Source of the DNA: Otis tarda
Lineage: Eukaryota; Chordata; Aves; Otidiformes; Otididae
Assembly: GCA_026413225.1 (NCBI GenBank)
Contig: CM048552.1
Coordinates: 53,521,001 to 53,585,000 of the forward strand
Reading direction: 5' to 3'
Length of the DNA stretch: 64,000 bases
Shown here: piece by piece, positions 1-64,000 of the stretch
Numbering within the stretch: position 1 is the first letter of the stretch
How the letters are laid out: each line of letters starts with the position of its first letter
Position numbers and translations under genes: made by a program
Notes under the pieces: model-generated
What the model was told of the DNA's origin: nothing
What the model saw: the letters and a program-made list of their open reading frames with translations, nothing else
Database searches by the model: none

Positions 1-863
1 ATTCCCTCTTCACCTTCCAGAGCTCTGCACCTAGCCAACAACCTTGGGAGCCACAAGGCAGCCACAGGAAAAGCCTCCTCCTCCTTCAGCTACTCTGCAG
101 TTCTCTCCGGAGCTTGGGCAGCTCAGAAAGCCCTGGAGTGCTGCATTTAGGATGCCCTGGGCACAGGTGGTCGTGGCAGAGGTGCCAGGGCATCTGCCTT
201 AATCCTTGTACTCAAAGGCTTCAGCAATGCATCTTTGGTGGGCTTAGCAACTGCAATGGGGCATCAGAAGTAGAAACCAGAGGCAGGATCTTGTGGAGGA
301 GCAATCTCATTTGTTGTTTTATTTTAGATTTTGTCCCCTGTTGCGTTTTCTCTGACTTGAATTTGTGATGTACTTGGCTCATATGTTTTGAGCTAGCTGG
401 GGAAGGCTGGGCTTGTTTTCAAGGGGAGGAAGTGCTGTATGCGAACTGACAGAGGGCAGGATGAGGGGGTTCTCTTTTCCCTAAATATTGTGGAGATACT
501 GTGGTGTGAGAGCCCCTGCTCTGCAGCAGTGCCTGAACTCAAGGGACTTTCAAAATACCTGAGATATAGCAGCTGAGCCTGCCTGACAGCGAAGTGAGGC
601 TGTAGAGGCGTGTGAGAGCCACTGTCTTTACCCCAGGGAACAGGGAATTGAGTTCCACTGTGGAAGATGCAACTTAGCAATCATCCTTGGTGAGAAAGGA
701 TTTGAACGCCTCTAGAAGCACAATATTATGAAGACCTGGATGTTCAACAAGGCAACTAATATTTTTGTGTTTCTCCCCACCTCGAACTGCTGCTCGTGGT
801 ATAAAATAAGTAAATGTTCCTTAGAGATGAGAGCTGGGTCCAAGGAATGCTCCTCATGTAGCA
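1..863. other. intergenic, no gene seen
   Basis: No family match, splice-supported exon or RNA gene is visible here. Short open frames occur on both strands, but none resembles a known protein. The expected upstream neighbour by human synteny (ERP27) is not recognised in this window. Confidence 0.6.
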
Positions 864-1418
864 GTACCTGGAGTACTGTGTCCAGTTCTGGAGCCTCCAA
901 CACAAGAAGGACATGGACCAGTTTCAGAGGGTCCAGAGGAGGGCCACAAAGATGATCAGAGGGCTGGAGCACCTTTCCTATGAGGACAGGCTGAGAAAGT
1001 TGGGGCTGTTCAGCCTGGTGAAGAGAAGGCTCCGGGGAGACCTTATAGCGGTCTTCCAGTACCTCAAGGGGGCCTATAAGAAAGATGGGGAGAGGCTGTT
1101 TAGTAGGGCCTGTTGCAATAGGACAAGGGATAATGGTTTTAAAATAGTGGGGAGTAGATTTAGATTGGAAATTAGGAAAAAATTTTTTACAATGCAAGTT
1201 ATAGAACACTGGAACAGGTTGCCCAGAAAGGTGGTGGAAGCCCCATCCCTGGAAATGTTCAAGGCCAGGCTGGATGAGGCTCTGAGCAACCTGATCTAGT
1301 CGGGGATGCGCCTGCTTCTTGCAGGGGGGTTGGACTAGATGACCTTTGAAGGTCCCTTCCAACCCTAACCGTTCTATGATTCTATGATTCTATGATTCTA
1401 TGATTCTATGATTCTATG
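864..1418 (+). mobile_element. CR1 LINE fragment, 5'-truncated, with intact 3' tail
   Basis: The segment encodes the C-terminal part of a CR1 non-LTR reverse transcriptase ORF2. The conserved stretch with [20 protein letters not shown] is followed by LRGDLIAVFQYLKG and ends near 1299. A frame change near 900-915 breaks the reading frame, so the copy is dead. The 3' UTR carries the usual motif around GGACTAGATGACCTTTGAAGG and ends in about six TTCTATGA octamers (1372-1418). Truncation at the 5' end is normal for CR1 insertion. Confidence 0.93.
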
Positions 1419-3784
1419 TACTCTACCCAGGCAGAAACCTGCTGCCAGGTCCTAATGGCACCATTCAACTCTCTTGGGTACTTCTCTTTGGTAATTGCAA
1501 GTGCCAGAGCTTTACGTTACAGCCTTTTCCTTGGCACTTCCTACTGGTTGGTGGAGCATTTCCCCATGCAGTATTCAGCTTTGATCAGCACCTCTCCTGG
1601 ATACACACATCCCTCAGGAGTGTGACTCTGGGTTAAGGATGCCATCAGGCAGCAAGAGACCTGAGGGATGAGTTGGTGCTGAGAGTTGCTGCTCTTCTGT
1701 CCTGAGGTCCACAGAGCAAGGCTGAGCTCTCTGTTGCTTTCATTCCCCTCTTTTCCAGCAGCTGATACAGTGCCATCTTCATGTAAATTATACCAAGTAT
1801 CAACTGGGCAAGACTATTTGGGGAAGTGGGAATTCAACATGATACGTGTGATGTATCAACTGTTGGGGTTGCTCACTTCTGTCCTTGAGCACATAATTTG
1901 TTTTCTCCTTTTTGTGTAGTGTGGGCCCAAAGCAAAGTCTGAATACAAAGATGGAATGGGGGCAAGGGAGTTAGACCTCTGAACTAGCCCCCATCTGCTG
2001 CAGGTTGAACCAAGACTTTCAATACGAATATCTCTGCACCTCAGCTTTGCCACTTCAGTCCCCCTGCACATGGAGTGCTGGGTCTGGCCAAGCCACAGGG
2101 AATCTGGCCAGCAGCAGAAGGACCAGAATGACCTTTGCACCTACCCTGAAGAAGAGGAGTGAGCCTTAGCCTCTGCATGTCAGCCTGTCTGGTCAGGATT
2201 GCTCCTGCTCTCAGCAGTGCTCGGGAGATGCTGAGGCCTCTGACTGCCAGCATGAAGGGCAGTGACACCTCCCAGGGCTTGCAGCTCTGGTGCTTTATGT
2301 ATGCAGAGGAGCAGGACAGTCACTAGTGCAGGGAGGATCCCTGGCTTGCTCCTTGGGCAGGACTGAACCTCCTGCCTTTCTTCTAGGGACTGTGCTAGGC
2401 ACCAGATCTCTGCCAACTTTGAATAAAAAATTGAAATATCTCTCTGTTACATACCAGAATAGCTGTAACAGGATGAACTTTATGGTTCTAAGGTCAGATC
2501 GCATCTAACGCACAGAAGTCCAGCAGTGAGCTGGGCCTGAGTTCCCAGGATGAGGAGGAGATAGTGAAGATTTAGTGTAAGATATAGTAGGACCATTGTC
2601 CTCCTTACAATAAAAGGAGGAAGGGCATGGCTGTCTGACATCTCTGTTCATCTGGAAGGAAGCTAAATCAATTAATCCACTCAGCAATAGTATAAGCAAA
2701 CCCTCTCTTGCAGGTGGACAGACCACAGGGTTTAGTCACTCTGCACCTCCACACAGGATGGCTTCCCCTCAGTACCACTAGCAGCAGCCCACGATCTGGT
2801 GAAGAGGTGGAGGCAGTTGACATAGGAGGGGAAAATATTGTCTGAAGGATGCAACTGGGGAAGTGGTTTGCACGAGTGTGAAAGAGGGGGGCAGGGAAGA
2901 GACAGGGGCTGGTCTAGGAGGAGGAAAGGACTTGCCCAGGGGGTAATGTGGCCAGGGACAAGCAAGGGTCAGTGAGGGAAGGTGCTGGGTGGGTGCCACA
3001 GGGAACTGATAATGATGGAGAGGAGAACATAGCAGTGTTTCTTCTGGGGCTGTGAATCAAGTACCTCTTTGACCTGTTTTGGCTCAGTCACTAAGGAAAC
3101 TTCAGAGGAATAGTCTTAGTGGAAAAACCTGCAAAGCCACAAGTTGCACAGTGAAGAAGAAAGTACTTGTTCTCCCCTTTGAATTTCTCCCCTCTCTGCT
3201 AATGTACCTACAAATTCAGACAGGCAGGCTAGTCCCATGAGCTGCAAAGCAGCACATTTCTTCAGGTTAGAGGAAAGGCCCATAGATAACTGCCTCCCTG
3301 GTTTGCACCAGGCCTCCACATACGGCAGCTGTGCAGAGCTGCCTTCTGTATCACAGCTGCAACCAGCACTGTGTCCTCCTCCCTGCATGCTCACCGGAGC
3401 TCAAGCCTTTGAATTCTCCATGCATCACAGCAGCCCCTGGAGCGCCCCACATTCTGTCCATATACAGGGTGAAAAGCCAGACCCATCTACTTTCCAGCCT
3501 AAACTCGCTGAATGTGTGTGCTCTCCAGGTTTTTCCCTATCCTTGTGTTATGAATATTATATACCCTTCATGTCTCCCACCTCCCTCTCTTCCTAGGACA
3601 GAGTCTACATTTTATCATCTTGCTAGGGGCTTTGTGTGACTCCATGTCACTTATCTCGTGTGATTTGTATAAAGCCTACATCACCTGCGTTATTTCTTAC
3701 TTTTTATCTAGCAGCTGCGGTGTTGGTGGTATTGGTATTGCTATCTGTAACTTTCTTGGAAAGGACTGAGATAGCATATCATTA
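1419..3784. other. intergenic, no gene seen
   Basis: Unique-looking non-coding sequence. I see no convincing exon, RNA gene or further repeat in it. Confidence 0.55.
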
Positions 3785-3897
3785 GGCTCTGAGCAACCTG
3801 ATCTAGTTGAAGATGTCCCTGCTCCTGGCAGGGGAGTTGGACCAGATGACTGGTCCCTTCCAGCCCTAACAATTCTATCATCTATGATTACTTCTAC
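3785..3897 (+). mobile_element. CR1 LINE 3' end remnant
   Basis: About 110 bases match the last part of the CR1 at 864-1418: GGCTCTGAGCAACCTGATCT, then a GTTGGACCAGATGAC motif and TCCCTTCCAGCCCTAAC. It ends in a decayed octamer tail (TTCTATCATCTATGATT). Only the 3' UTR remains and no coding part is left. Confidence 0.88.
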
Positions 3898-6800
3898 AGG
3901 TACCAGAAGACATAGTTAGCATTGGTGCAGTCCACTTTTTGTTCCTTGATCTGTTGGCAACTACAAAGAAATGTCAATTCCTTGGGTCTCTGAATCAGCT
4001 ACCAGGGGAGTTGGATAGGATCTTGCAGTTTTCCTGGTTTTTGTTTTGTGGCTGTTAATCACTGGAATCAATGGAATAATCACCTCAAGAAAAAGGTATT
4101 ATCTGTTTTCTTATCTGCTGAGTAATACAGGTCTATATGTCCAAAAGATTATGTTTTTAATTAAAGACATATTACTTTCAGTATAAATCTGTTGTGCTCT
4201 GAGGCTTCCTTGACATTTTTGAATTAAATGTGGGTATTGACCCTAGGCTATTTCATGCATTCCCATTGTAATCCAGACTTTATTTTCCTTGGCCAATTAT
4301 TTCTGTTCTTTGGCTGAGAAACAGAAGAGACAGACAGTAACTTACCCCAGATTGTTGAGGAAGCCTGTGGGTAGAGCTGGAGAGAGAACTCAGATCTCCT
4401 GCATCCGGATCTCCTGAGCCTTAGCCAGATGGCCACACTTTCTCTCCACTCTCCATCTCCCTGTGACTTCCAATAGCTATTTTCTAAGTTGAAATAGCAG
4501 TTTTTCACCATGAGTCAAAGGCTGCCTTGTTTGGTTGCTCTGGTTTGGCACAGCTGAACTGAACAGTTCTGGATCACTGCTTTCTCTTTTCATCTCTCCC
4601 TCCTTGCCAGTGAGCACTTTCCTCCTGGAGCGACTGCCGTATCCTTGTGGAGGCCAATGGGGAATGTACTCCCTTGCCATGTGGCTTTCTCAATGCATTT
4701 GCAGTGCTCTCTCTCGGATACCTGAGCATCCTGGATTTCAATCCCATCTTAGAGCAATGTTTTCAGGCTTTCTTCCCTCTTGAGATTCTGGCAATAAAGA
4801 AAATATTTTATTAAGAAGATATAGTTGTGTAATAAAAGTTTTAATATTATTTTACATAATTAATAATATTTAAATATTATTATATTTAAAATATTTTGTT
4901 AAGAAGACATCTTTACATATTGAAAAAAGATCTATGGCAGGTTAGAGGAAAAAGTGGTACATTTTAGTTTTGGCAAGACGGTAGCATTGCAGAAAGGAAG
5001 GGATTGTTAAAGTGAAAGGTAAATAGATTATGGATATTTTTGATGCAATAACTAAGGTAGCAATGCTTGTATCAAAAGATTCACCATCTTTAGACGGTTG
5101 TCAGTCTTCTTTTAATGTATTTGTTCTATCATCCACAAGTCTTGATGCTGAAGCAGTTAATGGGTCTTCCAACTGCTTCCATCTAGCAGTTCCCTAGCAT
5201 GGAAACAGCAGGTCCTCAATGCCTCTCCTGTGACCTGCTAACTCATCACCATTGCACAGAGATGCGAAGCACTCTGGAAAGATGCAATCTTCCCACAGAG
5301 AAGCAGGCAGGAGTTGGGTAACCTAAGAACCATCCTGTTAGGTTTGTCCTCCTAAGCCAAGGTCTCTTCTTTCTGCCTTGCTGTCTGTTCAGCAGTGTGG
5401 AGACTTCCAAGGGTACAAAACACTCCATATGGCCCCTCTTAGATTGCAGGGTGGCACTGGCTCTAACTACACCCTTCTCCTCCCCACTGGCTTCCTGTCT
5501 CTGTGCAAGTGACAGGCCCTCTGACCCTTGCTATGATTTTATTTCTCTTTTTGCCCACCCCATGCTGTGGAGGCAGCTCCACCCCAAGCGTAACCCTGCT
5601 GCTCCTGAGGGAAGGTGGCTGCCACATTGCGGGTGTTCCAGGCACTCCCTTTTAAAAAGAACAAATATCCCCCACAAAGGGAGAAAAAAGAGAACCCATC
5701 AGGCACCCTCCATCAGAGTGGTGATGAAGCAAGACTTCAGCAACACAAAGCAATGGATTAGCTGCCTTGCCCTGGGGGCCTTGCTCACCCAAAGGTTTCT
5801 ATTTGGCCTCTGAGTCTTGCAATTGGTATTTCAGTGGAGTCCTTGGAAGGTCTGGCTCTGTGATCTAGGACAATAAAACCCTCCTTCTTTTAATAATAAA
5901 GATAACGGTATCCAGAATATTAAGAACTTGAGAAACTGCTTTACTAGCATTTCATATGATAAGGCAGGATTATTTCTGTGGCTGTTCCTATGGAAATTAG
6001 ATGGTTTATGTTTCTGTTTGTCTTATCTCCCCTTCCAAATGCTTAGACACACCTGGCAGCAGGGCAGTGGTCTCTAAGATACTATGGTGCTACTGTTTTT
6101 GTGGCACAGAAGGAAAGTCCCAAAAGCTGCATCATTAGGTTTGTTATGCCTAACTGTGGTCCTGCTCATAACATGCCCTCACATCTTTTCTGGGGCCCTC
6201 AATGCCCCCAAGACAAGCTGCTTGGGAGCTGCTGCTTGCTTCTTGCCTTGAATGGCACTGATGTTCTCTGACTAACCTCTGTGCCCCTTTTTTGAAAATC
6301 CAGGCAGGAATGTTTACTTTGATTTGGGCTGGGGTTAGCTGAACGTCTGTCCTTGTGCTGGGAATCCATCGAGCGTGCAAACCCAAAGTCCCTGAAGTGG
6401 TTGGCTTCTATTTCTAGCTGTGACGATCAGCCAGGGGCTTGGCGCTGGTTTGTTTATGTTTAATATATTAAATCTGTCTCTGTAAATTTCCCTGTGACAG
6501 ACAGACATGCCATGGATGGGTGGCATTTGTGGGAGGGGGCTCCATTTCCAGACAAGCACCCTCTTCTGCTTCTCCCCCAGCCCCACCACCCACTTAGTGA
6601 ACTCCCAGGGAGCCCTGTTCCCCAGGTCACTGACAAAAGCAGCAAAGGCTCCCACTAACAGGAAAGAGGAAGGGGTTGGGAGGAATGGCAAAGTTATCAG
6701 CCCAAAAATGCTCCCAAATGGAGAGTGGAGACACCAGAGTCCTGAGATGGGCCCCAGGGTGTCAAGGCCTCAGTTTGCTTCCTCCTTGGTTATGCAGCTG

Positions 6801-9800
6801 CTACTGGAAACAGCTTTGCTCTGACATTCAGGCTTGGTTGTGCCTTCTCCCCTTGCCCCGTTCCCCAGAAGCTAGGGCTCCTCTCTGTGATGCTCCCCTG
6901 GCCATGACACCCCCCTTCAGGCTCTTCCCTGGGGCCAAACAAGGCCTGGAGCTAGTGAGAGGTGGCAGTGCCACATCTGTGGTGGAGGGGTCAGACAGCC
7001 TGGAGAAGGGGACAGGGCTCGTGCCATGGTGTGTCCCACTGGCCAAGTGAGGCAAGGATGGAGAGGAGAGGAGAGGAAGCAGAGAGGGATGGGGTGAGGT
7101 GAGGCTGGCTGTGGACTGTGTTTTATAGCTACTGTTGTTCGGCTCCACGGCTGGAGCGTGGTGGGCTGGTGCAGAGCGAGGAGCTGGATCTCCCTCCTGC
7201 CCGCCGCCGCTATTCCTGTGTTACCTTGCGGTTCCCTGCAGCATTGGGAGCCCAGTCCTGAAGCAAGCACCAGTTGTAGGCTCAACTTCACCACAATCAT
7301 CAGCAACCCTAAAGACAGCAAAGGGCTGAGTGTCCCTCTGCCTTTTGATTCAGTTTCTGGACAGCAAGGCAGGTCAGGTAAAATAAATGCATGCTCAGGA
7401 GGACAGATAGACATGCAGCTATTGTGGGAGAAGCTGGGATGCTTGAGTGAGCAGTGACAGGGGGCGCAGGGCACCAGTGATGTGACAGATGGAGCAGCCC
7501 CCTCACACCTTACAGCTGAATGCAAGTCATGAGCACATCGGTTCTGCAGGCTGGGGTGGGTGAGCTGGTCCCTGTGGCTGGCGTTAGCACCCTTGCCTTG
7601 TCCAGAGCTGCTGATCTGGGCATTCACCTTCTTTTGTATTTGCTGTAAACACAAGGTCACTGCTGGATCTGTCCTTCTTCCTTCCAGCCTGGGAACACAG
7701 CTGGCCTTAGCCTGGGGAATGGCTCTACTGCTGTGTGCAGCCCTCCAGTGTCCTGCTTGCAGCTCCTTTCCCTCTGATACCTTGGACATCTTGATATGGG
7801 GATTTATATCTAGCTACTTAACTGGAATCCATGTTTTCTGCTACCTGTTCAGGTCCACAAGGATATTTTCTTACTTTGTTCCTATTTAACAACTTAATTT
7901 CCGAATAAAATCAAAGCCTGCTGAAATCAAGTGGAGTTCAGACAGACACATGTGAGTTACCTTACAGTGGTCATCCCAACCTGGTGCCTGTCAAGAAAGT
8001 CCCTATGACCCTTTTCCTCATCTCCTGAGCCACTTTTCTTCACTGCAACTGCTGGACATCGGCTGGACTGGTGGGATTTCATGTCACTGCAGGAGCAGCT
8101 GCAGGATAGCAGTATAGAAGAAACCCTTCTTGGGGCCCAGCGGCTTTTCAGGGAGCTCACACAATTCAGCAAACTGCAGGAAGGAAGGACAGCAACCACC
8201 AGGCAGGCAGGGATGGGCAGGAAGCAGTCTCAGCAGCAAGCCAGCAGGAGCCTTTTTCTCAGGAGCAGCTCAAGGTCAGCTTTGTGCCTCAGTACTAAGT
8301 GTTGCATGGAGGAGGTAGAAACCTGACCAAAGCAATCCTAGGTGCTTGCTTCCAGGCAGGAGAGAAGGAGCTAAAGCCAAACTCTCACTTGTCACTCCAG
8401 CCTTGCAGATCTCTCTTTTCAGTAACTATACAGAGCTCCTCGTAAGACTCCCACTACTGTTTTACTGATGGTGCTCCTCTCTGGAAGCGCAAACTCACTG
8501 TGGCTACATTATTTTCTTATGCTCTTACTGTCTCCAGATCTCCCCAGCTAAGGTATGATGACAGCAGATTTCTGTTTAGCATCCCAGTGCCTGGAATAGT
8601 TGCTGGCGGTCAGCAACAGATTATCATTAGAATGATAGCACAGAGGGGGCCAGAGAGATCAGATAACACAGAAGAGCTCCAGGGGCTGAAAAAGAGGGTG
8701 AACTTGACATATGAGCCTTTGGGACGCCTGCACATCATCTGTTGTCACCAAGCCCCAGGCTTGGAGAGGCCAGGCAGTGATAAAGTGGTCCTTGGCTGAG
8801 TAAAGTGCTCCTGCCAGACAGGCCTCTTCTCCTGCGGAGAAGTGAAGACAGGCACGTAACCACGTTTCTCTCTTTTGGGGCTTGTACCGCACTTAGCACA
8901 AACGGCACCTTACTCTGAATAAGGTCCCTGGGGACTGTCATTAAATTACTGTCCTGACTGCAGTCCTTACTGGAGTTAGCTGTTAATTTCACATCTCAAA
9001 ATAGACAAAGGTCTTTTTAGGAGCTAGTGAGTATGTTTTATTTATTAGGTACTCCAGCAGGCCAATTAGTGAAATGACCATCAAGAAATGTAGGCACCTA
9101 CCTCAAGGAGTTGAAGTGTCAGGCAAATGGTTGGCCAAGTAACATGAGGGAAGGCTCATTCTACATGTGTAGATTTGTACAGGTATTTCATAATATATGC
9201 ACAGCAGAGATTCTCATGTAATGTCTGCTTTAGGAACATGTATGGTATTAAATAATGTCCTCATTTATCTTAGACTTAGCCAGCCAGCAAGGTTGTAAAC
9301 ATTTGTTTACCCAACATGTGACTCATGCAGCATATTTTGCTGATAAATGTACAACATTTTCCAGTGCAGGCATGGCTGTAGGTGGGAGACAGTGAGAAGA
9401 GAAATATCAAATAATCCAGCCCAATGTGAGCCAGGAAATATTGTCTATAGATCCCATTCCTAGAACAGAGGTGAAAAACATCAGTTAAACTCCAAGAAGG
9501 ACAAAAGTGTCTTTGTTGTCAAGAGTCATTAAAGAAAATTCCTGCTATGTGACTTCCAGGACTGATACATGCTGTAAGTCAAGTGTAATTTCATGTGATT
9601 TTGGCACCTGTATTGAGTCTTAAAATGTCATTGTTTGTCATGTATGGAGAGAAAAAAAAGGCAGATAGGTTCAGTACAGCAGAGCCCAACCAATGTTGAC
9701 CAAGCCAAGTAAGGGAGGATGTTGAATCCAAGAATATCACCTCATGCCTGCAGCACTAGTGTCTTGCTCTTTGTTTTTTGTGCATCTGTCCCAGGTTTCT

Positions 9801-12800
9801 TCTCAGAGTCCTGCTAAAAGGACCATGAGCCAAAGTGGAAAGAGCTCTGAAATAAGCTTCTTACCACACAGATCACCGACAAAGCTGCAGAATGATGTGA
9901 GATGGTTTTGGATGAAGACTTTACTGTACTGAGGACATCATAAAAAGTCTTCATGTTACCCTTTGTAACTTATGTTACTACTTAATTTTGTAGCAAATAC
10001 TGTTGCAATATTGGAGTAATGGAGGTCAATGTAAGCCACTATAGGACAGGAAGGTTATTTTGTTTTAAGCCACATTGATTTCACTCACTCAGATTAACAC
10101 TCTCATAATCACATATTCATAAGCACCAAGATGTATTTGTTCATACTATTTGGTTATCTTGCAATCATAGAGAAAATTCAAGAGGCAGGCTCTGGAGTCC
10201 TCATCATTTCTCCTGGGTTTCTCTTAGTTTGAGCATCAACCACTTATTTTAGATGCATCTTTTGCATGCTTCTGGAGCTGGCAGTGACTGTGTATCTGAT
10301 TTATCTTTCCTTCTCCTTTTAAAATTATTTCCTGCTTTATAAGAACATGAAATTTCTTGATAAAAATAATCAAATTTAATACAAATAAACAATAAATCTA
10401 TATTGAAAGAGCATATAATTAGTGTGTGAAATTCATTACTCAAGAAGGGCATCAAGTTGAATGACTTGGCTAGCATGTGATGTTAGAAACATTAATATAA
10501 TTTGTAGCTATACACTCAAATATAAAAGTAATCAGATTTAATGCTTCAAGGAATAAAAGTGTCTTTCCTCTTGCCACAAACAGCATTTCACAATTAGCTG
10601 GATATCATACTTCCTCCCCCCCTACTCCCTAGCCTTCCTTTGAACTCCATCAGATGTTGACAACAGAGACCAAGACCAGGGGCTTGGTGTGCCACAGAAA
10701 AAGCTATTTACTTACTAAAGACAAAATTTATGATACTGTAGATACTGAACAAAAGATAGGACAAAGAAACATATATAACACTACAAGGATGCTTGTAGAT
10801 ATTTCAGTGGCCTCCTGAATTCAAGACAGAGAACAGAAATATTTCAGTCCAATCTTGGCTTCACAAGGACTGACAGATTTTGGATCTAAGATGCTATCTA
10901 AGTTCATTGTTGAAAAAAGAGGCAGTATTATCAGTTTTTATTTACCAGATGGATGAGAAGAGTGAAACCACAGCTGCTTTCTTATCACTCTGCATGTCTG
11001 GACAGGAAATAAGGCCAGTAAATCTCATCTGATCCCAAGGAGTGAATCAGGTCAGGACATTTTTGTGCTCATGTGGTGAAGCGAGGGATTTGAGGGTGGA
11101 AAACAAAGAGAGATTTCTGCTCCCCTTTCCCGTAAGAGTGTAACCCAGAAGCATGCTCTGTTTTTAGTCAGAGTTCAAACTTTTTGCTTGCTCAGTTTTT
11201 CACAGGATGCTTGAAGTACAAGCAATTCTAGTTACCTCTATGGATTATTTAATCCCTACATGGGAGCTTCTGCCAATATTTTTTTTCAACATCCAAATAA
11301 TATTAACATGATCCTCTCTCTTCCTTACTTCCCAGACAGCAAGAAAAATAGGCTGATCAGTGCATGTGGACATGTGTGGGTGGATAGGGGTGAAGCCAAA
11401 GGAAGCGACAGAGTTAGCTCTTAGCCCTGAATGCTTTGGTTACTTTATTCAGTGAATTAAATAACCTTGGTCTGGCTTCTGTGAAATTTTAATCTTCTGT
11501 GCTCATGAACTTCCAGTTACCAGTAATATTTTTTTCATTGTTTCTGACAAACACAGCTGTTCTCGGAAGTCCTGGCCAAGCAGAGAGAGTCAGTCTTTAA
11601 GGTAACTCAGTGATATCCCACGGAGAGTGCTGAGTATTGGAGTCAAAGGCTTGAGCAAGGCTCATTTTTTGCAGCAAGCAAAAATGAAGAGCAATGAGTT
11701 CCCATTGAACTGTACTGCTAACCCCAAATGCTCCTGTATTTATAGCCAGACTGTGATTTTTCCAGGACAGTGGGCTTAATTTTGAAGTCTTCGAGGATCA
11801 CAACTCCATAGACCATGGCTGTGAGGTTGCATCTGGCCACTGATCTCTGAATTGCAACAGGTTAGATGTTTGCCACCACCAACAGAATACAGTGGCTAAA
11901 AAAATCCCCAATTTACCAACTGACTGACCAGCCAAACAAACTCCACAGCTCTACCAATTGGAAACCTTTCCTTATGGTCACTGCTATTGTGGAGACAGGC
12001 CCAAAGTCTGTAGGACACTGGACGTGGGAGAAGAATTATCCTCTCAGCCTCTGGCTTTGGTCAGGAAGGAAGAATCAGGGCCTTTTCATGCTGTTTGATT
12101 TCAGTCCTGCTCCTAGGTACTGATTAACCAGTTGTCCTGGAGTCCAGAGTGACACCCCACAGTTTGAACATGCAGTTGTGCTCCACACACATGGGCAGGA
12201 GAAAGTCACTGAAAGCCATAGTGTAGGATGGAAAAGTGAGTTTCTAAAATGTACCCTGGCCCAAAACTTTGGAGGAAACATGAAAGAAAACAGCTATTAG
12301 CTGGCATGGGTACCTGTGTCCTCCACAGGAGACTGACACTAAGCTGTAAGCTTCAGATGGTGGTTTCTACAGTATTTCTAAGACTATACATAGATTCACC
12401 TTGTTAGAAGTAGTTTTGGTTAGAACCAGTATCTATTTTCCCACTGGAAACTTTTATTTTCACACAAAGTTGTAGTGCTGGGGGCAAAATTCTTCTCAGG
12501 GGAAAGGTGGAAACAGATTTCAAAGATATGTGTTTAAATACTTTAGGGAAAAAAGCTCCACTTATTTGTTATGAAATTACTCTTTTCTCCTCACCCCACT
12601 ACTGAAATGGAAAAGAATAATTTCAGTTTTTTTGAAATAAATTTGTATCATTGCTGTGAAACTAGATTTCTCCTGTTTATGTGCCTCCCCTTTTTTAATC
12701 TTTAGATCTTTTTAAATCTAATTTTGAAACGTTTAAATTTGTATTTTCTCCCAGGTTGAACTAGCTTTTGAACTAGTTTCAGGGTTAATTTCGGGTACCT

Positions 12801-15770
12801 GAATGAGTTTGTTGCCAGAGCTAACACATGTTCAGATATGCATATCAAGTTCTTTAAATGTCTGAAATGTGTTCCGTTTATTTTTATTTCATAGTCTGTT
12901 GACTAGCTCCTGTGTTTAAAAAACATCTCCCTTTCTAAAGCTTAGTGTCAGTATGCTAGTTTTCAGCACGATTTATTCCATGAGGTTGTTGACTTTAATT
13001 ATATTGTGGATACTCAGACACTGTTACTTAGTGGCTCAATTATACTTGCTTCTTGGATCCGTTCCTAGGTATTACTTAGGACTAGATGAAAAAGTAAAAA
13101 TAAAGTTTTGTTTTCTCATGTGCTGTAGAACTAGTTGTTCCAAAAAGCACTTGTTTATCATGTTGAGAAATCACTTCCTGAACCGTAGACCAAGTGGTGG
13201 TTGACTAACTTACATCCTGAAATACAGAGGCAAGCTTGGAAAGGTCTATCCAGATCAGTGACTCTGGTTACCTGATGCTCTGGACAACATGGGCTTGGAA
13301 ATCCTGCCCTGTGACAGAGCTAACAGGGTTTATTTCCTTGCTGCAGTGCTCAGCGACTCTGCTGAAGCCTTCCTGGCATGAGCTGGGCAGTCAGTGAGGG
13401 ACACATGGATATGAACAATGGCCCTGAAGACACAGAGGCTAGAAATGGGACTTCTCCTAATCATGAGAGCCGTGTACTCTGAAACAGCCCCTAGGGGAGT
13501 GCTGGAAACAAAACCTAATTGTTAGTCCATTGTCCTGCTAGAAAAGCCTTGTGGACAAGGAAAGGAAAGAGAGGCTTGGTGACTCCCACAGTCTATGGTG
13601 AAAAAGTCTGTCATTTTAGGGGTGACTACAAATCACTTTGTCTTGTTAGTCCTCATCTACACCACTTTCCACAGGAATTCTTCCATGAATACAGGTGACC
13701 TGGGTCATACAGAGGACTCCTGCTGAGGTCTCACTGGTATCTTGTCCAGCAGCACAAACAAGTGCCCACCTCACATTCTTAGTAGACATCTCAAAATCAG
13801 TCTTCTGTGACTACCTTTGTGATCATTGGTTCATAGTTGTTCCCTTTGGTCCCCGTTTATTTCCAGTTCATGAGCTCTTCTTCGTTTACAGCAGGATTCT
13901 TACTGCTAAACCCCATGGAAGCCCTTGCTTTTGCACTATTCCCTATTACCCTGTTTGTGTTACTCCAGCTTGCAAAGTCATCCTTTCCCTCCTGTATGAG
14001 CTCTCAGGCCTCCTTTCCACTGATGTTGTTTTCTTACTTTGTGTTATCAACCAACTTCCTCAACAAGTATTCCCTTTTAAAGCCAGTCGTTAACAGAAGT
14101 ATTCAGTAAAACTAGTCCTAAGGGAAATTCATTTAGTAATTTCTCAACAATTCTCCTTTCCAATGCTCAAGCTTCTGCCCTATTTGTCTGGTTCCTTACT
14201 ATCTCACAGTTTTGGCTTTAAAGCCCATTTTCTCCAACTTAACTAAAAACTTGCCAGATGGCACTGGGGCCAAAGCTCTTCCATTATCTAGGTAGATAAA
14301 GATGACCACATCTCCTGGGTCCTGATTTCTTTCAGACTTCAGCATGTCACAGTGCTGAATATTGAGCTGTCTCTGAAGGGTGGTAAAAGAGGGCAAGAAA
14401 GGTCCTACTCTTTGCATTGCTTTTCAAAGGTGGCTCATGATTATGTGCCCTGTACCTTCAGGACAGCTCAAGGTTGCTGTTCTCAGGCTCTGAGGTCCAA
14501 GAGCTGCTTGCACAAGGACACACATAACATGGTACCTTGTTGCCACAGGTAGGTCTGAACTTCCCCCAAACTCATCAAGCACTGTAGGAGCTAAAAATCC
14601 CACACTTGGACAGGAGCCCCTCACTGTTCTTTGGGAACCAGGCAAAAGTACATAGACCAAAAATGCATATGTTAGCTATAAGGTGACAAGGTGTCCTGTG
14701 AAAGTGCAGCAAATCACAGTTCTGTCCCAATCATTTGGTGCTTTTTTAACTCTGTGGCTATGCTATCATTTTCATTTTGCAACCAAAACTGTAATTCAGG
14801 CCATGCTTGATCTTTTCCTGGACCAGACAAGCCACACTCATTAGCTGCCTGGTTAGTGAACAGATGTGATGGGTTTTCTTTCTTAACCCCCCCGAGCCAC
14901 TGATTCTGCAGCTGATCATCCCCTCCATCTCACCTCTGCTGAGCTCAGTCCCTCAGGCTGTGCCTGCCCATACTGAAGGGCTGGACCTGTCAGTACCCGT
15001 GCTGAACATGTATGAGGCGTGGATCTGTGCTGAGCGAGGGACCACTGCTGTGGATTGCTACTCACACGGGTTCAGCATCCCAGCGTGGCGCATGTGTGCT
15101 TTTGGCTTGAGTGCAGGCAGGGCCAGAAGCCCCATAGCCCAGTCCAGCAAGCACATGTCCTGGGTTGTCTGACCTGTTGTCCAGAACTGTTGCAGGATCT
15201 AGTGTCAGCAGCAAGGGTGCATCTCATGGGCTTGGGTTTGTGTAAGCCAGCTCTTTACCTCACAGTGTTTGTAACTTCTGGAGGTTTCAGAGCTGCCTCC
15301 AAAAGCAGACACTTTTGTTATGCAAGTTTTCAGCCTGACATTAGCCTGCCATTAGGAGGGGGGATCACACAGTTCTAAAAGGAGCATGAAAGGAGATGGG
15401 AGAAGGCTCTTGTCCTCCTGCTCCACATGGAAGAACAGGTGCCCTGGCCAGCAGCGTGGCTCTAGTTAGAGCATCGCTCTAGGACAGAGTGGGTGAAAGG
15501 AGGGGGGAGTCTTGCTGCAAAGAGGGATACTGGAGCTTTTCCTCAGACCTTTGCTCACTCACGGCTCCTGGGCACAGAAAGGCAGCCTGGATGTGGCTGT
15601 GCCCCCACTAGCTCCTGGTGTCTGCTCTGGCTGCTTCCTTTCCCTCTTGGCTCAATTCCCTGAAGTTGTTGGTTTCCCTGCTGTGGGTAGAAGGTGTTTT
15701 TGACAGAGAAGGTGGCAGCCTGGGGGTGGATCAAGAGTGGGAGACAGAAGAGGGGAGGAGTCACTGATCA
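3898..15770. other. long intergenic stretch without a recognised gene
   Basis: Apart from the AT-rich block at 4800-4908 I find no repeat family or gene that I can name. A GC-richer stretch at about 6840-7220 contains long open frames on both strands with low-complexity composition. They look like by-products of base composition and not like exons. Confidence 0.5.
4800..4908. repeat. AT-rich block bounded by an imperfect 21-bp direct repeat
   Basis: The block begins with AAAATATTTTATTAAGAAGAT at 4800-4820, and a near copy (AAAATATTTTGTTAAGAAGAC) lies at 4888-4908. The sequence between them is nearly all A and T and rich in TAATATTT/AAATATTA inverted units. Confidence 0.6.
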
Positions 15771-15775
15771 ATGCT

Positions 15776-15877
15776 AATAAATAAAAAGTCCCTCTTCTTC
15801 AGTCCAGGGTCCAGGACGCTGGGAGAGCTGCCCCCTCAGACAAAAGCTGCAGGCTGGCGGTGAGAAGCAACGGCTCA
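15776..15877 (+). promoter_or_regulatory. possible TATA-type promoter and short first exon (weak)
   Basis: An A/T-rich TATA-like run (TAATAAATAAAAAG, about 15776-15789) is followed by a GC-richer 90-base stretch that ends at a good splice donor (CA|GTGAGT, intron from 15878). This could be an upstream non-coding exon, for instance of MGP, or chance. No coding start is seen in it. Confidence 0.2.
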
Positions 15878-18484
15878 GTGAGTATGCAGGGACTGCCTTG
15901 CTTTTCCTGGACAGCTGCTCATTATTAATGCCTTACTGGTGCTTCACAGCTGCAAAATGTTAGGAGTGGTTGTGATGGTGTGTGTAACGTTGTGATTCTC
16001 TGCTCCAGCAGGAGACAGGCCAAAGGGCTGTTTTTCTGCTCTCCCCTTTATTTGGGGGACTGTGGAGATTTCCTCTGCATTTGCAGGCAATTTATCTTAG
16101 CTCCTCTTTCTGTATTTCTAACCTTGGTTTTCTGCTAGAAACCAGGGGAATTGGACTCACTGTGCGGTGTGGTGTGTTACCTCTGGGGCAGCCCACTGAT
16201 GCTGGAGAGGGGAGATGAGTGCTGGAGAAGTATGGAGTGCAGGATGAGTAGAAAGGGGATGTACTTTTGCAAGGGAAAGTGATTTCCAAAGGAAATTTGT
16301 TGGTATAGGCCTGTGTAGCCAGCATGTTCATTCATCTCTTGGAAAATGCATTGCCTCTGTGGTGAAAAATGAAACATTTGGGTTAAAGTGGTGCTTGTGG
16401 CTCTTCTCCTGTGGTTGATGGCAGGGGATGCTCCAGGCATTCTGGGATCAGAGTCCGCTGAAAAGGGAGCAGAGTCTTCCAGAGAGCGGAGTGCTCTGCC
16501 GTGAGTGAAGACAGATAAATAAATAGGGTTTGGCTGGAAAGCTTGTTGGAGTTTCCCACTGTGCAGCCTCACCTTCATTCCAAAGTACTCCCACCATCTT
16601 CCTCTCTGCGCCCTGCTGCTTTCCCGCTGGGCTCTCTCCTCCAGTCTCTCCCTCAAGCCTCCCTTTCTTGGCAGCTCCCCTGAGCTCCCAGAGTGTACAA
16701 GACATTCAGGAAACCTATAAAATCCACATTCAACGCTAACTCCAAAACTGTGGGCTCTAAAGAATGCAAACAATCCCAAGCAGAGTGTTCCCTTAAAGAG
16801 CCCAGAGTGGCAGGACATGGAGGGACAGCAGAAAAGTCTCAGTTCTTCTCTGACCTTGTGTCCAGCAAGGCTTTTTCCCCAGCATAACCTCCTCACCTCA
16901 GGCTGAGCACTGAACAGGCAGGACATGGATGGTATGGTGGGCATTGATGGTGCAGGACTGAGCTGCTCTCTGCGTGGGGTGGGATAATGGGGAAGAAAAG
17001 CAATTCTTTCTCTTTGGTCTGAAATAGAAGGCCCTGCTCAGTTTCTCTCCTAGACACCACAGGCTTCAGGCAAGGGCTGAGAGTTTGGCACTGAAAGAGT
17101 AAGTTCAGAGTAATCTTGTTTCACTCCCCCTTGGGGAAATGTTAGGCTCTGGTTAGCTGTCCCTGTAGTTCTTGGCTGTGTCACTGGCAGCGTGGCTCCC
17201 CAGCTCAGACTCTGTAGGTGACAGCAGTGACAACACCACATTGATTTGGGGAGAATGGTCTGCACTCAGTGTCCACTCAGTCTGCATTCTCTCTGTTAGA
17301 AATCTTGGTACCTGCATCTACACATGGAAAAAACAGGTGGTCACCACAGCTTGGATCAAACATAACAAAGGTTATTGTACCCTAGGCTCATCCCTAGGCA
17401 GTATGCATGGTCCTAGCCCCACCACTGCCATGGGGGAGGGCTGGCAGGTACTGGGTACCCACCTTCCCTCACTGTCTTGCCTCTAGCAAACTACTCCCCT
17501 TTGCTTTTCACCCATCAGGGATGACAATCCCTGTAACTCCCTCTTTCTTCTTTCACTCCCTCATACTGTATGACAGAACTGAAGAGGGGAGCATCCCATC
17601 TTTTATCCATCACTGCTGTTCATTACATTGGTCCCAGACAAGCTCTTTGGGTGCTAGAAGGTGAGGTAATGCTCTCAGAGACTGCTGCCCTGGGAGATTC
17701 ATCCCAGCTGAAAAGCCTTGCATTGACATCCGACTTTGGTGGGGCAAGTGCTAGACCAGAGAGGCAGCAGTCCTGAGAGATATGATTACCTCTGCCTTCA
17801 CCAAGATGTTGTCTCTTGGGCTGGAAGAGCAGTATACAGTCAAGACTACAGTGAGGATCTGCAGAGACAGAGTTCTGGGTGCTGCTGTCATCTCAATGCA
17901 AAAATCATGATCCCTCCAGCAGAAAAGATTCTTCTAGGTTGCTGCTTGTCTCTTCTGGAGTGGTAAAGTAGGAGAGGGGAAGGGGCAGTAGGGTTGGATT
18001 CCTCCTCTGACTACTGGCAGGCTTGGACTGCAGTGGGGGCCAGCTGGAGGGAATGGGGCCAAGTGGGGGCAGCGTGTTTGAAGCCTCATTCTCCATGTCT
18101 CTGACAAAGCTGGCAGAACAGTCTGGGCTGGATGTATCCAGACAGAGGATGGTGAGGGCAAAGAGGGCAGATCACAGGAAAAATTAGAAAGACAAACATT
18201 TACATTTGGGATCACACATTTCTCCCTCCAGGCCCCCGGCAGCCCCTGAAATTCCTTCCACTTGCACAGGCCAGCTTTTCTGAGCACGGAGTGTGAGTGA
18301 CATGCTTGCCTGTGAATCATGGCCCCCAGCCCTGAACTGGGAGAGGAAAGGGGCATGCCCCCTCCTTCCCGAAACCTGATTCAATCTGCTAATAGAGGAT
18401 GTTTTGTAATGGCTCTGTAGTTTGTACCAGCCAGCTGTTGCCTTCCCCAGGCTCTTTCATGGGCCCCCTCCTGGCTCTGTTTTC
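15878..18484. other. intergenic, upstream flank of MGP
   Basis: No recognised gene. A 768-base open frame on the minus strand (16177-16944) matches no family I know and has no visible splice or promoter support. Confidence 0.5.
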
Positions 18485-18605
18485 ATAATAAACATTCCAC
18501 TGCTAATTTTGCAGGCGGCTCAGGATCTCCAGCTGCCCTCAGTGGGAAGAAAGTGAGACACAGCAAGAGAGACAGAGTTGACAGACTTCTTCCTGCACTG
18601 GCACG
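18485..18605 (+). promoter_or_regulatory. MGP proximal promoter and 5' UTR (approximate)
   Basis: A weak TATA-like ATAATAAA at 18485-18492 lies about 115 bases before the MGP start codon. If it is used, transcription would begin near 18515-18520 and give an untranslated leader of about 90 bases ending in GGCACG just before the ATG. The exact start cannot be read from sequence alone. Confidence 0.4.
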
Positions 18606-21600
18606 ATGCGCACTCTCATCATCCTTATGCTTCTGGCTGTCTTGGTGATGGCTGCTACTTGCTATGGTAGGTGACTCTTTTTACTGTGTACAGTGATAAT
18701 TCTAAATCTGCAGACATCTTTGTGTTTGTTCAGATGGTTTTTGTTCAACTTTGTGTCATCTTTCCTCTTAATTTGATCTTTTGCCTACTTTTCTGCCCTT
18801 GACCATCCTAGTCCTGCTCCAGAGCTGTCAGCTTCAGTCATTGTCTTTTGTGGTCCAGGATATTTCAGCCCCTTGCTCTCTGTTCTAGCTCACCTCACAG
18901 GCTGCTCCTCTTTCTGTCCCTCTGTTGTCTGCACTACAATAAGCATTCTTATTCTTAATTCTTCCTTGTTAATGGGGAGATTTCTCTTTCTTCTTCTGTA
19001 ATATCAGCCCCCTTTCCCTGTCCAGCACACAGTGCCATACTGATGGAATTAAAATGCTGTTTCATGCAAGAGTTAGGCACATCTCACTGCGCTAATCCAT
19101 TCCCTAAGCATACATGCAGGATTTGAAGGTAAGCAGGTATCATATACACTGTAGTGGCAAGAATACGAAGGTGAGGAATTACGGTTGTGAATCACACACT
19201 GGAAGACCAAGCACAAGCCTTGAAGTCCTGGCTAAGACACCAGGTTGCTCCATTCTAAACTCCTGAACACCCCAAATTCCTTATGCCACTGATCCTTTTC
19301 TCTTCCTTTTAAACAGATGCTATAAAACCTGGCTTCTGATTTCTGTGTTCATGTTCTATTGATCTGTGGTATGTGAAAGACTGTGAATCCCATCAATACA
19401 ATGTCTTACTGTGTGTTTTACTCTTTCTTTCCCCAGAGTCCCATGAGAGCATGGAATCCCATGAGTATCTCAGTAAGAGACTGCTTTACTATTTTCTTGA
19501 ATTTGAAGTGTGCTGCAAACATCTCCATGACCATTTCCTTGTACTTTACTGTGGAGGTTAAATATGCAGAACCACTCAGCCCAGGGAAGTTGAGTTTACT
19601 AGGTGATGGAGTTGCAGGATGAATAGGAAGAGAGGAAAAAAAAAAACAAGCCTCCACGTGTTTGGGCACAAGTGCATAGCAATTTGTTTTGCAAAGAATA
19701 TGATGAGAAGTGGGAAACAAAGAATCATGAACTTAGATCCCTGCTACATCCACCTAAAACAGTTTAAGTGACACTAGAAAAGGACATTGCTCGGACTCCT
19801 CTGTGATGAGCATGGAAGGAGGTACTGCAGAAGCCGCTGACATGATTTGTTCTTCTCCAAGGACAAGGAGAGCCTTACTCTCAGCACCTTGGAAGAAGCA
19901 GGTGGGATGTGTGAGCAGGAGGTCTGGAAGAGAGTGTTAGTGTCACAGGAAAAGCATGAAAGGGTGGAGAGTCTCACCATAGAACAAGCAATGACTGGGA
20001 GAGATTAGAGAACAGATGGTTTGAAACTAAAAAGAAATTAGACCATCTGGGAGAAGAACGTCACAAAACAGCTGGTCAGAAGCACAAAGGCACATGTGGG
20101 TGCCAATGCCAAAGACATCCATAGATTCCTGAACTCTGCAATAGGACTGTGATGTTTCTCAAAAAGCACAGAAGGGACCTTCAGGCACCTCAGTCCAAAA
20201 CTGCCACACAGGTTGCTCAGTGACTGCCTAACCTTGGAGACAGATAGGATTACTCAGGCTCTTCCTGTTTTTACTTAGAATTCATTATTCGTCTAATTCT
20301 ACTGAGCATGCCCAGCCTTCCCATGGTCTGCACAGCTTGGCACCTACCTCTTGGCCAAGCTCCGCTTACTCAGAGAGGCCGTGGCAGCAAAATCCCAATA
20401 GCTTTACCCTGGGTGGCTTGAGTAACAGCAGAGCTAAAGCAGCATGAGCACTTCCATACAGACTGCATAAGCCAGAGGGAAAGCCTGTGTGCTAACTAGT
20501 GAGGTGGACAGCAGGGAATATTAAAAGGTCCTGGGTTTCGCTGTGCCTAGGAGGGGGGACAAGGAGGCTGTTATAAATGTGGAAGCTAGCTTTTGTTGAA
20601 ATCTGGCCTTGAAAAAAGTATCTGTATACTCTGAACAACCCCTTGTCTTCTCAGATCCCTTCATCAACAGGCGAAGGGCCAATGGCTTCATACAAGCTGA
20701 CACGAGACTAGAAGCCATCTCTCAGGAGAGGTATGTTATGGCCTCAGGACACTGAGGATGGGAGTGGGGGGAGGTCTCTCCTTGCCAGGCACAGGCTGGT
20801 ACCAGGGGAGGAAGCCATGGTGACTTCTGAGAAGCCTCAGCCCTTATCCCAGTGTGAGGTGCCCATGAAGTCCCCACCCCGGGGAGAAGACAGAACTTAG
20901 AGCAAGTCCTTGTGTTTGAGGACATAGAATCATAGAATCATAGAATCACATGGTTGGATGGGACCTATAAGATCATCTAGTCCAACCGTCTTCCCACTAC
21001 CATTGCTGCCACAGCTACTAAACCATATCTTGTAGCTTCTCATCAAGCCACCTCTTGAACACTACCAGGGACGGCGACTCCACCACCTCCCTGGGCAGGC
21101 CATTCCAGTGCCTGATCACTCTTTGGGAGAAAAAGTTTTTCCTCACGTCCAATCTAAACCTCCTCTGGTACAACTTGTGGCCATTTCCTTGGGTCCTGCT
21201 TGTTACCTGGGAGAAGAGGCCAAACCCCTGCTCATCACAACCTGCCTTCAGGAAGCTATAGAGTGCAATGAGATCTCCCCTGAGCCTCCTCTTCTTCAGA
21301 CTAAACAATCCCAACTCTCTCAGCCGCTCCTCATAAGACTTGTGCTCCAGACCCCTCACCAGCTTTGTTGCCCTTCTCTGGACACGTTCCAGGGCTTCAA
21401 TGTCTTTCTTGTAGTGAGGGGCCCAAAACTGAACACAATACTCGAGGTGCGGCCTCACCAGCGCCGAATACAGGGGGATGATTACCTCCCTGCTCCTGCT
21501 GGCCACACTATTTCTAATGCAGCACATGTCATGTGCTGGGAGGGCTCTGCTTAATTTGTCTGAAGGAAACACGAACAGAAGGGGAGGGAATCAATGTGGG

Positions 21601-22348
21601 ATGGCCAGGAAGGAAGCTCAGCCTGAGATCCTGTTCTAGTCCTCAGTTCTCATGCAGAATTTGCATGACCTTTTCTAAATCATAGGGCTACTGGGGGCCC
21701 CTTGCCTCATCTATAAAAAAAAAGATATAGGCAGTTTCATGACTCATGCAGGGCTTGTGAAAAGAAAGGCTGAAGCATAGAAATCATCATCTAGTGAGGC
21801 ATCAAGGCAAACCTTGTTGCAATACCAGGTGGCCCCTTTGCAGGATGTTTCAAGTCTTTGTTCCATGCGCAGCTTTGGGGAACAGCAGAAGAGCTGAAGT
21901 CAGCAGGCTGGGGAGGCTGTGGAAGGAGAACTCTTCCTCAGGTTGAGGCAGGAGCCATCCACCTCTCCTCACCACCCTACTTAGCCCTGAAATAAAAGAT
22001 TACCGGGGGAAGCAAAACGCTCCTATTGTGGTCATATTGCTCCCTGGGGTGTGGTGAACACAGAAGCTGGTATGCTAACATCTTAGTAGCTGGATGATAG
22101 AATCGGGTGATGGAACCTTAATCCTCATGCAGGGTTGTGGGGCAGGAAAGGGCTGTAGACAGATATTTAAGATGTCAGCACTGACCACTCATCTCTCCTT
22201 CTTTTGCAGGATCAGGGAGCGTAGTAAGGCACCCCAGGAACGCCAGAGGGAGATCTGTGAGGACTACTACCCCTGCGAACAGTACGCTTTTCGCCATGGC
22301 TATCCTGCTGCTTACAGGCACTATTTTGGGAGGAGGAGGACTAAGTAA
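18606..22348 (+). CDS. MGP: matrix Gla protein (MGP), four coding exons
   Basis: MGP is a secreted, vitamin K-dependent inhibitor of soft-tissue calcification in cartilage and vessel walls. The coding exons are 18606-18666, 19437-19472, 20655-20730 and 22210-22348, with phases 1, 1 and 2 and GT-AG introns. They give 103 residues, the usual length. Residues 1-19 are the signal peptide. The mature chain starts [13 protein letters not shown] with three Ser-x-Glu sites of the kind phosphorylated by Golgi casein kinase (FAM20C). The gamma-carboxylase docking site follows as [13 protein letters not shown] (ANxF type). The Gla domain has Glu at mature positions 37, 41, 48 and 52, plus position 2, and the Cys54-Cys60 disulfide pair. 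No furin site separates the docking site from the Gla domain, as expected for MGP. A CR1 lies in intron 3. The C-terminal domain ([20 protein letters not shown]) differs clearly from the human form but keeps all key residues. Confidence 0.95.
20923..21560 (-). mobile_element. CR1 LINE fragment in MGP intron 3
   Basis: The plus strand begins with the reversed octamer tail (ATAGAATCA repeats, 20923-20950), so the element points to the minus strand. The minus-strand frame (about 21018-21572) encodes the CR1 ORF2 C-terminus, including [19 protein letters not shown] and [20 protein letters not shown]. The frame is unusually intact for about 170 residues, but the 5' half of the element is missing. 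The tail sequence belongs to a different CR1 subfamily from the copies at 864 and 33346. Confidence 0.93.
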
Positions 22349-22561
22349 AGGATAACCTTTCTCTGCCCTGGGGCCTGGAGCCCAGGGTATTCTCCCAAAA
22401 AAATGCAATGGCTCTGAAACATATTCAGTTGCTTGCATCCCTGTATGTTATCCTGCCTGCTGCTTCTCTCCCATGTAGCCATGGATTTTCACACTGTATT
22501 AATTAGCGCTGAGCTGATGTAGCAGAGATCAGAGAGTTCAGGATGTGGGTGTTTACTACAC

Positions 22562-22567
22562 AATAAA
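22562..22567 (+). terminator. MGP poly(A) signal
   Basis: AATAAA lies 214 bases after the MGP stop codon. A short 3' UTR of about 240 bases fits known MGP transcripts. Confidence 0.7.
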
Positions 22568-22599
22568 TTGCTGATTTGATACTATCTTCTCATGAGTTA

Positions 22600-25240
22600 C
22601 AGTATTTACTGGGGGGGAGCAATCTTCCACATAGAAGCTGAGTTTGTTTATCATAGAATCTGGTGCAGATTACAGAAAAAAGTCACTACCTTGCAATTAC
22701 ATGAGTTTGAAAGGATCCACAATGTTTTTAGTCCGGGGTCTACAAGTGGCTTCCTTTAGAGGTCACTGGCAAGTTTCAGTTCCCCATCCTGAGACATCTT
22801 AAAATGGTGTGATATTCAGAAAGAAAATTTTAGTTCCCCATCTTAAGATGTCTTAAAATGGTGTGGTGTTTAGAAAGCAAGGTGAGATGCACTTTTTGGA
22901 AATGAAATCTGTAATATCTTTCCTCAGCTGGGGAAACAAAATTCAGAAGGCACTTGTTTAATCTTAAAAGCAAAATTAGGCCAAGAGTGAATGACAGAAA
23001 AAGCCTGTAAATTGCATCTTGTCTATCCAGCTACCCTCAGATCCTGGTGTAGGGTGCTCCTGTAGAAAGGAGTGTGTGATATGGACCTTAATCCTATTTT
23101 CTTTTGGAATCCCCTTTCATGCCTGTACTTCCACTTCAAATTATTCTGGTAGTGATAGAAAACTGCAGAAATCAAAGATGAGGAGGGGCTTCAGGTGGTA
23201 AATAAAAAAATGAAAGAAACCCAGTGTTCGGGGTTAAGTCTAACTTTGTTCACCTGCAATAATTTTATTTTACTGTCCACAACTCATTTGAAATCAGGAT
23301 GTGGCCTAACCCTGTGCACAAGCTGCTGAGTACCTCCTAACCCATTGAGGTCTGAGTGTGACTGCTGTCAGGTTCTCACTAGCACCAGGGCAGCTTGCAA
23401 CCAAGAAGCTGATATGCCCAAGTGCTGATATGCCCAAGAATTCAATACTGCTCTGAACTGGTCAGCAGGCACAGCACCTCAGAGACCCTTTGATGTGGGG
23501 TGTGTAGCAGGCATAACATCTTCTATCTCAGCTCAGCACAGCTGGTTTCAGTATTCACATCTCCAGGCTTCCACAGGCACCTGCAAATTATAGAAGAGGG
23601 AAAGATTCATGGCACACTATCAAAGGCTATGAGGTATAAAGTAACAAATTGTGGACTGTTCTGTGAAATTAAGTCTAGAGCCAAATCTACCTGTCACATT
23701 AGAAACACTCATCTTCTTGCAAAATAAGCTTCAAGGCTTTGCTAGCTTTGAAGATGAACTTCTGGGAAGAAATGTGATTTATTTATTGAAAACATTTCTG
23801 ATGGGAAACTTCTCCCTGACACCTGCTGAAGTTTTGTCCAAAGGAAAAAGTGAGAGAGAAATGAATTTAAGGGAAAAAAAAAGCCATACAGACTAGGTAT
23901 ATTTGCACACACACTTGTTCTGCGTGCTCCCAAGTAGGTGAATCTTATGTTCACAAACCAGGGCAAAACATTCTTACTCTAAAGTCAACAAGTCTGCAAT
24001 GTCTGGGTTTGACTTGACATGATGACACTACCAAAATGGAAGGGACAGAGCTGTCTGATTCTGTGTCCAAAAATATCTGTTGATTCCAACCTCCAGTTTA
24101 CCAGTGAGATTTCTGTGGGATTTCATTAGTGTAAGCAATAACCAAACATGTTTAAGTGACTACATGCTGATTAGAAAGCTTGGGAAAAGTTGGGAAGAGA
24201 AATAAAGCTGTTTGGATTATTACAATTGTATATTTATATCCTTTCAAGTTTTCTTTTTGAAGCATAACTTTCCTAGACTACCTATTATTTTTAGATATTT
24301 ATTTATTTTTAAACTGTTGCCCTTTAAGATACTTTTGCTGGAAGTTGTTAGTATATATATATTCAGTCTTTCCTGGACTGTAGAAGAGGGTTTTTTTATT
24401 ATTTATTTAATTAATTATTTTAAATCCTGGATTTTCTCTAAGCTAAAAGACAGTGTTTCAAGGGATTGGCACAATCCCTAATGGCTCTGACTGCCCTTGA
24501 GAGCCTTTTAGCCTTTAATTCTGTAACCCTTGGATGTCTCCCTGACATGTGGGGCTGAGGAAGACTGGATGTGAGGTGGAGGAAAACATGATCCTTGTGC
24601 TCTGTTTCAGACATGGCTTTGGGAACTCGGCTAGTGGGTTTGGGGAATATGGAGTTATTCGTATATAGGCTGTAGAAGAGCCTGTGCAGGGCTCTTGGCA
24701 TACCAAGCAACCACAGCCACTCAAGTCCTGAAGAACAGAATACTTTTGGAGTTTCAAGGTTTGTTTGATTTTTAGGCAAGAGAAGCCAAACTAATAGCCT
24801 CCATACCAGGAAGATTTCCAGGAAGAAAAAAAGAAAGACTTTCTCCCAAACTAACTACCAAATATCCCAACAGTATAAAAATCTTAGCTCTCTGAATTTG
24901 GTGAAATTGTCTGAAGCAAAAATCTGCTGTGTGTTTGCCCTATGCAAACAGTTTAATGGGTTTCTTTACCATTGGGTCAGGATGGGGTAGGTGAAAAGTG
25001 TCACCATTGGGTTCAGTCTCATTTGATTTTCCACATGAGAGAGCTCTATCACATGAAAAGTGCTGGTCTGCTTCAGAGTGTGCTGATCTGTCCTCTGGCT
25101 TTCCGGCAAGAAACCAAATTACTTTCATGTTTATAATAAAATTTATTTTTTAATCCAGTTGTTTTTCTTCAACAATCCCATTCAAAACCTCAGATAAAAT
25201 CTTCTGGAAATGCCAGGAGTCCTGTGATGGATGTCAAAAT
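22600..25240. other. intergenic between MGP and the second Gla gene
   Basis: It holds the tandem duplication at 22778-22881, a short direct repeat (GCTGATATGCCCAAG twice, about 23408-23439) and AT-rich stretches near 24210-24430. No gene is recognised. Confidence 0.55.
22778..22881. repeat. 54-bp tandem duplication
   Basis: Two head-to-tail copies begin AGTTCCCCATC at 22778 and 22832. Both contain GTCTTAAAATGGTGTG or its near match and then TTCAGAAAG/TTTAGAAAG. They have diverged by several substitutions. Confidence 0.75.
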
Positions 25241-25248
25241 GGCTGCCA

Positions 25249-25267
25249 GGACCCAATAACTCCTGGC
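25249..25267 (+). promoter_or_regulatory. OC-box-like element upstream of the second Gla gene
   Basis: The stretch GGACCCAATAACTCCTGGC resembles the core of OC box I of mammalian osteocalcin promoters, which centres on CCCAATTAGTCCTGG. It lies about 95 bases before the TATA box and so about 120 bases before the predicted start. In rat the box lies somewhat nearer to the start. The match is by eye from memory. Confidence 0.45.
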
Positions 25268-25345
25268 CCGAAGGACGGGCTTTGTTTTGGAGTTCAGACA
25301 CAGGAACACAAGCCAGAGCCCTGATCTCTCCAGGCAATCACAGGA

Positions 25346-25351
25346 TATAAA
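25346..25351 (+). promoter_or_regulatory. TATA box of the second Gla gene
   Basis: A clean TATAAA (GGATATAAACTG) lies 92 bases before the ATG at 25438. It predicts a start near 25376 and a leader of about 60 bases, close to what is typical of osteocalcin genes. Confidence 0.7.
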
Positions 25352-25437
25352 CTGCTGCCTGAAAGCAAGCTCTGGAGAACTTCAGTAACCTCCAGGAAAG
25401 CTCTGAGGTTAGGGAGACCAGCGCAGCCAAAGAAGGC

Positions 25438-28400
25438 ATGAGGAGTCTGCTGGCACTGCTGATTGTGACTCTGGCCCTGGCAGCGCTCTGCTGTTGTGAG
25501 AAAGGTAAGGGGATGTGTTCCTGGGAAGGCTCCCAGGACCTCTGCTCAACCCTGCAGCTTGCCATCAGCCTCCCATCAGTCTGGGAGAGACGCACAGCTT
25601 CGGGGGGAGGAGGTGCACCACCAGTCATTGCACAACTTCTTATCTCTGTCCCAGAGACAGAGTCATGGATAAGAGAGGGCCTGGGGACAGAGAGCCTCAT
25701 CTCTCTCTTCCACTGGTCAACTCTTTTAGTTGCACCATTGAATTGCAGCAGAGAATTTGAACACTTTAATAAGTTTAAGTATTAAACCAGTTTAGCATTT
25801 ACATGAATTGGCAGAGGTATGCTGGATACTCACTTTTGAGTAAGAGGGTTGAGATGCCGGCAGATTTGTGTCAACAGCAGGGAGAGGGATTTTTGTGTCT
25901 GCCAGCCCTGGCGTGCTGTAGCATCACAGAGATAGGCAACGAGTCAAGCCTTCACCAGCAGGGAAATGTGGCATGTGGAGAACTTCTGGAGGAAAAAAAC
26001 CATCCTGTTGGTGGTTAAAAAGAAGGGATTTGTCCCATTGATGTAAGAGCATATGACATTTGAAGATGATTTAGAAAGGGTGACTTAATGATGAAGAGAT
26101 AGTAACATCGTGGCAGCTCTGTAGCTGATGAAGAGAGAGGGAAGGGGGGAAGCTCAGAAAAACAAGTGTTTTCGCTTTACAGCAGGAAAAAAGAAGCTGA
26201 GCAGGATAAAGCTCTGCTCTATCTTTTCCTGTATTATCTAATTCAGAGTTAAATTTCATTCAGTCCTTGGTCTCAGATACTTGATACTGGCAAATACTTT
26301 TTTCTTTTTTCTTTTTTTTTTTTATCAGTGTTATCCTTCTCAGTCTCTTTCTCACTTTTTCACTCTGGAGTACATATCCACTTTTTTTTTTTTTTAGTCA
26401 TTATTGTGTTCCAAAATACTTACTAGCCTGAGTAACTTCTAAATTATTATTATTTTTTAAATCCAATGAATGTATATATTGCTTAAAAAATAGAACTACA
26501 CACAACCCTTTTCACACAAAGTTTTTGTTTAAGAACAGTTGTTATTTTATTGGTCTCTAGAGTCCACTTTCTGCCCATAAATACACTTATGCCAAATACC
26601 TGGTGACTTGAAGGGAACTAACACTGTTGAAAAAAGTATGGCAAAATAGCAGAAGAAAAAAATTGTGAAATAGGACAGTGTGGGAGAGCCAAGATTAGGA
26701 GATTTCCATTTCTCTTACAGCACAATTTCCTTGGCTGTTTGCAGGGAGCATTAAGGATTAAGAGTAGAACTGAACACAGAAATACAGTGTGTAAATTCTT
26801 CTTGGGAGGGCTGGGGAGCCAGGTACCTCATCCATGAGACAGAAAACTATGAGGACAAAGTTGCTCTGAATTTTTGGCCCTATTTCTCTTCCTAATCAAT
26901 GGCTTGTGATTTCTCCCTAGTGTTAAGGAAGCCTCTCTTTCCAAAGATAGAGGAGATGCTCAGCTATCTTCAGGTTCTGTCCAAATTCGGGGTTTTGCTC
27001 AAATGGTGCCACTAGCTCTATCTGTCCCTGCTCTTAGCAAGAGTGAGGAGGGAGAAGGAGGAGCATCTTCCGCCAGCTTCCACAGTGGTTATATCTCTAT
27101 TGTGTCAGTTAATCTAGGTCAGAGGAAGCTGAAATTAATCAAGTTCAGGCATAATAGATGAATTTTGCTGTGGTGGAGAAGTCTATCTCTAAATGATGGG
27201 TGTTAATAAAACCCTTTTCACGAGGAACAGACCTGCTGGGAAAGTGGGGGGAGCTGGACACAGCCAGTAGGCAGAGGGATTCAGTTACACAGTGAAGCAG
27301 AGGAGCAGGATTCACAAGCAAACTCCTTTCTGTGTGTCTGTCTTCCAGATCCCAAAGATGCCCCAGGATCTCCCAGTGCTGACAGTGAGTATATCGTTGT
27401 GACCAACCCTAAGTTCCATTCTCCTGCATCTACTTCCTTTCTTCTCTTTGAAGGTTCAAGGAATGAACAAGAACCATGCTGAGTCCCTCCATCTGCTCCC
27501 TTTTTGCTCACTCAGAGGTTCAGTCCCCGAGGCGCAGGAGCACCTGCAGCAGAAGTGCTTTCACAGCCACGGGGACAGAAGACACGAGGGAGGGTCAGCC
27601 TCTGTGCACTGACAGCCTAGCATCACTCTGGATGTGCTAGTGCCATAGCCTGCATCTCCACAACCCTTCAGCAGCCCTCAGGCAAGACATGAGTCCTGCA
27701 GGTTGTTAGCAGTGGGATGCTTCTCCCCTCTGTGAAACAGGTTGATGTAGGTGGAGAAACACAGCCAGTCTCTTGGCTTCTCTGACCTGGTGTCAGAGAC
27801 CTATCCAAAGTGACTACTGTGTCCCTAGACTGTTAAGAAAGCAGAACCTGCTCCAGGGCCTCCAGGTACTGCTCTTTTGGATCCACTGAGCAGCTTGTCT
27901 TGTTGTGCAGAGTCACAGAACAAAAAGGTTTGGTGCCACACGGCAACAGGCTGTGACATCCCTGCCAAATCCCATAAGCTGGAGAGCCTGAAAGCAAGGA
28001 CCTGCCTTAGCTACTACTGAGAGCTGCAGTCCCTCCTCTTTCTGGTTGCTTGGGACATGAGCATTTGCACATCTTGGGATGTCCACAGCTTCTGCTGCAA
28101 GCTGATCCTGGCAGAAATCTGTATGGAAAATCCCCCTTGTTCTTCCCTATCTCTCCTTTCTCACACCTTAAAGGATAACATTGCTGCTAGGGAGTATGAA
28201 AGCTGGTATTTCTCCAGTGAGCCAATACAAACACAGATTGGGAAAGGGGAACAAAATGTGAAGAGTGTTCAGGGAAAGCTGGTGATTTCTGACAGCTCAT
28301 TAATTGGCAGTTTCTGTGTAGTTGGTGTTTTGATCCAGACTAAACTTCAGGTTGCTCAAGAAGGGGCACCTGCCAAACAAAAACATGATCAAACACCCCA

Positions 28401-31147
28401 CAATGACGAGGGAAGGGCACAAAACTCACTGTCTGCCCACAGGTAGAGGTCTTAGAAACTGCCTTCTCCCAGTGACAGTAACATTTTGCCAGCTTCTCTG
28501 TAGAACCATGTGCTGGTGTTGCTGGTGTGCTGGCATCTGTGCACACCTCTGCAGTTGCAGGTCCACCCCATGGAGAGATGCTGGCCTGTGCTGAGCCCTG
28601 GCTGAATCTGGGGACAGAGTGGCTCTACCTGCTGTTTGTGGAGTGCTCCACAGCACGCTGGTGTTTGCACAGCCACAAATCCAAGGAGGCAAATAAGCAA
28701 CTGCACTGACCTGGTGTGTTGATGGAGACCAGGGGCCAAGCTGTCATGGCAGAAAGACCTCTCATGATCTCCAAGTCCTGAACACCAGGATCTCTGAACC
28801 TCCTGGGTGTATTTCTCCCTGTGTGATGTCTACTGTCATTATTTTATACCCTTCACCTTTCATGGAACTCTGTACATGTGAGCATTGCTATTTCCATGTG
28901 CTGCCTGTTGCTTATGGCTCACTAGAGGCATCTTTAAGGCCTGGTGGCTGGTATGCTACACCACTCTCAATCTGAGTTAAAATACAGAAAGGAAGCTAAG
29001 ACTGAAGTTAAATGGGCTATAGAAAGAGGGTGCCATTCCCTTCATTTTCTCCTTCTTCATATTTTATGCTGTCATGACTTTGCCTTCTGCACATTTGCTG
29101 TGGACTCAGATCATGTTGTGTGATAAGGGAACTGAGTTTACGACAGGCTTTTCCTCCATGTAGGTGTGCAGGCTGGAATGAGGATGAAGCCCAGCTGTTG
29201 GGCTTTGGGTGGACAGTGGGATGAGCAGAGATGAACGGGAAATTAGGATGGCTTGTGTCAGTCATTTGCTTGAGAAAAGAGTAGACTGTCCATTTTCAGA
29301 GGTGAGAATGATCTCTGTTTTTCATAGACCACAGGCCTGCATCTCTAACCTGCTATGTTCTGTCTCGGTAGGTATCAAGATTAAAAAGGAAGTTGCCAAT
29401 GCCTTTGTGAAGAGGCAGAAGAGATCCAGCGTCTATGAACGGTAACAACTCAGGAGTCAGGCTGAGAGCGGGGCTCTGGACCTGTTCTGAAGAGTGGGTG
29501 GGAAGGCAACAGGATATGACAAGGCATTAATTTGTTGTAGATCTGTGTTAGTACCTTCATGTGTTGAAGGAAAAAGGCAGTAGGAGACACTTATTGATAA
29601 AGAAATAATTCCTTTTTTTTTTCATAAATATCCTTTTGAGACCTCATAGCTGGATTCTTTACATTTGTTCCAGGGAAGAGCACAGTACTAGCTGTCTGGG
29701 CTAGCGTGGGGACAGCAGAATACAAGTTAGAAGCTGCTTTAACCTACAGGGTCATCAGAGCTGGTTTCTGGGATAGTGATAATCACAGAGCCTTGCCTAC
29801 AAAGGAAGCACAGCTCTGTTGCAGGGATGAGTCTAGATCAGAATAGCTGTTCTTTCTGAAGCTGTGGATCCTACATATGTTTGTGCTGAAATCCTAGGCA
29901 CAAAGCTTTGGAGAAATCCTAGATATAAATATTTGAAGAAATTTGAGGTCATGCAAGAATGTCTTCACAAATTTCCTGGAAGAGGTTGTTAAGCCACTGT
30001 CTCTCATGTAGGCTTGTGCAAAAAGAATTTTTATGTATACTTATTATCCCTCTTTGGATCGGAAGGAAAATGTTAGTTTTAGATAACAGGAGATTGCGAG
30101 GCTCAGTCTGTAGCGGAGAGGATCAGTGTTGTAGCAGAGGAACTGGCTGATGTTGAAACATGCAGTGATTAAAAACAGGATAAAAATCAGTATCAGCAAC
30201 TGTATATCTGTACTCACTACCCTCTTATACGTGAGGCATCGTAAAAGTAGCTTCTGCTATAAGCATTAATCAGGAACAACTGAGATAGTCAGACATCCTG
30301 CCATATTATTTGATCATGAGGTAAAGTTAGTCCATAAATATGGATGCAACAAATGGCGTTCAAGGGTGCTGCAGGCTATTTTCAATACAGAAATAAAGTA
30401 ACAATTTGTGAGATACTAGTGGGACTCCTGTAGCTATGTGTACAGTCTTCAGGAAAGATTAACCAAACCTAGAAGAGGAGTTGAAAAGGGCATCCAGAGT
30501 GTACAGCTGAGACTAAAAGATTTTGTTTAGCCTGGCAAAACAAAAGCTGGGTGGAGAGAATATTGCTGTCAACAACAGAACTGAGGGTGATGAGAAGAAA
30601 CTGCTTAAACTAAAGGGAAATAGTGGCTAGTGGGAAAATGAGCAGCCAATGGATGCAAACAAAGGTAAACAAAAAAAAATTCGCCCTCTTCCCCCCTCCC
30701 CGTCCCAGAAGAAAAAAAAAAATATTCCTGTGTAGTTGGGAAATGGAGTTGGAGACAAAAAGACCCCTAACTATTTCTGCAGTCTCCTTTACTGATAACA
30801 CCTCAAGAACAATTGCTTAAGTCGGGTTCAATTCCAACTTTTCCTAGCATTAATTGAGTAGTCTATTGCTGTCAGTAGACATTTAACTCACCATGAGAAG
30901 ATCCCTGTTGGGACACTCTGGGGAATCACTTTTCTCGTGTCAGCGTTGGGGTGTGAAACTTCTTCAGCTGCATTGACTGAATCTGCAGAATGGCCTCTCT
31001 CTCTTTGTCTACTCCAGGTACTTTGAGTATTACAAAAGTCCAATGGAGCAGATGCATGAACGTTGTGAAAACTACCCACCCTGTGACTATCTTTCTGACC
31101 AAATAGGATTTTCCATGGCCTACAACCGTTTCTTTGGGAGATACTAA
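25438..31147 (+). CDS. osteocalcin-like (MGP/BGLAP family) Gla protein, four coding exons
   Basis: The coding exons are 25438-25504, 27349-27384, 29372-29441 and 31018-31147, with phases 1, 1 and 2. All have GT-AG introns, and they total 303 bases (100 residues). Residues 1 to about 18 are a hydrophobic signal peptide, followed by a short acidic/proline propeptide. The propeptide carries a gamma-carboxylase docking site of ANxF type (VANAFV) and the furin site KRQKR (residues 48-52). The predicted mature peptide is 48 residues and begins SSVYERYF. It holds three Gla-position Glu (residues 68, 72, 75), the Cys74-Cys80 pair, Asp81 and Asp85, and the osteocalcin-like segment LSDQIGFSMAYNRFFG. 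Length, furin site and DQIGF resemble bone Gla protein, while location and exon phases match MGP next door. All residues needed for carboxylation and calcium binding are present, so it is not a pseudogene by sequence. Whether it is the bird BGLAP, a separate paralogue or a named BGP2/3-type gene cannot be settled here, so I give no symbol. Confidence 0.9.
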
Positions 31148-33345
31148 GGATGGGATGATCACTTCATTCATTTTGCTTGGGACCACTCTGAACCCCACAG
31201 GAGAAAGAAGATTGTGGGTGCGAAGGAGGGAAGAAAAACATCTAAACTGGGGCCTTCTTCAGTAGTCTCCCTAATCAGATAGAACAACAAGGCAATAATT
31301 ATTCCACTTGTTGAGCTTTGATTAGCTTTCTTCCTTTCATGAAAAATGTTTCTCTTCAGTCATCTTTTGTGGTATTTTGAGCTTCACCAGAAATGATTGA
31401 AAAGATTCTGTCTTACCTCCTTCTATTTTATTCCCCATGATGCAATAGGTGGAAAAATTGTGATTTCTCTCAAGAAAATCAATGTATGCCTTAGAAAAAT
31501 AACAAGAGCTTTTTTTCCATCTTCTACAAACTGCAGGAGGGTTATAGGAGAATGTCACAATGCATGTAAATGTGATGGATCTGACCCTGGGATAGTCACT
31601 GGGAAGCAGGTGGAACACAGTGATTAGGAAAGTTCCATATTTTCAGGTGGAATAATCACTGTAAATATGTGCCAATGTAGGCTCATTTTGTAAGGATAGA
31701 AGTGTGGAAATACTACCACATAGCCAGAAATCCAGTTCCAGTACACTCTTCTGATTATTCTGTCACAAAATTTGCCTGTTTATCAGTTACAGATACATTC
31801 CCAAAGGTGTGTTTGAGGAGTCCCTTTAGGCGAACCCTTCCATTTATCTGGTGCATTCAGTGACTTCTGTAAAAAGTAACTTGGAAATCTCTTCTTGTTT
31901 TTGTTACTGTTGGTTTCTGGTGGAACTGAATATAGCTAAGAAGAAAAAAAAATAATCTGTTCCTCTCTGATGCTTTTGCATTTATGCCTAAACTAAAAAG
32001 GTCTAAACAGCTCAAAAAAGTGCAAACAAATAAAAAAACCCCAACTTTATGAAATAAACAAAAAGAAAATTAATTCAAAAAACAATTGAAGTTGGGTCAG
32101 CATTTGGTTTATTCAAGGCAGCTTGTGTGTCTCTGAGATATATATACAAAAATACATATGCCTGTATTTACATACATATCTTCTTTCTTCTGCACTTCTC
32201 CATTCTGTCCCCCTGTACGCATATTATACCTCAGCAACTTTCTGCACAGTCTCCCTTGATGTGCTCTGTCAGCTTTCCTTCCCTGAGAGGTAGACAGTAG
32301 ATCCCATCTCCAAGGCCAGGGACTGCTGAGCCTCAGGAAATTGAGAAAGTCTGAATCTCTCTGGTTGTATGTAAGCTGGTGCAGCCATCTACAGCTGCTG
32401 ATTGCAATAAATACTGCTTATGTAAAGCAGGTTGGTGTGCTGCTTCTCTCTGTTCCTCTCTACAACCTTTACCCGACGTTGAAAAGATGCCTAGAAGGCA
32501 AAGCCTGCTCCTGCAAACCCTGAGGAGCCGGATCCAGGTGCATGAGGCTTTTTTCTTCCCTCCTGTGCCCCAGTGTGAATCAGAAGTGACTACATTGAAA
32601 TTCAGGTCATTATTCCAGTACATCATGACAGTGAAGGAAAGAAGGGCCAGGCTTTTCCTGATTCATCATCTACCGAGTTCAGCATTTCTCTGAAAGACTT
32701 TGCCCTCAAGTAAGGACACGGGATAAGTCCACAGAGATGGCTGCCAGGGTGTAAGCATCTCTTGTTTGGCAAGCTGCTAAGGACTTGCACAGGCTATGCT
32801 GACCTTGGCCAAAGAGAAGACAGTTAATAAGTACCTCTGCTTGTCTTGGTCAAACACCCGGGACTGGTTGCCTTACTGGCATAAACTGATGGAGCTGAAC
32901 TGCTCACAGCAAAACTCTCCTCTGAATGGCATCTAGAAAAAATGAACAAAGTGCTCATTGAAAGCAGTGAAAATTTTCTGGGAAAAATACAAGAGAGAGA
33001 AGTGAAATCCTAGTATCTGCTGTACTAGTTAGGGGTTTTGCTGTTGCATGGTTTTATTTGTTAAAAAAAAGAAAATTAGCTTCCAGTCTATATTTTCATG
33101 TTTCTGTTAGTTCTATACTTTTTTCTCCATTTCAGTAATTTTTTTTTTTTTTTTCTGGGAAGTTGCACACAAAGGCCTTGATCATGTCATCTGCTCTGTG
33201 TCACCAGATCTGAAGTCGTTATGGCCTTTGGGGATCTGAGTGCACAAATCAGATTACAAATTTACTGCTGGACTGGAGGAACTCGTTGGATCAATGCAGA
33301 TTGAAGTACCATTATAAATTCTCTGCTGCCATCTTATGGACATTG
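31148..33345. other. 3' UTR of the second Gla gene, then intergenic
   Basis: The first part is the 3' UTR of the Gla gene. Candidate AATAAA signals lie at about 32026 and 32053-32058, and I cannot say which is used. The rest shows no recognised gene. Confidence 0.45.
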
Positions 33346-33725
33346 TAGAATCGTCGAATCATAGAATAGTTTGAGTTGGAAGGGACCTTTGAAGGTCATC
33401 TAGTCCAACCCCCCTGCAAGGAGCAGGGACATCTCCAACCAGATCAGGTTGCTCAGAGCCTCATCCAATCTGGCTTTGAATGTTTCCAGAGATGGGGCAT
33501 CTACCACCTCTCTGGGCAACCTGTTCCAGTGTTTCACCACCCTCATTGTAAAAACTTTTTTTCCTGTTGTCTAATCTGAATCTACCTCAATTTTAAAATC
33601 ACTACCCCATGTCCTACCACAACAGGCCCTGCTAAAGCATTTCTCCCCATCTTTCCCATAGGCCCCCTTTAGGTACTGGAAGACCACTAGAAGGTCTCCC
33701 TGGAGCCTTCTCTTCTCCAAGCTGA
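33346..33725 (-). mobile_element. CR1 LINE fragment
   Basis: The reversed CR1 tail (GAATCGTCGAATCATAGAAT) is followed by GGAAGGGACCTTTGAAGG and the CR1 3' UTR and ORF2 C-terminus in minus orientation. The 3' sequence is the same subfamily as the copies at 864 and 3785. The coding part is broken. Confidence 0.92.
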
Positions 33726-34984
33726 TTATATTTATCGCCATGCCATAATTACCATACTACATTGCTCTAGAAGCTTTTGAAAATGCAAATTCAGTGGGCT
33801 TTCTTCCTCATTTGCTTCATGCTGCAACACATGGTAAGAGTCCAGAGGTAAAAATAGGGACATAATCTGCACCTGGATTATATACAGCTGAATTGACATT
33901 CTAGTGGGGCTGTTTATCCTGATTGTCAAGTTCCCATCGGAGCCTGTCACAGTTTAGCTCCTTTTTTTTAATCTCTACATACATAGAAGAGGAGATGCCT
34001 CTGAATAAATTCACAACCTCTTCTCTGGACTCAATTTAGCAGTCGAAATACAGTCCAAGATGATAGAGCAATTCCAAGAAGGAATTCCAAGCAGCTGCAC
34101 AAATGTGTCTTTTCCCAGGGAATCACACCATGACTGCAAGTGCCCCCCACACCCAGCTTATCACTAGCAGGGAGTGGAAAATAGACTTCACATCTCTGTA
34201 GTTAGAACAAGGCCTTGCCATCTCCTTTTGGCTCTTTTTCCATGCAGAAGGGTTGTCAGAGGCCATGGGGCATCGCAGGTGAGTAACTCACTGCCCGTTA
34301 TTGGGAAGGGTGACTGCAAAGCAGCTACTAAAGAGGGGTTAGCCTTAGTATAGACTTTGTATTTACTCACTCATTCTGAGCGGTTTTAATGTAAACAGTT
34401 CAACAAGGTGCCGCTCTGCAGTGGTGTATTGGTAGGATTGGCAGCATGTGATTAGAAATGAGGGGGAGAAGGACAGTTATGTTATCTTTGCTTCCAGATG
34501 GGATTCCAACCTACCCTGCATTTCTGTGTTGGCTTTATCAGAGCTCTGCACTTCTTTAAAGGGGCTTTTTAAGCTCTTGACCGAGGAGTGCTCTCCACCT
34601 CATTCTGACTTACAGTCTACATTAGATTTCTCTAAGCTGGAGGTTTTTTTTTGTCATTTTTTTTGCAAGAACAAGAACACCAGATACCTTGGAATCAAGA
34701 GAATTATCAGGGTGAAGGACATCCACACCAGCTGGAGTTGGTGCAACCAGACCCTTCCTTATGGATTGTGGGCACACTTCTATCAGTAAATAGTCTGTTT
34801 GGTTTGATTACTGACTTCTGAATTGCTGTAGGAATCTGGTGCCTCTTTGGTTGAAGAACCATCAACAAAACCTGAGTGCAAAGTACAAACTGCAGAATTT
34901 TCCAGTTCCAGAAAAAAAGGGAAAGAAACAGATGTAAACGACCTCTACTCAAGCTCAAACTTTACAGTGTCTTGAGTAGACTCC
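33726..34984. other. intergenic, upstream flank of ART4
   Basis: No recognised gene or repeat. The ART4 promoter should lie in the right-hand part, but I see no clear TATA box. Confidence 0.45.
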
Positions 34985-37449
34985 ATGATGCCAGTGCTGC
35001 TGGCCAGCCTTCTGTTGCTGATCTCCTTGCAAAGGCTGGTAAGAGGGGGTAAACTTTATTTGAAATAGTGAAATTACTCACTGAAATAATACTTCTTTCT
35101 TTTTTTTTTTCATTTGAAACATGTTCTTTAAAGAGCTTTGGGTTCAGCTTAAACTCTTCTGCTTTCAATTACTCTATTCCATTTCTTACCTGTCCTAATT
35201 CCTTTTAGTTACTTGGTTGGAAATTTCCTCTCGTTTGGAGCCAGATGGTTTCCCAGGTTGTGTCTGTGATTAGATCTCATGTTGCTCTCCTTTTCCAGCC
35301 TGTCTCAGCCAAGGTTCTGGCAAAAGCAGTGTGTTGTTGGATGCGACAGTGACAATATTGCTCTATTCCTTGTGACTGCCTTTTAGCTTTCCTTTAAAGC
35401 AGTTATGGTATCATGGAGAAATAAACTGAATCCTTGTATAGTTTATAGTTTATGGGCCAGTATAACTTCAGAGGCTAAGAAAGGTATCGATTTGGTAAGG
35501 TGTCTAGGATGAATATTTGAGATGAAGTGAATATCCATTTGTAGAACTCAAGTGTCAGCTGATTACAGTACTTGACTAGTCTACTAGGAGATCAAAAAGC
35601 AAAAAGAACAATGTCATAACTCACACTATTTCTTAGGTCTTACTACACAAGGTTTTTATTAATTAGAAATGCTAGAAACAGATAATTGGTGTGACATTTT
35701 ATAGACAGTATATATTAGAGGTTATTTTCCTCTTACAGCACCCAGTTGTGTAAATCCTTATTTCTGTGTTTAATGTTTATTTATGTGACAACTCCAGCTG
35801 ACCTCACTAAGACAAACTGGACAAATAAAAATTTTGGCACAGTGCTGTTATATTGTCCTTTACAACATTGTGCACTGGAGCCAAAACATATCTGAGAGGT
35901 ATTACAAAACAGGATGAAGAAATTCACCCCTCAGATGTGTTCAGACTGCACTGCACAGAGAACATAGTTTTGGTTATTCTTTCCCTCCTCAAAACCACTT
36001 ACTAATCATGAGCAGAATATTGAAACAAATGGACCATGGGTCTGTCCTGAAGGCCTTTGGAGGGCAAGAGTATAGAGCTCTCCTGAAGTTCTTAATGCCA
36101 CTGATCCCCATAAAATAAGAACTCTGGCATCCTGGCTGGTATTTGCCTGAGCAGAAACTTGGTCAATAACCTAAGGTCGCTCAGGAAGTGCTTGCCAAAG
36201 ATGCCTACCTGCTGTGCTTGCTCTGCTAATAATGACAAAGAGGCAAGAAGAGGGTAGGGAAAACCCTGGCTTGCATCCATAGAGATAGATATACAAAAAG
36301 TGTACACTTCTGATGCTAATTTTCTTTTTTTTTTTTTTTTTTTTTTTGGTTGCAGGCTATGTCGTGCCTCATGATGGATATGGCTCTGCATTCCTTTGAT
36401 GACCAGTATCTGGGGTGCAGAGAGCAGGTGATGGAAGAACTGGAGCGAGGAGGCTATTTCCAAAAGGAAGTAGCTGCTAACAAGGACTATTTGAATCTCT
36501 GGAAGAAGGCTCAGGAGGCTTTTTTAAAGAGCCCTGTAGGTCTCCTGAGAGAAATGCATGAGAGCCATGCCATAGTCCTCATGGCTTACACCATGAACTC
36601 TTCCCTGCACTCTCAGCTGAACTGGGCTACATCTAGAGCAGGAAGCTCTCTAGAGCACTACAGACACAACTTTAATTTCAAGTATTTTCACTTTTACCTA
36701 ACAACTGCTATCCAGATAATGAAGCAATGGCAGAGCAACAAGGAGAGTATGGGAAAACGTAAGTGCTACCGGGTGCACAGGGGTGTAAAAGACTTATATA
36801 TCGAGGCCATGGTAGGCAGCAGGGTGCGATTTGGCCGTTTTACCTCCACCTCTCGCCTCTGGAATGAAGCCCAGAAGTTTGGGAATGAAACTTTGTTCAC
36901 AGTGACCACTTGCCTGGGAGCAGCTGTGCAAGGCTTTTCTTACCACACATCTGAGAAGGAAGTCCTGATTCCCCCTTACGAGATATTCCTTGTCAAAAGT
37001 TTCTTTCGGACACAGCGCGGTAACCGGCTGCATCTGCACTCTGTGGGGAACTACAGCAAGTACCACTGCCAGCTCGTGGAAGGTATTGTATATAGTACTT
37101 CATGCAGGGGGGACGTAGGACAGTCTGGTCTCCAGTACCCCAAGTAGCCCTTACCAGCTGCACCTACATGAGGCCACGCTCAAGGTCAAATCTGTAGCTT
37201 GCTCACTGTGTTTGCCTACAAGAGCCTGGACCTAAGCTAAAGTAGTAGGTAGACTTCAGAAAATGGCTCATTGGGGTAAAGGCTGTGTTAGCAAGTGTAG
37301 GAAGCTTTAGGCAGCCAAAAGAGGTCTGCATGACTGCTCTTGATTTTCTTTCAGCTTCAAGAAGCAAGAACAGCGGTTCCACTCCTCTCGCCTCTGCCGT
37401 TCTTCCTAGTGTAGTTGGAGTTTTCTTGTACTTGGCCCACAGTGACTAA
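34985..37449 (+). CDS. ART4: ecto-ADP-ribosyltransferase 4 (ART4), three coding exons
   Basis: ART4 is the GPI-anchored ADP-ribosyltransferase-family protein that carries the Dombrock blood group in humans. The coding exons are 34985-35038, 36356-37082 and 37355-37449, giving 291 residues. Exon 1 encodes the start of the signal peptide (MMPVLLASLLLLISL). Exon 2 encodes the whole catalytic domain. Exon 3 encodes a small-residue region followed by a hydrophobic tail (VVGVFLYLAHSD), a typical GPI-attachment signal. The R-S-E triad is complete: Arg at about residue 160 in YRVHRG, Ser at about 182 in FTSTS, and Glu-Lys-Glu at about 218-220 in SEKEVLIPP. The E-x-E form is that of arginine-specific transferases. 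Activity of mammalian ART4 has not been firmly shown, to my knowledge. Position next to MGP supports ART4 over other ARTs. A run of 23 T precedes the exon 2 acceptor. Confidence 0.93.
36325..36347 (+). repeat. 23-base T run at the ART4 exon 2 acceptor
   Basis: The run lies just before GGTTGCAG, the acceptor of the main ART4 exon, and forms its polypyrimidine tract. Confidence 0.85.
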
Positions 37450-38019
37450 TTCTCTAGCTGCATCCAGATACATACACTTGAATAGTAGGCAAGAAGAATT
37501 CACAGGAAATCAGTCTCTACAGTTCCTGTTGCTACAGAAGGTTTAACCCTCCCTTCGCTTTCAGCTGCAGTTCTCCAGCTGAGATTGGAACATTCAGCCT
37601 AGTTCATCAAAACCCAGTGTAGCTAAAGTCAGAGAGATTATCTCACTGCTCCAAGGAGACTAGTCATGGTGATATAACTTTGCAGTTGAGTCATCGAATA
37701 ATTGAACTGAAACTCATTGATACATTTCACAAATGACCCCAGCTTTCAGACACTGCTGATCTTGGCAGGAAGCTGGAGTTCTGTATTCACCATCCGCTGT
37801 CCAAAACAGTAAGGAACAAGTCAGGTATCCAAACAAGGTGTGGATATAAGCGGACTGTACAAGTTGCCAATCAGCTGGTTAGTCAAAAGTGAGAACAGCC
37901 AAAAGGACCTGTGTGAACTGCTTGACGCTTGGAGGACCTCCATATAAGCTTGGTGCTGACATTCCCTTGGAAATCCTGTGGCAAGGAATATGGAAATGTG
38001 GCACATCAGAAATGTTAGC

Positions 38020-38025
38020 ATTAAA
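38020..38025 (+). terminator. candidate ART4 poly(A) signal
   Basis: ATTAAA, the commonest variant signal, lies about 570 bases after the ART4 stop. No canonical AATAAA is seen between the stop and this point. The gene is convergent with C12orf60, so the two 3' ends lie close together. Confidence 0.3.
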
Positions 38026-38232
38026 AATGTAGGCACTTAAGGAACTTGGGTGTCTTCAGGTTTTGCAGATTAAATGGAGGAGTTTGACGCTCAGCATCTT
38101 GTATATCAAATTTAGGTGTCTGTAACGGCAGAGGCCTTCATCTAATCATCTAAAACCTAGTAACATGTTCTGTGAAACTGATCTGCTGCCCCTGAAATCC
38201 TGAGACATGTTTGCCCAAGCAGTTAAAACAGA

Positions 38233-38238
38233 TTTAAT
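38233..38238 (-). terminator. candidate C12orf60 poly(A) signal
   Basis: The plus strand reads TTTAAT, which is ATTAAA on the minus strand, about 270 bases beyond the C12orf60 stop codon. It is a variant signal and uncertain. Confidence 0.25.
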
Positions 38239-38508
38239 AGAGAACTATTTTACTACTATCTTAACTTCTGTATATATTTCACATTACTTTCTTCTTGCTC
38301 TTGCTTTACCAGTGATTTCAAATAAGTTGTCAGAATTTGATTTTGACCTCTAAATACTCAAAGATACTAAGCCCAGATTTCAAAAAAAGAATGAAAAGAT
38401 TAGAAGCAGCTGCTGCAGATACCTTTATATGTGTGTTTAAACATGCTTAAACTCTTTTCTATGTGAGAATTACAGGAATCAGGATGGATTTCTGACACTT
38501 CAGCACAT

Positions 38509-39297
38509 TTATGTTTCTTGCTGCTTATCTGTTATCGCTGGAATGCAGGCTTCAACCATTTTAACAAAGGTTTGTAATCCTTCACAAGGTGGCTTCAGCA
38601 CCCTGAAAGCCTCCTCTAAGTAGTCAGCTGCTATTTTCAGGCTTTTATTTGCGGGTCTGTATCCTCCAAGGATAGCCTGTAGGAAAAGAAGAAGTGAAGA
38701 TGAGGATGTTAGAGAGAGCTGTTGTGACGTTTCACTTGAGGAGGAGCTGTCTTCTGTGGTACTTGGTGTCTCATTTTGTTGCAGCATCTTCATAATATCT
38801 TCATAGTCCATGAGAAGTTCGGATACTTGGAGGGATAAGGCAGGTGAACTGATTAACTGATGAATAGCAGACTCTACTGTGCCAGGGCAATTGTCATGCT
38901 TCAACAACACTGCAACAAGTGCACCCATGATGTTTTTTACAACCCCTTTGTAATTCTCAGAAAGTTCCTTTGCTGCAGTGACTTTTTCCTGCAGGGAGGT
39001 GATGGGACCAGCAATCTTAGCATGCAAACTATGCCTGATGATTTCCTGTACATCTCTGTCTTTTGTCTCCATTATGGCTTGCATCTCTTTCAAAGCACTG
39101 ACCAGGAGCTGCAGATTCTCTTTAATGCTGAAGTTTTCTTTTACTGACATGATGGGAAAGTTGGTGCCAAGATGTGCATTGAGGAGTCGGAATATTTTAT
39201 TGGTTGAAGACACATAGATGTACACTAAGTCATGCAGATTCTGGCAGGCTGTGACCAGCCTGTCTTTATCGCTCTTAAAACCAAGGCGGGCTAACAT
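38509..39297 (-). CDS. C12orf60: C12orf60 homologue, main coding exon
   Basis: A 262-residue open frame matches the uncharacterised vertebrate protein C12orf60 (245 residues in human) in length, position and orientation. Shared features are an N-terminal helical region (DKDRLVTACQNLHDL, KEMQAIMETKD), a central serine-rich linker (about residues 182-202) and the C-terminal LKIAADYLEEAFRVLKP segment. No signal peptide or membrane segment is evident, and function is unknown. A splice acceptor (TTTTCAG) lies just upstream on the minus strand, so the exon begins at 39317, only 20 bases before the chosen ATG. The frame stays open through those bases, so a short N-terminal extension from an upstream exon is possible. 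The first exon is probably at the WBP11 CpG island (about 48.3-48.4 kb), as in human, which would place SMCO3 inside its intron. Confidence 0.88.
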   Translation of the reverse strand: MLARLGFKSDKDRLVTACQNLHDLVYIYVSSTNKIFRLLNAHLGTNFPIMSVKENFSIKENLQLLVSALKEMQAIMETKDRDVQEIIRHSLHAKIAGPITSLQEKVTAAKELSENYKGVVKNIMGALVAVLLKHDNCPGTVESAIHQLISSPALSLQVSELLMDYEDIMKMLQQNETPSTTEDSSSSSETSQQLSLTSSSSLLLFLQAILGGYRPANKSLKIAADYLEEAFRVLKPPCEGLQTFVKMVEACIPAITDKQQET

Positions 39298-39359
39298 TTC
39301 TGGAGTGAGGTCTGGCTCTGAAAAGCAAACAGAGGAAATCCAGAAGATACAGAGGAGTA

Positions 39360-42300
39360 AAACTGGATATATATTTTAGCTAGAATGTTACATTTCTGAA
39401 ACCAGTATTACAAATTATCAAGCTACCTGACCCACCCTTCCCCAAGACATGATAGAAGAAAACACAGAAAAAGCTCTTTGTCAGCCTTTGCAGTGGTCTT
39501 ACCAAGCAGACCAGCAAAATATGGTATAAACAGCTGCAAGCATTCTTACTCTTATGGCTGCAGAAAGTATGACTCTGACCTTCAACGTGCAATCTGACAA
39601 GCAGTGAAAGTGGTGTAAGTGAATTTTTCTTGCCTTTTGGTGTTCATTGGTAAATTTATGGGAGTCCTAGCAAGCAATCTAATTTACATCATCCTTAGAA
39701 CTACAATCCTTCAATTTGTATATATTAGTGGGTCTACATAGAATTAAACTCATATTCTGGGGAGAGGGAAAGAGACAGAGCAGAGGCAAATGCATCAGAG
39801 TTCTACATTCAAGAGACAAAGCAACTGAAGACTGAGTAACACAGTGTTTTGTCAGGCTACATTTTCCTGTGAAGTGGCCCATATCTATCAGTTCATACAG
39901 TGGCTAGATGTTGCAAGTATCCCATGGTAGGTGGAAGCACAAAACATTCTCCTTGCTTGGGCTCCCATCTTGCTACCGTTTTGACTACTAAGGAAATTGT
40001 ATCTTTCTGCTTACACCAAAGAGTTCTCCCCAGGCCAACTGCAGGCACAGTCCTGGGACAGCACACAGCTGAGGGACTGCTCCTAATTTTGCCTTTGCTT
40101 GTGCCAGAGCCCTGAAGAGCTAGAATGGTTGCAGCAGACATGTCATCAGCTATTGCTGTGGTTAGATGCAGAGTTAGATGTGTCCAAACAGTTGTGACTG
40201 CCCATCCCACTGCATACTTTTAAAGACTTTTCTCTCACTGCTCAGCTCAACCCTCTGCATCTTCCTCCTTTCCCTTCCTATAGCAAAAGTGATCTGAAAA
40301 TGTGTGAACTGGAAAAATTGATTTTAGGCTCCACTGCTGTTCAACCAGAGCTGGCTCTGGGGCTCCACACCACTTCTTCCACTCTCACGGAATCAGAGAA
40401 GAGGATCTGGGAAACTGCAGCAAAGAAAGGTGACAGGCACTCCAGAAGAAGACCTTCCCTCAAACTTAATAGGTCTGAAACAATAGCTATTCATCTTCCC
40501 TAAAGAACTGGAGTAAAGCAGGAACAAGATTGCTTGTTTATTGTTTAAATAATTTGCTGTCATTTTCCTAAACAATAGAGACTCTAGAAGAGAAAAATTT
40601 GCATCCACTGCAGACCTTGAGGACCTGAAATCAGTTTCCAAACTACAGAATGTGAAACAGAGGGAATTTCCAGCCTGATTAATTCAATTCAGTCCAATTT
40701 TGGAAGAAGTATTTCAGCACTACATGGCATTCCCAGTTAATAACAGGAGTCACTAACAGACCATTGCAGAAAGGTAATAGTTAAAGCATTAGTGTTCTTT
40801 CTCAGCTCATTTTCTCATGCTTACGGCTCTGAAAACAAGGGGAGTTTGTCACTCTGGTGCTGAGTTGAATACAACAGCTCAGCTTTCAGTGCAAAACAAG
40901 CTGGCAATTGCAGATTACTCATTTTATGCTTGATCTTGCACTTTCATCTGAAAACTCAACCATCCTCTGCTGGGGAGACAGGACTGATGATCAGATCCTA
41001 GTGAGCGGCAGGGCCATCTTTCTAAGGAACGGAGCATGGAAGATGTCTAACTTGGATGAAGGCAGAAGCACAAGCTTGTCTTGCTGAGACAGACAAAGCC
41101 TGTTTTCACTGTCTGTGGAATCTGTTATTCTATTTGTGTGGGATTGTTCAACATTTCTTCCATAATTCACAGGTGTACAAAATCAGTCATGGCAACAATT
41201 CTTTATATCAAGGAAAAGCTGCAAGCATTAGTGTTTATTGTTTATAAACAACAGAAATGTATCAATTCTAATTAAAAAATTAATCCTGTATCTGGATGAA
41301 TGAAAAGCACTGTCCTACATGTTTTATGTTCTGAGAACTGCAAGTAATACCATCCTCTTTCAGCCATGGCTGTAGGTACCTGTGATGGTACCTTTGTCGT
41401 AGGCAGAGGGATTCATGCGTTACCTATTCTCTCAAGGAACAGAAGGCCTTTGGAGGGCAAAACTATTGGAAACTAGCATTAAATAAACTGAAACGTGTTA
41501 AAATTGGAAGTGGAAAAGAGGAATAAAATGAAACTAATGCAAGTAAACATCACACAATAGAATTAATGACAAGTGGGCAGGCAACAGGACCCAGCTGAAG
41601 CCCAGGCTCTGGATCCCTAACTCATCACATGCTGCTGGAAAGCACTAGAGGAATGCAGCAGAAAGCAGATGAAGTCACTGTCCCATACACTGATTGCAGC
41701 TGATTGCAGGAGCACTCAGACAAAACCAGGTAGGCAGTCTAAATGTTTAATAAAAGCAACTTCTGGAGAAAATCTCCCTGGAGTTGGAGAAATAGTCAGA
41801 CATATGGAAATATATGTGACCTGCCTAACTCTAGAAAGCAAATGTAAAAACTAGCAAAATTGTTAATGTGAAGAGTAGAGGGTAATTTTAGCATTGAGAC
41901 AGAATCTAGAGCAGTTATAGGAAGCTGAAATAATAATGCATAAAGAATAGATGCTAAAAGTCTCCTCCACATCTATGTGAAATGTTTATTGGAGTACTAT
42001 TCCTCTAAGAACACTTTGTCTTCTCAGTTTCTACAAATAAGGAAAAACAAATGACCCTTCAACAAAATGTCACTGGAGTAGAAAGGATCTAATATCACAC
42101 TAAGTCAGAGAGCAGGCCAGCAGCCTGCCCTGAGGCAGAACTGATAAGAATTCACATCTTGTATTGACATGAATTTATGTTTCCTGAAAATGACAAGCTT
42201 TTACTGTTTATGTACTTCGCTCCTTCCAGCTAGAAGAAGAAGAAAGATGTGTTAAATAGTTTGTTGTCTTAACGGAGCTACAAGGTAAGTGGCTGGAAGA

Positions 42301-43940
42301 AATGTACAGTACTGTGCAAAATATTGTTGAAAAACTTCTCTTCAGACTGGCTTTTATTTCAAGATTGAGATTGTAAAGGTGACTAGGGGACTCTTTAAAT
42401 AATTTTGTTTTTCTACAGTGATCTTGTGGGGGAGGGTGTGTTTAGTAAAATACAGCTGGGTCAGTGTCAGATGATTTGCAGTTAGCAGATAATGCAAGGA
42501 ATACAAAGGACCAAAATAACACAAAGGTATCATTTAAGAAGAAAAATCTAGCCAGGCTCCTACACAAAACTATTTGTAGCTATAACTGTGATATGTAGGC
42601 ACCAACAGCAAGAAGAGGTTTATCTTGGAAAAATGTGAAGCACTGCAAAAATGTGGCCCAGATTTGCAATAAGAGGGTTGAGAATGCAAAAGTACCAATA
42701 AAGAAATGAGTCATCCTACTCATTCATGGTTTGCCCCTGTTGCAAAGTAAGATACATGCATTTAAGTGAAATTTATGCTAAAGCATTTTTACCTTGCAGC
42801 TGGTGATGGGTTAAAAGCAAGTGGCACAGAGTTGGTTACAGAAGCTCAGTGATGAGGAGTTACTCCATGATCACTGGTAACTCAGTTACTTTGGACTCTA
42901 CATATTGACATGCAGGTGATGAAGAAAAATGCATGAAATAAGCTTTTTTCTTGGCAAACTAGTGATGGCTCAGAGAAGTACAGTGACTATAAGGATTAGA
43001 CATAAGTGTTAAGGGGGGTTAAAAAATGGAAGAAGTTAAATTTCGTGGTCAGGTCTGTATATCAATAAGGGAGGATCAGATTCTGCCCAGCCATGTCCTA
43101 GGAGCTTGGTGAGCACCTGCTGATATTAGCTCCACACAGGACATTCTGGGTATAGAGGGAGTGTGGCTGCGCAAGCAGGGCTCTCCCTGCAAGCTGGTGT
43201 GCGCTGCTCCAAGGCAGTCTGCCGTCACAGACATCCAGCTGGAGTAGGTGCACCTCACGGTGCTTATGTGGCATGCTGAACATCACGGGGCTGTCTGCAG
43301 CTGTTTGATGTTCAACAGTGGAAAAAAAAAAAAAAAAATTGGGAATCCATTCCAGTATTAGGGAGGTGAATAAACAATGAGGGAACAGGGGCTAAAGGGA
43401 AGGAAAGGGAAAAAAAAAAACACAGTGGGAGATGTGTCTAAGGTGATATATGCTAGAATGGGTTTATTATAGATAATTTTACTACTCTCTGTGAATTCCC
43501 AAGTGTGAGTTTATTTGTATAAGCACAGAGTGCTTGTGTAGTAACATTTTCTCTTGAATGTGAGGAGAAATAAGCTACACTGGCATAAAACACCCTTGTG
43601 ATACAGACTGTGCTTACTCTACCAGCCATCATAGTTGTTTAAAAATCAAATGCCACCAACTGAAAAAAATAGACTGATACAAAAGTGTGTCTAGAATAGG
43701 CCCTTCATTTCCACAGCTTATTTTAGATTTTGCTGATTAGATGAGATTGTTCCATTTTTTAGTGAACTAGTTCAGCTTCATTTTACCGATCTGCTGATTA
43801 TGTATTTGTTAGCTATTTTTGTTGCTCTATTTTTGCATGTTTTATAATGTCTCATAATGTCCTTTTCCAATAATTTGGCTAAAAATCCCAAACAAGAATT
43901 ATGATGTCTACATTTACAAGCTATGCCTTGGGATTTGCCT
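39360..43940. other. probable intron 1 of C12orf60, no other gene seen
   Basis: I see non-coding sequence with a long A run at 43322-43338 and other simple repeats. No exon or transposon is recognised. Confidence 0.45.
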
Positions 43941-43946
43941 TGTGAG

Positions 43947-43954
43947 TATAAAAA
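43947..43954 (+). promoter_or_regulatory. candidate TATA box of SMCO3
   Basis: TATAAAAA lies about 128 bases before the SMCO3 ATG and could start a leader near 43975. A pyrimidine tract ending in AG (CTCTCTTGAAGTAG, to 44060) is also present, so the coding exon may instead be spliced to an upstream leader exon, as in human. Confidence 0.35.
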
Positions 43955-44071
43955 AGAACCAGTGAGGCAGAGACAAAGAAATCTACATTTAATTGCTCTT
44001 TAAGGGCCAGGGTTATTGATGTTGGGCAGTGTAACAGATTTATTTTCTCTCTTGAAGTAGCCTATATCTGA

Positions 44072-44752
<681 letters not shown>

Positions 44753-45333
44753 ATGAAGCTTGAGTTCTCTCTCCTGCTGTGACAGTGGCTGTAGCAGCTA
44801 CGCCTGCAGAATCTTTCTTTACTCATTATGGTAAATGAACAACTGATGGCTTTTTTTTTTCCTTGTTAGTGGCAGCAGAGCAAGAGATGTGACAAATCAG
44901 GGAATCGGCACTGACATGTATTAATAGGGAACTGGCTTTTAGGTACTTCCGGGAGGCAATGCTTCAAATACTTCGCTCCTTTCCTTCAGCTATTTTCTGG
45001 AACGCATTGTAGAAAACCTTGACCTGTAATTCATACTAGTGACAATAATACTGCTGGAGCAGTAGTGGTGAGAAGATGTGATTTTTCTCTTAATATGTTT
45101 CTATTCGATATCAATTATGACAACATGATGGGAGAAAACAATTTCAACAATGTCGTCACCTGGAGGGCTCATCAGGACAGCTGTGCTTGCTAAACTCTTA
45201 GTGTGGATTAGTGCTAAATCTGAAAGGCTGAATTCCCTGCTCATAGAAGTGCTTACAAGGACTAGCTGAAGCATATTTAACTGCTATTTCCTGTCCCATC
45301 CCTGCCTAAGGAGCCAGCCAGAGACCTTCTTTA

Positions 45334-45339
45334 AATAAA
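45334..45339 (+). terminator. candidate SMCO3 poly(A) signal
   Basis: AATAAA lies about 580 bases after the SMCO3 stop. A second AATAAA is at 45821-45826. Either or both may be used. Confidence 0.4.
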
Positions 45340-45849
45340 CTCTAATCCCAGTAGATGAGCAAGTAAGAGAAGCATGGGCCTACAGGCAAACACACACAAC
45401 CTTGCCCCACAACTGAGAGAAACCAGCTGTAGTATTCCAGGCATGCCTGGCTGTGAATAACCTCTTATGCTCAGTAATGCCCTGCTCCTGCCAACACACG
45501 GGTCAATATTTTTCTGCACAGTTGCTGCTTTGTTGATTGAAATAAGATTATACACACGTACAAGCCTGTAGGATGACAGCCCTATTAATGTACTAAATTT
45601 ATTTTCAAGTGCTTTACCCAGTCCCACCAATGGTGGACTGCCAAGAGCGTGCTCAAATTCTGCATTTCACAATATGCTCCCAAATGTCTTTATTTGTCAG
45701 ATTTTAAAAACAAAACTGGAAGCAAGAACATGATTTGCAGTCCCTTGCCCTGATTTGCTGTGGTTTGTTTGTTTTTTTTTTCTGCTTTGACCTTTGAAAA
45801 AAAAAGGCAATTTAAGAATTAATAAAAATGTACCTGAATATTATAACAC

Positions 45850-48180
45850 CACTCTTTCCTGTATTCCGTTTGGTTTTATTTTGTTCTGTTTGAAAACTCA
45901 ATCTTAAAACAAATAGTGAAAAAAGAACAAAATCTTCATTATAGATGAAATTTGTAAATTGTGTTTTATATCCATGATAGACTAATCTAGTAGGATTGTG
46001 TACAGGTTCCTTTTTTAGTACTATCTTCCCCCATACTGAAAGCATACTCAAACTCATACTTGTTTATTAATATTCATTAGATGATTACACCAATAACTAG
46101 ATCGGGCCTGTGAAAGCAAAGAGATGGGTAAGATCAGAACAGAGAAGCTCTCCATTGGCTTCATAACCCTTCCATTCTGGGTTTTAGTGTTCCTGCTTTT
46201 TTTTTTTTTTTGACTCCTCTTTGCTCTTGTATTCAAAAGCCACTAGATGGCAATGCAGCTGCTGGCTCTCAAGCAGCTCTGCCAGCCATCAGGGAGAAAG
46301 CCCAGGGTTCAGGAGCACGGATGGGTGTCAGGGACTGACAAACTGGAACCAGCAGAAACCACAGACTGGGCAATGTGGGTCAGAAGAGGCAACTCGGAGG
46401 AGGCAAAAAGCACTGCCGTGCCTCATACGAGACTTTGTGGTGGGTGACATGGTGACCTGAAGCATCATTTCTCCAAGATGTGACATCTCCCACCTCCTGA
46501 CACAAGTGGCACTCGGTTTAGAGGCAAGAGACTTGTCAATCAGCAGAACAGCAATATCTGAGTGTTGGAGAGGCAGCAGTTCCTGGCTCCTGCTGACTTG
46601 CTCTGTGCAAATGTACATTCTAATTTAGGAAGAAAAAAACATCAGCTCAGCACATATTTTTGTGAGATTGCCAATCACTGCTGTAATGAGAACAGCAGAG
46701 TCAAATAAAAACAAATCTGTTGTACTTTTCAGGCAGTTTGTCCACATTTTCTTGAAAGAAAATTCTAAGCAGTGTGAGAGGAAGTGGGATACACAATGAG
46801 CAATATAAAGATATACAATCTCTATTCACCTTTTGATAGATCCTTGTTCCTGGTGGGCTTAATGGAAAGCTGTCTGGCCTGCAACAGCAGGTGCGGCAGG
46901 TGTTCTCATGCCCATGAGATGCTGGAAGATGTTGAAGATGCTGGAGGCTGGTGGGTGGCAACCTGTCCCTCTGCTTATGATGTAGGAGGCTGTGAGCTCA
47001 CAGAGGCCAGGCCAGCATCCCTAGCCAGCTAGGAGAGCCGCCCATGACCTCATAGAGGGGTATGGCAACATCCAGCCACAACAAAGTAGTTTTGAGGTAA
47101 AAAAACCTGCCAATCAGCTTGGGACCTTCCCAAACTCTTTCCCAATAAGAAAATCCATGGGATTTATTTGCATTACTGACAATCACTCTGCCACGTACAT
47201 GATGAGCAAACTCCCAAGGCACTGAGAGCTCCCAAAGTCCTAGCTCTAAGGATACTCCTGGGCTGGCCATCTGCTTCACTTGGATTTTTGTGCACTTTGC
47301 GACTAATGTTGGTGTTAATGCAATGCATTGCTTATAATTTTGCTTTTAGCCACCCTGCAATGATCCTTCATAAAGTTCCAAGTTTGTCAACTAAATCTCC
47401 ATTATTTGAAAAACTGTAACAACATTGTGTTGCATGGCACATCCATCCAGACCAAGGGATCTACAAATCCTGCTCAGAGATCAGACCACCTCTGCTCCCA
47501 GGTGCATCTGTGAAAATGTTCTTTCTACACCTCCCTCCAGCATATTAATTCTTAAAGCCTGCACCCACACTTTATTGCTTGCCCCTTCCTTATCCACAGT
47601 GATGCTACTGGTATCCACGGAGATGTTCCATGTATCTTTATCTGGGTTCTTCATGTCTCTGAGGGCTTTTGCTGGGAGAGTCACTTTGGGCAATGAGGCA
47701 GAACGGTTCCCACCAAGCGCTCACCAGCCTCTGCAAAGCTGGTCACCAGTTTGCTGCAGGGGCTTCAATGGCAGAGGGGCTGCAAGGAAAGACAAGTAAC
47801 AGAGCAGCTCCTGTGATCCCTCCTGGAACTAAACTAGCCCTCCTCTTCTCTTTGCGTGGCCTTAGTTGCCAGATGAACGTCACTGGTCACTTTTCTCCAG
47901 CAGTCCCCTGAAACAGCAGCTGGCACAGGAGCCTAATGGAGGGACGCCGGCCGCACTTGCAGGGGAGTAGCACTGTCTTCAGGCCAAACCCAACAAGAAA
48001 TGTATGGAGACCACCAGGAACTCCTTCTCCCTCAGCGTTTTGCCTTTATTCCCCACGAACAGAGGTTTTTCACACGTTCCTCGGCTCTACCTTGTTCCAG
48101 GACAGGGGAACATTTTGTAGGGTCTCCCCAGCACAGCGTGGGAGAAGAGTGACCGCGCTCACAGGCCTTCTCCCCATACC
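45850..48180. other. probable intronic sequence of C12orf60, no other gene seen
   Basis: A T run lies at about 46198-46213. No exon, RNA gene or named repeat is recognised. Confidence 0.4.
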
Positions 48181-48680
48181 CCTGCCTAACTGCACCTTCC
48201 CCCGCCCCGGAGCCCGGTGGGGTGGGGATGGAGGCCCCTGCTCCCCCCCTCCCTCTCCGCCGCTTGAGGGGCCGGACCCAACGGCCGCGCCCAACGGCCC
48301 ACGCCGCTCACGTGACCCCCGACCGGCGCGCGGCGCCCTGAACCACGCCCCCTCCCCGCCCGGCCCGCCCAGCCACAGAGGAGCCTGCGCGCGGCGGAGA
48401 GAAGCGGAGCGGAACCATAGAGTTGGCGCGAGCGCGCTACAGCCCTCACTTCCGGAACGCGGTCCCGCGCGGCGCGGCGCGGCAGCCGCGCTTTACGGCA
48501 GCGCGCCACTCGGTCCCGGTTCAAGATGGCGGTGGGGCCGCGGCGGCAAGGAGCGCGGGGCTTGTAGAGGCCGTTGCAGCGGGAGGGAGCCGGGCTGCCC
48601 CGCCCCGGCCGGGCGGAGGGGTGAGAGGAGCGGGACGGGACGGGATGGGGGCTGGGAGGAAAAGGAGAAGGGAAACGAGG
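48180..48680. promoter_or_regulatory. CpG island, probable bidirectional promoter of WBP11 (+) and C12orf60 (-)
   Basis: This is the strongest CpG-dense block in the window. Visible sites are a palindromic TCACGTGA E-box (48308-48315, USF/TFE type), an ETS/GABP site ACTTCCGG (48448-48455) and a YY1-type CAAGATGGCGG (48522-48532) at the expected WBP11 start. No TATA box is seen. In human, WBP11 and C12orf60 start head to head about 100 bases apart. Here a minus-strand donor at 48306-48311 (read GTGAGC) could end the C12orf60 leader exon. The large open frames through this block are effects of GC content. Confidence 0.75.
48500..48620 (+). other. WBP11: WBP11 non-coding exon 1 (approximate 5' end)
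   Basis: The exon ends at a donor GGG|GTGAGA (intron from 48621) and is spliced to the coding exon at 50308. The 5' end is placed near the YY1-type motif and is uncertain. The exon contains a 13-codon upstream open frame, ATG 48526-48528 to TAG 48565-48567. Confidence 0.6.
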
Positions 48681-50280
48681 AGAAGGCGGCGTTTTGCAGC
48701 CTTCTTTTCCTCTCTCCTTCGGGGGAGGAGGGGAGGCTTTCGTGTGCCTCATGGGAGGCTTTCTGCCTCGTTTCCCAGTGGCCAGAAAAATCCTAAATTT
48801 AGTGGTCGATTTTCTTTTTTCTTTCCTCCTTCGGCTGTTGACTTGTTGCGTTGATGCTCTTTGCTTTGTGTCCTAAAAGGATTTGAGATCGAGGTTTCAA
48901 AAGTTTATTCTCTCCCTTTACCCTTTAAATGTTAGAAATCTGGGAAACGCGGGGCGTAAATGTAACTCCTGCCTCTGTTTGCTGAGGTTCCCACCTCAAG
49001 AATTGATAGTGTTTTGCGAGAAAATCAGTGTAATCTTATAAATAGGAAGTGTGTTACTGGTGATCACAAACCATGGGGTGCTCTTTCAAGCAGCAGGCCA
49101 GCTGGGAGCATAAGATGCTGGTATAAACCATGAGCAGAGCTGTGTAGACTTACTAGTCAGTGCATTGAACGTGGCTGGTTCTTGGAGGGTTCTTGCTAGG
49201 AACCCCTTCAGTGAGTTGCTGTGCTTAAATTTCTTTTTAGGTGGTAAAGGGAGGCGCGTCATCTAGTGGTTTGAAAGTGGTATCTTCTGTAATTAGGGAA
49301 GAAGGATGGACATAATGACTGCAGTGAGGCTGGGGAAGGCTTCAAACTGAACTTGTGAATAGTTTCACTTTAGTTACTGTCTATTTGGATGCAGTATGGT
49401 GACTACAATACTGTATCCCATCAGCTCCCAAATTTCAGAGGGTGTTTTAGATTTTGAGGTGGAATCTGTTGGATGTTGTGGAAGGGTTTTTGTGGTTTTT
49501 GTTTTTGATGGTTTTTTTTTCCGGTGGTATTTTGGCAGGGAAGTAGGGCTGGAGGTAGGGGGAGATTAGAACTGTGGAAGAGGCAACATCCCTGCCTGTA
49601 GTGTGGACACAATGTCTGCAAATTCAAGAAATGTGTAAAGACAATAAATAGTTCTTTCCAGAATAACCTTTTATTCTCTGATTGTCCTGACACAGCTTGA
49701 AATAATACTGATGGAGGTAGAGAGCATAAGGATAGTGGTGTAGCAGTGGTCTATGGGGAGGAGAAAAAGACACGGATCTGTGCAGAGCACATAGTGGGTG
49801 CTGGGGAGAGAAATAAAGGGCAGCTTAAAAATCTGAAGAAAGGAGGAAATTTTTGGGAAACACTTGAAAATTAGAGGAATGGAAAGGTAGAAATTGAAGA
49901 GCTCTTATGAGAGTGAATGAAAAGCTAGAAGGGCTCTGATATGCTCTTAGAAAAACAGAATGTGTATTTCACCCTCCCCTGTGCCCCTCTGTAGTGTAAA
50001 CAAGAGCCTTTTTGGTTTGAGTCTTGGAGTGAATAACGAGCTTTAAAGTAAGTACTTAATAAAGTAGTGGTAAGTAGGTAATTAAATCGTATAATTTAGT
50101 GAAAGTAAGGTGATTTTGATGTGAATGTCAGACCTTTTAGTAGGGTTTGAGGAGCTCAAGAGTATTTGAGGATTTTGAGGGAGCAACTCTGCTGATATAG
50201 AGAAGAGAAATAAGCATACTCAAGACACTGGTGCATAGGACCTGAAACCATGTCATCTTTTCCAGGTCTCTCCCTTTCCC

Positions 50281-50305
50281 TTTTTTTTTTTTTTTTTTTT
50301 TTTTT
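50281..50305 (+). repeat. 25-base T run at the WBP11 exon 2 acceptor
   Basis: An uninterrupted run of 25 T serves as the polypyrimidine tract directly before the TAG acceptor at 50307. Its length is likely to vary between individuals. Confidence 0.85.
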
Positions 50306-50327
50306 AGTCGGAACGAAGGCAGTCAAA

Positions 50328-53300
50328 ATGGGACGGAGATCTACATCATCCACCAAGAGTGGGAAGTTTATGAATCCCACGGATCAGGCCCGTAAGTATC
50401 CTAAAAGCTAAGTAGATGGGAGTAGGGGTGGGTCCTAGGGAAGCAGATAAGAAGCTTTCTCTGAAAATAAGATTCTCATTTATGAATCAGAACTGAGTTT
50501 CCCTAACTTGAAAAATATCACCTCGGTTTTAAGTGGTATAAAATCTTCCTGAGAAGGCTGCTTGCTTGCATACTGTTGCTTTTCTGAGTATTTACTTCTG
50601 TATTTTTTTTCTGTAGTTACCAGTGTTCAGAAGTCTTTGTACTTAGCTATTGGCTAACTGCAAGCTGCTTCTTGGGGCATAGTTAATTTGTTGGAGGCTA
50701 GAATTTGAGGAACAAGTCAAATTTTGCAGATACTCTGATGAGGGAGTTGCCTAACTGTGTTTTTACCTTTTGGTAACATGCTGGATGTTATCAGTGCTAA
50801 GCAGATAAAGAAAATCCAGAATTCCATGGTGAATATGCTTTATTTCAGATGCATACTCAAAGCCTGTGTATTTTTAAAGTGCATTGTCTGCTGTTGGCTC
50901 TGTTTCAGCTTCTGGGCAGCAATCCTTTCATGACTGCGCACATCACTATGACTTTTGCTCCCTATTGTTCTTTTTTTTTATATAGAAACACCCCTGCTTC
51001 TAGAGAAAGGAAGACTACTATATTTTGTTTTCTTTCTGTATGACACGTATGAAATAGAAATCTATTTCATACTGTGTTTCTCGCTCAGTGGGAAGATAAG
51101 TTAAAGATAAGTATAGTCTTTGTAAAATGAGTGGACTATTGAGAAACAGCACTAGTCTTGATGAAGGAAAGGTTCTTCATGGATTTGATTGTCTCTTTCA
51201 AGTTATTGTTTTCTCTTTTTTTTTCCCACCTCTCTAGGGAAGGAGGCTCGGAAAAGGGAACTAAAGAAGGTAAATAAAGACATCAGGAATGTTTACTTGG
51301 CATTCCTTCTACTGAGTATCATGTTTATGATTGTAATGGGCTCTGACTGATAAATAAACTACAGATGTTTTGGTTGATATCTTAAAGATTCATTTTGGAA
51401 AATACTATCCAAACAAGTAGTTTAAGAAAGCTTAGACAGAAATCTTGTTTTGAGCAACCTTATCTCATCATGTACTGTTTTAAAACTTGTGATGATTACA
51501 GATTTTTGAAGCATTGTTGTCAGTACTTGGGAATTTAAAAAAACTGCAACACTTCCCCACCCCAAATCAAACCACAAGTTAGTTGATCTTGTTGGTTGTA
51601 TGCGTCTTAATTGGAGTGAATGATTTATAGAAGCATTTGTAAATAGCAAGATAGTGAAATTAAAATTCCACTTTTTAATTACCTTTGCTGCTGATGTGTG
51701 CCATGGTTAATATTTGCAGGACACTTTTTGAGGTGTGTATAGGTTTTTTCTGCAGACTGGGAATATTGAGAGGGGAGTATTTGGTTCAGATATTCTGTCT
51801 CTTTCTCCTGTGACGTTTTTCTGTTCTCCTTGATCTCTGATCTTCTTAGAACAAAAAGCAACGCATGATGGTACGAGCAGCTGTACTAAAGATGAAAGAT
51901 CCAAAGCAGATTATCCGGGACATGGAGAAATTGGATGAGATGGGTGAGTGAGAGGTACCAGGTGTTGGACTTAGACAGTGCTTTATGTAGGTGCATAACA
52001 GAGTTTTAAGAGATGACTGGGAGACTGAAATACAGTTATATTTTTGCTTTCCTATTAGAAGGGGAGATTCTATGAATAATTGGGGATTGATTAGGATTTG
52101 ATGTAGTGCTATCAAAGGTGACCTTTTTTTTTTAAGAGGATGGCTGATATAAAGAATGGGTAGTGTATGCGATAGTGACTTAGACTTGAAGGAGGGGATT
52201 GTCATAAGGGTGAAGACTTCCTGAAGATACGGATTGGAAGTTGTTTGCTTTGAAATTGTTTCGTTCCTCAGTTGTGGAGTAGAGTAATTTTTGTTTGTTT
52301 GTTTGTTTCTTTGTTTTTTTTTTTTTCTGTCTTGGATTAGAGTTTAACCCAGTACAGCAGCCACAACTTAATGAAAAAGTGCTGAAGGATAAACGCAAAA
52401 AACTCCGTGAGACTTTTGAGCGCATCTTGCGACTCTACGAGAAGGAGAATCCTGACATCTATAAAGAACTGCGGAAGCTGGAAGTGGAATATGAGCAGAA
52501 GAGAGCGCAACTCAGCCAGTATTTTGATGCTGTCAAGGTAATGGTTATTATTTTGGTATTGTATATTCTTCGTCTGCTCCTTGGGTTTGACAGTTACAAG
52601 GAAAGGGAACTTTGTAAGAGACCAGTGTATATGTTATGTGTACTTAATATAAGTACTTATATTAACTACATATGTAAGTACAATATAAGTACTTATATTA
52701 ATTTGAGTAGTACCTGCAATTACAGCATTTAAATGAAGGTAGCATGGAGGTTGTCAAATCTGTATTTGTCACTGGTATATTGATTTTGTTCAACAAGAAA
52801 CTAAATGGGAGAGGAAATTTTATGTTACAAATCAACAATGTCAGAATTTGTTTTCTCTTTTAAAGAAAGAGAGTCTATAAGTATGCAGTTGATATTCTTG
52901 TGAATATCTGCTAAATCTGTTGCTAGAAATAATGAGAATCCTTTGGCATTCCTTTAAAGAGCTTTCTTTGACATGCGTCCCTACCATATTGGAGAACATA
53001 ATGTTGCCCAAGTGCAAGTGTTTGTAAATTTTTTTTTTTTCCCCCCTTTGGAATGTACAGCAGCCTGTGATTTGTGCCTTCTGGATATTTTTCTCTAAAA
53101 AAATTACAAGTATATCTGTCTGCAAGCTCTTTCCTTTGGCGACTGAAGTTCTAAAGGGAGATGAGAACCTGACTGGGTTTTGACTGAAATACTAAAGCCT
53201 TTCATGTGTGCACTGCTTGTGATTTGTTTTGTGTTGAAAGCTTTTACTGTTGACTTTTTCACAAATGTTTTTCATGGACTGCTGCAAGATAATGTGCTCT

Positions 53301-56300
53301 CAGAACAGATACCTTTGGCAACCGATGGCGGGTCCCATGCATTTTGTACTCTGATAGATAATGAAGTTGTGCAGTAAATTCTGTGGGAGTAACTTGTTCT
53401 CTATTTTTTTTTTTTTTTCTCCCCAGAATGCTCAGCATGTTGAAGTGGAAAGTATCCCATTACCAGATATGCCACATGCTCCCTCCAACATCCTCATACA
53501 GGACATTCCCCTTCCGGGGGCCCAGCCACCTTCTATACTCAAGAAGACATCAGCCTATGGGTAAGAGGGGTGGGAAAAACACCCAAACTTTTACAGAAGG
53601 TGAACTAGGGGTAGAAGCAGAGGTAATACTGACTAGGAGACATCAGGAGTTCGGTGCGAACGAATTGTACCTTTTTTAACCAAAGCACTTCTTAATTTTT
53701 CTCTATTATTACAGATTTTTGTTTAAATTGGTTTATGAGTAATATACTGTGTCTTCTAGCATTTGTCTTTCTGCATATCAGTAAAACTTAAAGCCTTGCA
53801 ACTTTGAACATAAATGCGCTTTAAATTGTTGTATATGTGTTCTTTTGTCTTGCTAGTATATTCAGTTTAAGGTCCTAGTTTACTTGTTTGTCAGGTTTCT
53901 TGTTACTAGTTCTTTACTGTTTCATTACTGGTTCTGTTTTCACCAACTTCGTGGTTACTTCATTCTGTTTCTGTGGCGGGGTTCAATACTTGCTTTTTTC
54001 AGTCTTCTCTTCAGTTGCCTTCCGAGAAGCTTGCTTTTGTCTGATCTTCAGCAACCATGTCTTTGTATGAAGTTGTGAAGTCCTTGGGACAAATCTGTAC
54101 TTTGTGATCGTTCATGTTTCTTTTTAGAAGGCTTCTGTGTAAGCAATGATGAGAGAAGGCTAAAGAATTCTATTAAGCTCATACTTGTGTTCTTGTATTT
54201 CTCACTGCCTTTCTTATTTCCAGGCCACCAGTTCGGTCCATTTCTGTACTTCCTCCTCCTGGACTTGGTGTTCCACGTTTACCTCCAGGCAGAAAGCCCC
54301 CTGGACCTCCTCCAGGGCCACCCCCACCTCAAGTCCTACAGATGTATGGCCGTAAAGTGGGTTTCACCTTGGAGATGGCTCCTCGAAGGCGAGAAGAGGA
54401 GATTTCTTACAGTTCTGAAGCAGGTAAGGACTTTTATTATTACTGTCTGGGATTTTCTTGACCTCTGTATTTTGCTCTGGATGGTACTGTTGTGAACATA
54501 GTGTGCCCTAGATAAGGTGTTCTCCAGCAATATGTTAATGCTACTTGAAGGACTCTTCTTAAATGATTGTACCTCTGAGGTGATTCTAGTATATTTCGTA
54601 ATACCTGCAATTTTGTTATTATTTTGTATTTTTAAATGCTGAAACCTCTAGTTACAGTTTTCAGATACTTTTTTTTCATGATGTTGCACAAATGATTTGC
54701 ACAGAGATGTTTTCCCATGTCGTCTTAACAAGGCTGAAACATTGTACTTATTATGCCTTTAAAAAACAACCGCCATGTAAAAAAACTTCAACTTTATCCG
54801 AGAGGTCTTCCCTTTTCAGAAACCCAAACGAACAAAAACTAAAAAAAAAAAAAAACCAAACAGAACCCCCAAAAATCTGAGTGAAGCCTGGGTATGGATT
54901 TGGTATGAGAACTGAAGTCCTCCTTTTTAACACGACTACTCTATCTTTCCTAGAAGCTTTTGTGGATGGGTAGAGCAGCTTTATTGCATAGCAGAAAGTG
55001 TTGAAGTATTTCAGTGGTGAACTAATGAGTTGTGGGTTGCCTTCACTTGTTTGCTGTGCAAATGAACCAGCTGGTTGATAGGAAATCTTATAAATAGAAA
55101 CTCTAAAATATCTTTTAAGAATGTGTGCTGAACAGTAAAGAGTTGAAAATATGTCCATGCTGTTGCTAGGGGAAATTTTCTAACTGTAGACAGACGCTGG
55201 TGTGAAAAACAGAATATTTTGTAGTTGATCCATTTCCTAATACTGTGCTTCCTGCAGGACAGCGAGGACATGATGATGATATGTCCAGTACCAGTGAAGA
55301 TGAAGGTTATCCTGAGGATATGGATCAAGACAAGCATGATGAGAGTAGCGACGATAGCGACAGCGATAGGTCAGATGCAGACAGTGAAGGCGAGGACTTC
55401 CTGCATCGTGATAATGACAAAGAGAGGGAAGGTGGCGAAGAAAAGAAATCAGGTATGATGGGAAGTTACAGAATGGAGTGTTGTGTGGTTTTTTGTTCTG
55501 TTGGTTTTTTTTTTTTTTTTCTCTTCCTTCCCCTTCGTCCTCCCTCTCCCCCAAAAGAGAAACACTACTTAACAGAGTTTGTGTCTATTTTCCTGACTGG
55601 AAGGGAAAGTAGTTTATTTAGCGAGCTAACTCTGTTCTAACTCACCTAAATTCCAGATGAAGAATTTTTATTAGTAAGCAGATCAGAAGGAACCTGTCTG
55701 AAAGTGAAGTATCTTTTTCAGGTGGATCAGTTTTCTTAACAGTTGAGTTAACTTAGTAAAGTCGCAAGCCATTTCTCACCTGCAAAAATTAAGCCTCTCT
55801 TCAGTGACTTGAACAACAAAGACAGCTAAGTTTGACATTGATAATATTTTTTTTTCTTGATTGCTTGAGAGAGACCAATTGATAGAGAATACTAGGTTAG
55901 CCAAACTTCAAATAATCAATAACAACCAATGTTAACTCTTACGTAAGGAGCGTCATTATATTAGAATTGATACATTATCCGTACCAGGTAGAAGTCTTAA
56001 ATCTATCTGATTTCTGTTATTTTCTTCCCACCTCCCACCACCCTTGCCCATGCTTTGCTTTCCCCAGGTCATAGCGTACGGTTTGCAGACATGCCTGGGA
56101 AGTCACGAAAAAAGAAGAAGAATATGAAAGAGCTGACTCCACTCCAGGCTATGATGTTACGAATGGCAGGTGAGTGAGATTGATGTGTTAAGTGGAGATA
56201 TGCCGTTAGGTTTCCAGTTAAAGTTTCTCTGGTAAATTGAAGTTACAGTAGTAACTTAAGGGTTTTTTTTATGTACTGGGATTTTATTCTTCTAAATTTC

Positions 56301-59300
56301 ATCTTGCTTAACTTTTAAACAATTGCTCAAATGAAATATTAACCTCCTAGTGAAAAAGAAAGGCTGAGATTGTGTGTCGGCTAAGTCTGTAACCTGTAAG
56401 GATTTGTACTCCCTAAAAATACCCTTTTTGCAGAAATAAGTTAACCAATAGAGTGAAGACTTTTGGTTTGTTCTTTTTTAGAAAGACACCCCAGTATCTT
56501 TCAAAGGAACTAGAGTTGGGAGATTATGTTTATTTTGAGGTTGTGTCCCTGTCTGCATTCTCCACCTTCCCCACAAAGTCCCACAAACCATAGATCAAAT
56601 AACTGCAGTTCAGTTGATAGTAGAAGCTTCAGCTCCCACAGGAGCACATAGCTCTTAGTGGCAGAGAACTGGAACTGTGGTGGTTTTTGTTTGTGGGTTT
56701 TGGTTTTTTTTGGTTTTGTTTTTTTTTTGTTTTTGTTTTTTTTTAATTTTTATTTTCTGTTTAACAGTAAGGTGTGGTCAGTTTCTTTCCTTTGAAGTAA
56801 TGCTTATCTTTATCTTCTTTTTATTTTATTTCCCATGCTTAAGTTTCTCTGATATTCACAAAGATACTACTTGTAGACTGATTTTATAAGTATGTGTCCA
56901 TTTCCAGGTCAGGAAATTCCAGAAGAAGGGAGAGAAGTGGAGGAGTATTCAGAAGAAGAGGAGGAGGAGGAAGAGGATTCGGAGTCTGAAGAGACATCAC
57001 AACAACAACAGCAACAACTCAGTGAGGAAGCTCTTGCAGACACTGGGTCATCTACTGCAACATCCCAGGCACAACAGCAGCAACAGCCTCCACAGGCTGT
57101 TCCTCCAACTCAGATACAGGCACCTCCTATGCCTGGGCCACCACCGCTAGGACCACCTCCAGCCCCTCCACTGAGGCCCCCTGGCCCACCCACTGGCCTT
57201 CCTCCTGGCCCTCCACCAGGTAAATACTTGATTTACTCTGGTTTGAAGGGTGCAGACTCTCAGTACTGCAAAGAGTATATCAGTTTAGAAGTTTTGAACC
57301 TGCAGAATGTGTTGCGGAAGAGGTACAAGATCCCAGTGTGGTACTTGCTGAGACCTGTGTGATCTCTTCTGTGGTCAGTCCGTTGTTCTGTGCTTTTGAG
57401 GCATCAAGCTCCTCTAGCTGTAGTCTGCCTGATGGGCATTGGCTTGTTCGTTAGCACCTAACACTGACAGGCAGCAGTGGAGCCATTGATGGAGTATGAG
57501 CAAGGCCTGGTGCTGTGTGCATCTCCAGTCTGGTGGGGTTTATTTATTTATTTATTTGTTTGTTTCCTCCTTGTGTTATTCCTGTCACTCCCTACTCCAA
57601 ACAAGACATGCTAAACAGGTTTGGGAGCTACTACCTAGTTGTAGGCTTTGATGGGTTTTTGTGGTTTATTGTTTTGTTTTGTTGTGTTTTTTAACGAGCT
57701 ACGGTGTGAAGGCTTCTGCTCTATCTCCTGAATGTATTTCAGTTTTATTAGGGAAGAAAACTATCCTCAGATGAAATAAGTACTAAATTTGAATTTATGT
57801 CAATATGAGACTGCTTGGAGACTGTTAGCAATGGGCCCAATCAATACCTTTTCTTAATAGTGTATGGCTTTTTGGAGGGCAAATGCTTGAGTTATTTTGA
57901 TTTAGGGAAAGACAGCAGTTTATTTTCTGTAATTAGAGGGGTTACCGTACAGCTGACCTGGATAACATTAACAACTTGTTTTGTAGTTTTAAAAAAGTGT
58001 AGAAATCTGTCTCTTGAGTTCTTATACTTACATTGCAAAGATCAATAGTTGGACTATAGTGAGAAGCAGTATATACTATGATTTTAATGTATCTTTTCCT
58101 ATATGTGCACATTAACAATGATTTTCATTTTTTTTTTCCAAGGGGAGTAGGGGGAGAGCAAAGTTCTTTCTGTTTAAATTCTCACAACCTCAGCTCAGTA
58201 GCTGTTCTCTGCTATTGTTTCGTTACCTGGGGAAGAGCCCTTTTTACAAGTGAGAGAAGATACTTGACTATTATGAAGAAACTTTCCTCTAAGTCTAAAA
58301 ACTGCTGTCTCTTTTTGAGAATTTTTTTTTAGAAGATATATTTGATCTGGCAGTTGGCTAGCATTAGAACAGCTTTCAAGTTCCTGCTGAGGATCTTATT
58401 ATTAGCTGATGGGATAATTTGAGGTTTTCTTAACCATGAACTACATTTCTCTTAATTTCAGGAGCTCCTCCGTTCCTGAGACCTCCTGGCTTACCAGGAC
58501 TGCGTGGGCCTTTACCTCGACTTCTACCACCAGGCCCTCCACCTGGGCGACCACCTGGCCCTCCCCCAGGCCCCCCACCGGGTCTGCCCCCAGGTCCTCC
58601 TCCACGTGGGCCTCCTCCTCGCTTGCCCCCTCCTGCTCCACCAGGTGAAATATTCTGTTTGCTTCAGCAGCAAGTCTCTCCCTGTTTCATTTTCCCAGTT
58701 TTTGCTGGTATGGCCAAGCCAGGAAGTGTAAGCGGCTACCAGCTTGCCTTCCTGTCTGTGTGGCTGCATTGTACTGTATCTTTCTCTCAGTAACAACAAG
58801 TAATTGCATAGTGCTGTGTGTACTTTGGGAGCAAGAAATCTGTCCTCAAAATGGGAATTTTAGAGTTTAAACTTCTGCTGTACTGTTTCTGAATAACCCC
58901 AGGGTGCTATAATGGTGCTCCATTTAATGAGTTGGAGGTAGGGGTATTTATTTTTTTTCCTACATGGGCATACATTTCTGATGACTCTGAAATTCCAGTG
59001 GGATGGATCATCAAACTTTATTTTCGGATTTTAACTTTAAAATTTGAAAGGGAGCAATCCACAGGCTCCTGTAGCTTTCAAAGTCCAAGGATCAGCAGCA
59101 TTTTCAACCCAGCATTTGGCACAGGGTTGAAAACTTTTTGGGTTTTTTTTGTTTGTTTTTTTTTTTTTTTAAAAAAACCAATGCAACTGTGGCTTGTTGG
59201 TTTATTTTTGTTTTGTTTTTGCTTCTTGGCTTTCTGAGCTTGTGCATTTCTTTTGACCAAAGATTTTAAGACTCATGGGTGTGGAGTCAGCTCATACTTT

Positions 59301-59749
59301 CTTTTCTTCTTACAGGTATCCCTCCTCCTCGCCCAGGCATGTTACGGCCACCTCTGGTGCCTCCATTAGGACCTGCCCCACCTGGGCTCTTCCCACCAGC
59401 TCCCATTCCAAATCCTGGGGTACTGAGTGCCCCACCCAGCTTGATTCAGCGCCCCAAGGCGGATGACACCAGTGCGGCCACCATTGAGAAGAAAGCTACG
59501 GCCACTATCAGCGCCAAGCCGCAGATCACTAATCCTAAGGCAGAGATCACTCGCTTTGTGCCCACTGCCTTGCGAGTGCGCCGGGAGAATAAAGGAGCTT
59601 CAGCTGCCTCCCAGAGAAAACAGGATGATGAGCCTGCTCTCCCATTAACCAAAGCTGCCCCTAAGGCTGGATCATCTGCCCCTATCTCTGTACAGACAAA
59701 GGATGATGTGTATGAAGCCTTCATGAAGGAAATGGAAGGTCTCCTGTGA
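50328..59749 (+). CDS. WBP11: WW domain-binding protein 11 (WBP11), eleven coding exons
   Basis: WBP11 (NpwBP/SIPP1) is a nuclear pre-mRNA splicing factor that binds WW domains of PQBP1 and FBP proteins and inhibits protein phosphatase 1. The coding exons are 50328-50391, 51238-51269, 51850-51943, 52341-52537, 53427-53560, 54224-54423, 55258-55452, 56068-56169, 56908-57219, 58462-58644 and 59316-59749. They total 1947 bases (648 residues; human 641) in one frame with GT-AG introns. The N-terminus (MGRRSTSSTKSGKFMNPTDQ) and basic helical region (to about residue 130) are almost identical to human. Next come a proline-rich PPGPP segment, an acidic D/S/E block (exon 8), the PP1-docking motif SVRFAD (exon 9), a second acidic block with glutamine runs (exon 10), the long proline-rich WW-binding region (exons 10-12) and the conserved C-terminus DDVYEAFMKEMEGLL. 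Compared with human, the exon 10 glutamine runs are longer. The 3' UTR runs to about 60425. Confidence 0.97.
52644..52699. repeat. duplicated AT-rich palindrome in WBP11 intron 5
   Basis: A perfect 22-base palindrome with centre AAGT|ACTT lies at 52644-52665. An 18-base perfect copy of its core lies at 52682-52699. Between them is another small palindrome, TACATATGTA (52667-52676). The whole could extrude as two hairpins. Confidence 0.85.
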
Positions 59750-60400
59750 CCTATCATAGTCCTAGTCAGCTTTCCTGCACCTCTGAACACAGATCAGACC
59801 ACCATGGAGGGAGAAGGAAAGGTCCTCCTGCAAGCGATGGAAGGGCTCGCATGACAGGGAGTAGTTCCCTACCCACAGGTTAACTTGCCAGTATGCTCTG
59901 AACAGACTGATGCAGATGAGATGTGGCTGGAGACCTCCTTTCAGAGCTAGTGTGTCCACTTGGTGGAAGGAAATTACAGTCAAGAAGGTGATGCTGCTTC
60001 CCCTGAGTCCTCCCCCTTCCTTGGAGGGAGATAATGGTACTCTGGGGAGGGAGGTGTGGGAGTGGGGGGGGTGACTATGCTCTGCCTAAATCATATACAT
60101 CCATCCTGAATGCTCTGGTGAGGGTAGTGGAACAGGTTTTTAAGGAGCCAGAAGAATGTTAGCAGCATTTCATACACATATGGTTGTCCAGTTTTTATTT
60201 TCTGTACTGTTCTTTTCTGTAAATATTTTAAATCCCGGTTTTTAGTTGCAGTGAGATTGATCAATCGTCTTTCTTCCAGGGTAGTCAGGGAGGTAATTTG
60301 TTGCGTATACTGTACACTGGAATTTTGCACCCTGTCCCCTTTATGGTCATCTTGATGGCTTTTCATCTGTGGGGAAACTGCATTTTGTCTTTTGAAAGAC

Positions 60401-60406
60401 AATAAA
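60401..60406 (+). terminator. WBP11 poly(A) signal
   Basis: AATAAA lies 652 bases after the stop, followed about 10-20 bases on by a likely cleavage region and then a GT-rich stretch (GGTTTCTTTGTGATTTGTCTG). Confidence 0.85.
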
Positions 60407-60933
60407 TGTTCAGTGTATCAAAATACTGGTTTCTTTGTGATTTGTCTGAAACTAGCATGTAGCTGGAAAGGGGGGAAGTTCTTTGCTGGCCTTGGGGGAA
60501 GATAGAAGCATTCTGAACCTCAGAAAAGGAAAGCAATATCTACATTATAAATAATATATATTTCTTAAAAATTAAATTTCTGCTATATTATTTTTTTAAG
60601 TCCCTAAACATCCCCTTCAACCTTTGTTGGTAGCTAGTAGAAACTTATGTCCTGAAATACTACTAATTACAAAATTATTTATTTCATATACTGTTGTTCA
60701 AAGGCTTACTCCTTATCAAGCCTCAGATATCCCTGGATGCATCTTGGACAGGCCAACTTAAGCAAAAATTGTTAAAAAAAAAATTAACTCTAAAAGCTGG
60801 GCAGAAAATTGTGGAAAATCTCTTGATTTCAAATTCTATGAAGTCAGTGCTTTTAAGTGCAGATATTTTTTAAAAAGAACTTTCACATTTCCAGCTTAAG
60901 AAAGATTTTTTTTTTTTTTTTTTCTGTTTTGGT

Positions 60934-60985
60934 GGAAGTATTCCTTCAGCTTAATTCATGGAAGTATTCCTTTAGCTTAATTCAC
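60934..60985. repeat. 26-bp tandem duplication
   Basis: Two adjacent copies begin GGAAGTATTCCTT at 60934 and 60960 and both continue to AGCTTAATTCA. They differ at about two positions, so the duplication is young. Confidence 0.85.
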
Positions 60986-62026
60986 TATGCTGGCAGCCAA
61001 ATATACCAATAACCCTTACCACATGCAAGAAACAAATGTTTATTCTCACTTGAAACAGATTGCAAAATCTCCTGGGATCTTGTAGACAACTGATCCCACT
61101 GATCTTAAAATTAATTTGTGTTGGCAATAAGTCTCTCCCAAATGAGCTGCTGCTTCAGAGATAAATATTTTAAAAATGCGAAGTTTTGTCTGGAACACTG
61201 AATTTGAGCACAAAACCTAGTGTTAGTAGTTAGCTATTTGTGTAGGTGTCTTCATCCTGTTAGAAAAGAAAAGTGTGAGTTAGTGTTTTAAGTATGATAG
61301 AGTATGAAAGAGTGAGAAAACTTGTCAACTTATCCCTGTTGAAGAGCTTGTGGTGAATGTCTTAGTAACTGTTAAGACTGAATCCGCTAACCATTATCAA
61401 TTTCTAGGTGAATATATCCAGACTTGTGGATTTTTAGATTTTTAATAAAGAGAATTTGTTAAGCTGCCAGACTAGTAGATATCTCAAGCAATACCTCTAG
61501 TTGTTTGTAAGCCTCAGACTTAGCTGAATACTCAATGTTTTGAGGTTAAATCTGTTCTAAGGAGTCAAAATTATTAGCTACCCAAACTTACACTTGAAAA
61601 CTTTGATTCTGTTTTCACGAGCTCTGGACACAAATAGGTTTGTACAACAGTTCTCTTCATGGTGCAGGAATTAATTGCAATTGTGTTAGTAGCATCTTAA
61701 TTTTTTTTTTTAATATTTGTGAAGTATGCTTTTTATGTTTTACCTTTAAAAATGCATTTTTTTTTTTATTCTTTTAATAACTGAAATGTGTGAATGGTGG
61801 TTTTGGGGGAAGGGGCATCATTGTGGTACCTCTGACTCTCGGTTTAGTAGTAGTAGTATTGACCCTCCCTCTCACAAAGCAGCCTGAGGAGAAGAGGAAT
61901 TGTGTTCTGGGATGAGGACCTCCCCTCCCCATTCATGATCATCCCCGCAGCCCTGTCATTACATTAGTAACCTGCAGGAGTCGCTTGATTCATTCCGTTC
62001 CTCCACTTAAGTCTGGATTTCTTTTA

Positions 62027-62076
62027 AATAAATAAATATATAAAAATATATAAATATATATATTTATTTATTTATT
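62027..62076. repeat. AT-rich simple repeat with inverted arms
   Basis: TAAATAAATAAATATATA-type sequence on the left pairs with TATATTTATTTATTTA-type sequence on the right. This is a degenerate microsatellite able to fold back. Confidence 0.7.
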
Positions 62077-62726
62077 TTATGTTCTTTTGGCCATGTTCTC
62101 ACACAGGTGAGCCACTTTTTCTTCTCTTGGGACAGAGTGAACACTTGTCTATTGCTGTATCTATTCCTCTTCAGACTGAGGCGAAAGGATTTGAATTTGC
62201 TACATGTTTAAATTTCATGGACAAGGCATGTGCATAATATCAGAAAGGTAATTTCCTCACCCTACCTAGGGTGAAGGGGGGTTGTAAAGGAGGTAGGCAG
62301 TTTCCTACAACTGATAGACCTCTAAGATGGCTTGGGGACAGGTAGGGGGGTGGAGAAGAGAGGTGGAGGAAAGGTGGAGAGAGTTCTTGAATGGACTTTG
62401 AGACCACACAGAAGAGCTGGATTGACAATTCAAATTATCCAGGAGATACAAGATTTTTTTTTTTTTTTTTTTTTTTTCTGGGAAGAATGCAAGGCCAGGG
62501 TGCCTACTGCCCCTTATCTGGCTCTCATACAGGCAGCTTCTTGCATTCTGTTGTGGTTTTGTTTTCAGACAAATACATGAGGTCAGGAGCTGTCTGACTA
62601 GCTGGGACTGTGTGTAGAAACTGGTTGTGCTTGGGGCTGATATTTCACCTGACTGACCAGAACTGTGGTTTGTCTTCAGCTAAATTAATACAGAGCGTTT
62701 TTTTTCCTTCCTTACCTTTAACACAG

Positions 62727-63905
62727 TTCTAAGTGGAAAGAGCACAAAGGTTGAAGTTCTTCCTGTTGCTTTTATCAAAGCAATAGAATCTGTGGATGCT
62801 CTGACTTCAGTCCATGCATTCAGGTAATCATCTGGTTCTTCACCAGTCACATGTATGACGGGCCATAGCAGAATCATCAAATCTAGCTTTGAGGACCACT
62901 GACAACCTTTTCTACCCCAGTGTCAGAAACAATTGTAAAGCAATTTCATTGCAAAACTGACAAAACTTGCATCAGCTAAACAATTTTTTCTCTTTATTCA
63001 CATGTTATCTTTGGCCTCTAGTAACGACTCTGAGTGGGACCCTGGTGGGGGCGGACGGGGGACCACAATAGAAAGCTTGTGGCATATTCAAAGAACAGTC
63101 TGTGTTGAAACACAGCCTGTGGAAACAATTATGTATTTACCTTATGATGGCTCTGATCATAGACACAACCCTGTAATGCCATCTTCTCTACAACTCCACA
63201 ACAGGTATTCCCAGCTCTGGACAACGGGTAACATAAAAGCAGGCCATTTTGCTCTTGTCTTTGTGTCACGGTCATACAGAGCTTTGGGATTCTGCTCTGT
63301 AATACTGCCTCCATCTTGGGCTCGTGTTTTTAATCTGTAGCTCTGAGTAGTGTTCACAGAAGAAGAAAAGATCAGGGGGAGGAAAAGGGCTGGGAAGAGA
63401 CTCAGGCACAGGGAAGTGATGTGCCTTGCCCTGTGTATCGGTGAAGATTAGTGATGACATAAAGGTAGATATATAGAATAATTCCTGAGATTTGTTAATT
63501 TGACATAACCCACCAAATCACACCACTAAGGAAAGATGCTTTCTAAAGTTTACTGAACCTTCAGAACAGGTAGCTTGTCTTAGTTGTGCGGACATGAACA
63601 GGTTGCAACTGTACCTTGTGTGTGCTATTAAGTTATTTTTATTTTGCGTTGTTTGTAATCGTCCTGCCATGATTGGCATACTCTGAACAGCTTAGATAGG
63701 GATTCCTATGATCGTACCCTTCTGGAAGGAAGGACGCAGTTCTCCCTTGCTCTCTGACTTCAGTATTTAGAAGATGAAATGTTGTCTTTTGGGTGTTTTG
63801 TGGGTGGGTTGGTTGGTTTGTTTGTTTTGGTAGGTTGTCATGGATGTCTTGATGGGAGTCATGTCTTTGTGCTTTCCCTGAAATATGACACTGCTGGTAT
63901 CCAGG
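62727..63905 (+). other. possible three-exon gene fragment (unrecognised, weak)
   Basis: Three exon-like segments are framed by plausible acceptors and donors. They are 62727-62823 (after TTTAACACAG, before GTAATC), 63022-63227 (after GGCCTCTAG, before GTAACA) and 63834-63905 (after TTGGTAG, before GTAAGC). Their phases agree (1 in; 2; 1; 1 out), and the joined reading frame has no stop over about 124 codons. The protein reads like VEVLPVAFIKAIESVDALTS in the first segment and CLDGSHVFVLSLKYDTAG in the third. I recognise no family. With no start codon or upstream exon seen, chance remains a real possibility. Confidence 0.25.
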
Positions 63906-64000
63906 GTAAGCAGCATAGTCTGGTACCCACGTTACTCACTTCACTGTAATATTATGACATCCACGTCATCAGATCTGGCATGATTACAAAGAAGAACCAC

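Follow-up and report, generated by a model that had tools for sequence, protein, structure and literature searches.

A gene adjoining MGP in Otis tarda is probably the orthologue of chicken OC3 (Bgp2) and carries an unusual carboxylase-recognition signal

Our analysis of a 64-kb stretch of Otis tarda DNA (64,000 nucleotides, hereafter the window) indicates that the gene adjoining MGP is, in all probability, orthologous to the chicken gene for "osteocalcin-like protein OC3", also named Bgp2, a second osteocalcin-type paralogue, as judged by sequence comparison. We refer to it as OC3. Very probably it is an already known gene, mostly ordinary apart from its carboxylase-recognition signal. Since OC3/Bgp2 has been described at the Mgp locus (PMC8006282) and has a RefSeq entry in chicken (NM_001201386.1), the gene is not new.

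Gene structure and genomic context of OC3

The first-pass annotation had proposed a four-exon, 100-residue gene directly beside MGP. After splicing and translation, we obtained four coding exons of 67, 36, 70 and 130 nt (303 nt), with GT-AG splice ends and intron phases of 1, 1 and 2, which encode a protein of 100 aa in a frame whose single stop codon lies at the end. The splice sites, phases and open frame bear out this model and its coordinates (Table 1). The signal peptide was assigned by eye, without a predictor, and is termed signal-like here.

The position next to MGP was likewise confirmed. MGP is upstream of OC3, at a distance of about 3.1 kb, and its intron phases are identical. An ART-family open reading frame, which we take from its position to be ART4, follows OC3, giving the order MGP, OC3, ART. 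Using tblastn with both window proteins and a six-frame E...E.C scan, we found no third Gla gene in the 64-kb window; the scan returned nine motif matches, which by eye were Gla-like only in the MGP and OC3 exons.

Table 1. Features of the OC3 locus and its neighbours (window coordinates)
Feature	Position	Strand	Basis
MGP gene, 103 aa (exons 18606-18666, 19437-19472, 20655-20730, 22210-22348)	18606..22348	+	tblastn and splicing; phmmer to solved MGP 9nub, E 6.6e-25
TATAAA box, 92 bases 5' of the OC3 ATG	25346..25351	+	motif scan; consensus match only
OC3 coding exon 1; encodes the signal-like peptide (MRSLLALLIVTLALAALCCCEK, split codon D)	25438..25504	+	splicing and translation; signal by eye
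OC3 coding exon 2, 36 nt, phase 1/1	27349..27384	+	splicing and translation; chicken OC3 primer across the exon 1/2 junction, 18/21 bases
OC3 coding exon 3; encodes the propeptide (ANAF at -10 to -7, KRQKR furin motif) and the first part of the mature chain	29372..29441	+	splicing and translation; motif positions
OC3 coding exon 4; encodes the Gla domain (PMEQMHERCENYPPCDYLSDQIGF), with the stop codon	31018..31147	+	translation; tblastn; search against solved chains
AATAAA polyadenylation signal, first past the OC3 stop (others at 32053 and 32406)	32029..32034	+	motif scan; consensus match only
ART-family open reading frame, downstream neighbour	36320..37147, stop-to-stop	+	Pfam ART, E 5.2e-58

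The predicted mature chain has osteocalcin spacing

In the translated protein, the KRQKR furin motif is followed by a mature chain of 48 aa with Glu at positions 5, 9, 16, 20 and 23, so that OC3 displays the osteocalcin-family trait of a furin-type motif ahead of a 45-50-residue mature Gla peptide. The stretches E16-x3-E20-x-C22-E23 and C28-D29 have the spacing of osteocalcin Gla17/Gla21/Cys23/Gla24 and Cys29/Asp30, in osteocalcin numbering. Over 36 ungapped columns, the three Gla-position Glu, the Cys pair, Asp30 and Asp34 are all found at osteocalcin spacing. Translation thus upheld the furin site, the three Gla-position Glu (16, 20 and 23) and the Cys pair reported in the first pass.

When the window was searched by tblastn with human osteocalcin, OC3 exon 4 was matched at 44.3 bits (E 3.4e-9). 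This match is not due to chance, because the top score in 40 order-1 Markov windows was 23.5 bits. Searching Pfam and NCBIfam with the OC3 protein found no Gla model; the only matches, Uteroglobin (E 0.19) and PsbQ (E 0.066), were below threshold. As Pfam likewise misses the Gla model in human mature osteocalcin, this result is uninformative. The structure predicted from exon 4 by itself had two helices, a mean pLDDT of 64 and a pTM of 0.30, too weak for a fold search.

We compared OC3 with both families. Its likeness to osteocalcin (BGLAP/Bgp1; 13ib, 1q8h, 1q3m and 1vzm, presumably human, pig, bovine and meagre) lies in the furin-type basic site (human precursor), the 45-49-aa mature chain, the Gla and Cys spacing, Asp30, Asp34 and the G-F segment (G-I in 1vzm), whereas the alignment is poor in the N-terminal part of the mature chain. 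With MGP (9nub and window MGP), it shares the exon phases, the ANxF segment codon for codon and the Gla core E-x3-E-x-C. Unlike OC3, MGP has no furin site and neither Asp30 nor Asp34, and its docking segment stays in the mature chain. OC3, with KRQKR present, departs from the MGP pattern of a retained docking segment and an absent furin site.

By score and identity, OC3 resembles tetrapod osteocalcins more than MGP

Among the solved chains, the whole OC3 protein matched osteocalcin precursors with E 5.2e-12 (9mqb). The match to mature osteocalcin 1q3m (E 4.4e-7) was better than that to mature MGP 9nub (E 5.6e-5), while fish osteocalcin 1vzm (E 0.063) scored worse than MGP. In the 36 Gla-domain columns, OC3 is identical to human osteocalcin at 18, to window MGP at 14 and to human MGP at 11. 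The count was 12/36 for 1vzm, fewer than for window MGP, and 19/36 for chicken osteocalcin.

We then considered the 19 columns in which five osteocalcins and two MGPs have no letter in common. Here OC3 is osteocalcin-type at eight (mature P26, D29, L31, D33, Q34, I35, F37 and F44), MGP-type at four and neither at seven. In an unrooted tree of eight sequences, OC3 had the MGP pair on one side (SH-aLRT 92.8, UFBoot 93) and the five osteocalcins on the other (86.2, 84), and its placement within the MGPs was not rejected by the AU test (p 0.16 and 0.13). The tree check suggested in the first pass thus located OC3 between the two families; being unrooted, this tree neither proves nor refutes an osteocalcin affinity, and would support it only with the root on the MGP side.

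These data bear on whether OC3 could be a tandem copy of MGP that has diverged, with MGP rather than osteocalcin as its nearer relative and with a furin site and two Asp that are ancestral or convergent. Such an origin would fit the adjacent location, the identical exon phases, the ANxF codons and the four MGP-type columns, and is compatible with the tree and the AU test. Further, according to PMC8006282, elephant shark Mgp2, classed there as an MGP and with a divergent Gla domain of its own, also has a furin motif just past ANxF (alignment 53-56 after 48-51). However, OC3 is nearer to tetrapod osteocalcins by both score and identity, eight of the 19 columns are osteocalcin-type, and Bgp2 stands beside Bgp1 in the published tree described below. 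We therefore regard a tandem MGP copy as improbable.

OC3 probably corresponds to Bgp2 of the Mgp locus

According to Leurs et al. 2021 (PMC8006282), lissamphibians and sauropsids, including birds, have the gene "Bgp2", earlier OC3, at their Mgp locus, and it was inferred to be lost in mammals and ray-finned fishes. These authors placed Bgp2 beside Bgp1 in a tree of 107 sequences, which has no outgroup and whose Bgp1/Bgp2 node is weak by SH-aLRT according to their discussion. The gene order in the window fits the position of Bgp2 given there. The first-pass idea of an old tandem copy lost in mammals agrees with this account, and its claim that human has no such gene rests on the same reported loss. 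Its other suggestion, a relocated BGLAP, has the direction wrong, since BGLAP (Bgp1) is the copy that moved (PMC8006282).

Our comparison with the chicken OC3 cDNA (NM_001201386.1) comprised two primers published in PMC9150503. In the spliced model, the reverse primer aligned at 18/21 bases across the predicted exon 1/2 junction, while no site in the unspliced window exceeded 15/21, and 0/1000 shuffled primers aligned as well. The forward primer matched poorly (15/20, in the 5' UTR; 20/1000 shuffles were as good). To the extent compared, this gene and chicken Bgp2/OC3 share the locus beside MGP and 18/21 bases at this junction.

Could the gene instead be the one osteocalcin of this species, namely BGLAP, which either stayed at the MGP locus or moved back there? 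Ray-finned fishes and sharks do retain Bgp there (PMC8006282), but the match of the chicken OC3 primer and the modest identity to chicken osteocalcin noted above make this very improbable for OC3.

The OC3 propeptide has an unusual putative carboxylase docking site

BGLAP usually has a docking Phe at -16, which we took as an osteocalcin-family trait. This Phe is absent from the OC3 propeptide, which has K-16 together with A-10, N-9, F-7 and V-6, in contrast to F-16, G-10, S-9 and V-7 of human osteocalcin. The ANAF of OC3 coincides with the ANxF of MGP (-10 to -7), not with the docking Phe of osteocalcin. Thus, the ANxF docking site proposed in the first pass is present, but it is the MGP-type half of the site, and OC3 has Lys at -16.

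In factor IX, loss of the matching Phe lowers carboxylase binding more than 10-fold (PMC12589487). Because Phe-16 is missing, we expect OC3 carboxylation to be weaker or partial relative to a propeptide with the whole site. A more speculative and rather doubtful proposal is that the recognition site has been split, with Phe-16 and ANxF but no furin site in MGP, Phe-16 without ANxF in BGLAP, and ANxF without Phe-16 in OC3; OC3 might then dock unlike BGLAP and differ from it in how far, or at what vitamin K levels, it is carboxylated. The altered site of OC3 is a natural experiment for asking which portion of the propeptide is required by the carboxylase.

On our working model, OC3 would be secreted, and within the ER the MGP-type ANxF/V segment (-10 to -6) of its propeptide would bind gamma-glutamyl carboxylase. 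Glu16, Glu20 and Glu23 of the mature chain would be converted to Gla with vitamin K. Judging from the motif, furin would cleave after KRQKR to give the 48-residue peptide, which may bind calcium phosphate in the matrix of cartilage or connective tissue. As for the mineral-binding Gla protein suggested in the first pass, the predicted calcium-binding residues are indeed at osteocalcin spacing, and OC3 may bind mineral.

K-16, at a position where carboxylase substrates strongly conserve Phe, might also hint that the copy is decaying or silent, with little or no transcription in this species, which would still be compatible with OC3 identity. Such decay or silence seems highly unlikely, given that the four exons, splice sites, furin motif and predicted calcium ligands are all intact and that chicken OC3 is transcribed, as reported in the papers cited below.

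Expression reports for OC3 in chicken

If the account in PMC8006282 is right, birds have a third small Gla protein that is absent in mammals, and findings on osteocalcin and MGP from mouse and human therefore miss part of the avian set. Leurs et al. 2021 report finding no account of Bgp2 expression (PMC8006282), and chicken RNA-seq papers mention OC3 in passing. Joining the Bgp2 and chicken OC3 literatures would benefit research on bone and cartilage.

The entries in PMC10048286, PMC11566174 and PMC4979145 give the bare symbol OC3, which was taken as this gene. In a hen-uterus ageing list, the symbol appears once, under calcium ion binding (PMC10048286); this single entry is no evidence for an eggshell role, which we rejected. 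One list of down-regulated genes from chicken trachea includes OC3 along with epiphycan, aggrecan and chondroadherin (PMC11802539). In the chicken hypothalamic POAH, it is up together with MGP and CHAD at FDR <0.1 (tabled 6.42, 6.30 and 5.31; PMC12208832).

An intact osteocalcin-like gene downstream of MGP

The first-pass annotation placed a four-exon, 100-residue osteocalcin-like Gla protein gene directly beside MGP, and this gene, here called OC3, was found there, downstream of MGP, as a real, intact reading frame. Its introns have GT donors and AG acceptors, the exons join in phases 1, 1, and 2, and the spliced 303 nt encode 100 residues with one stop, the terminal one. The N-terminus is, as judged by eye, a hydrophobic, signal-like segment; ANAF, KRQKR, and a mature chain of 48 residues with Glu at positions 5, 9, 16, 20, and 23 come in that order. 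Human osteocalcin matched exon 4 at 44.3 bits (E 3.4e-9), while the top score in 40 order-1 Markov windows was 23.5 bits.

Between the MGP stop codon and the OC3 ATG lie about 3.1 kb, and the MGP protein of the window matched the solved MGP chain 9nub (E 6.6e-25). We take the two DUF4533 proteins, by their position, to be probably the SMCO3/C12orf60 pair, and an ORF series at 52-60 kb resembles WBP11; the gene order is the one that we would expect for the vertebrate MGP locus. Two other ORFs, 862-1299 (+) and 21018-21590 (-), the latter within MGP intron 3, resemble CR1-type LINE reverse transcriptase ends.

Features of the OC3 region (window positions)
Feature	Position	Strand	Evidence	Remark
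OC3 exon 1	25438-25504	+	splicing, translation	
OC3 exon 2	27349-27384	+	splicing, translation	
OC3 exon 3	29372-29441	+	splicing, translation	
OC3 exon 4	31018-31147	+	splicing, translation	
TATAAA	92 bases upstream of OC3 ATG		motif scan	
AATAAA	32029, 32053, 32406		motif scan	after OC3 stop
MGP exons	18606-18666, 19437-19472, 20655-20730, 22210-22348	as OC3		upstream of OC3
ART-domain ORF	36320-37147		Pfam E 5.2e-58	downstream of OC3
DUF4533 protein, single ORF	38509-39375	-		beside ART gene
DUF4533 protein, single ORF	44072-44752	+		beside ART gene, strand opposite to the other

Leurs et al. 2021 name the gene Bgp2 and credit the older name OC3 to Cancela et al. (PMC8006282). Primers and a RefSeq number for chicken OC3 (NM_001201386.1) appear in PMC9150503. 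The reverse primer, reverse-complemented, matched 18/21 bases across the predicted exon 1/2 junction, which 0/1000 shuffled primers equalled; the forward primer matched 15/20 in the 5' UTR, equalled by 20/1000 shuffles. Given the mismatches in both primers, the window most likely does not come from chicken, but it appears to carry the same gene as chicken OC3, and the Otis tarda gene is very probably one that others have already named and placed in evolution.

Family affinity of OC3

Searched against 177635 sequences of solved structures, the whole OC3 protein matched osteocalcin precursors best (E 5.2e-12), followed by mature osteocalcins (1q3m, 4.4e-7) and MGP (5.6e-5), with fish osteocalcin 1vzm (0.063) ranked below MGP. 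We also compared 36 ungapped Gla-domain columns among OC3, five osteocalcins, and two MGPs, the PDB chains being assigned to species as we presume. OC3 shared 18/36 columns with human, 18/36 with pig, 18/34 with bovine, 19/36 with chicken, and 12/36 with meagre osteocalcin, and 14/36 and 11/36 with window and human MGP. In the 19 columns where osteocalcins and MGPs have no letter in common, OC3 carried an osteocalcin-type residue in 8, an MGP-type residue in 4, and a residue of neither kind in the other 7.

In the unrooted tree of these eight sequences, OC3 lay between two groups, the MGP pair with SH-aLRT/UFBoot support of 92.8/93 and the osteocalcins with 86.2/84, and the AU test rejected neither placement within the MGPs (p 0.16, 0.13) nor inside the osteocalcins (0.17). 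The sequence data thus favour osteocalcin but do not decide the affinity. We rely more on the position of the gene and on the published tree than on our own comparison; that tree (Leurs et al. 2021) likewise has no outgroup, and the discussion there rates the node of Bgp1 (osteocalcin) and Bgp2 weak by SH-aLRT (PMC8006282).

Carboxylase docking site

An ANxF docking site had also been called. Counted back from the furin cut, the OC3 propeptide (29372-29424) has K-16, A-10, N-9, F-7, and V-6, whereas human osteocalcin has F-16, G-10, and V-6 and no ANxF. ANAF occupies exon 3 codons 9-12, the same codons as ANGF of window MGP, and codon 3, a Phe of the -16 type in MGP, is Lys in OC3. Given this codon match and Lys at -16, the motif called is present as the MGP-type half of the site, and the Phe found in human osteocalcin is missing. 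We count factor IX F31 as position -16. The MGP site consists of ANxF and a Phe six residues upstream, according to a supplementary legend (PMC8006282). In the carboxylase-factor IX structure, the strongly conserved F31 sits in a hydrophobic pocket, and F31G weakens binding >10-fold (PMC12589487). We infer that Lys at -16 would weaken or alter OC3 docking to the carboxylase. This difference, seen in one sequence, is the sole point that may be fresh.

Expression of chicken OC3

Leurs et al. 2021 report finding no description of Bgp2 expression (PMC8006282). In contrast, OC3 turns up repeatedly in RNA-seq papers on chicken (trachea, POAH, spleen, liver, granulosa cells), and none of the literature matches listed links these records to Bgp2. 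OC3 was lowered in trachea of unvaccinated chickens challenged with laryngotracheitis virus, in one list with epiphycan, aggrecan, and chondroadherin (PMC11802539), and was up together with MGP and CHAD (FDR < 0.1) in a hypothalamic sample (POAH; PMC12208832). Other papers describe PCR checks in liver, spleen, and granulosa cells, a predicted breast-muscle network including OC3, and the bare symbol OC3 in uterus, neck-muscle, and feed-intake papers (PMC10048286, PMC11566174, PMC4979145), in the last beside MGP. These reports, none from a study aimed at OC3, would be consistent with OC3 being a matrix gene in cartilage and other connective tissue.
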